Shown in pieces: positions 1-47,606 of a DNA stretch of 47,606 nucleotides; position 1 is the stretch's first letter; every line of letters starts with the position of its first letter. The translations under genes and the position numbers were made by a program. Source of the DNA: a virus; the IMG/VR virus record IMGVR_UViG_3300033153_003319, positions 1 to 47,606 of that record. One strand, 5' to 3'. Below the pieces are notes generated by a model. The model saw only the letters and a program-made list of their open reading frames with translations. It did no database searches and had not been told where the DNA came from.

Positions 1-394
1 ACACTACAAGCACTCAATGGTAGTCGCTTCACCATCAACAGTAGTTGATTCTACTGTGTCACTTGGTTCAGCCGCTAGGCACTTCTCACTACTATCATCA
101 TTTAGTAGCTATGAGATATATAGACCTAAGTTCGTTTATGACATAGCTGAGTTCACTGCGGCTGCATACGAGATAGCTGATGCAGATATAGAATACGATC
201 ACAATCATAGTGGTGGTAATAAGTTGCTAGACTGTATCGAGAACACGATAATGATTTATAACAAGATACTGGCTAGACCAATAAAGCTCAAGTTCCCAGT
301 GCACCCTATCGACATACTGAGCACTGGACTATTCACAAGTATCTATCGGTTTGGAAACATTGATAACAAATTCCCTATACCAGTAGAGGATTAG
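1..394 (+). CDS. C-terminal part of the same 182-aa protein; possible permuted papain-like (YiiX/NlpC-P60 type) amidase
   Basis: Joined to 47452-47606 this is a 182-residue protein; an ATG at 17 (residue 58) is internal, not the true start. Permuted papain-fold amidases of the YiiX/YaeF type place His on an early strand, an acidic residue on the next strand and the nucleophilic Cys late, usually after a Tyr-Asp loop. Here His56 (KHSMVV), Asp68 (STVVDST) and Cys130 (NKLLDCIENT) lie in that order, and a Tyr-Asp pair (EYDHNHS, 117-118) precedes the Cys. Family members cleave amide or peptide bonds in lipids or peptidoglycan. It lies between structural genes and a membrane protein, which would suit a virion-associated or lysis enzyme. 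The family call is inference from motif order; an unrecognised tail protein is the alternative. Confidence 0.5.
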   Translation, partial: HYKHSMVVASPSTVVDSTVSLGSAARHFSLLSSFSSYEIYRPKFVYDIAEFTAAAYEIADADIEYDHNHSGGNKLLDCIENTIMIYNKILARPIKLKFPVHPIDILSTGLFTSIYRFGNIDNKFPIPVED

Positions 395-396
395 AT

Positions 397-672
397 ATGA
401 ATAAGAATGTGGAGAAAGGACTCGCCACGACTATATTGGGTACAATCATAGTTGGGGCCATTGGCATTGTTGCGTCTGCTGTGCTTGATGTTGAAAAGCT
501 AAGTGCTCAAGTCGCTGCTCATGAAAGAGAATTTACATCAACTACTGGTGCTAGGCAGAGGATGATTAGAGAAGTGGGGGCATTAAGCAAGAAAGTTGAC
601 GAGATACACTGGTATCTTATTAAGCGGAACGGTGTTAAAGTAGATAAAGGGGAACAGCATGTCGGTAGATGA
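397..672 (+). CDS. Small membrane protein with N-terminal TM helix and coiled coil; holin or spanin-like candidate
   Basis: The 91-residue protein has a short basic start, one hydrophobic helix at about residues 13-31 (TTILGTIIVGAIGIVASAVL), then a heptad-rich charged helix (residues 33-72) ending in DEIHWYLIKRNG. One N-terminal membrane anchor followed by a periplasmic or cytoplasmic coiled coil is the architecture of inner-membrane spanins and of some XhlA-like or accessory holin proteins. It starts two bases after the stop of the upstream gene, in the late plus-strand operon, and overlaps the next gene by 14 bp. Membrane topology is seen; the lysis role is inference. The two recognisable lysins are far away in the minus-strand operon. 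Confidence 0.6.
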   Translation: MNKNVEKGLATTILGTIIVGAIGIVASAVLDVEKLSAQVAAHEREFTSTTGARQRMIREVGALSKKVDEIHWYLIKRNGVKVDKGEQHVGR

Positions 673-922
673 TACAAATTCAAGAAATATGATTATGACC
701 GCAATGGATAGCGGCATGATGACGTACACTAAATATGATTTAGACGAACGTATGTTGTGGATAATAGAGGCACCGGAGAGTGCAAGAGAAGGTGCGCCAG
801 CTCTATTAACTGAATACAAATACAACGGTCTTAGCCATCAGATAGTTGCTACCAAGGAAACAGTTGTACCTTGGCAAGTCATATATGACTTTGATGATAT
901 AGACGTAAACAATTTACCGTAA
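659..922 (+). CDS. Hypothetical late protein, 87 aa
   Basis: An ATG preceded by AAAGGGGAAC overlaps the end of the membrane-protein gene. The product is acidic, with a predicted beta-rich middle (ALLTEYKYNGLSHQIVATKE) and a Trp in the last third (VVPWQVIYDF). There is no signal peptide or membrane segment. Its place between the coiled-coil membrane protein and the tail fibre suggests a small structural or assembly protein. I do not recognise the family. Confidence 0.6.
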   Translation: MSVDDTNSRNMIMTAMDSGMMTYTKYDLDERMLWIIEAPESAREGAPALLTEYKYNGLSHQIVATKETVVPWQVIYDFDDIDVNNLP

Positions 923-933
923 GGGACTAAGCT

Positions 934-3147
934 ATGGCTGGACTTGAACATGCTAGATACAAGATATACTCGAAGTCTCAGCACCCGTTAAACCACTCGC
1001 TGTCAGACTTTCTATATGGTAATCCATCAGCGCCAGACGTTAAGAACGTCGAGGGTGCACTTAACTTCATCCTTGCCGTGCTATATCCACAGACAAAAAG
1101 TTCCGTTGACTGGGTATTAGACCAAGGTGACGGCTCTACATTCTTGCCAGTTGCAGGAAATTCTTTAGGAGACTACCGGAATGTACTTAACGGGTACACT
1201 AAAGATGCAGGGGTTACATATAAAACTGCTGGTTATATGTGGGCCAAGTATGATGGTGATGCTGTGGAGACATGGCATAAGACCACAGTATTTGATTGGG
1301 GTACTGGCGATGTAGCTAGTGTCATGGTTGATAGGACAAAGTTACTATACTATTTCAAGCAAGGTCTTGATGATGTAGACGAGGACGGGAATCTAATCAT
1401 TGGCGATCTCGCAGGTCAAGTCCTCTATGGTGGTCAGTCGCCAAATACCAACTTGACGCTAAATGCAAACAACGGTGACCCAGTAGGACACTCTGGATTC
1501 ATACAGCTAAATGATGATACAATCCCCTTTGAGGATGGACTATTTATTCTTGGGTCAGATGCGAAGAGATTTCTCACAATATATAGTGATGACATTAAGA
1601 CAAGAGAACTGTCTGTTGGATTTAGTGCGGGATACCAGCTTAGTATCAACACAACTCCTACAAAAGCTGTCTTTACGCACACTCAAAACAACATAGATTT
1701 TGGAGGGTCACGACTTACAACTACAGGCCCCGTATATATATCTAACGATATTCAGATAACTGCTGGAATATTTAAGTGTATTAATTCAGCAGCTTTGTAT
1801 TTCAGAGATGCTGCATCAGCATTGCTAGACATCGTTGCTGGTAAGGGTGCATTCTCTGATCTATTGGTGGGGAATGAATTAGCGATTGATGGGTCGTCCA
1901 TTATATGTGGAACAGACTCTCAAGATGTTACATTATCAGCGACAAACGCAGGCATCATTCTTGACGCCAATACTGTAAATACTACTACATTAGTACCATT
2001 GGTTGACTCAATGTATAACATTGGTGCCGAAGGGTCTGAGTATGTAGCAGCATTCATAGACTCAGTTAAAACAAATGATATAAATACAACCAGTGGCGAT
2101 TTAACTCTTGGTGCCTTTGGTCTTGATGGACAAATATTCCTTGCCTCAGAAGCTCAAACTATTAATTTGAAAACTACTGGAACACTTACAGTCGATGGGA
2201 AGCTAAAAGTTGACCAACTTGAATTTGATGGCGACACAATCAACTCATCAACTGGCATTATATATGTCCATGATAGCATTAGACCTTTTGTAGATGCAGT
2301 CAAAGGAGTTAGTGGATTAAAGCTAGGGCATGATAGCCATAGATTTTCTCATGGTTACTTTACAGACTATCTATCAGATGGAGCTGGAAGTATTATTGAG
2401 GCATCTGAATGGGGAAGTCTTCGCTATGTTAACTATGAAGATGCTAATAAAATTACACCAGCATCCGAAGGTCAAATCCTGATTAGAGACAATCTAGGTA
2501 GATGGCTAGCAAGTGACATGGAATCAATTATTGACCACGCTGATATTAACGGCCTAGGCAGTGATGACCACACACAGTATGTTATGCTTAACGGTCGCTT
2601 TGGTGGTCAGATTATAGCTGGTGGGTTAACTAATGCTCACAAGTTGCATCTACAAGGATTCCTGACAGGTAGATCATTCAATATAAGTGATGTTGGCTTC
2701 ATGCCTAGTGTAACTAGTGCAATGGATATTGGGTCACTGACTCACAAGATAAACAACTTATATTTATCTGGCGAGATCAAGACAGGACGAATAGAGAACG
2801 TAGCAGCACTGCCAGCGGCAGGAAGCGCAGGGCACCTAGTATTCAATACGACTGATAACTCTGTCTATGCTGACACAGGTGCAGACTATATAAGAGTTGG
2901 CGGTAAATCCTGCAAAGGAACATTCACTCAAGGCGATTTAGCAGCGGCCATTAACGTGTCGAAAGCAACTGGTCATGCGAATTTAACAGGTTACGTAGAT
3001 GATGCTGTCGATTGCTTGTGGCAACTCAAGAACTCGACAGGGGAAGTCCTAGCGGTTAAGATTACGGTGACAACAACGACGGTAACAGTAAGCACCAGCA
3101 TACCACTACCTGCTGGAAACTATAGATTAGTAGGAGTCGAAGCATGA
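934..3147 (+). CDS. Tail fibre/spike protein, 737 aa
   Basis: The protein is a repetitive Gly/Asn/Thr/Asp-rich chain of short beta-strands, as expected of a trimeric fibre. Two copies of a fibre repeat are clear: DSMYNIGAEGSEYVAAFID and SAMDIGSLTHKINNLYLSGE, the latter like the 'IGS..nrf.nlYlsg.i' repeat common in phage fibres. A DHADINGLGSDDHTQYVMLN segment (about residue 537) matches the GL-x-DDHTQY motif of many tail fibres. A collar-like C-terminal part (AGHLVFNTTDNSVYADTGA) precedes a final beta-rich domain. Host-receptor binding at the tail is the probable role. The first 100 residues, conserved in style, probably attach it to the tail. It overlaps the next gene by 4 bp (ATGA). Confidence 0.85.
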   Translation: MAGLEHARYKIYSKSQHPLNHSLSDFLYGNPSAPDVKNVEGALNFILAVLYPQTKSSVDWVLDQGDGSTFLPVAGNSLGDYRNVLNGYTKDAGVTYKTAGYMWAKYDGDAVETWHKTTVFDWGTGDVASVMVDRTKLLYYFKQGLDDVDEDGNLIIGDLAGQVLYGGQSPNTNLTLNANNGDPVGHSGFIQLNDDTIPFEDGLFILGSDAKRFLTIYSDDIKTRELSVGFSAGYQLSINTTPTKAVFTHTQNNIDFGGSRLTTTGPVYISNDIQITAGIFKCINSAALYFRDAASALLDIVAGKGAFSDLLVGNELAIDGSSIICGTDSQDVTLSATNAGIILDANTVNTTTLVPLVDSMYNIGAEGSEYVAAFIDSVKTNDINTTSGDLTLGAFGLDGQIFLASEAQTINLKTTGTLTVDGKLKVDQLEFDGDTINSSTGIIYVHDSIRPFVDAVKGVSGLKLGHDSHRFSHGYFTDYLSDGAGSIIEASEWGSLRYVNYEDANKITPASEGQILIRDNLGRWLASDMESIIDHADINGLGSDDHTQYVMLNGRFGGQIIAGGLTNAHKLHLQGFLTGRSFNISDVGFMPSVTSAMDIGSLTHKINNLYLSGEIKTGRIENVAALPAAGSAGHLVFNTTDNSVYADTGADYIRVGGKSCKGTFTQGDLAAAINVSKATGHANLTGYVDDAVDCLWQLKNSTGEVLAVKITVTTTTVTVSTSIPLPAGNYRLVGVEA

Positions 3148-3842
3148 TTATAGGAAGCCAATTAGAAAATGCTCAGCTAGAGAATAGGGGAGTAGGCTCA
3201 GGGAATCCAGCTACACCAGCGACAGATGTTAAAGGTAAGATCATGCACGATCAGGATGCAGATGCCTTGTGTATCTATGATCTAAATAGTCAAAAGAGAC
3301 TTATTCCACTTGATATAGTCAGTGACTATCAAGGTGTTGATGCGGCTAATCTGCTAGCGGCCAACAACCATACAGACACAGAAATAACGACTGTTAATAA
3401 TAGGATAGATGGAATTGTTACACCTCATATAGTAACTGGTAATACAGCCGGTGGTTCGGGCGCAGTAATAACTAAGACGATTAATTTCGCACTTGATTCT
3501 GGATGGCATATGTTTACATTACACTGCCAAGACTTGCTTTCATCAGCCAGTGGTTCCAATCCCCAATCATACCCTGCTGTCCAGTCGGTATCCTCTGATA
3601 TATCTTGTCAGATGAGTGGCCCATTTATGGGTGCTTTTAACTTTGGTCGCAATCGTGGATGGAACTCAAGTAGGGTGAACCTTGGTAGTTGTCCCGCTGT
3701 TTCACTGTTAGTAGATTCTGGACACACATCCTTTACTTTTATATTTACACACACACACTCTATATCTGGATATTCTAACCAAGAGAAGTCAATGAGTCTT
3801 GGTGGGCTATCATATAGTTTCCATAAGGTATCGGAGTTATAA
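3144..3842 (+). CDS. Tail fibre tip/accessory protein, 232 aa
   Basis: The N-terminus (MIIGSQLENAQLENRG, then KGKIMHDQDADALCIYD) is a module also present in the next gene (MKVYGEIEEAQLQNLA, then GQFHMNTTSKFMKYND). Such 'AQLxN...GxxxxNTxxxxxxxYdg' modules are attachment or collar units of fibre tips. The middle is a Gly/Thr-rich linker, and the C-terminal half is Ser/Gly/His-rich (LSSASGSNPQSYP; HTHSISGYSNQEK), a possible receptor-contact or metal-binding tip. It lies directly behind the main fibre, with a 4-bp overlap. Function is inferred from repeats and position. Confidence 0.65.
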   Translation: MIIGSQLENAQLENRGVGSGNPATPATDVKGKIMHDQDADALCIYDLNSQKRLIPLDIVSDYQGVDAANLLAANNHTDTEITTVNNRIDGIVTPHIVTGNTAGGSGAVITKTINFALDSGWHMFTLHCQDLLSSASGSNPQSYPAVQSVSSDISCQMSGPFMGAFNFGRNRGWNSSRVNLGSCPAVSLLVDSGHTSFTFIFTHTHSISGYSNQEKSMSLGGLSYSFHKVSEL

Positions 3843-4136
3843 ATGAAAGTATATGGTGAAATAGAAGAAGCACAATTACAGAATTTAGCGACTGACCCTA
3901 CAGCTAATGTAGCTGGACAGTTTCACATGAACACGACGAGTAAGTTCATGAAGTACAACGATGGTTCTGGAAAGCGTAGAGTTATAGATGATGCTACGAT
4001 AGGACACTTTGGTACTCCGAATGTCGATGGCACATGGCCTAATGGAACTTGGAGAATATCTATAGACTCAGGTAAGTTAGCATTTGAAAAGATGGAGCTA
4101 ACTGTATGGGTTAAGCATTTCGAGATGGGGGAATGA
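3843..4136 (+). CDS. Short tail fibre adaptor paralogue, 97 aa
   Basis: It is essentially the N-terminal module of the preceding protein with a different short tail. AQLQNLATDPTANVAGQFHM and FMKYNDGSGKRRVIDDA align by eye with AQLENRG...GKIMHDQ and LCIYDLNSQKRLIPLD upstream. The start is well placed (GGAGTTATAAATG). A stand-alone module suggests a fibre connector or tip partner. It has no signal peptide, unlike the next three genes. The start of the next gene overlaps its stop. Confidence 0.6.
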   Translation: MKVYGEIEEAQLQNLATDPTANVAGQFHMNTTSKFMKYNDGSGKRRVIDDATIGHFGTPNVDGTWPNGTWRISIDSGKLAFEKMELTVWVKHFEMGE

Positions 4137-4936
4137 TGAGAAACATTATACTGCTATTGGCACTAACATTAATAGCCGGAAATGTTAGTGGAGCAGGTTC
4201 ATTCGTAGATACATTTCACTTCGGGAAGGTAGGCACTACTAGTAATGTGACTACTGAGTATGGAGATGTGGCAGAGATCAGATGGAATCATGGGCTATCA
4301 GTCCTTGAGTTTACATTCGATGGTATAGACTATAGTGAGCTTGGAACTGGTGGTGGTGGAGTTCCATTAATGGCGCAGGGTTCACTATTAACTTCCAATG
4401 GAACATCCAATGGAGAGTTTACTGCCTGTGCTAATGACCAGATAGTAGTCTGGGATAGTAATGAGACTGCTGGATTTAAGTGCGAGGCTAAACCTGTTGT
4501 TCCAGTAGCGTACACCCCTATCTTTTACACAAGTACAGGATTAGCTGACATAAAACTAGATACTGGAGTTTGGGTTTCAGTACCTAATACAAGTGTTAGT
4601 ATTAATCCAAACGGTAGGCCACTGGAAATAGGCTTTTACGCTCCAGCTGTTGCCCAGTATTCATCTATCTCCTATAGAAACAGTACTGCATCTCAAGTAT
4701 CTTATATAAGGTCTTTCTTTAGACTTGTGCTTGGAGGCTCGACAATATTAGCTTACAACAAACTATCATCAACAGTGACTGACCCATATACCTCTTCAAG
4801 TATCTCCTGTTCTTCTGTCAAATTTATATATAACACGACAGCAACCTCACCTATAAGTCTATCAATTGAAGCTATTGGGTATTCTGGAACACCTGTAGAA
4901 ATTGAAAATTGTAAGATGTATGTAAAAGGATTGTAA
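4133..4936 (+). CDS. Signal-peptide-bearing fibre-like exported protein, 267 aa
   Basis: Residues 1-20 (MMRNIILLLALTLIAGNVSG) form a typical Sec signal peptide with cleavage likely after Gly20 or Ala21, which is unusual for a tail-region protein. Residues 80-118 hold a module (GSLLTSNGTSNGEFTACAND, then VVWDSNETAGFKC) shared with the next gene, with Cys99 and Cys117 spaced 18 apart in both, as for an exported disulfide. The rest is a beta-rich jelly-roll-like domain ending in a Cys near the C-terminus (IENCKMYVKGL). Exported trimeric adhesins of Bdellovibrio are built from phage-fibre-like modules, so an exported adhesin or surface decoy is a fair guess. It may instead be a virion protein assembled at the membrane. 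Confidence 0.7.
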   Translation: MMRNIILLLALTLIAGNVSGAGSFVDTFHFGKVGTTSNVTTEYGDVAEIRWNHGLSVLEFTFDGIDYSELGTGGGGVPLMAQGSLLTSNGTSNGEFTACANDQIVVWDSNETAGFKCEAKPVVPVAYTPIFYTSTGLADIKLDTGVWVSVPNTSVSINPNGRPLEIGFYAPAVAQYSSISYRNSTASQVSYIRSFFRLVLGGSTILAYNKLSSTVTDPYTSSSISCSSVKFIYNTTATSPISLSIEAIGYSGTPVEIENCKMYVKGL

Positions 4937-5647
4937 ATGAAATATCTGATACTACTTTTATTCCCAACACTCCTATTAGCAGGCTTCACAGAGTTCCCAT
5001 CAGTAAACCCTCCAGATGATTCGATCACAGCGAAAGGAAACCTACTAACTAAGAGTACGGTACAGACTAACTTCGATGCTTGTCCAGATGGAGAATTTTT
5101 AGTTTGGGATTCTGCTCAAGATACTGGAATGATTTGTAGTGGGACCAACATTGGATTATCCGGTGGGAATATAATTATAAATGGGGGACTGTTCTCTGCG
5201 AGCAACCACATTAATTACGCTACATCAGTTAACCAAGCGGCGGCTTTATTCTTTTACAGGGATGGAGGCTCGAGTCATACTGGATATTTAAGTCATGGAT
5301 CTGATGGAGCATTGAGACTGTTAAATAAGGAAAATAAAGAAATATATTTCTATACTAATAATCTATTAAGAGTGGCAATAGGCGCAAATGGTCAAATGTA
5401 TATAAATGAAACAGGTGGTAACGGTGGGAATGTTTTACATGGATGTGTAAGAACGATTGTAAGTTGTAACCCAGCTACGAGTTGTTTTAACTATTGCGCC
5501 GCAGGTAAGATATTAACTGGGGGCGGTTGCAGTACATATTCAGGTGGGTATATAAAACATAACAGACCTATATCAACTACTGGATGGGGGTGTACTCATA
5601 CTGTATCTGGAAATATGTCTGCAGTAGCATTATGCTGTAATTACTAA
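4937..5647 (+). CDS. Signal-peptide-bearing, Cys-rich fibre-like exported protein, 236 aa
   Basis: The start follows the upstream TAA directly. Residues 1-16 (MKYLILLLFPTLLLAG) are a signal sequence; the cleavage region lacks a lipobox Cys. Residues 33-68 repeat the module of the upstream gene (KGNLLTKSTVQTNFDACPDG, then FLVWDSAQDTGMIC), with Cys49 and Cys67 at the same spacing. The last 70 residues hold eight Cys, including GGGC, GWGC and a final CC. This is a disulfide-rich tip resembling the 'GGGC...P...GW.C...CC' ends seen in some fibre-like adhesins. All this points to export into an oxidising compartment. Role: putative adhesin, receptor-binding tip or superinfection decoy. Confidence 0.7.
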   Translation: MKYLILLLFPTLLLAGFTEFPSVNPPDDSITAKGNLLTKSTVQTNFDACPDGEFLVWDSAQDTGMICSGTNIGLSGGNIIINGGLFSASNHINYATSVNQAAALFFYRDGGSSHTGYLSHGSDGALRLLNKENKEIYFYTNNLLRVAIGANGQMYINETGGNGGNVLHGCVRTIVSCNPATSCFNYCAAGKILTGGGCSTYSGGYIKHNRPISTTGWGCTHTVSGNMSAVALCCNY

Positions 5648-5657
5648 GGAGACTCAA

Positions 5658-6233
5658 ATGAAATATATATTAGGGATTTTACTATTGACTACTAGCATTA
5701 TGGCTCAAGATGTTCCAGTAGAGCCAGAGCCAGCTCCTCCAGAAAAAATGTATTACACAGCTACAGGTTGGTTCGGCCCATGGCCAGAAGTGGCTATTGG
5801 AGAGTCCACTCCAAATGGGACTCCAGAATGTGAGGCTACTATTTTAGAGGATGGAATGCCGGTACCTAGAAATTGGGTGAAGTTAGCAGGTGATGGAAAG
5901 GTTTTCTGTCCAGTAGAAATAGATCAGACTAGGAAAGACGAAGCCCTAGCGATTATTGCAGTATCCGAGGCTATTCAAGCCAAGGTAGCACAGGCCACAT
6001 GCGGTTCATTGGCCGCTGCCAAGATAGCAGTTGACCTTGGAAACAAAGACCCAGCTCTAACCATCGCTCAGAGGAAACAATTCCTACTGGACTTCTCTGA
6101 CATATTTACACAGATCAAGGCTGGTTCAATAGACTTAGCAATAAGTGATATGAGTTTAGTCGTACCTGATGGTACAATAGTTACAGATACAGATAAGGTT
6201 AAGTACTTAGCCTACATTAATGAGTGTCTATAG
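5658..6233 (+). CDS. Third signal-peptide-bearing protein of the tail cluster, 191 aa
   Basis: AAGGAGACTCAA precedes the ATG. Residues 1-16 (MKYILGILLLTTSIMA) are a Sec signal with a clean Ala-Gln cleavage site, followed by a Pro/Glu linker (QDVPVEPEPAPPEK). The body has a Trp-rich segment (TGWFGPWPE), four Cys and a helical C-terminal half (SEAIQAKVAQATC..., KQFLLDFSDIFTQIKAGS). It shares the leader style MKY(I/L)L with the upstream gene, suggesting that leaders were duplicated or exchanged. Function is not recognised; it may partner the two fibre-like exported proteins. Confidence 0.65.
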   Translation: MKYILGILLLTTSIMAQDVPVEPEPAPPEKMYYTATGWFGPWPEVAIGESTPNGTPECEATILEDGMPVPRNWVKLAGDGKVFCPVEIDQTRKDEALAIIAVSEAIQAKVAQATCGSLAAAKIAVDLGNKDPALTIAQRKQFLLDFSDIFTQIKAGSIDLAISDMSLVVPDGTIVTDTDKVKYLAYINECL

Positions 6234-6242
6234 GAGATAGTA

Positions 6243-6668
6243 ATGGCCGTAGAGATTATCGAGGGATGTACCTACACTGATAAGTACACAGTCCCTGTAC
6301 AGGACGATGATGGTGATGAGTTCGGAGAGTCGATTGAAGACTTCATGAAACGGATGGCTGCTCACTCCCATGATAATATTACATCTAATCCTATTGGGGT
6401 TAACATCAATAAGGATGAGACGATTCTTAATGTCTCAGAGCCAACTGAGATAAGTTGGGTTAATGATGGTAACGGTAACATGTATACGATAGTTAACGCT
6501 GCTGTTGGTTCAACAAAGTTATCCAACAATTTCAGAAAGTACTACATTGGTAGTGAAGCAGGAGAGACTTGGGAAGAGTTTAACCCTAAGATCACATGGC
6601 TTACGGACACAACATATAGACTCTATTCGAACATAAACGACAAAGACATAAAGGTTTATACAATATAA
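6243..6668 (+). CDS. Hypothetical tail-region protein, 141 aa
   Basis: An acidic, mostly beta protein without a signal peptide (MAVEIIEGCTYTDKYTVPVQ). The segment MKRMAAHSHDNITSN resembles the 'HsHdg' turn found in fibre attachment regions. The gene ends by sharing the A of its stop with the start of the nozzle gene. I infer a tail connector or fibre-attachment role from position only. Confidence 0.55.
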   Translation: MAVEIIEGCTYTDKYTVPVQDDDGDEFGESIEDFMKRMAAHSHDNITSNPIGVNINKDETILNVSEPTEISWVNDGNGNMYTIVNAAVGSTKLSNNFRKYYIGSEAGETWEEFNPKITWLTDTTYRLYSNINDKDIKVYTI

Positions 6669-9007
6669 TGCTAGCATACACCTCGCTCCATATTAAGAGA
6701 TTCGATGGAGGTCTAACTGACAGGGTGGTTGACAGTAGTATCAACACGTTCAAAGAGTTGTATAACTATAGGTTGGACAAACATGCGAACCCTATTGTTA
6801 GAGAGGGGTTCAGTCATCACAAAGGCCCCTTGGGTGTTATGTCTCGATTACTATCTAGGACTGTCGATGGTAGGATTACTGGGATATCTGGTACGTCTAT
6901 CATATACGAACGAGAAGATGGAGAGATAGCTCAGTCTGTTGACCCAATTAATCCAAACTTAACCGATGACGATAATATATCTAGCTTCCTTTCAAGGGGT
7001 ATTAGATATGTGACGACTACTCAGAACTCACTAAGTAACTCGAGACAACATCTATATAGTATGTACTCAGAGGAAGTTCCTATATCTGGACATCCAGATA
7101 CATACAAAGTTAAGTCTCAGCAAACAGGATGCCCTAGATATGAAAGAGATATAGATGCTGACATATCTGCAACAGATGACCCAAGAACTATATATTTTTA
7201 TGTGGTCTACAGGCAGTCGATAAATGCAAATAACGGTACTGGCGATAGTGTAACTCAGGATTCACTTGGAAGAGGTTCATACTCTAGTGAGACAAGGGCA
7301 AAAGAAGACACGGAATCAATTATTGTCTACCCAGCAGACTTCTCTGACTATGACGAGACACCTTATGTTGACGTATATCGGACACATCCGAGTGATAGTA
7401 GTGTGTATTATTTGGTTGATAGTGTTCAGCCAACAACTGCACCGATAACAGTTAACTCAATCACAGATGCAGCATTATTAGAAAACCAAAGACTATATAT
7501 AAGTGAAGGCATCATCGAGATGGAGCAGCCTCCAAAGCATACATGCTCCGCTATTGTGAACAACACAGCTTTCTACGGGAATATAGAAGTAGTCGAAAAT
7601 CACTCTGGAACATCAAGAATCTATACTGAATACAGTTACAAGATAATGCAGTCAATGGTTGGTAATCCATCAATGGTTTCATATAGCTTCACGTATGACT
7701 TTGAAGATGCTATCGAGGGGATGGTTGGAATAGGAAACTCGCTGATAGTATTTACAAAAACCAAGGTATATAGAGTCGATGGACTCAGGGGTAATGATGG
7801 GTCAGGGGCTTATTCGGTAAGAACCATCTCGGATAATGCTGGATGCGTATCTCACAAAGGGATTATATCGGTAGATAGCAGGGTTTATTTCTGCGGAGAA
7901 ACTGGTGCCTATGTAACGGATGGATATCAAGTTAGCTCTATATCAGTGACCAATAAGTACGACATCTCAGAGACATATAGATCATACATGAAAGATTATG
8001 TTGATGAGGGTGAAGGTGCTAGGCCTATAGACATAAGAAGACGAAGAGTTACCGCATACCACGACCCAGATAATACATGTATATATTGGGCAGTTTGCTC
8101 ACTTGGTTCATTAGAGCCAACAGAGCTAATTACTTACGATATATACAACAAGTGCTTCTATAAGTTCGGTGGTAATGGGGCCTACTTCTGTTCGATGATG
8201 ATTGAGGATGATACCATTTATAGAGGCGATAGGCTGTCTCATCTCTATGTACATCACGACCAATACAAAGATGATGTCATACTAGATATAACTGAGAGCG
8301 ATGCCAGTTTATGGAATCACTCCCATGTGCCACATAGCCTAAAGACATCTCCGATTGATTTCGGTGACCCAAGTATTAAGAAGTGGGTACAGGCAATCAC
8401 TGCAACCATTACAACTAAATCAAAGGTTGCCATGAAGATCGTGTCGTATAATGACAATGGTTCTGCTGGCAAGGACTTGAAGGAAATAGTAATTACATCT
8501 GTCTTGCTGTGGAGGGATATTAATCTTAGATGGCGTGACCCAGTTATGAAGTGGAGAACACCATCAACGAGTTCAAGAAGAAGACACTTCCCGAAGCGTG
8601 GACTAAGATGTAGGTACAAGCAATTTGAAATCATGCCTACTGAATCAGTCCAGTACACATCTGAGCTACTTGGAACTGCTGCTATAACTCCTGTATCACC
8701 AACGGAACCAGATTTATACTTTGTAGACCTAGAAGAAGTTGGAAAGACATGGCCTGAAGATGTCGTTGGATATTCAATCTCTCTTGAGATAGAGGATTAC
8801 CAGATTGGGTACTTGATAAGAGAGGTTAACAATATAGGCATCTCTAGGATTAAGATTGGTGGCGGAAGTAATATGGGCACAACTACTGGTAATGCCTTTA
8901 AGATAAGTGGTATCAGAAAGAAACAATCGTTCTCAATAGAGAACATCACATTACAATATGCTCCGTTACAGAATGTTGGGGCAGATTATCGAGGCAAGGA
9001 TGAGTAG
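6668..9007 (+). CDS. Tail nozzle/stabilisation protein, 779 aa
   Basis: The N-terminus (HIKRFDGGLTDRVVDSSINT) matches the opening 'f.gGl' stretch of podovirus stabilisation and nozzle proteins. The middle has beta-propeller-like blades: EGMVGIGNSLIVFTKTKVYR, then GCVSHKGIISVDSRVYFCGE and TGAYVTDGYQ, the 'g..g....v.f...giy..dG' pattern of these proteins. About 780 residues is the usual size. The protein would form the distal tail tube beneath the adaptor and carry the fibres encoded just upstream. It overlaps the next gene by 8 bp (ATGAGTAG). Confidence 0.8.
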   Translation: MLAYTSLHIKRFDGGLTDRVVDSSINTFKELYNYRLDKHANPIVREGFSHHKGPLGVMSRLLSRTVDGRITGISGTSIIYEREDGEIAQSVDPINPNLTDDDNISSFLSRGIRYVTTTQNSLSNSRQHLYSMYSEEVPISGHPDTYKVKSQQTGCPRYERDIDADISATDDPRTIYFYVVYRQSINANNGTGDSVTQDSLGRGSYSSETRAKEDTESIIVYPADFSDYDETPYVDVYRTHPSDSSVYYLVDSVQPTTAPITVNSITDAALLENQRLYISEGIIEMEQPPKHTCSAIVNNTAFYGNIEVVENHSGTSRIYTEYSYKIMQSMVGNPSMVSYSFTYDFEDAIEGMVGIGNSLIVFTKTKVYRVDGLRGNDGSGAYSVRTISDNAGCVSHKGIISVDSRVYFCGETGAYVTDGYQVSSISVTNKYDISETYRSYMKDYVDEGEGARPIDIRRRRVTAYHDPDNTCIYWAVCSLGSLEPTELITYDIYNKCFYKFGGNGAYFCSMMIEDDTIYRGDRLSHLYVHHDQYKDDVILDITESDASLWNHSHVPHSLKTSPIDFGDPSIKKWVQAITATITTKSKVAMKIVSYNDNGSAGKDLKEIVITSVLLWRDINLRWRDPVMKWRTPSTSSRRRHFPKRGLRCRYKQFEIMPTESVQYTSELLGTAAITPVSPTEPDLYFVDLEEVGKTWPEDVVGYSISLEIEDYQIGYLIREVNNIGISRIKIGGGSNMGTTTGNAFKISGIRKKQSFSIENITLQYAPLQNVGADYRGKDE

Positions 9008-9338
9008 AAAAACTGATAACACAGACCTGTGGGAGAAGTTACTTGAAGCTCCTTCAGATGAATATAACAGCAAAAAGGCTCGGAAACTATCTGATCTAGA
9101 TGCTATGAAAACTCTTTATGAGTATTTTAATCGGTCACCAGTAAAGACAGAGGAAGATATTAGGTCTACAAATAGATTTACACCAACAAGCTACTATCCT
9201 CCATACAGAACTAATGTAGATGGGTATGTGAGAGGGCCAGATAATTATGAATCCGCTGCTGGAATGGAGTACTTTGATTCGATTAGAGATCGGTTTGGTA
9301 GGAAGCCTGACCCAATCGAAGGACTGATACGTGAGTAG
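9000..9338 (+). CDS. Hypothetical structural protein, 112 aa
   Basis: I chose the ATG at 9000 rather than upstream codons because GAGG lies six bases before it and it overlaps the previous stop by only 8 bp. The product is charged and helical (TDLWEKLLEAPSDEY, LDAMKTLYEYFNRS) and then Tyr/Pro/Arg-rich (TSYYPPYRTNVDGYVRGPDN). There is no membrane segment. Its place between nozzle and adaptor genes suggests a tail-completion protein. Family not recognised. Confidence 0.6.
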   Translation: MSRKTDNTDLWEKLLEAPSDEYNSKKARKLSDLDAMKTLYEYFNRSPVKTEEDIRSTNRFTPTSYYPPYRTNVDGYVRGPDNYESAAGMEYFDSIRDRFGRKPDPIEGLIRE

Positions 9339-9489
9339 TCAAGCCAGTAAGATAAGCGCCCCTGAGTTGATTTATGTCGAAAACAAGGCGATAATGATTA
9401 ACGGAGAGAATACTGTAGCTACTATCAGACTTCTATTAGCAGTTATCAAAGACTTAGAGGCTCGCATTAGCGACTTGGATGGAAAATGA
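9331..9489 (+). CDS. Small GTG-start protein, 52 aa
   Basis: A GTG at 9331 (GTGAGTAG overlap with the previous stop, and GAAGGA eight bases before it) opens a 52-codon frame that ends in an ATGA overlap with the adaptor gene. The product has a beta hairpin (PELIYVENKAIMINGENTVA) and then a leucine/isoleucine heptad helix (IRLLLAVIKDLEARISDL). Gap-free fit between two genes, two overlaps and an RBS make it very likely real despite its size. A small coiled-coil tail or head completion factor is a guess. Confidence 0.75.
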   Translation: MSSQASKISAPELIYVENKAIMINGENTVATIRLLLAVIKDLEARISDLDGK

Positions 9490-10163
9490 AAACCCTAAAA
9501 CAGATACGAGACAAGGTAATAGACGATCTCGACCTCTATGAAGAGACATTCGTTGACGAACCTGAGTTAAATGCGTTCATAAATGAGGGCATAGCCAAGG
9601 TTGAATCTGCAATCCACACTCTATATGAGGATTATTTCTTAGCACCATACACCTTCACTGTTGAGCAGGGTGTGAATCTATATGACTATCCACCTGACAT
9701 CTACGCTAACAAGGTGAGGATGTTACTATTTAGTGATGGTACAGATGCTTACGAAGTTAAGCGATCAATGGATGTTAAGAAGGATTTGCTGTACGAGACT
9801 ATAGTTGAGCCATCTGCTGGGTGTACCCTTAAGTGGTATCCAGTGAATGGTGCTGATACTGGCAAGAAGATAAGGTTATTCCCAGACACGACTGATACTG
9901 GTGAGATAGAGCTATGGTATATCCGTAATGCTAAGGTACTGGTTAACGATGAAGATGTCTGTGACATTGACGAGTTCGCTAATGTGGTAGAGTTATACGT
10001 TAAGACTCAGGTGTACCTTAAAGATGGTGACCCTAGGACATCTAGTATGGCCGCACTTGAAGAGAAGGCTGGTATCCGAATGGTGAACACACTATCTGAC
10101 ATGGTTCAGGATGATGATAATTATGTCCAAGCTGACTATGACCACTATGAGGAGAGTATATAA
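9486..10163 (+). CDS. Head-to-tail adaptor protein, 225 aa
   Basis: The sequence starts with a helical hairpin (MKTLKQIRDKVIDDLDLYEE, FVDEPELNAFINEGIAKVES) that matches the opening helices of podovirus adaptor and gp11-like proteins ('tl..i...v...l.d......e....iNea......'). Beta-strands follow (YTFTVEQGVNLYDYPPDIYA) and a C-terminal helical bundle. About 225 residues is typical. Such proteins form a dodecameric ring under the portal and receive the nozzle. Adjacent nozzle and ejection-protein genes fit this role. Confidence 0.75.
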   Translation: MKTLKQIRDKVIDDLDLYEETFVDEPELNAFINEGIAKVESAIHTLYEDYFLAPYTFTVEQGVNLYDYPPDIYANKVRMLLFSDGTDAYEVKRSMDVKKDLLYETIVEPSAGCTLKWYPVNGADTGKKIRLFPDTTDTGEIELWYIRNAKVLVNDEDVCDIDEFANVVELYVKTQVYLKDGDPRTSSMAALEEKAGIRMVNTLSDMVQDDDNYVQADYDHYEESI

Positions 10164-10834
10164 TGGGTATGTTTGATAGTTTTTTAGACAAGGAGCTTGG
10201 AGGCGGTAACGTTGAAAAGAACCCATTTGTATATAATACGTCTGGTTATGACACTGCTATAGCTGGTGCCGAGAAGTACGCAGGCGAACCAACTGGACTT
10301 AGGAAGAGTACTGAATACGGCCTTTCTGCAATGGATAAAATGAGGCAGAAGGAGCTTGGTCAGGCAAGAAAACAGGGAGGTGGTAACATCTCTAGTGCTC
10401 AAGGAGTACTGGCTAATCAAAGGATTGATGACACTGCTGGCGCACAAGCTATCGGTAGATTCTCCGCTATGGGTGACCAGATCAGAGGAGAGGATATAGG
10501 CCAACAAAGTGACAGGGCTTACGATGCCACGACAAGATTACTCCCAGCATACGAGTCAGCTAAGGAGCAGAAGTTACTTGGGATTGAGCTTGGTGAAAAG
10601 TCTGCTGATGTAGCAGAAGAGGCAGCTAAGGCTAACAGATTTAGCAATATGGCCGGCGGTATTGTTGGTATGTTTAGTGCTGTTAAAGAAAAGAAAGCCA
10701 AGGAGGAAGGTGGCGGCAGCGGAGGAACATTCGATGCTTCTGGAATGAATCAGGGTGGCCCCTCACGAGGACTCAACTACGGTGGTTCATTTGATATGTT
10801 AAACCCTAGACCAGCCAGAGAAATGTATACTTAA
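10163..10834 (+). CDS. Internal virion (ejection) protein, 223 aa
   Basis: The start shares the A of the adaptor stop. It opens MGMFDSFLDKELGG, is Gly/Ala/Gln-rich and helical in the centre (ARKQGGGNISSAQGVLANQR), and has a glycine-rich hydrophobic segment (SNMAGGIVGMFSAV, about residues 163-176) before a polar Gly/Ser tail. Low complexity with one glycine-zipper helix is typical of gp14-like ejection proteins that build a channel through the cell envelope. The next gene repeats the MGMFDS start and the 'FSN...GGIVG' segment, so the two are probably ancient duplicates. Confidence 0.65.
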   Translation: MGMFDSFLDKELGGGNVEKNPFVYNTSGYDTAIAGAEKYAGEPTGLRKSTEYGLSAMDKMRQKELGQARKQGGGNISSAQGVLANQRIDDTAGAQAIGRFSAMGDQIRGEDIGQQSDRAYDATTRLLPAYESAKEQKLLGIELGEKSADVAEEAAKANRFSNMAGGIVGMFSAVKEKKAKEEGGGSGGTFDASGMNQGGPSRGLNYGGSFDMLNPRPAREMYT

Positions 10835-10850
10835 TTACTAAGGATTTGCA

Positions 10851-11564
10851 ATGGGAATGTTTGACAGTAAAATAGCGAACCCTCTAGGGATAAGTGATAA
10901 GATACTTAACCCAGCAGGTATTAGCGATCAAATCTTAGACCCACTAGGAATCTTTAGCGGGCCTGCAAAAGACCCTATGGCTGGTTATGCTCCTGACTTT
11001 AAGGCCAGAGAAGAAAGAGAAGCTGCAATAAGAGAGCGATATGGTTCCGTTGGAGAGGATGTAACTGAGGCAGGGAAACTAAGACAAGCTGAGATGGACA
11101 AAGCTGAGCTGGCTGATGCAGAAGCTATCAGAGGTTCCGCTAAGAGTAACTTGGCTACAACAGAATCAATGCTTAATATGTTTGGAGGCGATCAACTGTC
11201 ATCTAACATAGCTGGTAGACAGGGTGCAATCGGAGAGCTTGCTGCTCTCGGAGGTTCATCTGATATGTATAGCCAGATGTCTGACCTAGCTAAGTCGCAA
11301 GACTTTGCCACACAGGACGTTAGGGCACATGATGTGAGTACAAACATTCTACCAAGAATGGGCATAGAGACTGCTGGTATGAAAAATAGGGTTGGTATGG
11401 CAGTATCACAATCGGCTGCACTGACTGACAAGAGAGCTACTGATAAGTTTAGTAATATAGTCGGAACGGCCGGTGGTATTGTTGGGGCTATCTACGGTGG
11501 GCCTGCTGGGGCAACGGCAGGAAGTTCACTAGGGTCTGCTGCTGGGTCTGCAGTATATAGTTAA
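10851..11564 (+). CDS. Internal virion (ejection) protein paralogue, 237 aa
   Basis: AAGGATTTGCA precedes the ATG. The protein begins MGMFDS like its upstream neighbour, followed by three tandem 10-residue units (NPLGISDKIL, NPAGISDQIL, DPLGIFSGPA). The centre is an Ala/Glu/Met-rich helix, and the C-terminus is a glycine-zipper hydrophobic segment (GTAGGIVGAIYGGPAGATAG, about 208-227). These suit a membrane-inserting ejection protein. It lies in the block of internal virion genes that ends with the lysozyme-bearing protein. Confidence 0.65.
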   Translation: MGMFDSKIANPLGISDKILNPAGISDQILDPLGIFSGPAKDPMAGYAPDFKAREEREAAIRERYGSVGEDVTEAGKLRQAEMDKAELADAEAIRGSAKSNLATTESMLNMFGGDQLSSNIAGRQGAIGELAALGGSSDMYSQMSDLAKSQDFATQDVRAHDVSTNILPRMGIETAGMKNRVGMAVSQSAALTDKRATDKFSNIVGTAGGIVGAIYGGPAGATAGSSLGSAAGSAVYS

Positions 11565-11574
11565 GGAGTTTTAC

Positions 11575-12087
11575 GTGGATGAGTTATTCAATGATTATAG
11601 AGAGCCTTTAGATATTCCACTCGAAGGTGGACGAACAAGGACAAATGACAGGGAGTATGTAGACTTCGATAAGTATAGAGACTACCGTGACAAAGAGTTC
11701 TCTGACTGGGATGTGTTCCAAGATAAGATGTCTAAGTTTGGTCGAGGTGTTGGAAAGACTTTCTCTAAAGCTGGCGAAGCAATCGGTGATAGATGGGACG
11801 AGATGAGTCAAGCTGAGAAAGCTAGGACTGCCTATGCTATGAGTAAGGGTGTCCAGAGTATGTTCCCTAGTAAGGCTGAGCAAGATGTGAACAGATTAAA
11901 CCTCATCGCTAAGAATCTTGGTTATGCTGGACAAGCAAAGATAGAGAAAGGCACAGGGATTGATGATAGAATGTATCAACTAGCCTTGGCCAAGCAAGCA
12001 GAGGACAAACAAAAGAAGCGTGATGAGAACGAGACTAAATACCTCAAGATGTTAGAGGCATACTATAGATCAAAGGCAGGTAAATAA
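11575..12087 (+). CDS. Hypothetical internal virion protein, 170 aa, GTG start
   Basis: AAGGAGTTTTAC precedes a GTG at 11575. The product has an acidic, Arg/Asp/Tyr-rich N-terminal third (DREYVDFDKYRDYRDKEF), a Lys/Gly stretch (KFGRGVGKTFSKAGEAIGDR) and a helical C-terminal third ending in AYYRSKAGK. It has no membrane segment. Its stop overlaps the next start by one base. Position and composition suggest a minor internal head protein; the family is not recognised. Confidence 0.6.
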   Translation: MDELFNDYREPLDIPLEGGRTRTNDREYVDFDKYRDYRDKEFSDWDVFQDKMSKFGRGVGKTFSKAGEAIGDRWDEMSQAEKARTAYAMSKGVQSMFPSKAEQDVNRLNLIAKNLGYAGQAKIEKGTGIDDRMYQLALAKQAEDKQKKRDENETKYLKMLEAYYRSKAGK

Positions 12088-13106
12088 TGCCATATAACAA
12101 AGGTGCTCTACACGATAAGTCTGTTAGAGGGACTATGTTCAGTGAGACTCCATACATTCCTGAATCCACCAACAAGAATAGAGGTGGAGATTTCCTTGGT
12201 GCAACAGACTACAATGACCCATATTATCAGAGGACACCAGTTGATGATTTTATCGGAATGTTTGGGTATGAATTTATAAGACCAGAGCAACTTGATACAT
12301 CTGCTATAGACGAGTTCTTTAACCCTGTCAGGTCAGAGCCTCGATATGAAGCCCCACCAAAAAAGATGACAGAGACTACACCAGAAGAAAGGCGACAAAG
12401 TCTTGATAACTACATGAACTCTATGAAAGGTGAGGACTCACCACCAAAAGAAGATATAGGGCCTCCACCAAGACCAGCAATTAAAGACAGTCAATACTTG
12501 GATGTTGTTGGTGCACATATGCTAGATATTGAATTAGGTCAGAAGGGTATCGACTCTAACTTCGCAGGCATAATGGCGACAGAAGATGCTAAGAGTTCGA
12601 AGACACTGGCCGCAGCTATTAAGGCTAGATCAGGATTATCTGCTGCTGACTCCAAGACAGCTACCGAGCTAATAAAAGGTAACTCAGCCCTTCAACTCCA
12701 ACTGTTGAAAAACGAACAAGCAGAGAGAGGTCTGAGGTCGGCTGAAAGTATAGCTGAATTTGAAGCTAAGACCAAACAGGAGATAGCTGATCGTAAGACT
12801 ATCACTAAGCTAATTACAGACAGTATCGGTATGGTTGTTAAAAACGCTGAGGAACTATCATTTGTCCTTGGTAATGAGTTTACAAACACACTAAAGACAA
12901 TGATTGGGCAACTAGCTATCAGAATACGAGATGATGGGCCTGATGCTACGTCAACTCAGAATACTATCGCAGACATAAATGACTTCTATAATCACAACAA
13001 GGCGTTAGCGGAAAGGTCTACTGGTAAAGAGCTGGTTGATGACCCATCTATTAACTTTGACATAGATGGTGTAGCCGAGGACATCCTAAGATTTAACACA
13101 GAATAA
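12087..13106 (+). CDS. Hypothetical internal virion protein, 339 aa
   Basis: The first 110 residues are Pro/Tyr/Asp-rich and probably disordered (FNPVRSEPRYEAPPKKMTET, PPKEDIGPPPRP). From about residue 145 on it is a long helical, Ala/Lys/Glu-rich region (TATELIKGNSALQLQLLKNE, ETKTKQEIAD-like heptads) suited to a rod or bundle. It is transcribed with the ejection proteins and ends 16 bp before the 1215-residue protein. Probably another ejectosome component; no catalytic motif is visible. Confidence 0.6.
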   Translation: MPYNKGALHDKSVRGTMFSETPYIPESTNKNRGGDFLGATDYNDPYYQRTPVDDFIGMFGYEFIRPEQLDTSAIDEFFNPVRSEPRYEAPPKKMTETTPEERRQSLDNYMNSMKGEDSPPKEDIGPPPRPAIKDSQYLDVVGAHMLDIELGQKGIDSNFAGIMATEDAKSSKTLAAAIKARSGLSAADSKTATELIKGNSALQLQLLKNEQAERGLRSAESIAEFEAKTKQEIADRKTITKLITDSIGMVVKNAEELSFVLGNEFTNTLKTMIGQLAIRIRDDGPDATSTQNTIADINDFYNHNKALAERSTGKELVDDPSINFDIDGVAEDILRFNTE

Positions 13107-13122
13107 TAACATTGGATAGATA

Positions 13123-16100
13123 GTGCCAAGAGAAAAACTCCCAACATCATCATACGAAGCTATCGTTAAGGCACTGGAAGTAAGTGGTTCTATAGCTAGG
13201 ACGTCAATCCTAGGAGCTGTAGAAGGTGTAGACGAATTACTTACTGGTGACAAAGAAGATAGTTCAATACCAATATCAGACATAGTTCATGGAAAGCAGT
13301 ACATGACGGCCGAGAGGTTCATGGATGGCATCGCCAAAGTATTCGGTGGTAGTTACGACACCAAGGGTACTAACTGGCTAGATAGTGGACTAAAGTTTGC
13401 TGCTGAACTTGCAGTAGATATAGGGACTGACCCTCTATCGTATGTTCCCCTTGTTGGTGAAGGTGCGATGATTGGAAAGGGAGTGTCTAAGTATCTATTT
13501 AAGAACGCTCCAAAAGTTATGGCCCAATATGCTCCAAAGATAACGGAGAAGGTTATTAATCAAACGCTAACCAGAGGTGCTATTGGTGGCACAGTTGGGG
13601 CATTGTACCCAGTAGCGGAAGATGAGAACCAATTATCATCAAGGATAGCCAACGCAATAAGTGGCGCTGCTTTAGTATCTACGGCAGGGCCAGCAGCCAG
13701 CGGCGTTGTTAAGGGTATGAAGTTAGGTTCTAATATAGCTATAGATTTAGTCTACAACAAATCAAATCCAGAGGTGATCGCTAAGTTCAAGAAGGTTCTA
13801 GACCCAAAGAACGCTAAGATGGCTTCACCATCAGAAGCATATAGAGTTTCTCGAAGGGCAAAGGATAATTTCACATACGTCACAAGAGACTTGAATATGC
13901 TGAACGCTGCTATCGTCAAGAAGTTTGGGCCTGAAGCTGTTGATAGTGCCGTGAAAACTTTTGATAGTTACATACCTTCGTATGTCAAAGATAAAAATCA
14001 CCTCCACCTGACCAATAAAGTTCGTAAGACTAGTTACGAGAAGAAGAACAGAATATCCACCCTGCTCAATGATAAGTACGAAGCACAGATAAAGGCAGAT
14101 GGTAAGTGGACTCCTGTTATGGATGCACTAATAGCTCGTAACAACCATATAATAAAAGAGTACAATAAAGCACAGAAGGTACGATTCACCTCTATGGGTA
14201 AGGAACACACTCCATTGATTGGTATTAGTATCCACACACCAGATGTCCTAGACATAGATAAGCTTGGTAAGTACAGCAAGGCTGATGCTCAAGCTGGATT
14301 ACTGGCAAGGACAAGTGAAGAAGCTGTTAAGGATGGTGGTCTAACTGGAAGGCAAAGACTAGCACTAGAAAACGACAGGGTAATATTTAGCATGATGAAC
14401 GCCCATGAAAAGAACGCTACTAGGTTCCTTTCTGAATTATCAAGAACTGGGTCGAAGAAGGACTTCTACAAGAATGGGGCTAAGGCCATAGAGTTCTTGG
14501 ATGGAGTTACTATGGACATGAAGGGAGCTATGCTTACCCTTTCTCATTCATGGCTTCGTAACAACTTTGCAGAAAACTCGTTCAGGGCATTTATGGAGCA
14601 TGGTTTTGAAGGTGGTGCCGAGGCAGCACTTAAGCAAGGTCGTGCTGTTGTAGGACGGATACAACAAGCATTTGGTAAAGACCTTAAGGGTGAACTATCA
14701 GACCTGATGAAGCTAACCAAGTCAGAAAATGCAGCGACAGAGGCCCTTGAGTTTATGGACAAGACAGGGCTTACAGAGATGGCCCGTAATCATGGTGTGC
14801 TTAACAGTAGTTTCTACAAGGAAACACTGGGAGAAATGGGAGATAAGGGATTCGTCACCCTTGCCGAAAGAAGTAAGCGGAAAATGCTTGAAGCCGTACA
14901 AGGTGAGAAGGCTATTGCAGCCAAGATATTGAAGGCAAAGGAACGAGGTCGTCTAGTCAGGACTAAGGACGAGATACTGAAGTTCGGAAAGGATACTGTT
15001 GGAGACACTGGTGCTCTCATAGAGAACACAGCTAGGCTTAACACTTTCAAGCATAGTGTTAGACGGTTGGCCACCAAGGAACAGTATGCCGCAATCAAGA
15101 AGCATGGATACAAAGATGCTCTGAAATATCATCCAGAACTTAATGGTATATATGAACGATCTGGTAAGATAGTAGATAAAACATTCTTTAACTATGCCGA
15201 GTTATCCTTTGGTGAAGAACAGGTAATGAAGAGACTCCTACCCTTTTACTCGTTCTACTCAAAGAACTTGCATTACTGGGGTGACATGATCTCCAACGAT
15301 ATAGCTAAGTTCTCCAAGGGGTCTAAGGCACTTAATCAGGCAGTGAACTACGATATTAATAAGTCAGAGAAAGAGCGTATGATGTTCTCTGAGTATGAGA
15401 GAAGCTCTGCGCATGGGATAGATCGTGAGGGTAAGATCAGTACAGCTCCAAGGGCATCTATATCTGACTTCCTTGAAGCAGTCAGTAGTCCCATTGGATA
15501 CACTAGAGGAAAAGTACACCCACTACTAGCTGGTGGTGTGACTATGGCGAATATTATTGGGTATAAAGTTGGTGCCTTTGATGAGCCAAGGGATGCTATT
15601 GGACGTAAACTGTTAGCATCATCAGCATATCACAAGAAACGTAGCCCCTTCCACGGTGAGAGAAAGGTGGCGATATTAGATGAGATGCTAGGCTCACCAT
15701 TTGGTACAATAAGAGATCGAGAGGGTGAGCTACAAGTTACCTCTGATCTTATACCAACTGTATCAGCGGTCACATCAATGGTTCCGATACCCATCCTAGA
15801 TACAAAGGCCAAACTGAGGGAGGGTGGAGACTTAGTTGATGAGATGAGACCTATCACATCCAAGGAGAAAACCAGACGAGAGATGCGTAGTACATATAAG
15901 CGTAACCTCCAACAGAGGAAACGACTGGACACTGGTAAGAAGAAAGAGAGACAGGTTCAGATGGAGGTTGATAGGTACAATAGTCGTACCCCTCAGTCAG
16001 AGAAGATACAGAAGCAGGCAGAGATATATCGTAACCCTGCCTCAGCAGAAGCTGTGCAACAGATACACCAAGAAGAGATAACTGATGGTGGTCGATCACC

Positions 16101-16770
16101 TCTCATTAATAACAAGAAGAAGATGAAAAAGAGTCCTTGGAATGCACTTGGTATTAAGTCCTCCCCTAGACTCATTAATAAACTAGTTGGCAGTGAAGGG
16201 TATGTGCCTGTTGCTGACAGACTTGGGAAAGGGAAGTTCAGAGAAAAGGGTGCATCTGCTGGATACAGTATATATGGTGTCTATCCTACTACATATGGTA
16301 CACACATCAAAGGTCAACCTATCAAGAAGAATGACACTATGGACGAGAAAGAGTCGGCCATACAATTAGTCGCATACATCAAGGATAGCGAGTCATACCT
16401 GAACAGAGCACTTAGCTCATCCAATACTAGAGTAACTAGTAATCTATATGATGCCATCATTCACGCTGGGTACAACGTGGGTAAAGGGCATTACAAGCGA
16501 ATTGCCAAGCAAGGTCTGGCCTACTACTTCATGACGATTCCAGCAACAGTTAATGGGGTTTTGAACAAAGACCTCCTGAGAAGGCGTGAGATGGAGTTTA
16601 ACTGGGCCAAGAACGAATCCATGCAAATACTCGATGCAGTTGTTCAAAAGGTAGGAGCATCCAATCTGAGCCAATCTAAGAAGACAGCACTGATCGACAA
16701 GACCAGACGAACCTACTACTTTCCAGAATGGGACTACAAGGGTCTACGCCATGAGGATTTGAAGAGGTAG
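13123..16770 (+). CDS. Large internal virion/ejection protein with C-terminal GH24-like lysozyme domain, 1215 aa
   Basis: This GTG-start protein is the largest in the genome. The N-terminal 900 residues are helical with several Gly/Ala-rich stretches (GAIGGTVGALYPVAEDENQ; AISGAALVSTAGPAASG), typical of gp16-like ejection proteins, and include LLPFYSFYSKNLHYWGDMIS. Residues about 1020-1170 resemble a phage lysozyme: Glu1025 (GSEGYVPVADRLGKG), Asp1032, then YPTTYGTHIKG in place of TIGYGHT, and a helix NLYDAIIHAGYNVGKG (Asn1118) matching 'qfdALvsfaFNvG'. The Glu-to-Asp spacing is shorter than in T4 lysozyme. The enzyme would open peptidoglycan during DNA entry. The lysozyme call rests on motif order only. 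Confidence 0.75.
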   Translation: MPREKLPTSSYEAIVKALEVSGSIARTSILGAVEGVDELLTGDKEDSSIPISDIVHGKQYMTAERFMDGIAKVFGGSYDTKGTNWLDSGLKFAAELAVDIGTDPLSYVPLVGEGAMIGKGVSKYLFKNAPKVMAQYAPKITEKVINQTLTRGAIGGTVGALYPVAEDENQLSSRIANAISGAALVSTAGPAASGVVKGMKLGSNIAIDLVYNKSNPEVIAKFKKVLDPKNAKMASPSEAYRVSRRAKDNFTYVTRDLNMLNAAIVKKFGPEAVDSAVKTFDSYIPSYVKDKNHLHLTNKVRKTSYEKKNRISTLLNDKYEAQIKADGKWTPVMDALIARNNHIIKEYNKAQKVRFTSMGKEHTPLIGISIHTPDVLDIDKLGKYSKADAQAGLLARTSEEAVKDGGLTGRQRLALENDRVIFSMMNAHEKNATRFLSELSRTGSKKDFYKNGAKAIEFLDGVTMDMKGAMLTLSHSWLRNNFAENSFRAFMEHGFEGGAEAALKQGRAVVGRIQQAFGKDLKGELSDLMKLTKSENAATEALEFMDKTGLTEMARNHGVLNSSFYKETLGEMGDKGFVTLAERSKRKMLEAVQGEKAIAAKILKAKERGRLVRTKDEILKFGKDTVGDTGALIENTARLNTFKHSVRRLATKEQYAAIKKHGYKDALKYHPELNGIYERSGKIVDKTFFNYAELSFGEEQVMKRLLPFYSFYSKNLHYWGDMISNDIAKFSKGSKALNQAVNYDINKSEKERMMFSEYERSSAHGIDREGKISTAPRASISDFLEAVSSPIGYTRGKVHPLLAGGVTMANIIGYKVGAFDEPRDAIGRKLLASSAYHKKRSPFHGERKVAILDEMLGSPFGTIRDREGELQVTSDLIPTVSAVTSMVPIPILDTKAKLREGGDLVDEMRPITSKEKTRREMRSTYKRNLQQRKRLDTGKKKERQVQMEVDRYNSRTPQSEKIQKQAEIYRNPASAEAVQQIHQEEITDGGRSPLINNKKKMKKSPWNALGIKSSPRLINKLVGSEGYVPVADRLGKGKFREKGASAGYSIYGVYPTTYGTHIKGQPIKKNDTMDEKESAIQLVAYIKDSESYLNRALSSSNTRVTSNLYDAIIHAGYNVGKGHYKRIAKQGLAYYFMTIPATVNGVLNKDLLRRREMEFNWAKNESMQILDAVVQKVGASNLSQSKKTALIDKTRRTYYFPEWDYKGLRHEDLKR

Positions 16771-17314
16771 GATTTTTCCCATAGCACGGCCATCTTTAAG
16801 GGTGGTAGGAGACAGTCCCCCTATACCCAACAAGCCAGCTCCCAACCGCCGCAGTGTGTCTAACCAAGGTTTGTTTAGCTAAGTAGAAGTATGTAGGATT
16901 TAGCTTTGGTTACCACCACCTACGAGAGAGGAAAACAACAAACGAACTCACTCTACTAACTAACTGTATTCCCTGTATGCTTTAGCGTCTAATTACCACC
17001 TTCTTCTTACTATGGCCGCTTGGTTGTTTTCAGTAAGCGGTGTTTTCAGTGGTTGGTAGACGGCCAATTAGGTTGCTGCCAATTGGGATAAATGCAGATC
17101 GTTTCCGATTGGTCATCATTGCTTGAATTTGGATAATTTGTCAAGGATGTGAAGTTGTTGGAATTGTTTGATAGTTGGAAGAAACCTCAAAATTTTTTGA
17201 TGAATTTGGTTATTGCTTTGCTCATTCGTTTGAACTGTGAGGCTATGATGATGGAGAGTTGACCTTTGAAATAGTTTCCAAAGGCCCTTTTTAATATTGG
17301 TAGTAGGTATGACA
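16771..17314. other. Convergent intergenic region, 544 bp
   Basis: No convincing gene lies here. The late plus-strand and early minus-strand operons end on each side, so it is expected to hold terminators. It contains several inverted repeats: TAACCAA (near 16860) with TTGGTTA (near 16905) and inner GCTAA/TTAGC; CCGCTT with AAGCGG (near 17015-17040); CCAATT with AATTGG (near 17070-17095); and two copies of GTTTTCAGT close to 17030 and 17043. A small structured RNA is possible. The clearest element is the terminator listed separately. Confidence 0.5.
17263..17292 (+). terminator. Rho-independent terminator of the late plus-strand operon
   Basis: CCTTTGAAA and TTTCCAAAGG form a stem of about nine pairs with one bulged C and a TAG loop, followed by GCCC and a run of five T. 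It reads correctly on the plus strand and sits 23 bp before the end of the converging minus-strand operon. It is about 490 bp beyond the last plus-strand gene, so the intervening RNA is transcribed. Confidence 0.55.
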
Positions 17315-17542
17315 TTACTCAGTAATGACGGTGATACGTTCGGAGATTTTTAGCTTCAGCATATCTTCTAGTGGTTGATAGATGGATGCCATCATCACAT
17401 CATCGAATGGGTTATCGGTGTCAGCAACTACTTCCATTAGAGCTTCTTCTAGGATGTCGTCGATCATTCCAAAGGCAAGACCTTCTATGTTAATATTCTC
17501 TAGTAGGATGCTTTTCGCTTTATCTTTGATATTGATGTCCAT
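17315..17542 (-). CDS. Small acidic protein, 75 aa, last gene of the early operon
   Basis: GGAGGGAATACC precedes the ATG. The product is acidic and helical (KDKAKSILLENINIEGLAFG, then MIDDILEEALMEVVADTDN) with no membrane segment or metal motif. It follows the helicase gene by 36 bp. Small acidic proteins of this sort are common at the ends of phage early operons and often bind host proteins, but nothing here identifies a target. Confidence 0.6.
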   Translation of the reverse strand: MDINIKDKAKSILLENINIEGLAFGMIDDILEEALMEVVADTDNPFDDVMMASIYQPLEDMLKLKISERITVITE

Positions 17543-17578
17543 GGTATTCCCTCCGTTGGATTTGGTTACGATACAATT

Positions 17579-19138
17579 TTACATGGTATCTAATTGTGAG
17601 TAAAGTTTGGTGTTCTCTAGTCGTCCTTTCAGTATCTTACTGTCTGGTTTGAGGAAGTTATCCATATAGTACCCATTTAGTACTGCATATGGAGCACCTT
17701 CATACTTGCCAGATGGTATGTATAGTCTGGATTTGTGTACACCTCTTGACTCTAATACTGCTGATATGGCATGGACTGCATCTAGCCTACTCATGCCATC
17801 GACGTACATACCATTTCTTTCTAAGAACTGTGTCTCACTAAGTCTTGGTCGGTACTTCTGTAGTGATTTTATTTCCATCCGTCTTTGTCTAGTTAGGTTG
17901 TTAAGTAGTTCTTCTGGAAAGTCTTGTTGTCTAATCATGACTGACAGGCTTTGGAACCCAGCCTTGTTTAGTTCTTTTGACAGTTCTATTGTGGCATTAC
18001 TGTACTCAATACCATTGGCATCATACTGTTGTTCATGGGTTGGTAATTCTCTGTCTAATTCCTCTGGTGGTCTACCAGCGTTTAGTGCGGTCTTCTGTAG
18101 TTTCTCATATTGTTCATGAGTTAGTTTAGGAGATGGGCCTCCAACATAGACATCGCAATGGGTTTTACCTTCATCTAGTCTCATGCCTCTGCCTATACGT
18201 TGTAGGTAGGCTGCTACTGACGAGACATTGAATGGCATAAAGATTGAACGGACGTTGTTGCTACTGAATCCAGCGGTTAGTACTCCAACTGTTATTAGTA
18301 TGTCGGCTGAGTTTAGTTCATTTTCTTTAAAGTCGTCGATACATTCATGTCGTTTTTCACCTGTGAACTTAGATGTGACAGCGGTGGCGTTGACACCTAT
18401 TACACGGAACATGTTAGCTAGTTCTTCACATTGTTTAATGGTCTTCATGAAGATGAGAGACTTCTCTCCATTGTGCTTGGCCGTGTATATTTTGATTAAC
18501 TTGATGAAGATTGATTCATCTTCCTCCTCTCGCCTTATGGGTATATGATGTAGCACTGGTGGCACTAGCATTTTTTTGTCTATGAGTTCTTGCATAGAGA
18601 TGGTGTATGCTACTGAGTCGAACATGGATGTCATGTCCTTGTTCTCTCTGAATGGTGTAGCTGTTACTCCTAACAGGAGACAGTCTTTTGGTAGTGATGC
18701 TACGATAGAGTCATATGACGTTGAGCCGAATAAGTGTGTCTCATCTACTATGCATAGACCTATACTATCTAAGTGTCCCCACTGCTTCATCTTCTCTGCA
18801 ACCTTAAAGGACTGCATGGTGCTTATGATACAGCGGTTCTCGCTCTTTGGTATCCTGTGTGCTTGGAGTATCCCTGTGTTGATACCCCAAAACTCTCGTA
18901 TGCTTTCTTCGTTTTGTCTGGTTAGTACATCCAAGTGTGATAGCATTACTGCTCTCTTGTATGGATGTCTATCTAAGTATCGTTTGATGATGGCACCAAC
19001 AATAATTGTTTTGCCGCTTCCCATAGGAAGCACCGCAATAGAGCTTTTGGCTCCGTTGTTAAACTCTGTAAATATTGATGTCACACAGTCGAGTTGATAA
19101 TCTCTTAATCTGTCGTATTCTCCTTCGAGGTTGTACAT
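17579..19138 (-). CDS. Superfamily 2 DEAD/DEAH-type DNA helicase, 519 aa
   Basis: All main SF2 motifs are visible: a Q-like start (LRDYQLDCV), Walker A PMGSGKT, motif II VDETH, motif III GVTATPFR, and motif VI QRIGRGMR. It resembles UvsW/RecG-UvrB-like and type III restriction-like phage helicases that load on forks or recombination intermediates. I place the start at 19138 because AAAGGAG lies six bases before it; an in-frame ATG at 19162 lacks such a site. After motif VI a C-terminal domain of about 170 residues is not recognised. It is probably the main unwinding or recombination helicase of the phage. Confidence 0.9.
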   Translation of the reverse strand: MYNLEGEYDRLRDYQLDCVTSIFTEFNNGAKSSIAVLPMGSGKTIIVGAIIKRYLDRHPYKRAVMLSHLDVLTRQNEESIREFWGINTGILQAHRIPKSENRCIISTMQSFKVAEKMKQWGHLDSIGLCIVDETHLFGSTSYDSIVASLPKDCLLLGVTATPFRENKDMTSMFDSVAYTISMQELIDKKMLVPPVLHHIPIRREEEDESIFIKLIKIYTAKHNGEKSLIFMKTIKQCEELANMFRVIGVNATAVTSKFTGEKRHECIDDFKENELNSADILITVGVLTAGFSSNNVRSIFMPFNVSSVAAYLQRIGRGMRLDEGKTHCDVYVGGPSPKLTHEQYEKLQKTALNAGRPPEELDRELPTHEQQYDANGIEYSNATIELSKELNKAGFQSLSVMIRQQDFPEELLNNLTRQRRMEIKSLQKYRPRLSETQFLERNGMYVDGMSRLDAVHAISAVLESRGVHKSRLYIPSGKYEGAPYAVLNGYYMDNFLKPDSKILKGRLENTKLYSQLDTM

Positions 19139-19284
19139 TCTTTCTCCTTTGAATTGTTCCATTGAATATTGTCATAGTTCTTTTTATAGTTAGTCATCCG
19201 TTCCCGTTGGTGGAACTTAATGTTCCTCACTAGGTTAGTGTACTCTGGTGCTGGATTATCCTTGTCGTATATCTTATCGTTCAT
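19105..19284 (-). CDS. Small basic/polar protein, 59 aa
   Basis: The ATG at 19284 overlaps the endolysin stop (ATGA) and has AGGAG six bases before it. The product is Asn/Lys/Arg-rich (MNDKIYDKDNPAPEYTNLVR, then NIKFHQRERMTNYKKNYDN). It overlaps the chosen helicase start by 34 bp, so the two are likely translationally coupled. There is no recognised domain. An upstream in-frame ATG at 19329 would overlap the endolysin gene and is less likely. Confidence 0.6.
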   Translation of the reverse strand: MNDKIYDKDNPAPEYTNLVRNIKFHQRERMTNYKKNYDNIQWNNSKEKECTTSKENTTD

Positions 19285-19904
19285 TCTTCTTCTCCTAGAT
19301 AGCCAAGTCCTCTTAGTAGTGGTACACAACCTATCTGCTTTGATACTGCGGTACTACTCCATTTTCCATCAGCTACATACTTACCACTTGTGTAGTGGTT
19401 TGTCCCACTCCATAGATAAGGAGAGTTAACTTCTGGATGATACTTTCTATAACCTAGTCCATTGTATCTCTCAAGGAAGTCAAGTGTTGCACCGATAGTC
19501 CAAGTGTCGGGCATGATGGATTCTTTTAATCTCAGTGCATCCATAGCTGACTCTTCCCATGTTCTGAATGGGCCCCTGCCTTTTGGTACTAGTCGTGTTT
19601 TTTTTACTGGTAGTCGCTCTCCGTTGTGTAGGATTCTTTTGAAACTTAGATTACCTTCCATGCTATGGATGACGGCCACTACTTCCCATGGCATATTGAA
19701 CTGTCTTGCTACTGCTATGTATCTGGACTTAGCTGCTTTCATTCTAGTAACTTTAACTTCGGTAGCACGGACAAATTCTGTGATGCTGACAGTGGTAAAC
19801 ATCACTGTTAACTTTATGACTACATCAACATTGATAATGGGGTTTGGACTGTCTTTCCTGAATAGCCTACTCACCTTTCGGCTCAATCGTTTCAACCATC
19901 TCAT
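19281..19904 (-). CDS. Endolysin, lysozyme-family, with N-terminal signal-anchor-like helix, 207 aa
   Basis: A perfect AGGAGG six bases before the ATG fixes the start. A basic N-terminus is followed by a weakly hydrophobic stretch (IINVDVVIKLTVMFTTVS, 23-40), possibly a signal anchor. The catalytic part matches a phage lysozyme family (COG5526-like): VVAVIHSMEGNLSFKRILHN with probable catalytic Glu83, then LVPKGRGPFRTWEESAMDAL, ERYNGLGYR and SPYLWSGTNHY with GKYVADG. These motifs are very characteristic. It would cut peptidoglycan glycan strands at lysis. Its location in the minus-strand early operon, next to the regulator, is unusual. Confidence 0.85.
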   Translation of the reverse strand: MRWLKRLSRKVSRLFRKDSPNPIINVDVVIKLTVMFTTVSITEFVRATEVKVTRMKAAKSRYIAVARQFNMPWEVVAVIHSMEGNLSFKRILHNGERLPVKKTRLVPKGRGPFRTWEESAMDALRLKESIMPDTWTIGATLDFLERYNGLGYRKYHPEVNSPYLWSGTNHYTSGKYVADGKWSSTAVSKQIGCVPLLRGLGYLGEEE

Positions 19905-20199
19905 CTATAACCTCCTTAGTTCTAGGGCGCTTACAACATAATCTGTTAGGCCAGTCTCGTTCTTTTAGTCTTTCCTCGTTGGTGGGAAAGATATAGTAAT
20001 TGTCGTCCTTTAGTGCGATACCTCCTCGATTAACACTCTTGATTGAATTGTCACCGTGTACTTTTTTGTACTCGTTGACATAATTAGTTAGTGTCCTGTG
20101 TGATATCCCGAGTGCATTAGCTGTGTTGCCTCTGTGCCAGTCGTTCTTCTCTAGCTCAGTTACAACTATCTGTAACTTTCTCTCGTTTAAAGTGGTCAT
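19867..20199 (-). CDS. Fis-type helix-turn-helix regulator, 110 aa
   Basis: GGAGG lies four bases before the ATG. Residues about 6-45 (ERKLQIVVTELEKNDWHRGN, then TANALGISHRTLTNYVNEYK) are a clear HTH_8/Fis-type DNA-binding domain, as in sigma-54 activators and Fis, but without an AAA+ part. The remaining 65 residues are basic (PNRLCCKRPRTKEVIDEM). It could act as a transcriptional switch or nucleoid-type protein. It overlaps the endolysin start by 38 bp, suggesting coupled expression of regulator and lysin. Confidence 0.8.
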   Translation of the reverse strand: MTTLNERKLQIVVTELEKNDWHRGNTANALGISHRTLTNYVNEYKKVHGDNSIKSVNRGGIALKDDNYYIFPTNEERLKERDWPNRLCCKRPRTKEVIDEMVETIEPKGE

Positions 20200-20235
20200 A
20201 TAGCCTCCATGTTATATGCCACTTAATGGTATCAG

Positions 20236-20601
20236 TTAGGAGAATGGCTTGTCGAACTTCCTTGTTTTACTGTTGTATGTAGAGTTAATTATTTCGTGCA
20301 ATGTATTAATTGCGTACCTTGAAATCTGAGGAGAGATGTCGTCTCTACCTGTTATAAAATCCATTATCTCATTTGTTAGTTTTTTGTATGTAGCGATGTC
20401 TTCTCCACAAAGGACATGGAATGGGTTGTCTTTTTCTTCTTTCGTTTCCTCTTTTGTTGAGGCAGCGGCTATTGACTTAATCAGTACATCCAATGCCAAT
20501 AGTGATGTTCCTATATCTTTGCCATCAGCAAACAGCATGTTGGCTATTTGCTTAGCTAGGTCGGCTGCTTCTATTACTTCTTCTTTTGTCTCAGTATTCA
20601 T
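20236..20601 (-). CDS. Hypothetical helical protein, 121 aa
   Basis: A mostly helical soluble protein with an acidic start (MNTETKEEVIEAADLAKQIA), a hydrophobic helix-turn (GTSLLALDVLIKSIAAAST) and a Lys/Glu linker before a second helical part (TNEIMDFITGRDD). It has no catalytic motif. AAAGGATATACATG gives a good ribosome site. Genes on both sides are a regulator and an amidase; I see no clue to its role. Confidence 0.55.
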   Translation of the reverse strand: MNTETKEEVIEAADLAKQIANMLFADGKDIGTSLLALDVLIKSIAAASTKEETKEEKDNPFHVLCGEDIATYKKLTNEIMDFITGRDDISPQISRYAINTLHEIINSTYNSKTRKFDKPFS

Positions 20602-20664
20602 GTATATCCTTTAGTTGGTGGTGAACATAAGTGGTCACCAGTATGTTATTACTTGTACTTGGAG

Positions 20665-21357
20665 TTATTCCCAAGCTAGTAGGTAGTCATTAGCTGTGTC
20701 TCTAATCATCTTCATCGTTGTAATGGAGTCGTTTCGTAACACAGTCAGGTCTTGTGTCTGTGGTGGTAGTGCTGGTAGTCCTTGCTCTATCTTGAATCCT
20801 TGGAGGATAGAGTTGATTAGTATACCAGCATACCTTTCTGGATTCTCGAACACTGCTTCGGATTCTGGTGATCGTCTAGCGAAGCATGGTTCTACTAGAC
20901 AACACACGAAACCAGCATTGGTTAGCCCATAGATCATAGTGCCACCGTTGTGTGACTCGTCTATGTCGTAGATACCATTGCCTCTTCTGATCTTAATACC
21001 AAGTCCACTATTGAGGTTTTGTGTAAAGGCGATAGCGAAGTCATCGTCTAGCAAGTAGTCAGTGTTAGCGACTAATACCTCACAGCCTCTTGGGTCACCA
21101 CTAGCATCGTTGAAGTGTAAACAGATAACATAGTCTACTTTGGCCTCCTTGCACTCTCTGATGATCTCCCTGACTTGTCCAGAGTATGATTTCTTGGCGT
21201 TACGATACAAGATGACTATCTCTAGTTCACTTGGTAGTGTTAGTGTTTTAATTATCTCAGTTACCTGAACATTAAATTCCCACTCACTGGTTCCGTTGTA
21301 GTTCTCTGCTCCTTGGTCGTAACTGTTGTGTCCGACTACGATGGCTACTCTCTTCAT
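20665..21357 (-). CDS. N-acetylmuramoyl-L-alanine amidase (amidase_3 type), 230 aa
   Basis: The zinc amidase pattern is present: His10 (AIVVGHNSYDQG), Glu27 (SEWEFNVQV), His82 (DYVICLHFNDASGD) and the catalytic-type Glu157 (CCLVEPCF). Residues 1-180 cover the family fold; the last 40 residues (QDLTVLRNDSITTMKMIRDT) are a short helical tail and not an obvious cell-wall-binding repeat. No signal peptide is visible. It would cut the amide between muramic acid and L-Ala. Its presence with a lysozyme-type endolysin gives the phage two lysins of different specificity. Its start overlaps the SNase-like stop. Confidence 0.85.
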   Translation of the reverse strand: MKRVAIVVGHNSYDQGAENYNGTSEWEFNVQVTEIIKTLTLPSELEIVILYRNAKKSYSGQVREIIRECKEAKVDYVICLHFNDASGDPRGCEVLVANTDYLLDDDFAIAFTQNLNSGLGIKIRRGNGIYDIDESHNGGTMIYGLTNAGFVCCLVEPCFARRSPESEAVFENPERYAGILINSILQGFKIEQGLPALPPQTQDLTVLRNDSITTMKMIRDTANDYLLAWE

Positions 21358-21695
21358 TGTGTTGCTCCTAGTTTTTTAGCTTCTCTTGTTATCATTGGTG
21401 CTATACTTTTGTTACCGTTGTAGTAGACGATGCCTATCCACCTGCCATACTTACCACGTTCTGCTGTTGACACTGTTAATGTGTCGCTACTGTCTATTAG
21501 TGCCTTGAGAGCTTGTTTATAGATAATTCCCTGATCTCTCTCTTCGCCTCTGATCTCTGGTGCATTGAGGTCTAGTAGTCTCACTTTGATGTCCAACTTG
21601 ATGTCGAACCCTAAGTCTACCTCTAGGTAGATAGTGTCTCCATCAACCACTCTCAAGACTTTAGTTACTCTGTAGTTATGTAGTTTCTTTTTCAT
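21354..21695 (-). CDS. Staphylococcal-nuclease-like (thermonuclease) protein, 113 aa
   Basis: The SNase core is plain: VVDGDTIYLEVDLGF (Asp18, Asp20, Thr21), KVRLLDLNAPEIRGEE (Arg39, Asp42, Glu47) and GKYGRWIG (Arg84). These correspond to the metal ligands and catalytic Arg-Glu-Arg triad. At 113 residues it is a minimal domain with no signal peptide, so it acts in the cytoplasm unless released. It may degrade host DNA or process nucleic acid. Coupled by 4-bp overlaps to the genes on both sides. Confidence 0.85.
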   Translation of the reverse strand: MKKKLHNYRVTKVLRVVDGDTIYLEVDLGFDIKLDIKVRLLDLNAPEIRGEERDQGIIYKQALKALIDSSDTLTVSTAERGKYGRWIGIVYYNGNKSIAPMITREAKKLGATQ

Positions 21696-22108
21696 TGTTC
21701 CTCCAATTCTTTTAATGCTTGTTTAGCTAACATGTACTTGTTTGCATCACAGCTAACTAACATTAACGTAAGCACCTTTTTACATTCCTCAAGTTTTTCT
21801 TTTAGCTCTTTGTTTTCCTTGGCTAGTTTTCGATTAGTCTCCTTCATGTTGGCAGCATAGTCCTGAGCATCCTCTTCCATGTCTGATAACTGGTGCAATC
21901 CCATTTCCAGATGCTTAAGTTTTTCATTGGCTTCTATATACATAGCCTTATAGGTTAGCCCACCACTCATAGTCTTGGCGTATGCTAAATTCCTTAGTTC
22001 TTTAACCTCAGGATGATACCCACAATTCATACAGTATCCATCATCCCTAATAGGTGTATGGTTCTCACCTATGTACTCATGGTCGCAACATTTAGTTTTC
22101 TTCATCAT
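21692..22108 (-). CDS. Zinc-ribbon plus coiled-coil protein, 138 aa
   Basis: An N-terminal Cys cluster (TKCCDHEYIGENH, then DGYCMNCGYHPE) looks like a treble-clef or zinc-ribbon knuckle. From residue 45 the protein is one long coiled coil (KETNRKLAKENKELKEKLEE). The end (AKQALKELEEQ) resembles the end of the next upstream gene's product (SAELAKELEE), and both genes carry the next RBS within this coding tail. DNA- or protein-tethering is plausible; no family recognised. Confidence 0.6.
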   Translation of the reverse strand: MMKKTKCCDHEYIGENHTPIRDDGYCMNCGYHPEVKELRNLAYAKTMSGGLTYKAMYIEANEKLKHLEMGLHQLSDMEEDAQDYAANMKETNRKLAKENKELKEKLEECKKVLTLMLVSCDANKYMLAKQALKELEEQ

Positions 22109-22383
22109 TCCTCCAATTCTTTTGCAAGCTCAGCCGATGCCTTACTGAATCCACCGCATTCATTAAACTCAGCAAGCACGTTCTCACTTTTATCTTTTAA
22201 CTTCGCAAGTTTTTCTTCTAAGTCAGTAACCTTACTCTCCATCTCGGTAGCGTAATCAAGTGCATGACTAAATATCTGGTCACTGTCGTCCTCTTGTACA
22301 GGTATGCGCATTCTGAATTTAGATGGGTCTTCACATAGAATATGTAAGTGTTCCCTTGCTTCTCTTATTAATATCGTTTCCAT
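22105..22383 (-). CDS. Coiled-coil protein, 92 aa
   Basis: Residues 1-45 carry a charged helix and an acidic linker (RMRIPVQEDDSDQIFSHALD). Residues 46-92 are a heptad coiled coil (MESKVTDLEEKLAKLKDKSE) ending AKELEE, similar to the C-terminus of the downstream neighbour. The two may interact through these coils. Starts and stops overlap by 1-4 bp on both sides, typical of this operon. Confidence 0.55.
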   Translation of the reverse strand: METILIREAREHLHILCEDPSKFRMRIPVQEDDSDQIFSHALDYATEMESKVTDLEEKLAKLKDKSENVLAEFNECGGFSKASAELAKELEE

Positions 22384-22685
22384 TATTCTTCCCCCTGCGG
22401 ATAAACTATGTCGTATTCTTCTACTCTATACCATACGACGGTACGGCTTTTTTCTTTCGTCCAAAACCGTACCTCTCCATCTTGGTTGTACCTATAGGCA
22501 TACAACTTCTTAACTGGTTTTTCTTCTAGTAGCTCTGACCACTGTCTTTTAGCTATGCCTATATTTACTGAAAACTCATCTCCATCATCATCGACGCAAA
22601 ACACACATTTCACTCCTATAAATTTAACTAACCTTCTTCCATCGTTAAAAGCATAAACCTTTCCTGTTTCTAATTTATCTATCAC
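22383..22685 (-). CDS. Hypothetical beta-rich protein, 100 aa
   Basis: It looks like a small beta-barrel: GKVYAFNDGRRLVKFIGVKC, CVDDDGDEFSVNIGIA, then a Tyr/Trp-rich half (KLYAYRYNQDGEVRFWTKEK). No catalytic or membrane motif is visible. The 73-residue product at 27833-28054 has a broadly similar short barrel pattern (LLDDGKTIIQFNRYRK). Unknown role; it sits among coiled-coil and small hypothetical genes. Confidence 0.55.
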   Translation of the reverse strand: MIDKLETGKVYAFNDGRRLVKFIGVKCVFCVDDDGDEFSVNIGIAKRQWSELLEEKPVKKLYAYRYNQDGEVRFWTKEKSRTVVWYRVEEYDIVYPQGEE

Positions 22686-22686
22686 A

Positions 22687-23034
22687 CTACACCCCCACTA
22701 AATATTTTGGTGGTAACACATGTCCATCTCTATACATCCAAAGATGTAAGCATGTCTTACAGTTGTTAACGTACTCACTCTTCTTCGGATGGAACTGAAC
22801 AACAGTATCTTCTTCATCCCAAAACAAATCCTTAACCATGTTCATCTCATTCCATGTAGGTATCCTACTTGGTATTGACACAGATACATGTTGCCACTCA
22901 CTGTCGCTTGGTGCTGCTAACACCTTGAGTGTTGTGTTCATCTTCTTTGTTGGTACAAAGAACAGACCGAACTCATCACCACGGTTAGTACCATAGGCTC
23001 CACCTGTCTCTCTGAATGCTTCTGGAAATTTCAT
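22687..23034 (-). CDS. DUF7694-like phage protein, 115 aa
   Basis: The block WQHVSVSIPSRIPTWNEMNM, then KDLFWDEEDTVVQFHPKKSE and YVNNCKTCLHLWMYRDG matches a widespread phage family of unknown function (annotated as DUF7694). The family hallmark is 'hvSVS...R.PtW.EM...kd.fw...d.v.qfHp...yvn....lHlw'. Conserved His, Cys and acidic residues suggest a metal site or enzyme, but none is proven. It is nearly full length for the family. Confidence 0.75.
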   Translation of the reverse strand: MKFPEAFRETGGAYGTNRGDEFGLFFVPTKKMNTTLKVLAAPSDSEWQHVSVSIPSRIPTWNEMNMVKDLFWDEEDTVVQFHPKKSEYVNNCKTCLHLWMYRDGHVLPPKYLVGV

Positions 23035-23243
23035 CGTGACACCTTCACTGTTTCACCTAACCAACATCCAGCACGATAGCCAAACGCTATATACTCAACA
23101 CGAGTCATGGTGTCGTTACATCTTGTTGTCTGTTGCGTAGTTAGTCCAATGGTTATCATTACCATTGTAGCTATAGTGAACATTGCGAACACTGGCCAGA
23201 ACAGAACGGTGATAGTGAACCACATACTCTTTAGTATTTTCAT
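23031..23243 (-). CDS. Small membrane protein, 70 aa
   Basis: After a short basic start the segment MWFTITVLFWPVFAMFTIAT with VMITIGL (about residues 7-34) is strongly hydrophobic, one long or two short membrane helices. The polar C-terminus has two Cys (TTRCNDTM; YRAGCWLG). Its position in the early operon suits an inner-membrane modifier of the infected cell, such as superinfection exclusion, but that is conjecture. Confidence 0.6.
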   Translation of the reverse strand: MKILKSMWFTITVLFWPVFAMFTIATMVMITIGLTTQQTTRCNDTMTRVEYIAFGYRAGCWLGETVKVSR

Positions 23244-23257
23244 ACAACCTCCTTCGG

Positions 23258-23449
23258 TTATTTCTTGTATAACCCTTTGTCTTTTGGACGTGGGAACTTA
23301 ACTACAAATTCTATATATCTACTCTTGGCAGATATATGTTTCACCTTGGCCACTGGTTTCTCTGGCATCCTGTCCAACATGAACAATAGGTGGCTGTTGG
23401 TCAGTGGTTTACCTAACAGTATCGTCCATAGAAATTTTAGCTTGCTCAT
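23258..23449 (-). CDS. Small basic protein, 63 aa
   Basis: The ATG at 23449 overlaps the stop of the upstream nuclease gene (ATGA) and has AAGGAG eight bases before it; a GTG nine bases earlier is a poorer choice because it overlaps the Shine-Dalgarno. The product is Lys-rich (MSKLKFLWTILLGKPLTNSH; VKFPRPKDKGLYKK). Unknown function; possibly a nucleic-acid-binding partner. Confidence 0.55.
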   Translation of the reverse strand: MSKLKFLWTILLGKPLTNSHLLFMLDRMPEKPVAKVKHISAKSRYIEFVVKFPRPKDKGLYKK

Positions 23450-23763
23450 TCTTGCCACTCCTTTAGTATCTCGATGAAGTCATTAAGGTACAGACATACT
23501 ATGTCGTCCTTACGATCACCCTTGGTTATTAGTACTGGTATCCTGTCCGGTTTAGGTAGCACTTCTTCTATACAAGAGAGAGGTGCATACTTCTTGAACC
23601 TCTTGCACTGTATGTCGAATGGCCCTACGCCTTGGATGTCGATACCATTGCAGTCATCTTCGTGATACTCTAGTTGTCTTCTAGCGTCTGGGTATAGTTC
23701 TCTGAATCGTTGTGCGATCTCACGTTCATAACTATGGCCCTTGTTCCTTGACAGTTTACCCAT
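23446..23763 (-). CDS. PD-(D/E)XK nuclease, Holliday-junction-resolvase-like, 105 aa
   Basis: The chain KGHSYEREIAQRFRELYPDA (Glu13), NGIDIQGVGPFDIQCKRF (Asp42, Gln52, Lys54) follows the Hjc/VRR-NUC-like fold order: Glu on helix 1, Asp on the hairpin and (E/Q)xK on the next strand. The small size suits a stand-alone resolvase or structure-specific nuclease. In this context it would resolve branched replication or packaging intermediates with the helicase and Sak4-like protein. AGGAGATAACAATG gives the start. Confidence 0.75.
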   Translation of the reverse strand: MGKLSRNKGHSYEREIAQRFRELYPDARRQLEYHEDDCNGIDIQGVGPFDIQCKRFKKYAPLSCIEEVLPKPDRIPVLITKGDRKDDIVCLYLNDFIEILKEWQE

Positions 23764-23765
23764 TG

Positions 23766-24074
23766 TTATCTCCTGTTTTTCTTAACACGTTTCTTCATTG
23801 CAAAGTAGATGTTACCCAGTCCAGCCTCTTGTCTTTCTGTTAGTGTGTTGCCAGCGAGTAGTTTTGTTTCCATGTCCTTAACAAACTTTGTATCGAATCC
23901 AGTACTAGCGTTTTCTAGTATGAACTCGACCCTCGCCTCATCAGAGGTGCTATCATCTGTTGCTGGTGCAGTTTTCGTAGCACTATTACTTGATTGGTAT
24001 GTTGCGCACACACTTTGTAGTCTCTTGCTGATTTGTACTAGGTCGGTTGCGATTGCTCTTAGTTCGTCTTGCAT
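23766..24074 (-). CDS. Hypothetical protein, 102 aa
   Basis: A helical N-terminus (ELRAIATDLVQISKRLQSVC) is followed by a Ser/Thr/Ala linker and a basic helical end (LTERQEAGLGNIYFAMKKRV). The last part resembles 'LtekQ...l..iy.k' tails of several phage DNA-metabolism proteins. The ATG has AAAGGA before it, although the gene start lies 89 bp inside the upstream gene. Probably an accessory replication protein; family not recognised. Confidence 0.6.
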   Translation of the reverse strand: MQDELRAIATDLVQISKRLQSVCATYQSSNSATKTAPATDDSTSDEARVEFILENASTGFDTKFVKDMETKLLAGNTLTERQEAGLGNIYFAMKKRVKKNRR

Positions 24075-24330
24075 TCTTCTTTCCTTTGTTCTTGGTTATA
24101 GTTACTTTCGGTTTCCCGATTACCCTTGTTGCTAACTCAGTACCGATTCTCTTCATGACAGTTGATGACATCTTAGGGTTGTCGTCTTTGAAGTACACAC
24201 ACGTCTTTCGTAGGTCATGTAGTTCGTTGACAGTGAAGTCCTTTAAGTCCTTCATGTGCCATGAGAAGAGAGCATCAGTGCGCTTCATCCTCTTCCCAAA
24301 TACTTTATGTACCATATCGACTATGCTCAT
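23986..24330 (-). CDS. Hypothetical basic-tailed protein, 114 aa
   Basis: GGAGGGGATGAATG gives a strong start. Residues 1-75 are a compact helical domain (SWHMKDLKDFTVNELHDLRK), and the last 40 are strongly basic (TKNKGKKNARRTKSNRNRPS). The basic tail is encoded in the 89 bp that overlap the next gene in another frame, so it may have grown by loss of an earlier stop. The tail suggests nucleic-acid binding. It follows the primase with a 26-bp overlap. Confidence 0.6.
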   Translation of the reverse strand: MSIVDMVHKVFGKRMKRTDALFSWHMKDLKDFTVNELHDLRKTCVYFKDDNPKMSSTVMKRIGTELATRVIGKPKVTITKNKGKKNARRTKSNRNRPSTNQQETTKCVRNIPIK

Positions 24331-25297
24331 TCATCCCCTCCAAAAAATAACGGACTATATATTCAGCACCTTCCTTTGTGTAGACACAAGTGTTGACACA
24401 GTTCTCTTGCATCAGTGAACTTAGCTCTGATGTCTTGCACCCAATAGGTATGAGTGTGTCGTTACAATAGTAATGCTTGATCATCCCTGCCGTATAACCA
24501 GCACCACCACCTGCCTCCTTGAACACTGGATACATTTTAGATAGAGCGATGGCACCATCAAGGTCTACACCACACAGTCGCCAGTGCTTAACTAGCATGA
24601 AACAGAATGCCCACCGATTACCAGCAGATACACCATCACATAGCAAAGCCTTGAGACAAGGTACTAGAGCGTGTTTCCAGTCCACGTCAACAATAGTTGT
24701 ATCAACCTCAGGTCTATTCATTATCTCAAACACAGATGCTTTATGATCTGTTAAGAACTTCTTGTTGTTAAAGTCTAGTTCAGTTTGTACGAAAGGTTGA
24801 ACTGTCCTTGCTCTACTCATGATAGATGGTAGACTCTCGTTGTGGTTAACCTGTATCTTTCTTAGCTTACTCTTGGCGTTCTTCGAGTTAGGTAGTCGGA
24901 ACATGCTCCTTGTCTTATACATGGAGTCGTCTACCTCACTGGAAAACTTATGAGCTATACTCTTCATAGCTGTGTTGGCATATTCACCATAGCCTACTAG
25001 CCCTGTGATAACATGGAACCCTTTACTACCAGAGAACCATATAGATGTGTCGGCATCGTATTCATCTGCCACGTTATCAGCTATCTCAGAGGCAACACGA
25101 TAAGCATAGGCCATATCTTTTGAGTCAATGTCAAACACTAACTGTGACCACAGCTCGTCACCACTACGGTTATATGATTGTACGGAGCAGTACATGTCCT
25201 CTGCTCTGGCCGAGTGGATTATGTTTCTTATGTCTGAATGAGATAAGAGGCAATGATGAGAGAACCTCCCACCACTACCGTTAGTAAAGTATCTCAC
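24305..25297 (-). CDS. Archaeo-eukaryotic-type DNA primase, 330 aa
   Basis: The small-subunit AEP catalytic pattern is visible: LVFDIDSKD (Asp56, Asp58), SGSKGFHVITG (89-99, His95) and a basic MFRLPNSKNAKSKLRK segment. A C-terminal part from about 200 (GVSAGNRWAFCFMLVKHWRL, CGVDLDGAIAL) resembles the PriCT helical domain. Such enzymes make RNA or DNA primers and sometimes extend them. No helicase domain is fused, in contrast to many plasmid AEPs. It is transcribed directly after the SSB-like gene with a one-base overlap. No DNA polymerase gene was found, so this enzyme may contribute synthesis as well as priming. Confidence 0.85.
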   Translation of the reverse strand: MRYFTNGSGGRFSHHCLLSHSDIRNIIHSARAEDMYCSVQSYNRSGDELWSQLVFDIDSKDMAYAYRVASEIADNVADEYDADTSIWFSGSKGFHVITGLVGYGEYANTAMKSIAHKFSSEVDDSMYKTRSMFRLPNSKNAKSKLRKIQVNHNESLPSIMSRARTVQPFVQTELDFNNKKFLTDHKASVFEIMNRPEVDTTIVDVDWKHALVPCLKALLCDGVSAGNRWAFCFMLVKHWRLCGVDLDGAIALSKMYPVFKEAGGGAGYTAGMIKHYYCNDTLIPIGCKTSELSSLMQENCVNTCVYTKEGAEYIVRYFLEGMNEHSRYGT

Positions 25298-25872
25298 TAG
25301 AAAACACTCTTACTCAATTCTGCTTGTTGCATTTGCTGTGCTTGGACAGTCTGAGGTTGAGCTACCACTGGCTGTGCCGATGGTGTAGGTGCTACAACTG
25401 GTGCAGCTACCACAGGTTGTGCCACTACTACTGGTTGTGCTGTCATTGGCTGTGGATGTGCTGTTTCTGCTACGATCGGTGCTGGTGCCACTGCTATCTC
25501 AGCAGGTACATCACTGACAGCTTGTACTCCTCTCATGTTTACATAGCCATCCCTCTCAATAAACTTAGCACTGTACCTCTTATTGATTAAGGCACTAGGG
25601 TCTTGCATTGCTTGTGCTTCGGCAGGTGTCATGAACACAGTAAGGAAAATACCTAATGCTTTTTTGCCACCGTCACTGTTCATGCGAAAGAACTGTGGGT
25701 ACTTAAGCCCAGCGTTCTTACCAGTAACAACGATTGACTCAATGATAACCATTGGTATGTTGTTGATGTCTTTCTTCTGTACCGAACCAATAACTAGGTC
25801 GGCTGTCTCACCATCATTGAAGACTGCCTTACCATCACTTAAGTCCTTCTCGTCCAAATCAAAAAAGCCCAT
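25297..25872 (-). CDS. SSB-like/OB-fold DNA-binding protein candidate with Pro/Val/Gln tail, 191 aa
   Basis: Residues 1-125 form a small beta-rich domain (DGETADLVIGSVQKKDINNI, IESIVVTGKNAGLKYPQFFR, SAKFIERDGYVNMRGVQ), similar in layout to DUF669-like phage proteins thought to bind single-stranded DNA. Residues 126-185 are low-complexity Ala/Pro/Val/Gln, then a short end ELSKSVF with terminal Phe, reminiscent of the SSB C-terminal tip although not acidic. The position between a membrane protein and the primase supports a replication role. The identification is inference. Confidence 0.55.
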   Translation of the reverse strand: MGFFDLDEKDLSDGKAVFNDGETADLVIGSVQKKDINNIPMVIIESIVVTGKNAGLKYPQFFRMNSDGGKKALGIFLTVFMTPAEAQAMQDPSALINKRYSAKFIERDGYVNMRGVQAVSDVPAEIAVAPAPIVAETAHPQPMTAQPVVVAQPVVAAPVVAPTPSAQPVVAQPQTVQAQQMQQAELSKSVF

Positions 25873-25874
25873 TG

Positions 25875-26057
25875 TTATTTCCTTTTGCTTAGCAGGTCAC
25901 ACTTGACCCAAGTTGTGTGTGCTGTGCCTTCGTGGGTTTGCTCACAGTAGTTGTTCTTAACTAGGTTGGCACTCTTGTTATATTCAGCAGTTATTGCGCC
26001 AATTATAATAAGCATTACAGCAATGATAGCGATTGCAAATACGCCTTCTGTGTCCAT
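25875..26057 (-). CDS. Small membrane protein, 60 aa
   Basis: AAGGAG sits five bases before the ATG at 26057, which follows the Sak4-like stop by two bases; an in-frame upstream ATG at 26087 would overlap that gene. After MDTEG a membrane helix (VFAIAIIAVMLIIIGAITAE) leads to a polar domain with two Cys (NNYCEQTHEGTAHTTWVKCD) that could form a disulfide outside the membrane. Function unknown. Confidence 0.6.
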   Translation of the reverse strand: MDTEGVFAIAIIAVMLIIIGAITAEYNKSANLVKNNYCEQTHEGTAHTTWVKCDLLSKRK

Positions 26058-26059
26058 GT

Positions 26060-26770
26060 CTACTCCTTTAATGCATTTACTATGCAAGTATAATCATTTG
26101 GCATCACCTTAGGGTAAGCCTGCTTAACTTTCTGTAGTCTAGTACCAGCACAGTTACGTTCAGTACCAGCTATCTCACACCAGTAGGCAGGGTTGCCTTT
26201 GGCATCTAATCCCATCTGGTTGTAGAGGATGGTATCGAAGTAACCAACTAGGTCGAACTTGAATCCACCTTGTAGGTTAGGGAATATCTTAACGGCACCA
26301 GTTAATTTATCCTTCTCTTCTTGTGCCATCGCTGTCATGTGGATGCTTGAGGTACACTGCTTAGTCAGTACATCAACTATCTTCCTTAGCTTGATGGCAA
26401 GGGTGTCATACTTACCCATCGTCATCACACCCTTGTTCTTCTTGTGTGAGTCAGGCTCTTGGATTAGGTATTCCTTAAGGTATGACTGTATCCTTGTGAT
26501 GCTGTCGATAGCTAGGTGGGTGTACGTCTTCTGCCCTTCTAGCATGTACCACTCAAGAGCTTCTTCGATCTCCTTCCAGTTGTGTACTGTTACGAAGTCG
26601 AACTTCTTATCAGTGATAGTAGATAGTCCACACTCTACATCAATAACGAATAGTTTACCGTGGTCTGCCATCGTACCAATGAAGTGTGTCTTACCTTTAC
26701 GTGAGTCGGACACGCTGATGCTGGTAGTCCTCGTGCTGCTAACAACGTCAGCACTTGTTTGTATCTGCAT
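26060..26770 (-). CDS. Sak4-like RecA-fold ATPase (AAA_24 type), 236 aa
   Basis: The layout is that of phage single-strand-annealing or Rad51-like Sak4 ATPases: a P-loop (SDSRKGKTHF, 21-30), a strand with Asp (FVIDVECGLS), Walker B THLAIDSITRIQ (Asp89), and KLRKIVDVLTKQCTSSIHMT. The P-loop lacks the usual first Gly residues; many family members are degenerate here. The role would be recombination-dependent replication together with the exonuclease 19 bp upstream. About 236 residues is normal. Confidence 0.8.
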   Translation of the reverse strand: MQIQTSADVVSSTRTTSISVSDSRKGKTHFIGTMADHGKLFVIDVECGLSTITDKKFDFVTVHNWKEIEEALEWYMLEGQKTYTHLAIDSITRIQSYLKEYLIQEPDSHKKNKGVMTMGKYDTLAIKLRKIVDVLTKQCTSSIHMTAMAQEEKDKLTGAVKIFPNLQGGFKFDLVGYFDTILYNQMGLDAKGNPAYWCEIAGTERNCAGTRLQKVKQAYPKVMPNDYTCIVNALKE

Positions 26771-26788
26771 AGTTATTCTCCTTTTGAA

Positions 26789-27430
26789 TTACATGCCGTA
26801 GTATCTCTTGACCATTTCCTTTACGATCTCAACGTCTTGCTTGTTGTACTTCATGAGCAGACTAAGATCATCCTCACTACATGTGTTGGTAATCATCCCA
26901 CTGTAAACCTTATCTACTATAGTATAGTCACCGAACTTACCTTCGATGCCTAAGCCATAAGCGTATGCTTCGAGTGACATGCGCTGACTACTCGCAGCCG
27001 AGTACACAAAAAAATCGTCAACGTCATATAAGCATGACCTCTCTGACAGGAACCTCGGTGGTGTTAACTTGTTAGCTAAGTACCTACCAACTAGGAAGGG
27101 ATAGTCGAATGTCTTACCACTCTTGCTGTACACCTTCTGAATGTTCACCTTGTTAGTCATGTCGGACAGGTAGGTTAGTAACTTGGCTTCATCAAGGTCT
27201 ACGTTAAAGTCTATCGTATCACCTTCGATGTTACCGAACGCTATTGAGAACACCTTACCTGTATGCCAAGTCAGTGCTGACTTACTACCAAGTGCTGCCT
27301 TCTTCTCTTTGATGTAGGCATCAATCTTAACTTGATCTTTGTAGTTAGCTGGTGCCTTGATCTCTGTCTTGTTCCACCAAGCATCAGCACGTTCATGCCT
27401 CACTGTTTCAATATCAATCGCTATCATCAT
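26789..27430 (-). CDS. DnaQ-like 3'-5' exonuclease (DEDDy), 213 aa
   Basis: Exo I is IAIDIETV (Asp6, Glu8), Exo II SGKTFDYPFLVGRY (Asp109) and Exo III YNKQDVEIVKEM (Tyr195, Asp199), so the DEDDy set is complete. The protein resembles stand-alone phage exonucleases related to family B polymerase proofreading domains, but no polymerase domain follows. It could make 3' ends for the Sak4-like ATPase or proofread for the host polymerase. Start: two adjacent ATG codons; either works. Confidence 0.85.
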   Translation of the reverse strand: MMIAIDIETVRHERADAWWNKTEIKAPANYKDQVKIDAYIKEKKAALGSKSALTWHTGKVFSIAFGNIEGDTIDFNVDLDEAKLLTYLSDMTNKVNIQKVYSKSGKTFDYPFLVGRYLANKLTPPRFLSERSCLYDVDDFFVYSAASSQRMSLEAYAYGLGIEGKFGDYTIVDKVYSGMITNTCSEDDLSLLMKYNKQDVEIVKEMVKRYYGM

Positions 27431-27444
27431 AGTTAGTATCTCCC

Positions 27445-27852
27445 TTATAGTTGATTACGTCCTTCGACGTTACGTTGTTCTCTGTCCTTTGTCCTTTTGT
27501 CTTGCCACATCAATGCCTCATCTAACTTAGTGATAGTCATGGCGTTCTCTCGACAAGGATACTTTTTATTGAGTCCTTCATAGACATGCTTGAGCAATGC
27601 CAGAGCATCAGTCACTTGGCATCCATTGATACCGTTCTCTTTGATGGGGCCGTTCTGAAATGTAAATGATAGAGAGTTTACATCGTGTCTTACATAGATA
27701 AAGTTCGTTGGTCTAATCTCTTTCTCGAACCACTTGTAATCCATGCTACCCGACTCATTAAACTTTTCTGGGTACTTTTCTCTCAAGTCATCCATCACCA
27801 CAACCTTAACCCCATTGATCTTGTCGATACCCTTAAGTGTTTCCAATGCCAT
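27445..27852 (-). CDS. Probable Acb2/Tad1-type cyclic-nucleotide sponge (anti-CBASS/anti-Thoeris), 135 aa
   Basis: AGGAG six bases before the ATG at 27852 sets the start; the longer frame from 27876 overlaps the upstream gene. The segment NSLSFTFQNGPIKENGINGC, then ALLKHVYEGLNKKYPCRENA, TITKLDEALMWQDKRTKDRE and RNVEGRN closely follows the pattern I know for the Acb2/Tad1 hook-domain family ('NGPi.E.GvNG...n.kfpcREna.aItkleEAl.W...Rt.dRe.RgVEG'). Members bind cyclic di- or trinucleotides or gcADPR and so blunt CBASS and Thoeris signals. The family call is from memory of motifs, not a search. Ligand choice cannot be read. Its place near the Ubl cassette suggests a small counter-defence island. 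Confidence 0.6.
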   Translation of the reverse strand: MALETLKGIDKINGVKVVVMDDLREKYPEKFNESGSMDYKWFEKEIRPTNFIYVRHDVNSLSFTFQNGPIKENGINGCQVTDALALLKHVYEGLNKKYPCRENAMTITKLDEALMWQDKRTKDREQRNVEGRNQL

Positions 27853-28054
27853 CGTCTTCTCCTTCGTCGCTCTCACGATCTAGTACTGTTATCTTTCCAA
27901 TCGGTTCATCCTCTCGGACAATTACTAAAACTGTTTTGGTTAGTCTGTTGCCACCGGCTGTAGTCTTTCGATAACGGTTGAACTGTATAATAGTTTTACC
28001 ATCATCAAGTAGAATCTTATCGCCAAGGTTTACAGACTTCACAACTATTGTCAT
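27833..28054 (-). CDS. Small beta-barrel-like protein, 73 aa
   Basis: Short strands dominate (MTIVVKSVNLGDKILLDDGK, TIIQFNRYRKTTAGGNRLTK), then an acidic tail (RESDEGEDDGIGNT). It lies between the E1-like gene (15 bp gap) and the sponge candidate (20 bp overlap), so it is co-translated with both. No family recognised. A regulator or partner of either neighbour is possible. Confidence 0.55.
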   Translation of the reverse strand: MTIVVKSVNLGDKILLDDGKTIIQFNRYRKTTAGGNRLTKTVLVIVREDEPIGKITVLDRESDEGEDDGIGNT

Positions 28055-28069
28055 GGTGTCCTCCTAAAT

Positions 28070-28753
28070 TTATTCAAGTAAGTTATCCCCTGTTGAACTA
28101 AACATCAGAGTCGGGGCATTGTTCTTAATATCGTAGGCCATATTTCTCACGTATGGCAAGCCCATTGTAATGTCTTTGACTGCTTTGCAAATGAATCCTG
28201 ATATGAGTAGCGTTGTGTAGATAGTAGCTTTAGCAGTACAACTTTCTTGTACTCCTTGTTCGTCAGTGAACCATGCTTTCTCGAACTCTTTGTTATCATC
28301 TCTGTTGTTCTTGTAGATGTTCATGGTAGCGTACTCACCACCCATAGCTGGGTTGATTAAGTTACCATAGCCAGTGCTCTCACTATAGAGTTTATGGATA
28401 ACCTTGCGAGACTGCATACTATCCACTGCCAAGATCACTATGTCAGTGGATTCAATATAAGAGTTCTCGTTAACTCTGAGGTTACTGACCTTAATTGGCA
28501 CACGCACAGCTCGTAGTGTCTTCTGTTTAACTGCTTCAACTTTAGACTTACCAACATCACACATGTCAAAGCCTTGAGAGGACACGTTGCTTAGTGATAC
28601 AACATCATTATCTATTAGTGTTAGGTTGTGGTATCCCATCCTAGTTAGTGCTATAGCAGTATGAGAACCGATACCACCAGCACCGATGATTGTTATCCTT
28701 GTCTGTCTTGCCGACTTTGTTATCAGGTCAGCTTGTCTTGTTAAGTATTCCAT
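28070..28753 (-). CDS. ThiF/MoeB-type E1-like adenylyltransferase, 227 aa
   Basis: Residues 19-78 carry the E1 adenylation core: ITIIGAGGIGSHTAIAL (Gly24-Gly29), LIDNDVVSLSNVSSQGFD (Asp48, Asp50) and DVGKSKVEAV (Lys69/71), followed by ILAVDSMQSRKVIHKL (Asp111), the second ATP/Mg site. The usual Arg of the SNxxRQ stretch is Ser here. Cys172 (VQESCTAKATIYTT) is the best candidate for thioester transfer. There is no Cys-x-x-Cys zinc pair and no second domain, so it is a minimal E1. It would adenylate the Gly-Gly terminus of the small beta-grasp protein encoded upstream. It shares one base with the JAB stop, indicating coupling. Confidence 0.9.
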   Translation of the reverse strand: MEYLTRQADLITKSARQTRITIIGAGGIGSHTAIALTRMGYHNLTLIDNDVVSLSNVSSQGFDMCDVGKSKVEAVKQKTLRAVRVPIKVSNLRVNENSYIESTDIVILAVDSMQSRKVIHKLYSESTGYGNLINPAMGGEYATMNIYKNNRDDNKEFEKAWFTDEQGVQESCTAKATIYTTLLISGFICKAVKDITMGLPYVRNMAYDIKNNAPTLMFSSTGDNLLE

Positions 28754-29688
28754 TATTTACCTACTGTTGAGATGGTATAGTTATCAGCTACCCATGCTAT
28801 TAGTTGTTGATACCCAGTTGGTGGTGCTAGGTTCTCTTCTAAGAAGTCATCGTATAGTGTCGTCGCTAACAGTGTGTCAGTACCGAACTCACTCTTGATA
28901 AGATCAACATGTATGTCTCGATGAGGGTCTTCCTCAGTTGGTGGTGTGTCCTTGCCATACATCTCATTGTAGAATTTATCAGTAGATTCTCTTGAATAAG
29001 AGTCACCGTAATGGTTAGTGCGATTGTGTTTGTCCCAGTAGTTATCACTACCAGTAATAGTAAACGGTACCACTGCTTCTCTAGTCACATTACCCTTGAT
29101 GATCTTATGGGTTTCCTCAGTAGGTATGATGACTGTCTTTAAGTTGTCACTGTACACTGCTGGATAGAATCCATCATCACTTCTAGCTTGTCGGTATGCT
29201 GTACGGAACTCGAACTTACGATTGAACACTGTTGCTACTACTCTACCGTTAGCTGCTAGTTGTTTCTTAGCTTCATGGTCAGTGCCACTCCATCCAGTAG
29301 ACATATCAACGTGGCTATGTCCCCACCATATAAGCTCACCGTAATCTGCGTACTTACCGTCTTCACACTCATACTCTAAGACAGCTAACTCATCAGCGTC
29401 CATCGTAGTCTCTACTGCTGAACACTCTTGCTTAGGTACATGTATCTTAGTTACAATGTAACCATCATAGTATGGCTTGAGCTGTCCCATCCAACTAATC
29501 TCTATGTCACATCCAATGCATAGACCTAGTATCTGTCCGTATATATCAGAAGGTATGTAGAGTGCAGCCTTGGTATCCACACTAGCTAGTACTGATACAG
29601 GTTTAGGTGGAGCGATAGTCGGCACACTACTTTTAGTAGGTGACTTACCACTCACTCGTTTGCTTTTGTTAGGTTTTTTCTTGGCCAT
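28753..29688 (-). CDS. JAB/JAMM (MPN+) zinc metalloprotease, 311 aa
   Basis: A complete JAMM motif is present: an early Glu (DIEISWMG, Glu63) and GHSHVDMSTGWSGTDHE giving His124, His126, Ser134 and Asp137 in the H-x-H-x7-S-x2-D pattern. The strands around it (VPKQECSAVETTMDADEL; VATVFNRKFEF) fit the phage JAB family. The first 35 residues are Lys/Ser/Pro-rich and disordered; about 130 residues after the domain are unrecognised. Such enzymes remove ubiquitin-like tails or trim C-terminal extensions. In this cassette the substrate would be the GGC-ending modifier. Two adjacent ATG codons exist; the second is six bases from AAGGAG and was used. Confidence 0.9.
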   Translation of the reverse strand: MAKKKPNKSKRVSGKSPTKSSVPTIAPPKPVSVLASVDTKAALYIPSDIYGQILGLCIGCDIEISWMGQLKPYYDGYIVTKIHVPKQECSAVETTMDADELAVLEYECEDGKYADYGELIWWGHSHVDMSTGWSGTDHEAKKQLAANGRVVATVFNRKFEFRTAYRQARSDDGFYPAVYSDNLKTVIIPTEETHKIIKGNVTREAVVPFTITGSDNYWDKHNRTNHYGDSYSRESTDKFYNEMYGKDTPPTEEDPHRDIHVDLIKSEFGTDTLLATTLYDDFLEENLAPPTGYQQLIAWVADNYTISTVGK

Positions 29689-31150
29689 CATTATCTCCTT
29701 TGATTAAGATTGTGCCGTGTGATTCATCGGTTACGGTATAGGTTCTCTTGTGTATCATGGCTACTGTCGTGTCGAATAACTTAGTAGCGTTTCCTAATGT
29801 TGGTTCTTCCTTGGAGTTATCATCTAGTTGTCCAAGTGTTTCAAGTTCATCTCTGTTTATGACGAAAGGGATAGTGTTAATGACATGTTCTCGGCAGTGC
29901 GAGTACACATCATTATTGCTGAGGATTATCTGGATATCATTTCCTTTCTCAAGTCTATCTACTAGCTTGACAAGGTGGGAATTGATACTTATGTGAAAGT
30001 GGTAGTTTTTACGAGACAGTGCTGAGTATAGTTCCTCGCCAACGATATGTTCTATCGTAAGGTTGACAGGTGCGAACACTATGATGCCAACTTTGTTAAG
30101 CCTAGACATGTCATCGTAAACAGCGGAGACAAAGCTATTTATCTGTTGTGACTTAGCACTATCGAGTGAAGTGATAAGACTGTTGTATCCTATCTTATCG
30201 TAGCCACTCCATGTAACAAACGGTGAGCCAGAGTTGTATGCTCTTAGTAGTTTGTCTACTTGTTTGAAGATACCAATGATGTCATCGGTTCGACATGCTT
30301 CATTGTATGGTTCACTAAGGTCACCCCAGCATATATACTCTCCTATGTGTGGGTGAAATGCTCCATAGTTATTCTGTCTCCTTATTGAGTACACCTCTTT
30401 ATCTCTGAGATATTGCATGCCATTGCTACTACTCAACTTAATAACCATTGGCTGAGTCATCTTCGGTGATCTAGTGGATGTGTTAATGTCATACATTAGA
30501 CGTGGTTTTATGAATACGCTAGAGTGTATCCTCCCATCTCTTGATACAGTCAAGTTAAGAGGGTACATGTCAAGCTCAGCTAGCCCACTTATAAATGAGT
30601 TAACCTTCTCGACTACGTTTACCTTCCTAGTAGCTGGTATATCTTTGATCTGTTCCTTTATATCAAAGGCTTTCTTAGCTTCTATTGATGCACGATTAAA
30701 CTTGGCTTGTGCATCTCTCATCCTACCATGACCAGCACTGTTGCTACTGTCGGCCTGTCTCATATGAGATACCATAGTGTCTTTAAGGTCAGTAAGTAAT
30801 GTATTTTCGACTTCGATAATACCCATGTCATCAGTAAGAGTGTCACCAACATCTATTGTGGCTGAGCTAGTTACAGACAATGTGTCGAGTGACTCGTGTA
30901 GGCTACCATATTTATCATATAGGTAGTCAGTGTAGTCACCTTCGATGTTGATAGGTTCATTGGCGGTCCCTAGTATAACGAAGGCACGTAGCTTTCTAAA
31001 CTCAGGGACATCATTAAGGAACATAGACAGTGCACCTAAGAACTTAGTCATGTCTATCTTAGCGTCGATCATCTTCTGTTTCCAGCGTGACCCTTTCAAT
31101 CGTAACACATCCTCTAGTGTTACATCCTCTAACGGTTTAATTCTTCTCAT
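29669..31150 (-). CDS. E2-like protein candidate of the ubiquitin-like cassette, 493 aa
   Basis: AAGGAG six bases before the ATG at 31150 sets the start; 23 further codons upstream lack a ribosome site. The first 190 residues are helical (VTLEDVLRLKGSRWKQKMID) with no known domain. The centre looks like a ubiquitin-conjugating fold: strands SSVFIKPRLMYDI and QPMVIKLSS, then AFHPHIGEYICWGDL (His266-Pro-His-Ile, Cys274) in the place of the E2 HPN...Cys stretch, then a helix and LLRAYNSGSPFV (Asn306), which recalls the 'LL..pN...P' end of E2 cores. The last 180 residues may be a separate domain. I infer that Cys274 accepts the modifier. This is motif-level inference; position between the Ubl and JAB genes supports it. 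Confidence 0.6.
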   Translation of the reverse strand: MRRIKPLEDVTLEDVLRLKGSRWKQKMIDAKIDMTKFLGALSMFLNDVPEFRKLRAFVILGTANEPINIEGDYTDYLYDKYGSLHESLDTLSVTSSATIDVGDTLTDDMGIIEVENTLLTDLKDTMVSHMRQADSSNSAGHGRMRDAQAKFNRASIEAKKAFDIKEQIKDIPATRKVNVVEKVNSFISGLAELDMYPLNLTVSRDGRIHSSVFIKPRLMYDINTSTRSPKMTQPMVIKLSSSNGMQYLRDKEVYSIRRQNNYGAFHPHIGEYICWGDLSEPYNEACRTDDIIGIFKQVDKLLRAYNSGSPFVTWSGYDKIGYNSLITSLDSAKSQQINSFVSAVYDDMSRLNKVGIIVFAPVNLTIEHIVGEELYSALSRKNYHFHISINSHLVKLVDRLEKGNDIQIILSNNDVYSHCREHVINTIPFVINRDELETLGQLDDNSKEEPTLGNATKLFDTTVAMIHKRTYTVTDESHGTILIKGDNDGQEKT

Positions 31151-31172
31151 TAGTATCTCCTTTGATACAGGT

Positions 31173-31210
31173 AAAAGGAGGGAAGGACAAAGTTTGGGAG
31201 TTGCCCTCCC
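31173..31210 (-). terminator. Attenuator/terminator-like hairpin between the Ubl and E2-like genes
   Basis: On the minus strand GGAGGG (from 31209) can pair with CCCTCC (ending 31177), followed by TTTT (31176-31173). A competing small hairpin GGGAG/CTCCC (31210-31196) shares the same 5' arm. Partial termination here would give more modifier than conjugating enzyme. The two alternative pairings are seen; the regulatory effect is inferred. Confidence 0.4.
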
Positions 31211-31264
31211 CTCACACACACATATTCACGCACACTAACTCACATCAGTGTAAGTTCCTAGTTG

Positions 31265-31489
31265 CTAGCATCCACCCTTAACAGCTTCGGCCAGAGTAAT
31301 TAACTTACCACCACCACTAGCAGTAGCTAGTTCACTAGTATCGGTGTTGGCCGGCTTACCATTGACTGTGATACTGTATGACTCAGGGTTAATCCCTGCC
31401 TTAGTCAGTACATCTCCAACAGTCGCACTGTTCTTAACGGTTACAGCGAACTTCTTTCCTCCGCTGAACTTCACATTCACGTCGATCAT
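31265..31489 (-). CDS. Ubiquitin-like beta-grasp protein ending Gly-Gly-Cys, 74 aa
   Basis: Size and layout match MoaD/ThiS-like ubiquitin folds: strands VNVKFSGGKKFAVTV, a helix TVGDVLTKAGI, SYSITVNGKPAN, and a last strand GGKLITLAEAV before KGGC (Lys71-Gly-Gly-Cys74). AGGAG lies six bases before the ATG. A Cys after the Gly-Gly is known from modifiers such as QbsE, whose JAMM partner removes the extra residues before E1 activation. The downstream JAB and E1 genes thus make this a probable protein or small-molecule modifier. A sulfur-carrier role is the alternative. Confidence 0.85.
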   Translation of the reverse strand: MIDVNVKFSGGKKFAVTVKNSATVGDVLTKAGINPESYSITVNGKPANTDTSELATASGGGKLITLAEAVKGGC

Positions 31490-31539
31490 ATCAATCTCCT
31501 ATCTATAGATGAGGTAAGATCATTCCTACCTGTTATTGA

Positions 31540-31806
31540 TTACTTGGTTGGTTTATTAAGGTATTCATTGTAGAACTCGGATGGAGTACCTAGTTTGTAC
31601 GATGAGTTCTTTGTGGTGACTACTCCGTCTACTCTATTGAGTAGCTGGACGGCACTGGTCCTTATATACTGACCATCTTTTTCGCCTTCGTATCCGTATA
31701 CTTCCCCGACGATACGAGTATCCCCTTTTGGTTCACCATGATAGCGGCCATCGGCATCGACTAATGCCCACCTTTGTATGGTTCCCTTCGATTTGTGTTG
31801 ACTCAT
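31540..31806 (-). CDS. Hypothetical protein, 88 aa
   Basis: GAAGGAGATAACAAC precedes the ATG at 31806, making it a better start than the ATG at 31902, whose extra 32 residues would lack a ribosome site. The product (KGTIQRWALVDADGRYHGEP; IVGEVYGYEGEKDGQYIRTS) is a small beta protein with several short charged turns. It is the gene just upstream of the ubiquitin-like modifier and could be its substrate or an unrelated early protein. Confidence 0.55.
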   Translation of the reverse strand: MSQHKSKGTIQRWALVDADGRYHGEPKGDTRIVGEVYGYEGEKDGQYIRTSAVQLLNRVDGVVTTKNSSYKLGTPSEFYNEYLNKPTK

Positions 31807-31914
31807 GTTGTTATCTCCTTCGATTAACTTTTGATTTGCGGCAACTCGATCTTGAATCGGCTGCCCCCTTTTGTCCAGCTCAATTTTGCTGATCTTTCTC
31901 ATGTTCTCGGTGCA

Positions 31915-32142
31915 TCAATCCAATTCTTCCTCATTCACTACTGTCTTGCAGTGCCATACATGGAAAGCTACGCTATCCCTGTCACACCATGTCTTTTGTC
32001 CGGCACAAAAGTTCTGTCCACACTCAAGATCATCGGTGATAGTGATAGTCTTCTTGCCACATCCAGTTAGGATGAGGACAAGTATCAACACCACCCCGTA
32101 GGCAATTGCCCACAGGATAATACTATTACTCCTCTTGCTCAT
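31915..32142 (-). CDS. Small lipoprotein with disulfide-type Cys residues, 75 aa
   Basis: A basic start is followed by a hydrophobic segment (IILWAIAYGVVLILVLILTG) and a lipobox LTGC with Cys28 as the modified residue. The mature part (CGKKTITITDDLECGQNFCA) holds four more Cys, suggesting disulfides outside the cytoplasm. The gene is in the early operon, so superinfection exclusion or envelope protection is more likely than an outer spanin, but both are inference. Confidence 0.65.
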   Translation of the reverse strand: MSKRSNSIILWAIAYGVVLILVLILTGCGKKTITITDDLECGQNFCAGQKTWCDRDSVAFHVWHCKTVVNEEELD

Positions 32143-32157
32143 GATATACTCCCCTAG

Positions 32158-32529
32158 TTAGTTAACCTTTGCTATGTAAGTTGTGTCGATACTCTTGCCT
32201 GATGCGAACCATCCCCTTACTTGATCTCTTAGATTGTCATTGAAACAGATAGCTTCAACCGCTGGCAATAGGAACTTATTAAAGTTCAGGCCCCCTCTAA
32301 TTTGTGCGAACTCAGGGTGAGCTATGTATAGTCCACCTACTTTGTTCACTTTAATAGTGTAACGTCCTGACCTAGTACCCTCATCCTTGCTTGATTCCTT
32401 TTGCTTAGCAAGTTCGGCCATGTATGCCTCTAGTTGTCCACTAGAGATAAGCTCAGCCACCTTTGCGCTGCTAGGTATCTCAAGTACTAGACTAAAGTTT
32501 CGTACACTCTCGTTCGTTTGATAATTCAT
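32158..32529 (-). CDS. Hypothetical protein, 123 aa
   Basis: The protein has strands and helices (FSLVLEIPSSAKVAELISSG, QLEAYMAELAKQKESS), then SGRYTIKVNKVGGLYIAHPE and a final helical part. No metal or catalytic motif is evident. AAGGGACAACTATG is its ribosome site. Together with the gene at 32972 it is among the first genes read from the divergent region, where host-takeover proteins are common; no specific function can be assigned. Confidence 0.55.
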   Translation of the reverse strand: MNYQTNESVRNFSLVLEIPSSAKVAELISSGQLEAYMAELAKQKESSKDEGTRSGRYTIKVNKVGGLYIAHPEFAQIRGGLNFNKFLLPAVEAICFNDNLRDQVRGWFASGKSIDTTYIAKVN

Positions 32530-32971
32530 AGTTGTCCCTTTGGTAGTTGCCTACCTATAGTTGTCTAACGGTATTGTTAGACTGTTCCACCTTGTTGTCT
32601 TGATAAATGTGGGCCGTTTATAGTGGTTGCCCAGCACTGTAAGTAATCAAGGAACTATGAGATTAGAGAACGTAGAATTTGATTTCTTTATAGAGGTATC
32701 CCTTTGAAGGGTAGTTGAGCAGGCATGAATGCCTACCTACCCGTTATCGGATACTTATTTCCCCATGCCGTAGCTATGCGTGTTCACGCAACTGTACCCT
32801 AGGTACAAATGAGAGATGCACTATACGCCGCCTGCCTTGCCGCCACATGTTACTAGATAGCATTATAAATGCTGGTCTAGTCGTAGCTTGACTTCGACAA
32901 AGGTTACCCGTATCACCGCCCCATAAGAGACGTATAGTGTTGACCTATACGGTCATGCATAGTGTTAGTAC
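32530..32971. repeat. 442-bp intergenic region with clustered inverted repeats
   Basis: No gene is visible. Six clean inverted repeats lie within 390 bp: GTCTAAC/GTTAGAC (32563-32582), GGGTAG/CTACCC enclosing AGGCAT/ATGCCT (32709-32742), TGCGTG-TT-CACGCA (32777-32790), TGTACC-CTA-GGTACA (32793-32807), AGCATT-ATA-AATGCT (32859-32873) and CGTATAG/CTATACG (32931-32951). The octamer GTATAGTG and close variants recur. Operators, an origin or a structured leader are possible. Confidence 0.55.
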
Positions 32972-33334
32972 CTAGTATGGATACTGTAAACCATGCTGTA
33001 TTCGAACAGCGGAGAAGGTCTTACGCTTACCATTGTATTGAGTAGGTTTCCTAAGACTTTTGACGGCCATATGAAACGCTTGCTTTGGTACAATGGTATT
33101 AAAGTACCCTTCTCGTACTGTTTTGTTCTTTGATAGTAAGGTAAGTAGGCAGTAGGTACGGCCTGACTTGCGACATACTAGGAATAGGCAAGAGTAGCGG
33201 GTATTGTACAAGGTGCCATAGACAGGCTTGACCTTGCTTGCCACTTGCTTGCGTAGTCTAGTAGCTGGCTTGGTAGTAACAATAGGTGTTACTTGAGCAG
33301 CTAGGATAGACTTAATGTCTAGTGGTTTAGTCAT
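32972..33334 (-). CDS. Basic first gene of the early operon, 120 aa
   Basis: GGAGATAACAATG at 33334 sets the start. The product is strongly basic (TKPATRLRKQVASKVKPVYG; KSLRKPTQYNGKRKTFSAVR) with a central beta hairpin (LFLVCRKSGRTYCLLTLLSK). There is no recognised motif. A small basic protein read first after entry could bind DNA or RNA or inactivate a host factor. It is separated from the next gene by 442 bp of inverted repeats. Confidence 0.6.
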   Translation of the reverse strand: MTKPLDIKSILAAQVTPIVTTKPATRLRKQVASKVKPVYGTLYNTRYSCLFLVCRKSGRTYCLLTLLSKNKTVREGYFNTIVPKQAFHMAVKSLRKPTQYNGKRKTFSAVRIQHGLQYPY

Positions 33335-33370
33335 TGTTATCTCCATTGATAATCAATTGTTGTTAGCTGG

Positions 33371-33398
33371 ACTATACACCATCCGAAGGTAGGTACAA
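33371..33398 (-). promoter_or_regulatory. Putative promoter of the early minus-strand operon
   Basis: On the minus strand TTGTAC (33398-33393), a 16-bp spacer and TATAGT (33376-33371) resemble a sigma-70 promoter. It lies about 40 bp upstream of the first early gene. ACTATAC at 33371-33377 is also repeated inverted as GTATAGT at 33408-33414, a possible operator over the promoter. Confidence 0.45.
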
Positions 33399-33439
33399 GC
33401 TAATTTTGTATAGTGTGTAATTGCTACAATGGGTACTTA

Positions 33440-33528
33440 GTGGATGGAGTATCCTTATAGTGGTTTAGTTTTGATGGTGGATGGAGTGTCTAGGTAGTAC
33501 GAGGTTGGTACTGTCAAGTGGATGGTAG
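33440..33528 (+). repeat. Three iteron-like GTGGATGG direct repeats
   Basis: GTGGATGGAGT occurs at 33440-33450 and 33477-33487 and GTGGATGGTAG at 33518-33528. Spacing of about 37 and 41 bp is close to four helical turns, so bound proteins would face the same side. The copies are in non-coding DNA next to the early promoter, as for origin iterons or operators. Confidence 0.45.
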
Positions 33529-33721
33529 TAGTTACATGGTTATGGCTAGGTGAGTAATAATTACAGGTCAAGTAGTATCTTGGTAGTGGGTAATAGTTAT
33601 AGTGATAGGTGGTACTTGACTTAGGTCAAGGAATTGGAGATGGAGTTGTGTTAGGGGAACTAATGGTTATTATAAGCGAACCTAATACCAACGACCCCCC
33701 CCAATGTCTACTAGTCTGGTG

Positions 33722-33778
33722 TACTATTATAGTAGGACAACCAAGTATCGTATCACATACTACTATAATGATAGGACA
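33722..33778 (+). repeat. Imperfect 18-bp direct repeat
   Basis: TACTATTATAGTAGGACA (33722-33739) and TACTATAATGATAGGACA (33761-33778) match at 15 of 18 positions, 39 bp apart. Each holds a TATAAT-like hexamer, on the minus strand in the first copy and on the plus strand in the second, so they may be paired promoters or binding sites. No good -35 box was found for either. Confidence 0.4.
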
Positions 33779-33885
33779 GATATGTAAAGTCTACCTATAT
33801 AATGATTACTGAGAAATATCTATCTACATAATTAATACACTATGGGTTGACTGTACGACATCAGTACTAACCCAGTTAGTCAATA

Positions 33886-33902
33886 GGTACGAATATCGTA
33901 CC
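33886..33902. repeat. Perfect 17-bp palindrome, operator-like
   Basis: GGTACGA-ATA-TCGTACC is a perfect 7-3-7 inverted repeat. A three-base centre is also seen in the palindromes at 32793-32807 and 32859-32873, although the arms differ. This shape suits a dimeric repressor site. Confidence 0.45.
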
Positions 33903-34440
33903 AAACATGGCCCGTTAGTGTTCAAAGTGGTACAGTCGGTACACTATTAGTCTACCTTATACGTATGAGAAGTGTGACACTGGTAGTCAGATTCAGGGGG
34001 AGGGTAGGGGTAGATATTGTGGGCTGGATAGTGGAGTAGGAGTAGGAAAGAGATATCAAAACAACAACCATTATCAAAAAACCAACAACAACGATTACTA
34101 CTGTCTCTATCCAGAGATACAAAAAAACCACAATCACCAAAATGACTACTACCATCATCCAGAAAAAAACGGACTATTCCTGTCTAGTAGGATGAGCCAC
34201 TGATGTACAGATATCCAGACATGGGCACTTACTGGAATGGTTACTGGAAGAGGAAGAGGAAGAGGAGGAGCTAGATGTCTGCGACATCCACCCAGAGGGA
34301 TTTATCATCGACATCCCGACCTCACCCCTCACTCAGATGCCTTACTCCCGAACTCACCCAGACAACCAGCCCAGCCCATCCTGACACACCGGCCCAGATG
34401 ACACACACAGACTAAACAAGAAACGATGTGAAGAAAAAAA

Positions 34441-34468
34441 TTGACTTTTGCCTCCCTACTGGTAGAAT
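34441..34468 (+). promoter_or_regulatory. Weak sigma-70-like promoter beside the long hairpin
   Basis: TTGACT, a 16-bp spacer and TAGAAT match a promoter, preceded by an A-rich stretch. However, TAGAAT lies inside the 5' arm of the hairpin at 34460-34541, so transcription from here would start within the stem. The match may be chance. Confidence 0.25.
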
Positions 34469-34541
34469 CGACTTAGCCGCCCTAGGCGTCTGGCCGAGGT
34501 GAGGGCAGAGAGAGGCTAGGGTGGGTAAGTCGGTTCTACCA
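34460..34541 (+). ncRNA. Long imperfect hairpin, candidate structured RNA
   Basis: Bases 34460-34485 pair with 34516-34541: 23 Watson-Crick pairs, two G-U pairs (34468 with 34533, 34479 with 34522) and one G-G mismatch. The apical part adds a second stem (34489-34495 with 34503-34509) and a seven-base loop. The wobble pairs are G-U only if the plus strand is transcribed and would be A-C on the other strand. This favours a plus-strand RNA. It lies between the divergent operons; function unknown. Confidence 0.5.
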
Positions 34542-34549
34542 CACTACCC

Positions 34550-34617
34550 CAACTGTCCAACAACTGACACAACGACACGACTGACCAACTGACCAACTGA
34601 CACAACTGTCCAACAGT
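34550..34617 (+). repeat. Short tandem CTGACCAA-type repeats
   Basis: CTGACCAA units and variants (CTGACACAA, CTGTCCAA) run through this stretch, with AACTG at 34551, 34562, 34587, 34595 and 34604. Close 8-9 bp spacing differs from the wide iterons at 33440. They start nine bases after the long hairpin. Protein-binding repeats or slippage products are both possible. Confidence 0.4.
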
Positions 34618-34848
34618 CACTACCCAGTCCACTACTCAGCTCACTACCCACAATGACAGTCAAGCCCAACCGTATTCTCCAACGACTCCAACTTGTTGCT
34701 TCCAAACAGCATCCAAGATAAGATAGGTTGTTACCTCCGTTTGACCCTTGTGGTTCGGTAGGGTAACGGCCTACTGTCGGTGCGAGATAGGAGAGTCTTG
34801 CAAATGTCCACGGATGGTTAGTACCGACAATGTGGGCCTAATTGTTAC

Positions 34849-34871
34849 TGGTTGCTATTGGTTGCTACTGG
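34849..34871 (+). repeat. Tandem 10-bp repeat TGGTTGCTAY
   Basis: TGGTTGCTAT and TGGTTGCTAC are directly adjacent, followed by a third partial unit TGG. The 10-bp period equals one helical turn. They lie about 150 bp before the first packaging-operon gene. Confidence 0.35.
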
Positions 34872-34933
34872 TGTTACGATTACTCATCCTTTTGAATAGT
34901 TATTGTTTGTTTACAGTTGATGATTTAGCAAAG

Positions 34934-34954
34934 GGGAGTGTGTCGAGTACTCCC
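34934..34954. repeat. GGGAGT/ACTCCC inverted repeat upstream of the head operon
   Basis: A perfect six-base inverted repeat with a nine-base loop sits about 80 bp before the gene at 35019 and just upstream of a promoter-like sequence. There is no T run, so an operator or leader hairpin is more likely than a terminator. Confidence 0.35.
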
Positions 34955-34969
34955 TAATGCTTTCCACTG

Positions 34970-34998
34970 TTGCAATCCACAACACACTATTGTATCCT
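34970..34998 (+). promoter_or_regulatory. Putative promoter of the packaging/head operon
   Basis: TTGCAA, a 17-bp spacer and TATCCT form a plausible sigma-70-type promoter ending 20 bp before the first gene of the plus-strand operon. The -10 box is weak. AGGAG at about 35008-35012 is the ribosome site of that gene, so the leader would be very short. Confidence 0.35.
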
Positions 34999-35018
34999 AT
35001 CCTTTATAGGAGACTCTT

Positions 35019-35315
35019 ATGGAAAGCCGCAATCCAGAAAATGAAGCCCCAGATAATCGAATGTTAAGTGAGAAGGTTGAGGACGAAGGTAAGGCACCTG
35101 AACTCAAAGAACCAGACACTATGACAGAATCAGATGAACCTAAAGAACAACCAACTATATCAGACGAACAAGCTAACCAGATGATGGCAGGTTGCCAAGA
35201 TGTGGATGCACTTATCGCCGAACTCAATCGGTTCGAGATCAAATCACTTAATGATGTCAAACGAGTCCGTCAGATTATGAACGACTACGAACTAGGGAAG
35301 ATATATGGTAACTAG
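35019..35315 (+). CDS. Hypothetical acidic protein, first gene of the head operon, 98 aa
   Basis: ATAGGAGACTCTTATG gives the start. The first 55 residues are disordered and rich in Glu, Pro and Asp (EDEGKAPELKEPDTMTESDE), followed by a helical domain (ANQMMAGCQDVDALIAELNR, FEIKSLNDVKRVRQIMND). It could be a head-operon regulator or assembly factor. Its last 11 bases overlap the next gene. Confidence 0.55.
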   Translation: MESRNPENEAPDNRMLSEKVEDEGKAPELKEPDTMTESDEPKEQPTISDEQANQMMAGCQDVDALIAELNRFEIKSLNDVKRVRQIMNDYELGKIYGN

Positions 35316-36585
35316 AACTCAGGATATAGCAAGGCCTTACAAGGATATACTTGAAGGAGCTGGCGGAGGGGCCGGAGCAGCAGGTGGTGGAGCATTGGCC
35401 GGATTGTCGATAGCCGACATTGTGGCAGAAGCATTTTCATCTGATGATATAAAGAAGAAGAAGGTTGCCATCCCAACTGATGTTAAAGTTACACCAGTAG
35501 GTTCATTACCTCCAATAGAACCACCCGAAGGACCAGAGGATAAGGAAGTTGGAGAAGCAGAAGTTCCACTATCAGAGCTAATCCGTAGGTCAGAACAACA
35601 TGCTGCCAGAGGAAGGAAAGCACAAACATCTAGTCGTGCAATGGTTCGGAGGCCACAGCCTAAATCTACTAAGGACTTCAAAAATGCCCTCAATGAAATC
35701 AGGAAGCAACAAAGAGCAGAAGGGAAGACACAGATATCCAAGGGACATAAGAAAGCTAGTAAGGAACTTGTCGAAGGTTCCAAATCTCAGCGAGCTGGAC
35801 AAAGACAACAGGAAGTAACTCGACGAGAGATGGAAGATAAGTTCTCCGAAGCCGGAAGGCAGAGAGACTTAAAGACTATGGACGATATGGCTAGGGAAGC
35901 ACTAGAAAGAACGGGTAGTTTGGAACGAGCTAAGCAAATAGGGAAAGAAGTTATACCATCCCAGTCACGGCAATGGGGAAGACCAAAGCAATATACAAAA
36001 AACAACCAACCACTACCCAAGACAAGGGATGTAGGTAGACATATTCCAAAGCGACAAGCGACAGAACAGATAACAGATGCACGATCTCCAACAACGAGAA
36101 TGGAGGCTGCCATGGAAGAGCTTCATAAGAGAGATATGTTAACAGGTCAGCGTGGCGGTAGGAATGTTTCAGCTAAGATAGATGCACTTAGAAAACAACG
36201 ACAACTTGTTCCTAAAGATGCTCCAAAGCAAACAATTAGTAAGCCACAATCTCAGTTCGATAAATGGGAAGATATGGCAAGACAGGAAGAAATAGCTGCC
36301 GCCATGAAAGAAGGTGCTAAGCACAGACCTGCCAGATACCAATCACAATCTACCTCTAAGGATTTAATGGTTAGACCTGAACAATCTGCACCAGTGACAG
36401 AAGCTGGAAAGAGTAAGTTCATAGATTACTTAATGAAGAACAAGAAGAAAACAGCCGCAGCCGCTATCGGTGGTGCCCTTGGTTTGAACTATCTATTGAA
36501 AAGTGGGGGAGAGCAACCTCAAGAACAAATCAGAACCGAGATACCTCAACTCAGAGAAGAATACCCATCTTACAGGAGAAGATAA
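35305..36585 (+). CDS. Basic low-complexity internal-protein candidate, 426 aa
   Basis: Residues 14-40 hold a glycine/alanine-rich hydrophobic run (EGAGGGAGAAGGGALAGLSI), and a second near 380-400 (TAAAAIGGALGLNYLLKSGG). Between lies 300 residues of Arg/Lys/Gln-rich, probably disordered helix (QRAGQRQQEVTRREMEDKFS). Two glycine-zipper segments joined by a basic chain fit an ejection or DNA-associated internal head protein. No homologue recognised. Its position before the terminase genes is unusual for an ejection protein. Confidence 0.5.
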   Translation: MVTRTQDIARPYKDILEGAGGGAGAAGGGALAGLSIADIVAEAFSSDDIKKKKVAIPTDVKVTPVGSLPPIEPPEGPEDKEVGEAEVPLSELIRRSEQHAARGRKAQTSSRAMVRRPQPKSTKDFKNALNEIRKQQRAEGKTQISKGHKKASKELVEGSKSQRAGQRQQEVTRREMEDKFSEAGRQRDLKTMDDMAREALERTGSLERAKQIGKEVIPSQSRQWGRPKQYTKNNQPLPKTRDVGRHIPKRQATEQITDARSPTTRMEAAMEELHKRDMLTGQRGGRNVSAKIDALRKQRQLVPKDAPKQTISKPQSQFDKWEDMARQEEIAAAMKEGAKHRPARYQSQSTSKDLMVRPEQSAPVTEAGKSKFIDYLMKNKKKTAAAAIGGALGLNYLLKSGGEQPQEQIRTEIPQLREEYPSYRRR

Positions 36586-36935
36586 TGGAACAATATACAC
36601 CAACACAGGTAAGTGAACTCGCTGAGATGGAAGCCATCCGAGATGCAGGCCCAGCTAATTATGAGAACAATCAAGCACTCGCTATGGAACAAATGCAGGC
36701 TCAACAAGAACCATCTGCACAAGATATCCTTATTAATACTAAGGAAGGGCAAAAGGCTCAGGGTGAACAACAGAAATTCATGAAGATGGCCATGGACTTA
36801 GAGAAGAGGAAGACCGATATAGATGTAGCTATCAAAGAGTTCGAAGCGCAAAAGGAACAAATGGACCAATTGATGTTCGGACAACAAACTCCTGAACAAC
36901 AAAATATGAATTTTCCCCAAGTTCCAACACCTTAG
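36585..36935 (+). CDS. Hypothetical Gln/Glu-rich helical protein, 116 aa
   Basis: Met/Gln/Glu/Ala-rich helices (EQYTPTQVSELAEMEAIRDA; LAMEQMQAQQEPSAQDIL) with a coiled-coil middle (DLEKRKTDIDVAIKEFEAQK) and a Pro/Asn tail. It shares one base with the upstream stop. A chaperone or assembly partner of the preceding basic protein, which has the opposite charge, is conceivable. Confidence 0.5.
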   Translation: MEQYTPTQVSELAEMEAIRDAGPANYENNQALAMEQMQAQQEPSAQDILINTKEGQKAQGEQQKFMKMAMDLEKRKTDIDVAIKEFEAQKEQMDQLMFGQQTPEQQNMNFPQVPTP

Positions 36936-36985
36936 ATAGTAACAAACTTCTTGAGTGTGTAGTACTCAGAATGTACTATTGACCT

Positions 36986-37684
36986 ATGGATAAAGAACTA
37001 GAGACAGTACCAGATGACACGAACTCAGCAATAGTCCTTGGCGAGATGCAAGAGATACTTCCCTATGAAATAGTCACGGCAGCCAAAAAAGTATCCCCAC
37101 ACCTACTAGACTTAGAGAACTCTAGGCTAGAGAAGTTAGCGGAGATAGCGTTCTCTGACGTTAAGGTCAAGAAACAGTTCTGGCGATCATATAATATAAG
37201 CAAGAAGAGTGGATTAAGGATGTCCATCACCAGAGCTACACAAGGGATATGCAAATACGCCCAGTTCAGGAAGCGATTCCTCAACAGTCAGGCCAGACTA
37301 GCTTGGTTGCTCTCACCGTCTACATCATACACGACAGAAGTAGACTCTCTACTTGACGTTGCTATGACTAGGTATGAAGAACTTATCAAGATGGACATTA
37401 CCACAACAAGGAAAGTTATATATAAGGATGAAGAAGGGAATAGGCAAGAGAAGTTTGTTACCCAAGTAGATGCTAAGAAAGCCATGGTTCTACTTAGTGT
37501 AATAAAGAATCTTGAGGAGAGAGCACATGGGTCTGCTGTCCAAAAGCAAATATCAATCAAGACCACGGAACCCGCAGGTGATAGCGCCACTAAGGTCGAG
37601 GTTAATATGGATGCCGTCAACGAACGACTCCAAGAGCTAGAGGATAAGTTAGGCCCATCCTCCCAACCAATTATAGAGGTGTAA
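36986..37684 (+). CDS. Terminase small subunit candidate, 232 aa
   Basis: The middle region (LEKLAEIAFSDVKVKKQFWR, SYNISKKSGLRMSITRATQG) is a helical, basic, HTH-compatible domain, followed by helices (LLDVAMTRYEELIKMD) and a C-terminal coiled coil (DAVNERLQELEDKLG). DNA-binding domain, oligomerisation helix and coiled coil suit a small terminase that recognises the packaging site. It lies two small genes upstream of the large terminase. The call is from layout and position. Confidence 0.55.
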   Translation: MDKELETVPDDTNSAIVLGEMQEILPYEIVTAAKKVSPHLLDLENSRLEKLAEIAFSDVKVKKQFWRSYNISKKSGLRMSITRATQGICKYAQFRKRFLNSQARLAWLLSPSTSYTTEVDSLLDVAMTRYEELIKMDITTTRKVIYKDEEGNRQEKFVTQVDAKKAMVLLSVIKNLEERAHGSAVQKQISIKTTEPAGDSATKVEVNMDAVNERLQELEDKLGPSSQPIIEV

Positions 37685-37888
37685 ATGAACATTGTAGAGT
37701 ATCTTCGTAAATTTAGACGAATCACTATGGAACGACAGCGTGAAGTTATAGCTGACTATGGTGGGCTAACAGTGAGAAAAGAATGTATGAAGGAGTGGTA
37801 TCAAAGTATATATAACATCAACAAGAATATTCAGAAAGCACTAGAAGTTAGACTATCTGATAGATATGGAGTTAAGTGTGAAGATTAA
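37685..37888 (+). CDS. Small basic protein, 67 aa
   Basis: GAGGTGTAAATG overlaps the end of the previous gene. The helical product (NIVEYLRKFRRITMERQREV; YQSIYNINKNIQKALEVRL) has no known domain. It is co-translated with the terminase genes and might assist packaging. Confidence 0.55.
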   Translation: MNIVEYLRKFRRITMERQREVIADYGGLTVRKECMKEWYQSIYNINKNIQKALEVRLSDRYGVKCED

Positions 37889-38069
37889 GTTATTTAAAGG
37901 AACAATCGGTGGGACAACCAAGTTAGAAGAAGCCGTTGATGAGTTCTCGGAGAAAGTTAAGGTATGTAGTATTTCAACAGCTATGTATGGGGCATCTGTC
38001 CTTGTCACAGTTGAATACATGAAGAAGGAGACCGTATCGAGGGCCAAGCGGAAATCGACCTCAAGTTAG
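37866..38069 (+). CDS. Small protein with Cse60-like pattern, 67 aa
   Basis: The fold pattern, a strand (VKIKLFKGTIGG), a helix (TKLEEAVDEFSEKVK) and two strands (VCSISTAMYG; SVLVTVEYMKK), resembles the small Cse60/DUF2758-type proteins found in phages. There is 23 bp of overlap with the previous gene and no strong ribosome site. Its C-terminal 11 codons lie over the proposed terminase start. Function unknown. Confidence 0.5.
   Translation: MELSVKIKLFKGTIGGTTKLEEAVDEFSEKVKVCSISTAMYGASVLVTVEYMKKETVSRAKRKSTSS
38025..38038 (+). promoter_or_regulatory. Shine-Dalgarno AAGGAG and probable ATC start of the large terminase
   Basis: AAGGAG (38025-38030) and five bases later ATC (38036-38038) open the large-terminase frame. 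No ATG, GTG or TTG occurs in that frame between the upstream stop (TGA at 38012) and a TTG at 38123. The site lies inside the end of the preceding small gene, as usual for this operon. Confidence 0.5.
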
Positions 38070-39607
38070 AGAAGATACGTCTATACGAGAGGAAGTTAGA
38101 ACTTAAAGAGCAGCTACCACATTTGTACGGTTTTAAGATGTATCCGTGGCAGAAAGAATACATGGATGATTATGAGCATAAGGAATACTTCCTAGTTGCT
38201 GCTAATCAGATCGGGAAATCGTCGATACAGATACGGAAACGAATACACATAGCTACTAGTCCTGAGTTATGGCCTATGTTATGGCCTGAAATGTTCAATG
38301 TTAATCCTAAAACTAAGCCGATGAGCTGGTATTTATATCCAAACCAGACTACTACGTTGGATGAGTACTATGAGAAGTGGGTGAAGACTCTACTTCCGAA
38401 GGACGAGTATAAGGAGCATCCTTTATATGGGTGGAAATCGGAGATAAGGAACAAGATACTCAAGAGCATTACGTTCAATACTGGATATACCATCTACTTC
38501 AAGACATATAATCAGAGTGTGCAGGATTTACAGGCAGGGACAGCGTTCGCTATTGATACGGATGAGGAGCTTCCTGTCTCATTATATCCAGAATTGGTTG
38601 CCAGATTGTTCGCTACTAACGGTCATTTCTCTATGGCGTTCACTGCAACGCTAGGGCAAGATGAGTGGCGACGAGTTATGGATGTAGGTGGACGATTCGA
38701 AACACATAAAACAGCTTGGAAAAGAACTATAAGTATGTATGATTGTTTACAGTACCATGATGGTACTAAAACAGAGTGGAGTAAGGCACGTATAAAGCAG
38801 AAGGAAGCTATATGTATATCAAATGGAGAAATCAGGCGTAGGATATACGGAGAGTTTGTAAAGACAGAGGGGTTGAAGTATGCAGGTTTCGATAGACGTA
38901 GGAATCTTGTTAAATATCCAAGAGGTCATACAGGACAAGAGTTTCGTGGAGTACCTAAAGGATGGAACGTATATACGGGCGTTGACATTGGTAGTGGCGG
39001 TCATGCTGGACATCCAGCAGCCTACTGTTTCATTAGTGTAAATCCAGAGTACACCAAGCTACGAGTATTTAAATGTAAGCGGCTTGATGGGATGGAAACT
39101 ACAGCAGGTGATATATTAAACCTGTATCTGAAAGATCGTGGAACTATCAGACCTGTCATGCAATGCTATGACCATGCTTCAAGAGAGTTTGGGATAATGG
39201 CAGAACGAGCTAATGAATCGTTCACCAAAGCAGAGAAGTCTCATGAAATAGGCGAAGAGGCAATCAATACAGCTTTCAAGTCAGGGATGCTAAAGGTATA
39301 TGATGATGATAATGATGCTAGGAAATTAGCTTCCGAGCTAGAAGGATTATCAAAAGATACTGCCAAGAGGAACTCAAAAGATGACTTAATAGATGCACTT
39401 AGGTATGCAATAACCAAGATACCTATAGACTGGTCTAAGATAATAGCCAATAAAAACATAGAGGTGACAGGTGATAGAGAAAGTGACAGAGACAGAATGT
39501 TCAAAGAAGCCCGTCCCAACGGTGTCTGGACAGAGAAAGATTACGAAGGTCAGTTCGAGGAAGAAGACTTCTCAGACGAGTTCGATAGCTGGAATGACAT
39601 GTACTGA
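38036..39607 (+). CDS. terL: Terminase large subunit (ATPase-nuclease), 523 aa from a proposed ATC start
   Basis: The ATPase has Walker A AANQIGKSSIQIRK, Walker B FAIDTDEELP and motif III FTATLGQ. The RNase H-like nuclease has Asp residues in VYTGVDIGSGG, MQCYDHASREF and KDDLIDALRYAI. These match the podovirus large-terminase family well. That family begins with a charged helix leading into 'LPHLYG.k.YpWq'; here the frame reads LYERKLELKEQLPHLYGFKM upstream of the first possible TTG (38123), so the protein must start earlier, most simply at the ATC. With TTG it would be 494 residues and lose this helix. It pumps DNA through the portal and cuts it. Confidence 0.9.
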   Translation: MEGQAEIDLKLEKIRLYERKLELKEQLPHLYGFKMYPWQKEYMDDYEHKEYFLVAANQIGKSSIQIRKRIHIATSPELWPMLWPEMFNVNPKTKPMSWYLYPNQTTTLDEYYEKWVKTLLPKDEYKEHPLYGWKSEIRNKILKSITFNTGYTIYFKTYNQSVQDLQAGTAFAIDTDEELPVSLYPELVARLFATNGHFSMAFTATLGQDEWRRVMDVGGRFETHKTAWKRTISMYDCLQYHDGTKTEWSKARIKQKEAICISNGEIRRRIYGEFVKTEGLKYAGFDRRRNLVKYPRGHTGQEFRGVPKGWNVYTGVDIGSGGHAGHPAAYCFISVNPEYTKLRVFKCKRLDGMETTAGDILNLYLKDRGTIRPVMQCYDHASREFGIMAERANESFTKAEKSHEIGEEAINTAFKSGMLKVYDDDNDARKLASELEGLSKDTAKRNSKDDLIDALRYAITKIPIDWSKIIANKNIEVTGDRESDRDRMFKEARPNGVWTEKDYEGQFEEEDFSDEFDSWNDMY

Positions 39608-39878
39608 TATAGCTACTCTAATAGAAGCGTGTGGTAATCACGGTGTAAAGTCCTTGGTTATAGGTGACCTATCTATAGAAACACACGACATTAGTGGGAA
39701 AGTTAAGTCAGTTGACACATGGAACGACACTATCGAGACTACACCAGTTGACTCAGACAGCCCTGATATATATAATGATGATGAAGAAGACCCAGATGAG
39801 GACGCAAGGGCCATAGACGAACTTAAGTTCACTAACCCTGAGCTATGGGATGAAATGGCTAGAGATGGAGTAGCATAA
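39594..39878 (+). CDS. Hypothetical acidic protein, 94 aa
   Basis: I place the start at 39594, 14 bp inside the terminase end; a longer frame from 39471 would translate a basic shadow of terminase. The product has a helix-strand pattern (CTDIATLIEACGNHGVKSLV, IGDLSIETHD) seen in small phage proteins placed between terminase and portal, then a very acidic stretch (DDEEDPDEDARAIDELK). No clear ribosome site, so coupling to terminase translation is likely. It shares one base with the portal start. Confidence 0.55.
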   Translation: MTCTDIATLIEACGNHGVKSLVIGDLSIETHDISGKVKSVDTWNDTIETTPVDSDSPDIYNDDEEDPDEDARAIDELKFTNPELWDEMARDGVA

Positions 39879-41971
39879 TGGCATCTAGTAACAAACTATT
39901 GGAACTCAATAAGCTATATGACGATGCTGTAAGTTGCGACAAGGCAATATTCGCTGAGCAACGAACCAACATTCTACTCAAGAATGGTGAGCACTACAAG
40001 AAAAAAGACAAGGTATCCATTGCCAACGTAAGGTCAAAGGGTACTATCAAAAGTGGTTCTGGCATTAGACTGGTCAAGAACCACATTCATAAAATTGTCA
40101 ACGTGTATGAAAACTCGATACTAGAATCGAACCCATCAGTGGTAGCATCTCCATACAACGACTCAGAACTTCATGATATTAAGTCAGCAGAAATGAACAA
40201 CGCTGTAATCCAATGGATTAAAGAGACTAATGATTGGGAAGAGATGCAAGATGACTTCGTTGACGACTTTATAGTTGAAGGCGAAATGTATGCAAAGGTC
40301 ATGTTCGATTACGACAAGGGTGAAGAAATTGCCATTGACGAAGGAACTGGTGAAGTCGTACATAATGGTGAGTTCTCTATTGAACGAATTATGCCATACG
40401 ATCTTAAGCGTGACCCAGACAGTAAGACTATCCGTGATTCACGTTTCCTTGTAGAAGATAAGCTAATGAATGTTACTGATCTAGTTAGATTAGCGATTAG
40501 TATCGACCCAGAATCAGTAGAGGAGATAGAGAAATTCTATAAGTCTCCAAAGCTGACCGTGTTCGACTCTAGTACTGGTTCATATAAAGAGACTAGAGGA
40601 AAAGTTGCTGTGAGACTATGGTTCTGGAGGCCTACAGCTAGGAGACCCAAGGGACTATTCACAGTGGCCACTGAAAAAGTTCTTGTTGGAAATACTGACT
40701 TACCATTGGGGTTATTTCCTATTGTGTCTGGTGGATTCGATAAGCTAACTAACTCTCCAAGAAGTACATCGGTCATCCGTGTAATTAAGCCATTTCAAGT
40801 TGAATACAACAGAGTTAACAGTAAGATGGCAGAACACCAGATCACATTAGGTGATGACCGTATCTATCTACAGAAAGGGTCTAGGATTACTGGTGGAAAA
40901 GTTAAGGCCGGAGTTAGGTCGTACCAAGTATCAGGAGCTACACCTATTATCCAATCAGGTCGTAGCGGAGCACAGTATTTAGACTATGCCAAAGATACTA
41001 AAGTTGACATGTATGATGCCGCCAACATTGACTACACCACACTTAATAAACAACCGATAGGCGATAGCTTCCAAATGCTATTCTCCTCTATGAAGGATAA
41101 GAAGAAGTTTGTTAAGTATGTGAACAAGTACTCACGATTCGAGATAGCTGTCTTCAAACTAACACTCAAAATGGCCAAAGAGTATCTCAACGAGAGACAC
41201 ATTATCAAAGTGGCTGGTAAAAAAGAAGCAGTCAACATACCAGAGTTCAAGTCTATGCAAGATGCTGGTTTCGAAATCAAGATCGAAGCTATGTCTGGTG
41301 ATATAGAGAACAGATTCGGGAAAGTCCTCTCGCTTACACACATCCTACAGTATGCTGGTAGCTCACTACAGCCAGACCAGATCGGTCAGATTGTAAAAAG
41401 TCTACCATACGGGAATGAAGCCAGAGCACTAGACACTCTTACTATGCAAGCGAGTAATGCTGAAAACCTCATACTAGCATTAGATAGAGGACAGTATATC
41501 CCAACAATGAAATACGATGACCATGAGTATATACTCAAGGCAATATATGGAAGAATGAAAAGCTCCGACTTCATAACGCTATCTCCTGAGATACAAGCCA
41601 TGTACGAACAGAAGATCAAGGAACAGGAAGAGTTTCTAGCAAGACAGAAGATGGAGATCGAACAACTTAATATGGGCATGATTCCCAGTGGCGGTTTCTT
41701 AACCACCATTAATGCGAGTTGGTTTAATCCATCCACCAATAGAACCGAAAGGATTAAAGTCCCTTCCGATGCTATCGGCTGGCTAGTGGATAAACTTAAC
41801 AAGCAAGGAGCAATGACCCAATCACTACAAGAGCAGTCTCCGCAAGTAGCCGCCGATGTAGCAATGATGGTAGGTGCAGGCCGACAACAACAAGCACAAA
41901 CTGGTTCGCCGCAAGCAAATCAACAAGGGTCTGTTAGACCCATACCAGCGCCGCAAGCGCAAGGAGTTTAA
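39878..41971 (+). CDS. Portal protein, 697 aa
   Basis: Size, position and sequence style fit podovirus portals: an N-terminal helix (NKLLELNKLYDDAVSCDKAI), SGIRLVKNHIHKIVNVYENS and a clip/stem region with VVASPYNDSELHDIKSAEMN and FVDDFIVEGEMYAKVMFDYD. Residues 200-400 hold the wing strands and LGLFPIVSGGFDK-like turns, and the end is a Gln/Pro/Ala-rich barrel tail (QQAQTGSPQANQQGSVRPIP). It forms the dodecameric DNA gate at one capsid vertex, contacts terminase during packaging, and later the adaptor. Confidence 0.85.
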   Translation: MASSNKLLELNKLYDDAVSCDKAIFAEQRTNILLKNGEHYKKKDKVSIANVRSKGTIKSGSGIRLVKNHIHKIVNVYENSILESNPSVVASPYNDSELHDIKSAEMNNAVIQWIKETNDWEEMQDDFVDDFIVEGEMYAKVMFDYDKGEEIAIDEGTGEVVHNGEFSIERIMPYDLKRDPDSKTIRDSRFLVEDKLMNVTDLVRLAISIDPESVEEIEKFYKSPKLTVFDSSTGSYKETRGKVAVRLWFWRPTARRPKGLFTVATEKVLVGNTDLPLGLFPIVSGGFDKLTNSPRSTSVIRVIKPFQVEYNRVNSKMAEHQITLGDDRIYLQKGSRITGGKVKAGVRSYQVSGATPIIQSGRSGAQYLDYAKDTKVDMYDAANIDYTTLNKQPIGDSFQMLFSSMKDKKKFVKYVNKYSRFEIAVFKLTLKMAKEYLNERHIIKVAGKKEAVNIPEFKSMQDAGFEIKIEAMSGDIENRFGKVLSLTHILQYAGSSLQPDQIGQIVKSLPYGNEARALDTLTMQASNAENLILALDRGQYIPTMKYDDHEYILKAIYGRMKSSDFITLSPEIQAMYEQKIKEQEEFLARQKMEIEQLNMGMIPSGGFLTTINASWFNPSTNRTERIKVPSDAIGWLVDKLNKQGAMTQSLQEQSPQVAADVAMMVGAGRQQQAQTGSPQANQQGSVRPIPAPQAQGV

Positions 41972-41972
41972 T

Positions 41973-42830
41973 ATGGTAGATGACGCAATCATCGACGAAG
42001 AAGTACCAACAGGTGATGAACTAATCGTAGGGGAACCTATTGATGATTTGGAAGAGTACGCTCCATCCTACACCTACAAAGTGAAAGATGAAGAACGCTC
42101 ATTCGATGAAAGGTTACAACCGTTTGTTAAGGATCAAGAATCTGAGGATTACCTTAGAGACTTGTACACTAAAGCAGATGGACTAGAAGGTTACAAGACT
42201 AAGGTAGGAGATTACGAGTCGGCTTTGCAAGAGTCGAACGAACGAAATCAACAACTATCTAGTGGGTACGAAGCACTTCGAGGGTTCAAGTCTAAAGGAG
42301 ACTACAGACAACTGTTTAAGTCTATGGGGATTGACGACAAGGCTGTGCTGGAATATGCATACGGTGTTGCGAAGGAGGATGAACTTCCAGAGGAACAACA
42401 AGTGCACTTACGTCAGAACCGAGACTATCAAGACAGACTGTCACATCTTGAGAATGAAGCCAATGTACATAGGCAGCAGGAACAAGATCATGTAGTACAA
42501 CGAGACTTAAATGAACTCGAACACCATGTTAACACAAACAAAGTGTTGAACGACAAGATGGCAACGTCTGGGTTCAACCTTAGAGATGAGGTTTTATCGT
42601 ATGGTATCGCCACTACCAAGCTAACTGGTAAAGAACCTTCCATTCAAGAAGCGACTAATGCAGTCGTGGCTAAGTTTGGAAAGATGTTCCCGACAGATAG
42701 TGAAAGTGTCGAAAACATTATAAACAATAGGCCTAATGCCCTACCGAAAATAAACGGTTCAAATGGGACGGCCCCGACTAAGAGATATAGTCTGGCTGAC
42801 CTTAGGGCGATGGCGAATAAAATACACTAG
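41973..42830 (+). CDS. Scaffolding protein candidate, 285 aa
   Basis: AAGGAG eight bases before the ATG at 41973 fixes the start; the longer frame from 41874 overlaps the portal gene. The protein is acidic at the start (DDAIIDEEVPTGDELIVGEP), strongly helical in the centre (DYESALQESNERNQQLSSGY; DHVVQRDLNELEHHVNTNKV), and ends in a basic capsid-contact-like helix (KRYSLADLRAMANKIH). Position between portal and major capsid with this layout is diagnostic for scaffolds of HK97-fold phages. Confidence 0.75.
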   Translation: MVDDAIIDEEVPTGDELIVGEPIDDLEEYAPSYTYKVKDEERSFDERLQPFVKDQESEDYLRDLYTKADGLEGYKTKVGDYESALQESNERNQQLSSGYEALRGFKSKGDYRQLFKSMGIDDKAVLEYAYGVAKEDELPEEQQVHLRQNRDYQDRLSHLENEANVHRQQEQDHVVQRDLNELEHHVNTNKVLNDKMATSGFNLRDEVLSYGIATTKLTGKEPSIQEATNAVVAKFGKMFPTDSESVENIINNRPNALPKINGSNGTAPTKRYSLADLRAMANKIH

Positions 42831-42838
42831 GAGTATTT

Positions 42839-44173
42839 ATGCCTACACCAAATGGTACAACTACTACTGCGAATTTTAACGACATGCTGAAGAAGTATCT
42901 TCCGTATGATTTGTTAATGGAAGAAGCAGTAAAACGAGATTACTTTCTAAGTAAGGTAAACATCAAAGACGGCTGGAAGGGCGGTCAGATGGATGTTCCT
43001 TTCAAAGCAGCCAAAGCGACATCAAGACGTTTCGGTAAGCTAGTAAACAAAGATAAGATTGGTAAAGCGAAGTATGGTATCGGTTCAGTCGATAACTATA
43101 AAGAACTTTGGGGTGCCATGATTTTCGACGATCACGATTTAATGAGACACGACTCTGTTGAGCAGTCTTTCATCAAGATCATCCCCGATCAAATCGACGA
43201 CTTTGTTGTTGGTATGAAAGAGGAAGCTGGTCGTAACTTCTTGAACAACAATGCGATTGCTAAAGTAGCTGATGCTGTAGGTGTTGGAGATGGAGATACT
43301 GTTAAAGTAACCAGACCAGAGAACTTTGACTTAGGACAATATGTTGAAGTCGGGATTATGAATGGTATCGCTCAGCTTCCATACGCTTATACTAGAGTTG
43401 CCCATGGTGACGTAAGTGCGATTAATATGGACGATTCAACAATTACGCTGATTAATGTTCAGGATGGATTGAATGCAGCAACAACTCTTGAAGCTGAAGC
43501 TGTTGATGCTCCTATGATCTTCGCTGTTGAAGGCGGGCTTGATGAGGCTGAAGTATTTACTTCTCTCGATAGCCAAATCTTATCGGCTGCTAACGGTGGT
43601 TCACTGAATGTATTCGGAGTAGAAAAACTTCTTTACCCATATACTCAGTCGTTCAACTTCAATGGTGCTGGTATCGTTAACGGTGAACAGTTGATCGCTA
43701 AGATTTTTGAGTCATTGTTACTTACTAAACGAATTGGCAAAGGTGCTCCAACAGAAGCAATCATGTCTATGAAGCTCTTAGCTGGTGTAATGTCTTCATT
43801 GCAAACTGGTCTTGTAGGGAATAGAACTGATGGTTCTTCTAATGGGCCTCAATACTTCTTGAAAGATACCAAGGCCAGCCTTTATGGGTGGACTGAGATC
43901 GAAGTAATTGGTGTTGAAGGAAGTCTTAAACTTGTCGGTGTTAATGAGATGGAAGATGATTCCGTTAAGATCATTGATTGGCGAGGGATTGACCTACATA
44001 CTAACGGACTGTTTGAGCGTCATAAAGACCTTAACGGTAACGAGTACCATGTAGAAAGAACTGATGAAGGATATAAGTACATCACTGATATTCGTATGTT
44101 TGGTGAACTCGTAGTAACTAGACCTTCTTATCAAGGTTTGATCTTCGGTATCACGAACGGATTCCAAGTTTAA
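42839..44173 (+). CDS. Major capsid protein (HK97-like), 444 aa
   Basis: The gene follows the scaffold and ends at a strong terminator, as for highly expressed capsid genes. AGGAGTATTTATG is its ribosome site. The sequence has an N-arm and helix (NDMLKKYLPYDLLMEEAVKR), an E-loop-like strand region (GGQMDVPFKAAKATSRRFGK), a spine-type helix (FIKIIPDQIDDFVVGMKEEA) and a C-terminal P-domain-like part (ITDIRMFGELVVTRPSYQGL). No decoration domain is fused. I infer the role from context and layout. Confidence 0.85.
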   Translation: MPTPNGTTTTANFNDMLKKYLPYDLLMEEAVKRDYFLSKVNIKDGWKGGQMDVPFKAAKATSRRFGKLVNKDKIGKAKYGIGSVDNYKELWGAMIFDDHDLMRHDSVEQSFIKIIPDQIDDFVVGMKEEAGRNFLNNNAIAKVADAVGVGDGDTVKVTRPENFDLGQYVEVGIMNGIAQLPYAYTRVAHGDVSAINMDDSTITLINVQDGLNAATTLEAEAVDAPMIFAVEGGLDEAEVFTSLDSQILSAANGGSLNVFGVEKLLYPYTQSFNFNGAGIVNGEQLIAKIFESLLLTKRIGKGAPTEAIMSMKLLAGVMSSLQTGLVGNRTDGSSNGPQYFLKDTKASLYGWTEIEVIGVEGSLKLVGVNEMEDDSVKIIDWRGIDLHTNGLFERHKDLNGNEYHVERTDEGYKYITDIRMFGELVVTRPSYQGLIFGITNGFQV

Positions 44174-44182
44174 TCTAACTAA

Positions 44183-44205
44183 GGGGGGCTACGGCTCCCC
44201 TTTCT
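44183..44205 (+). terminator. Rho-independent terminator with UACG tetraloop after the major capsid gene
   Basis: GGGGGGC-TACG-GCTCCCC forms a seven-pair stem (one G-U) closed by the very stable C(UACG)G tetraloop, then TTTCT. The short U run suggests partial read-through into the downstream structural genes, which would set capsid protein in excess. Confidence 0.8.
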
Positions 44206-44219
44206 ACATGGATTAGTCA

Positions 44220-44909
44220 GTGGCATTTAACCCAAACGACTACAACATTGAGCAATGGCTATCTCTTGAAGAAAGCAATATGTTACAGAAGATATGTAGC
44301 ATATATGACGATCAGGGTAGGTTGACAGAAGAGAAAAAGACTAGGGTTCACGTAGTCCCTGTCGGATATGTTATCCCAGACAGTAGTGGTAGAATATCTA
44401 GGGATGCTCCATGCCTTAGGCGAACATTCCTATATGATGAATTTGATAACCCAACAGCAACTGTTCCGACTATAGTTGAATGGGGAGTTGCATGTGAAGA
44501 GGCTTCTCACGGAGCACTGCCTCCAACCACGGGTAATCCAAGTGGTATAGTGGAGTTTGGCATCAAGGTGTCAAAGCTCAACAACGAATTTAATGAAATA
44601 ACGAATCTGGTCAATGGTGTGGAAACACTGCTACTTAGAAAGACCTTGCTACCAGATGAAGTAATATATATGCGGAGCTTGAGAGTATCAGGTGACAGTA
44701 GAGCAGAATACTATATCAAAATAGACGGTGTCCCACTGGACAAGAGGCGCCTATGGTGGACGCAATTTAATGACCAAGTATGGTTTGAGACGGCCGATGG
44801 TGGTATCATGCTATCAAATGAAGCTGTTCTCGAAGTATTCATAACAAACACAGGCGAAGGGCCGGCGGATTTCAATGCATCCGTGGACTACACAAAGGAA
44901 CCTGAATGA
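44220..44909 (+). CDS. Structural protein, 229 aa, GTG start
   Basis: It starts 15 bp beyond the capsid terminator with GTG and only a weak ribosome site, so low expression is likely. The product is mixed alpha/beta (NIEQWLSLEESNMLQKICSI; VVPVGYVIPDSSGRISRDAP), with an Ig-like C-terminal half (VIYMRSLRVSGDSRAEYYIK; VLEVFITNTGEGPADF). The C-terminal pattern is that of minor head or decoration proteins. Family not recognised. Confidence 0.6.
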   Translation: MAFNPNDYNIEQWLSLEESNMLQKICSIYDDQGRLTEEKKTRVHVVPVGYVIPDSSGRISRDAPCLRRTFLYDEFDNPTATVPTIVEWGVACEEASHGALPPTTGNPSGIVEFGIKVSKLNNEFNEITNLVNGVETLLLRKTLLPDEVIYMRSLRVSGDSRAEYYIKIDGVPLDKRRLWWTQFNDQVWFETADGGIMLSNEAVLEVFITNTGEGPADFNASVDYTKEPE

Positions 44910-45082
44910 AGAAGCTAGAGGTTGAGAAGAAGAGAGTTACTTTACTCAAGATGCAGGCAGCTAGGGCAGACATGGGTCTGAAGGTTATGGAGAAAGAAGA
45001 GGAGATCGAGCGTATTAAAGCTACGCTTGTAACTCAGGACGAAAGCATTATACAATTACAAGAAGAGTTAGCAGCTCTTTAA
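44906..45082 (+). CDS. Small coiled-coil protein, 58 aa
   Basis: The ATG overlaps the upstream stop (ATGA). The whole product is a heptad coiled coil (KKLEVEKKRVTLLKMQAARA; EKEEEIERIKATLV; IIQLQEELAAL) rich in Glu, Lys and Leu. It ends 14 bp before the next gene. Too short for a default frame search, but the fit between neighbours supports it. Possibly a head assembly or connector element. Confidence 0.75.
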   Translation: MKKLEVEKKRVTLLKMQAARADMGLKVMEKEEEIERIKATLVTQDESIIQLQEELAAL

Positions 45083-45096
45083 CATAGGGGAAAGTT

Positions 45097-45909
45097 ATGG
45101 CCGATATTGAAAAAGGGTTGCCGATTAGAACTGAGGACGACCTTCAACAAAAGACACAGGTAAAGATTGTAGACCACACTGACCCTAATGGGGCAGACAA
45201 ACAAACGGAAGTTAGCGAGAAGTTAGTCCATGTTCGTAGCTTTGGAGCAGATGAAGCTGGTACGAAGGTACAGTTACAACTCTCTCAAGATGGACGACCT
45301 AATTCCAATGGTGAGTATGACGTAGCGACTAACACTAATCCATCCAGTAACTCGGATATTGGACATAGCAGGGTTGTAGCTGAGCCAACGGAAGTAGATC
45401 AGAATAAAAGAATTACTGCCATTGAATATGATGATGGAGTCAAGACTATCGTTGCTAAGGACATCTCCTTACACGATGAGAATGGAGTTCCATACAGTGC
45501 TAACAATCCATTGCCAATTACACTGGAAGCCACTGAATCTGATACTGTACATGAATTTGCAGAGAAAGTTGATATTGCTGCTGACGGTAACACTACTCAT
45601 ACATACTCTGTAGTAGATGGTAAGACATTAGTACTAAGTGAGATTATGAGTAGAGCATCTGGTCGTATTAAAGCCGAAGTTGAACTAGGTGATGGCGGAG
45701 CAGTTGAAGTATTCACTAAGAGATTCGTAGGATTTGCTAGTGAAGTACAGAGTGAGTCAGCAGATTATTACCCAGCAGTACCACACGAAGTAGTTGGTAC
45801 AGTGAATGGTACAACTGTTAAAGTTACATTGCATAACCGAGATGACGATGATGCTCAAAGTATCTACTGTACTATCATCGGCGTACTTAAAAATACTGTA
45901 ATAGTATAA
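45097..45909 (+). CDS. Structural protein, 270 aa
   Basis: AGGGGAAAGTTATG is the ribosome site. The N-terminus (KGLPIRTEDDLQQKTQVKIV, DHTDPNGADKQTEVSEKLVH) and later HDENGVPYSANNPLPITLEA resemble a family of phage virion proteins that lie after the capsid gene, with a C-terminal beta domain (THTYSVVDGKTLVLSEIMSR; YCTIIGVLKNT). It could be a head vertex or decoration protein or a tail-base component. Family name not recalled. Confidence 0.65.
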   Translation: MADIEKGLPIRTEDDLQQKTQVKIVDHTDPNGADKQTEVSEKLVHVRSFGADEAGTKVQLQLSQDGRPNSNGEYDVATNTNPSSNSDIGHSRVVAEPTEVDQNKRITAIEYDDGVKTIVAKDISLHDENGVPYSANNPLPITLEATESDTVHEFAEKVDIAADGNTTHTYSVVDGKTLVLSEIMSRASGRIKAEVELGDGGAVEVFTKRFVGFASEVQSESADYYPAVPHEVVGTVNGTTVKVTLHNRDDDDAQSIYCTIIGVLKNTVIV

Positions 45910-45917
45910 GGTGATAA

Positions 45918-47012
45918 ATGGGCGATCTAAGTAGAAACGATTCACCAATGCCTACTCAGGTAGTAGGCAGAGATGAAAGCTATGCGATGGATGTCGAGCT
46001 AATCGACGGGAAACATCGTGCACTAACATCGTCCATTGTTATCATCGAACAATTGTTTGGCCGTGATAACTATGCCGACACTTGGTTTTATATTGGAGAT
46101 CAATATGATAGCTCAGGTGCAGGTGGTATAGGAGACACGGTTCGGATACAGATCGGAGAAGGGCCTGACCCTGACTATGAAGCGATAGATTTTACCTATA
46201 CTCTCATAGCTGCCGATGTTGATGACGAGATAACTCTTGCAGACAACATTGTTAAGGCACTTAACCTTGACCTTACCTTTAGAGACAAATGGAAGGCAAC
46301 AAGAGTTAAGGATAATTCAGTAGTTCATATCGGTGCTAAGTTAACAGCAGAGTTTGGTGAGCGTAAAGAACTCAACGACTTTGTTGTTACTTCCACTGGT
46401 ACGACTATCGTTACTAGAGCATGGGACAAGATTGAACGTAGAGGTAAATCAACCTCACTTACAAAAGATAGTCGTGACCCTAGAGTTGGTATCCTTGGTA
46501 TCTCTGGTGAGTTTGTACTTGGTATCGGTGATGCTGAGAAGACATTCCAAGAAGATGCCAAATATCTCGGTGAAGGAAACTTAGCAGAGAACACATACAC
46601 AGGGCCACTGGATTATCAGATAGATGCTATAGCATCAGAACAAGTTATTATAAAAGAGCTAAGACTTCACGGTGTTGCAAAGGGTGTTAAGTTTGGACAG
46701 TTCCTGTCTATATCAGACCTAGTTAATGGACTCGTTGTGAGTATAAAAACACAGGATAAGACTTTTGTATTGCCGCCATTAAAGACTACTGATGATCTAA
46801 AGTCTCGCTTCGCCTCTATTGGTGGATGGGAACTAGATATAGCAGCAGCAGGTGACCACTTCTTATCAACATACCAGTTACCGACACCACTTATATTAGA
46901 CCCTATTGGTACTTACGGAATAGATGACTATGTTAAAATAACAATCCAAGATGATATCGACTCACTAGATAGTCTGTATCTAACAGGTCTTGGCTTTACT
47001 AGGGAGCCATAA
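45918..47012 (+). CDS. Structural protein, 364 aa
   Basis: AGGTGATAAATG precedes a mostly beta protein. The start (PTQVVGRDESYAMDVELIDG) and GDTVRIQIGEGPDPDYEAID read like virion proteins of the same module as the previous gene. The centre is Thr/Asp-rich, and the C-terminal half repeats beta strands (IIKELRLHGVAKGVKFGQFL; YVKITIQDDIDSLDSLYLTG). No catalytic motif. Probably a minor virion component co-expressed with the genes on both sides. Confidence 0.6.
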   Translation: MGDLSRNDSPMPTQVVGRDESYAMDVELIDGKHRALTSSIVIIEQLFGRDNYADTWFYIGDQYDSSGAGGIGDTVRIQIGEGPDPDYEAIDFTYTLIAADVDDEITLADNIVKALNLDLTFRDKWKATRVKDNSVVHIGAKLTAEFGERKELNDFVVTSTGTTIVTRAWDKIERRGKSTSLTKDSRDPRVGILGISGEFVLGIGDAEKTFQEDAKYLGEGNLAENTYTGPLDYQIDAIASEQVIIKELRLHGVAKGVKFGQFLSISDLVNGLVVSIKTQDKTFVLPPLKTTDDLKSRFASIGGWELDIAAAGDHFLSTYQLPTPLILDPIGTYGIDDYVKITIQDDIDSLDSLYLTGLGFTREP

Positions 47013-47455
47013 TGGTAACTAGCGTAATTCCAGATAGAGATAGCAGCGGAAAGATACTAAATATAAACCATCCATTCGGTGCAAAAGCAGACATGAACTT
47101 CCGTGGTGAAGGTATTAAATATACCTTCGCAGCAGATGAAGAATATACAATGGAACTACCTGTTACATGGGCCAAAGCTGAACTTACAGGCGTTGAGGTT
47201 ATGGGTAATAAACTTGGCGACAATATCCAGTTAAAGATACTGGACACAGCAACAGGAACATACTCAACCATACCAAACTATGTATTGAACCAATTCGGAT
47301 TCGATTGGAATTTACCAGATACTTTCTACAGGAAAGAGCTACCATACTATGCAACACTACACCAAGGAATGAGGATAGCTGTTGTGTACAAGAACAACTC
47401 AGGTGAACCAAGCACTGTTTATATTAACTTCGATATCCATGAGGCGCTGTCATGA
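47012..47455 (+). CDS. Structural protein, 147 aa
   Basis: It starts at the last base of the preceding stop. The product is a small beta protein (ILNINHPFGAKADMNFRGEG; TMELPVTWAKAELTGVEVMG) with aromatic-rich middle (FGFDWNLPDTFYRKELPYYA) and an end (STVYINFDIHEALS) like that of jelly-roll-type virion proteins. It overlaps the start of the gene that crosses the window edge. Function is not recognised. Confidence 0.55.
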   Translation: MVTSVIPDRDSSGKILNINHPFGAKADMNFRGEGIKYTFAADEEYTMELPVTWAKAELTGVEVMGNKLGDNIQLKILDTATGTYSTIPNYVLNQFGFDWNLPDTFYRKELPYYATLHQGMRIAVVYKNNSGEPSTVYINFDIHEALS

Positions 47456-47606
47456 TCTCATTCTTCTCAAAACTAATAGCGAAAGTCGGCATCAAGTCTA
47501 GTAGAAAGCTAACTCAAAAAGAGATAGACTTCTTCAACAGCAATAACCTGACTGGATGCCTAATCCTCACCAGAAGGAAGTGGCAGCTATCTAACTTTTT
47601 TATCAA
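47452..47606 (+). CDS. N-terminal part of a 182-aa permuted papain-like hydrolase candidate; continues at base 1
   Basis: This ATG overlaps the stop of the preceding gene (ATGA, 47452-47455) and opens a frame that runs off the right edge. The last two bases of the window plus base 1 make one Lys codon, and the frame continues without a stop to base 394, giving 182 residues in all. The first 58 residues hold a basic amphipathic start, then a beta-strand (GCLILTRRKW, 35-44) and a His at 56 (KHSMVV). The join is seen directly; the functional call is explained in the entry for 1-394. Confidence 0.85.
   Translation, partial: MISFFSKLIAKVGIKSSRKLTQKEIDFFNSNNLTGCLILTRRKWQLSNFFI

Follow-up and report, generated by a model that had tools for sequence, protein, structure and literature searches.

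Does a phage encode its own pathway for conjugating ubiquitin-like (Ubl) proteins? The question is raised by four consecutive minus-strand genes of IMG/VR record IMGVR_UViG_3300033153_003319, a viral sequence of 47,606 nucleotides (the window). The original prediction read them as a Ubl, an E2-like protein, a JAMM protease and an E1 that together form a conjugation pathway. This core reading is supported by the folds, profiles and conserved residues described below.

Four translationally coupled genes and their predicted products

All four open reading frames (ORFs) were confirmed on the minus strand, in the order stated earlier, and they are translationally coupled. They encode a 74-aa Ubl ending in KGGC (31265..31489), an E2-like protein of 493 aa from its ATG (29669..31150), a 312-aa JAB/JAMM metalloprotease (28753..29691) and a 227-aa E1-like adenylating enzyme of the ThiF family (28070..28753). 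An upstream GTG at position 31219 is an alternative start for the E2-like protein that would extend it to 516 aa. The E2-like and JAB ORFs overlap by 23 nt and the JAB and E1 ORFs by 1 nt. Small genes of no assigned function flank the cassette on one side and an exonuclease/Sak4/primase/helicase block borders it on the other, so its earlier description as lying within the replication operon holds. Between the cassette and the Sak4 gene lies an RNase H-fold 3'-5' exonuclease-like gene (26789..27430, minus strand) with weak matches to Pfam RNase_H_2 (E = 0.0033) and phrog_403 (6.2e-4). The Sak4-like protein, a RecA-fold ssDNA annealing protein encoded downstream of the cassette (26060..26770, minus strand; phrog_124, 1.5e-25), is a candidate partner or substrate. 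An Acb2/Tad1-hairpin-like protein, identified by a weak match under the cutoff, is encoded two genes downstream of the cassette.

The 74-aa protein matched Pfam SAMP2 (36.5 bits against a cutoff of 27), and a profile of its family matched SAMP2 among solved structures (E = 5.8e-5). Models of ThiS/MoaD were matched by some cassette Ubls. A GG within the last four residues was present in 79% of cassette Ubls from related loci compared with 1.05% of 4761 background small ORFs, a frequency in excess of chance. The profile comparison supports the beta-grasp fold that the original prediction depended on, and we assign the protein as a predicted beta-grasp Ubl with a C-terminal Gly-Gly. Its C-terminus (...VKGGC) extends one residue past the di-glycine, and this residue is probably removed by trimming.

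The 227-aa protein has a single adenylation domain that matched Pfam ThiF (86.6 bits, cutoff 28.1), and its top curated-model matches were to ThiF/MoeB models. R6, GxGxxG, K71, D111, R116 and C172 are conserved among 123 homologues, with C172 (codon 28238..28240, minus strand) invariant in 123/123. The equivalent of MoeB Arg73 is not conserved across the family and ThiF/MoeB-type CxxC pairs occur in one of the 123 proteins. From these residues, the protein is predicted to be a single-domain ThiF-type E1 with an adenylation site and a thioester cysteine, C172.

The JAMM site of the 312-aa protein is complete (E64, H125-S-H127-x7-S135-x2-D138), with the motif HSHVDMSTGWSGTD located by translation and conservation at 29278..29319 (minus strand). 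The glutamate, both histidines, the serine and the aspartate are invariant in the alignment of JAB homologues. Pfam Prok-JAB was matched by 39 of 44 homologues, and comparison of the family profile with solved structures placed RPN11-like proteins nearest (E = 2.5e-12). The motif was also present in 40 of 41 JABs from loci recovered by scans other than the JAMM pattern scan.

The E2-like protein comprises a helical N-terminus, a central E2 domain and a variable C-terminus. Its fold was examined using a full-length AlphaFold2 model (mf6a7c3efdb7f, mean pLDDT 53), which was compared with the PDB by VIA. The best 50 PDB rows were all E2/UBC folds (50/50), aligned to residues ~175-332 with Z of 6.7-7.6, thus staying below 8. 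Foldseek alone gave no PDB match under 0.001 for the full-length model and its top row was meaningless. A domain-only model was weaker but concordant, with E2/RWD folds in 19 of 22 rows (Z <=3.7), and was no improvement on the full-length model. The predicted E2/UBC-fold core spans residues 175-332 (30155..30628, minus strand) and contains H266-P267-H-I ... C274. C274 (codon 30329..30331, minus strand), in the HPxI...C motif, is the sole invariant column among 65 E2-like homologues (65/65), and P267 is at least 90% conserved. In near relatives this region reads HPHVSSSGTLCWG or HPNVNESGGICWG. The window protein is 9-19% identical to the 64 other aligned E2s, and the family profile matched 128 ORFs. 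Mean column identity is 10-20% in both the E2 and JAB alignments; the catalytic residues are nonetheless invariant. The modelled structure indicates that the 493-aa protein has the E2 fold of the original prediction, with C274 as its predicted catalytic cysteine. No Pfam or NCBIfam E2 model matched any of the 65 homologues and the protein was therefore assigned to none of the known Prok-E2 families. The family occurs almost only in viruses.

Distribution of the cassette among phages

Searches with tblastn using the window E1, E2 and JAB in GenBank phages, and using the E1 in plasmids, returned nothing, as did IMG/VR scans with single window sequences; a stricter JAMM pattern with WWGHSH also had no matches. 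Relatives were found by a JAMM pattern scan of IMG/VR (at least 120 matches) and later by using family members. At least 120 IMG/VR loci contain the cassette or part of it; the gene order sought by the original prediction was thus found in other phages, and the four-part cassette is not unique to this one. Among the JAMM-pattern matches listed, the Ubl and E2 genes were directly upstream of JAB in 57 of 65 loci with sufficient flank, and E1 was directly downstream in 92 of 96. Pairwise identities of the four proteins are correlated (Spearman 0.63-0.80, reached by 0/500 permutations), and the four proteins co-diverge. The four-gene set is widespread in uncultured phages and is not a one-off.

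The neighbours examined are genes of replication and recombination or genes of no assigned function, and the conserved ones encode a Sak4 annealing protein, an exonuclease, a primase, a helicase and ParB. A Sak4-like gene was located within 2.5 kb of E1 in 56 of 116 loci among the matches listed; this link thus holds in about half of loci, and the clustering of early genes and common descent also shape gene neighbourhoods in phages. None of the loci examined links the cassette to sulfur, thiamine or molybdopterin genes, a linkage that would have spoken for cofactor biosynthesis. Other cassettes do not have the Acb2-like gene as a conserved neighbour, a single distant copy being present in locus L144, and no E3 gene was seen.

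A related set is present in the cultured phages crAss001, DAC15 and Flavobacterium FpV4, where the JAMM motif and the cysteine of E1 are intact and the E2-like protein has an invariant cysteine. GenBank names the E1 of these phages 'thiamine biosynthesis protein', which is misleading. Profile comparison with the cassette was clear for the crAss JAB (1.1e-15), modest for the crAss E2 (P = 7e-4, probability 26%; weaker against the full-length alignment) and weak for the crAss Ubl. The set in cultured crAss-like and Flavobacterium phages is a diverged version of the cassette.

Comparison with known ubiquitin-like systems

The likeness to bacterial Bil that had been proposed extends to the set of activities and the gene order Ubl-E2-JAB-E1 (the Bil order being that given in the original prediction) but not to protein architecture. 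In Bil, BilA has two Ubl domains, BilD has an IAD and an AAD with a Cys domain, and BilB has a CEHH motif with E, H and H at positions +6, +8 and +13 after the catalytic cysteine (PMC11354881). The phage cassette instead encodes one 74-aa Ubl, a 227-aa E1 with one ThiF domain and neither an IAD nor a separate Cys domain, and a 493-aa E2 with HPxI..C rather than CEHH. In the window E2, C274 is followed by WGDLSEPYNEACR, with no nearby downstream histidine and none conserved there in the family. The cassette is furthermore viral and replication-linked. The single Ubl, the E1 architecture and the lack of CEHH rule out that the cassette is Bil.

The type 6d bacterial operon of Iyer et al. 2006 encodes a Ubl, a helical protein, an E2-like protein, a JAB and an E1; its E2 lacks an upstream histidine and has a conserved downstream one, and the helical partner has its own gene (PMC1779556). 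A further 6d feature is a JAB-N alpha+beta domain that carries a conserved Arg and Trp. Compared with 6d as described, the phage E2 has a near-conserved upstream His-Pro and the cassette has no separate helical gene; both have a small single Ubl with a C-terminal glycine, a JAB and a separate single-domain E1. We presume that the 6d operon corresponds to what NCBIfam models as the PRTRC cassette. PRTRC_ThiF was among the better E1 matches (60.2 bits against a cutoff of 144.75) and PRTRC_A weakly matched 28 of 44 JABs (best E = 0.0017), with no match to PRTRC_B or PRTRC_C in cassette proteins or homologues. A PRTRC_B search of 379 genomes gave no match, and neither did its controls. All curated PRTRC matches were below cutoff and the E2 motif differs, which does not support identity with PRTRC/6d.

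Type II CBASS Cap2/Cap3 shares E1, E2 and JAB activities with the cassette, whose E1 domain resembles that of Cap2. Cap2 is an E1-E2 fusion (PMC12355090), whereas E1 and E2 are separate ORFs here. CBASS, in contrast to the cassette, lacks a Ubl gene of its own, and its target is a nucleotidyltransferase (CD-NTase) encoded by a gene linked to Cap2; no CD-NTase family match was found among the window proteins scanned. The archaeal SAMP and Caldiarchaeum ubiquitin systems resemble the cassette in that its Ubl is closest to SAMP2, its JAB is closest to an RPN11-like protein (presumably that of Caldiarchaeum) and its E1 is of the noncanonical type, but they are cellular and proteasome-linked. The SAMP system is not known to include an E2. 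Searches of the open literature, the main Bil papers apart, turned up no account of phages that encode a Ubl, an E2, a JAB and an E1 together.

A proposed pathway and its alternatives

The computed results on folds, on catalytic residues, on the order and surroundings of the genes and on the co-divergence of their products make it probable that this phage has a complete Ubl-conjugation pathway of its own, which is reversible and linked to DNA replication or recombination. From them we infer each chemical step, dimerisation of E1, trimming and the target. The JAMM protease would trim the Ubl precursor from ...KGGC to ...KGG. A homodimeric ThiF-type E1 would use ATP to adenylate the terminal glycine and then bind the Ubl through a thioester bond to its Cys172, from which Cys274 of the large E2-like protein would receive it. 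The E2 would then join the Ubl to an amine of its target; because no E3 gene was seen, its helical N-terminus and variable C-terminus perhaps select the substrate. The JAMM protease could later take the Ubl off again. The conserved neighbourhood points to a target, from phage or host, that acts in DNA replication or recombination.

The same chemistry might instead serve counter-defence or warfare between phages, by modifying, blocking or decoying Bil, type II CBASS or other systems or by excluding rival phages. Bil and CBASS Cap2/Cap3 are bacterial Ubl pathways that defend against phages (PMC11354881, PMC10097602), an early-operon position would fit, and the below-cutoff Acb2/Tad1-hairpin-like neighbour points the same way. 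We nevertheless regard this as unlikely, as that neighbour is not shared by other cassettes and the cassette is kept beside replication genes across very divergent phages, unlike fast-turnover anti-defence islands. A role in virion assembly, in which the Ubl would be attached to structural proteins of the phage itself as an assembly checkpoint or virion decoration, is less probable still: the cassette lies among replication genes in the window and in annotated relatives, not among tail or head genes. Phage structural proteins are reportedly modified by Bil, according to papers from 2024, which would favour such a role. So would the lambdoid TAPI/TAPK, a phage-encoded Ubl-JAB pair in tail assembly (PMC1779556), although this pair has no E1 or E2 and sits among tail genes. 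Virion tagging and interference with Bil or CBASS, both raised by the original prediction, gained no direct support, and the conserved neighbours point to DNA replication and recombination.

It is quite improbable that the Ubl is a sulfur carrier, ending as a ThiS/MoaD-like thiocarboxylate from which sulfur would pass to an acceptor such as tRNA or a metabolite of the phage, with the 'E2' being no ligase. The ThiF/MoeB matches of E1, its GenBank name and the ThiS/MoaD matches of some Ubls are consistent with a carrier. Against it stand the E2 fold with its invariant cysteine and HPxI..C motif, the JAMM protease that is always present, the near absence of CxxC pairs (1/123 E1s) and the lack of rhodanese, ThiG, MoaE, cysteine desulfurase or tRNA thiolase among the neighbours examined. 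The lack of a MoeB Arg73 equivalent in E1 could indicate a degenerate or regulatory remnant whose folds are kept for protein binding without conjugation, yet E1, E2 and JAB all keep their catalytic residues without variation, in the E2 and JAB alignments at 10-20% mean column identity and in the E1 set, and we give a remnant very little credence.

Extending the replication-linked conjugation pathway beyond this phage, we tentatively propose that a large and as yet unnamed group of tailed phages, along with crAss-like gut phages that carry the diverged version, may run Ubl conjugation that modifies a replication or recombination protein such as Sak4, using a new E2 family that is almost only viral. 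Bacterial Ubl conjugation is known as an anti-phage defence; if our reading is true, viruses would use protein tagging for purposes of their own, with a gene order common to one bacterial defence system. An almost exclusively viral E2 family that Pfam and NCBIfam do not recognise bears on the origin of E2 enzymes. As cultured phages carry the related set, among them crAss001 and DAC15 from the gut and Flavobacterium phages, its role is testable now.

Organisation and domains of the cassette

The cassette comprises four genes lying head to tail on the minus strand (31489-28070), which encode, in order, a ubiquitin-like protein (Ubl, 74 aa), a second protein of 493 aa (516 aa if started at a GTG further upstream), a JAB protein (312 aa) and a ThiF protein (227 aa). 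The originally predicted genes were confirmed, with open reading frames in place and the last three overlapping, by 23 nt (493-aa gene and JAB) and 1 nt (JAB and ThiF), as expected for a coupled operon. They adjoin the replication block, on the same strand, of a 47.6-kb tailed-phage record with portal, terminase-like, helicase, primase, Sak4 and endolysin genes. Immediately upstream (31915-32142, minus strand) is a gene for a 75-aa protein with a lipobox-like LILTGCGKK close to its N-terminus.

The Ubl ends in VKGGC and matches Pfam SAMP2 (36.5 bits; gathering cutoff 27). Its family profile matches solved SAMP2 and MoaD structures, with the SAMP2 alignment extending to the chain end. A GG within the final four residues was found in 79% of cassette Ubls versus 1.05% of background ORFs. 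One or two residues follow the GG in the window Ubl and many others, consistent with trimming of this tail by the JAMM protease. A 138-aa Ubl on contig L048 (8677-9093), also present in L149, contains a tandem pair of beta-grasp-like units, both of which end in GG, and is reminiscent of the double-Ubl layout seen in BilA and ISG15.

No E2 library model matched the 493-aa protein or any of its 64 homologues. C274, the predicted catalytic cysteine, is the only invariant column among the 65 E2-like sequences (mean column identity 10%); before it comes a Pro that is nearly invariant and, in most cases, a His (HPHI....C). The eukaryotic E2 signature is HPN-I/V-xxx-G-x-I-C, and near relatives share its spacing, reading HPHVSSSGTLCWG, HPHISGSGSVCWG or even HPNVNESGGICWG. 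The AlphaFold2 model, which is poor outside the core (residues about 176-330), predicts a helix, four strands, a Cys loop and helices; all 50 PDB matches listed were E2/UBC enzymes (Z 6.7-7.6, all below 8; 107-136 residues). A domain-only model gave lower Z scores, with 19 of 22 matches to E2/RWD folds, and a BFVD search with the E2 model matched uncharacterised viral proteins of 423-542 aa (E 3e-5 to 2e-4). From the motif, modelled core and fold matches we identify the protein as a putative E2. Besides the copy preceding JAB, phage contigs L149 (125 kb) and L150 (106 kb) have another E2-like gene (390 and 250 aa, respectively) right after E1. In the larger clade (e.g., L031, L089 and L054), E2-like C-termini contain a conserved C...C-x4-C-x5-C..Y element after the core, not found in the window protein, which possibly binds zinc and could act like an E3.

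The window JAB alone matched no Pfam model. Prok-JAB is matched by 39 of 44 homologues, the JAMM residues are invariant across their alignment, and the closest solved relatives of the family profile are RPN11-like deubiquitinases. The E1 matches Pfam ThiF far over the cutoff; R6 (122/123), the GxGxxG glycines, N56, K71, D111, R116 and C172 (the predicted thioester cysteine) are conserved in 123 homologues. By our own mapping, K71 and D111 would fit two residues that PMC12355090 names in MoeB, Lys86 and Asp130. Among these homologues there is no conserved counterpart of MoeB Arg73, and they lack the CxxC zinc pairs found in MoeB/ThiF. The proposal that the phage encodes its own conjugation pathway is thus supported by a predicted Ubl, E2 fold, JAMM protease and E1.

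Distribution of the cassette

Single-sequence searches with the window proteins found no relatives. The cassette is nevertheless not unique: scanning IMG/VR with a degenerate JAMM pattern gave at least 120 matches. Among loci selected solely by the JAMM motif, an E2-like gene and Ubl precede JAB in 57 of 65 with sufficient upstream DNA, and E1 directly follows it in 92 of 96. Profiles over all loci recovered the Ubl-E2-JAB-E1 order in 78, contig ends cutting most others. Pairwise identity of one cassette protein correlates with that of the others (rho 0.63-0.80; reached by 0/500 permutations), which shared phage phylogeny could also explain. Across 84,980 species genomes of bacteria and archaea, one short JAB pattern found 15 loci (a lower bound), all in metagenome-assembled genomes, so the cassette looks essentially viral. 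One 8-kb contig binned in a Lokiarchaeota MAG (L123) has the full order and may represent a virus of that Asgard archaeon or a mis-binned phage contig.

Family E1s from L089 and L007 match 77-84 GenBank phages, including crAss001, DAC15, PhiCrAssBcn phages and Flavobacterium psychrophilum phages, where they are labelled 'thiamine biosynthesis protein' or hypothetical. The order Ubl-like, E2-like, JAB, E1 occurs in crAss001 (gp79-76), DAC15, tikkala, cr85_1 and FpV4. The crAss-type first protein (218-289 aa) has a Ubl-like N-terminus ending KSG(A/G), then an extension; the E2-like protein has its invariant Cys within MHSHV...C.G, and the JAB has an intact JAMM. Profile comparison with the cassette was decisive for JAB (1.1e-15), suggestive for E2 (P 7e-4; HSH...C aligned with HPH...C) and weak for Ubl, which suggests that the crAss version is either a divergent member of this family or a cousin of it. 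The 'thiamine biosynthesis protein' and 'metalloprotease' genes of crAss001 (MH675552 gp76-79; L168), DAC15 (L167) and FpV4 (L166) encode E1 and JAB proteins belonging to a Ubl cassette, and these annotations look misleading.

Known systems and genomic context

Bil shares the gene order and activities of the cassette but is built differently (PMC11354881). Bil identity was not borne out; three defining Bil features were tested and all were absent. PRTRC, which we take to be operon type 6d of Iyer et al., was also considered. With a single Ubl and single-domain E1 it is closer in build than Bil, whereas its E2 lacks the upstream His of the phage E2 (PMC1779556); the cassette proteins did not reach curated PRTRC models. 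Type II CBASS has an E1-E2 fusion, whereas here E1 and E2 are separate genes. No phage-borne Ubl-E2-JAB-E1 set was found described in the open literature, in a search whose reach ended short of the main Bil papers. We file the cassette as a phage-borne variant of Ubl-conjugation systems, outside every named system.

Two genes downstream of E1 (27445-27876, minus strand), a 143-aa protein strongly matches phrog_2428 (function unassigned; 1.5e-23). Its C-terminal part has a weak, below-cutoff match to Pfam Acb2_Tad1_hairpin (E 8.6e-4), and a cyclic-nucleotide sponge-like domain is possible.

In relatives, Sak4, primase, helicase, ParB and exonuclease genes lie downstream of E1, and primase, uracil-DNA glycosylase, resolvase and exonuclease genes surround it in crAss-like and Flavobacterium phages. 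Within 2.5 kb after E1, 56 of 116 loci carry a Sak4-like gene, which is usually the next one. Clustering of early genes in phages has many causes, however, and half of the loci have no Sak4. Given these neighbours, and with no sulfur-metabolism gene among those examined, we nevertheless favour, by inference from genomic context, a role for the cassette in reversibly modifying a protein involved in replication or recombination.

Follow-up and report, generated by a model that had tools for sequence, protein, structure and literature searches.

What is the 493-residue product of a viral gene that matches no model in Pfam, PHROGs, NCBIfam or PADLOC? The gene, P0001, lies in a window of 47,606 bases that is the entire IMG/VR virus record, and a good Shine-Dalgarno sequence (AGGAGA) stands ahead of its ATG (Table 1). 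A preliminary description of this DNA had pointed to the residues HPHI and to a Cys eight residues after the first His, with which the translation agrees exactly, and had suggested that they belong to a core resembling that of ubiquitin-conjugating enzymes (E2s). This suggestion is supported by conservation across a family of relatives, by matches to PDB sequences, by comparison of folds and by the operon in which the gene lies. P0001 is very probably the E2 of a pathway for ubiquitin-like modification that the phage itself encodes, a reading for which the neighbouring genes, encoding a ubiquitin-like protein (Ubl), a JAMM protease and an adenylating enzyme (E1) and left unmentioned in the preliminary description, carry most weight.

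Table 1. Features of the 47,606-base window, in order of coordinates
Feature	Coordinates	Strand	Evidence
Primase-polymerase-like protein, downstream	24305..25297	(-)	Family scans, primase profile
Sak4-like ssDNA annealing/AAA protein, downstream	26060..26770	(-)	phrog_124, E 1.5e-25
Weak match to 3'-5' exonuclease families, same gene cluster, downstream	26789..27430	(-)	Family scans
E1-like ThiF adenylating enzyme, 227 aa, single domain	28070..28753	(-)	Pfam ThiF
JAB/JAMM metalloprotease, 312 aa	28753..29691	(-)	Metal-site residues, PDB profile matches
E2-like protein P0001, 493 aa	29669..31150	(-)	ORF translation, family conservation, profiles, predicted structure
UBC/E2-like domain (approximate), residues 150-325	30176..30703	(-)	VIA-align range on E2 chains, low-confidence model
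Active-site motif H266-P-H268-I-G-E-Y-I-C274-W-G, residues 266-276	30323..30355	(-)	Conservation in 49 sequences
Ubl, beta-grasp, SAMP2/ThiS-like, 74 aa, tail ...AVKGGC	31265..31489	(-)	Pfam SAMP2

The active-site motif and its conservation

In P0001, HPHI begins at residue 266, CWGD at residue 274 and LLRAYN (in the context LLRAYNSGSPF) at residue 301; its active-site loop has two residues fewer than that of canonical E2s, and the usual Gly is absent. The preliminary description had proposed to judge its reading by whether homologues keep Cys274 and the two His residues. In 49 non-redundant E2-like sequences the columns of P267, H268 and C274 are invariant and that of H266 is His in 48, so non-conservation was not seen; these relatives were gathered by the motif, which accounts for some of the invariance. 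The I269 column is occupied by I, V, L or M and the G276 column by Gly in 40 of the 49, and a preference for L302...N306..S309 follows downstream. A profile of the E2 core also retrieves the variants HPNI..FC, NPHIDRYSC and GPHI..ICWG.

Comparison of a profile of 33 cores with all PDB sequences gave 108 matches, of which the best 60, headed by one at E = 0.006, all belong to ubiquitin-conjugating enzymes, and UBE2W-type chains appear among the matches. In the alignment HPH falls on HPN, Cys on Cys, and LssynsrSP on L..PNPnSP. Matches to E2s by individual sequences are all weak. A full-length profile of six distant E2-like proteins returned only noise from the PDB, so that the trimmed 33-sequence core was needed, and the segment after the motif, used by itself, retrieved no E2s; the match to E2s therefore leans on the catalytic region. 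Within the window, P0001 is found with E = 4.7e-13 among 670 ORFs by a profile built without P0001 and its nearest relative, and the next-best ORF has an E-value of 4.5.

The Pfam family UQ_con does not match P0001, a result that tests the coverage of the model rather than providing a biochemical definition. Only one relative, in locus L033, matches UQ_con, weakly and below the cut-off (E 0.0024-0.0079). This locus encodes two adjacent E2-like proteins (3014-3892 and 3910-5127), both with HPH...C; the first is the one that matches UQ_con, and its neighbour carries FLTNPNPDDDWG, much like the LL.DPNPDDP found in eukaryotic E2s. A small phosphatase-like gene (2167-2637; CxxGxxRSG) lies upstream of the pair.

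Predicted structure of the E2-like domain

The AlphaFold model of P0001, made with 37 sequences, has a mean pLDDT of 51.7 and reaches 67-88 in the blocks that span residues 261-310. It consists of helices, strands at 177-181, 191-195, 220-225 and 236-241, the active-site loop and further helices. When the model was compared with the PDB by Foldseek, the top 50 chains were all E2s or E2 complexes or fusions (best E 0.046, probability 0.93). VIA likewise returned mostly E2 rows over about residues 151-325, with Z of 5.7-6.4 (Z 6.4, rmsd 3.6, 128 residues against an E2). In the L092 relative, where the E2 motif is near the N-terminus, residues 1-190 are modelled at a pLDDT of about 90, and the rows listed by VIA for residues ~7-193 are E2 chains and one CENP-OPQUR chain; here too the best Z (6.9, rmsd 3.2, 119 residues) is below 8 and, as for P0001, not decisive by itself. 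When the whole L092 model was given to Foldseek, no E2 was retrieved, which probably reflects the low quality of that model in the long C-terminal part. Support from these models for a UBC fold in the E2-like family is moderate, and the fold evidence is coherent with that from sequence and operon.

The preliminary description had placed the domain at residues 195-315, and had named a non-UBC fold with a buried Cys274 as the contrary outcome. No such fold was seen: the E2-like reading stands, and it is the extent that changes, to about 150-325. This leaves an N-terminal flank of ~150 residues, predicted to be helical as had been proposed but shorter than the 190 given, and a C-terminal one of ~168 rather than 180. 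Scans of Pfam, PHROGs and NCBIfam matched no family in either flank, in keeping with the earlier view of the C-terminus. The flanks vary in length and placement across the E2-like relatives, and those of P0001 are mostly modelled at low confidence; they are possible E3-like recognition parts.

An HxH...C that is a metal site, or a chance resemblance in a protein of another kind, would fit the weak single E-values to E2s and the failure of UQ_con to detect P0001. We consider this highly improbable in view of the family-wide conservation, the best 60 of 108 PDB matches, which are all E2s, the E2-like topology and the Ubl, E1 and JAMM genes that constantly accompany the family.

The Ubl, JAMM and E1 genes

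The four genes are separate and form one tight operon, all on the (-) strand, transcribed in the order Ubl, P0001, JAMM and ThiF-type E1; the JAMM gene shares 23 bases with the E2 gene and 1 base with the E1 gene. The Ubl has a good ribosome-binding site and scores 36.5 bits against Pfam SAMP2 (cut-off 27), the family that its profile retrieves first. In the relatives the Ubl ends in KGG, VEGG, KSG, AG or RG, usually with 0-3 further residues after it, which is what trimming of the tail by the JAMM protein would predict. The JAMM protein contains GHSHVDMSTGWSGTDH, and its site, E..HxH..S..D, is complete, with E64, H125-S-H127, S135 and D138 invariant in all six proteins compared; all 20 PDB matches of its profile are JAMM-family chains (RPN11/CSN5/JAMM1-type). 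The E1 scores best with ThiF (86.6 bits, cut-off 28.1). Its GxGGxGS, D48, D50, N56, K71, D111 and R116 are almost invariant among 77 proteins compared, and C172 is kept in 76 of them, as expected for thioester chemistry. Rossmann/NAD matches of the E1 were dismissed as fold overlap.

The same components could make up a sulfur-carrier or thiolation pathway of the ThiS/ThiF/JAMM kind, with P0001 as some other carrier-using enzyme and no conjugation to protein. The best families of the Ubl are SAMP2 and ThiS-like sulfur carriers, the E1 is best matched by ThiF, and sets of ThiS, JAMM and E1 with metabolic genes are on record (PMC1779556). Such a pathway is nevertheless very unlikely here, given the E2 catalytic motif and fold evidence of P0001, and sulfurtransferase, sulfur or cofactor genes were not recognised in the operon or among the downstream genes inspected.

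The sequence shows the four genes and their motifs, how far these are conserved and how the genes co-occur; from this we infer the reactions, their order and their targets. In the conjugation pathway that we favour, the JAMM protease would trim the -GGC tail of the 74-residue Ubl to expose Gly-Gly, and the E1 would adenylate the Ubl glycine and then hold the Ubl as a Cys172 thioester. The Ubl would be handed from the E1 to Cys274 of P0001, in which His268 would occupy the place of the oxyanion-stabilising Asn of canonical E2s. P0001 would then attach the Ubl to a target, in the choice of which its N- and C-terminal extensions may take part, and the JAMM protease could also take the Ubl off again.

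Relatives in viral sequences

As sole query, P0001 finds no relatives in GenBank phages or IMG/VR, and P0003, searched by the same route, likewise gives no matches. Relatives were reached through the JAMM gene, through a motif pattern and through an alignment of E1s. The JAMM protein leads to MT835544, a gut metagenomic phage scaffold with identical gene order. A degenerate scan of DNA for HPH[IV]xxYxC[FWLC]G gave four matches among 2.9 million viral contigs, all four within Ubl-E2-JAMM-E1 gene sets (one truncated by the contig end). In contrast, a near-identical pattern, run as a control over bacterial and archaeal genomes (257 Gb), gave four matches, all outside any such operon and with ORFs that are short or in the wrong frame; because the two scans differ in this way in operon context, the motif stands far above chance.

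The E1 alignment finds at least 428 relatives (stretches of viral contigs) in IMG/VR, from which 80 E1 loci were fetched; the counts of co-occurrence refer to these 80. An ORF with the JAB/JAMM motif lies within 3.5 kb of the E1 in 75 loci, and a match to the E2-core profile (E<=1e-3) is present in 57, some of the remaining loci being truncated by contig ends. Most often a small Ubl comes first and is followed by a large E2-like protein, JAMM and E1, and it is usual for the E2 to be preceded by a small Ubl gene whose product ends in Gly.

Several loci depart from this pattern. In L036, L041, L047, L067 and L069 the JAMM gene comes after the E1 rather than before it, and the Ubl tails end in AG. 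The Ubl C-termini of L002 (3257-3493), L003 (4583-4813) and L096 lack a Gly motif (...KMDNALAA, ...KMDNAR and ...KADNAA); these operons keep the E1 and JAMM genes, and their E2 motif is QPH or NPH, not HPH. L043, which has two E2-like genes, encodes a tandem di-ubiquitin-like protein (3501-3917) with two beta-grasp-like repeats ending in VKGGS and VEGGQ, resembling a polyubiquitin precursor. A reverse transcriptase-like gene directly follows the operon in L002 (6954-8291), L003 (8455-9687), L004 (4164-5297) and L015 (3971-5077), that is, in all four loci of this branch in which the downstream side is present; the gene of L002 matches RVT_1 with E 2e-15, and its closest NCBIfam model is that of retron St85.

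The E2 profile matches four virus records, and none of 791 genomes sampled from Bacteroidota and Actinomycetota. The E2s used as queries matched no deposited phage record except one metagenomic scaffold, and those scanned against PHROGs have no dedicated model there. As far as sequence can tell, P0001 is a member of a large phage family, one that has almost entirely escaped sequence databases and deposited phage genomes.

Downstream genes and candidate targets

The operon is located upstream of a Sak4-primase cluster that runs in the same direction (Table 1). The Sak4 of the window matches a profile from phages that carry the operon, and the primase matches a profile of primases from such phages with E 4.1e-16. 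A Sak4 relative lies no more than 3.5 kb downstream in 39 of the 80 E1 loci, mostly within 300 bases, and SSB-like and primase genes often follow it; a module of Sak4, SSB-like and primase genes, downstream of the E1, comes directly after the Ubl operon in L092, L037, L044, L097, L035 and L012. A profile of the SSB-like genes of other phages has no match in the window, and no SSB gene is therefore claimed there. Most of the Sak4-linked loci belong to one E1 lineage (40-50% identity), so that this synteny is suggestive, not independent evidence.

Given the position of the operon ahead of the Sak4 and primase genes, the first candidates for targets are replication and recombination proteins of the phage, or host factors that meet them. 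A broader proposal, which we make tentatively and with considerable doubt, is that many uncultivated phages possess, together with their HPH-type E2s, an entire and reversible Ubl pathway, by which they modify their own replication and recombination machinery. If true, this would be a viral counterpart of the control of replication by ubiquitin and SUMO in eukaryotes.

The pathway might instead disarm host proteins early in infection, for anti-defence or host takeover. Early functions are usual in clusters with replication genes, where this operon lies, and anti-defence proteins are commonly encoded early by phages; no known anti-defence gene was recognised adjoining the operon, however, and we regard this role as possible, if rather doubtful. 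The operon also makes it possible to test whether Ubl conjugation and phage DNA replication are connected.

Relation to known conjugation systems

Bacterial Ubl conjugation is known from few host systems, among which anti-phage defences are best studied; here a full pathway appears to be encoded by phages. Five types of bacterial operon with E1, E2-like and JAB genes were described by Iyer et al. 2006 (PMC1779556). Type 6d of Iyer, Burroughs and Aravind is likewise a single operon in which the Ubl, E2-like, JAB and E1-like genes are separate (PMC1779556). Its E2, however, lacks the upstream His, has a conserved His after the Cys and comes with a helical partner protein, whereas P0001 has HPH before the Cys; PF14460 (Prok-E2_D) has no match in the window at E<=1. 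We take type 6d operons to be the PRTRC systems.

BilABCD shares the four-part set of Ubl, E2, JAMM protease and E1, and differs from the phage operon in each of three proteins. The Bil E2 has a CEHH motif with the His after the Cys, the Bil E1 has an inactive and an active adenylation domain and a Cys domain, and the Bil Ubl has two beta-grasp domains (PMC11354881); in the phage operon the conserved His precedes the Cys of an E2 with large extensions, the E1 is a single ThiF domain of 227 residues and the Ubl has one domain. Since the defining features of 6d and Bil fail, the phage operon is filed under neither, and it may nonetheless, judging from its genes, work like both. That it is a captured defence system of the Bil or CBASS type, directed against competing phages rather than serving the phage's own replication, would agree with the role of bacterial Ubl conjugation in anti-phage defence (BilABCD, CBASS; PMC11354881, PMC10097602) and with the same four gene types in Bil. 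We think this unlikely: the E2 and E1 differ from those of Bil as described, and the operon lies directly ahead of replication and recombination genes in several lineages, unlike a mobile defence cassette.

Cap2 and Cap3 of CBASS bring E1, E2 and JAMM activities to protein conjugation, as the phage operon would. Cap2 is an E2-E1 fusion, and what becomes conjugated is the CD-NTase itself; in the phage operon, by contrast, all parts are separate and a true Ubl is present. Such compact, separate sets of E1, E2, Ubl and JAMM are now on offer for biochemistry.

In their motif the phage E2s resemble eukaryotic ones. His-Pro-His for His-Pro-Asn ahead of the catalytic Cys, as in P0001, is among eukaryotes the hallmark of UBE2W; its second His can assume the oxyanion role of the Asn, and the amines that UBE2W modifies are N-terminal ones (PMC4630614, PMC9527308). 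The UBC domain of UBE2W stands alone, whereas the phage domain is embedded in a protein of 493 residues. No published description of the phage operon was found in a search of openly accessible journal papers, and its sequence features fit best with a new variant of bacterial ubiquitin-like conjugation that is carried by phages.
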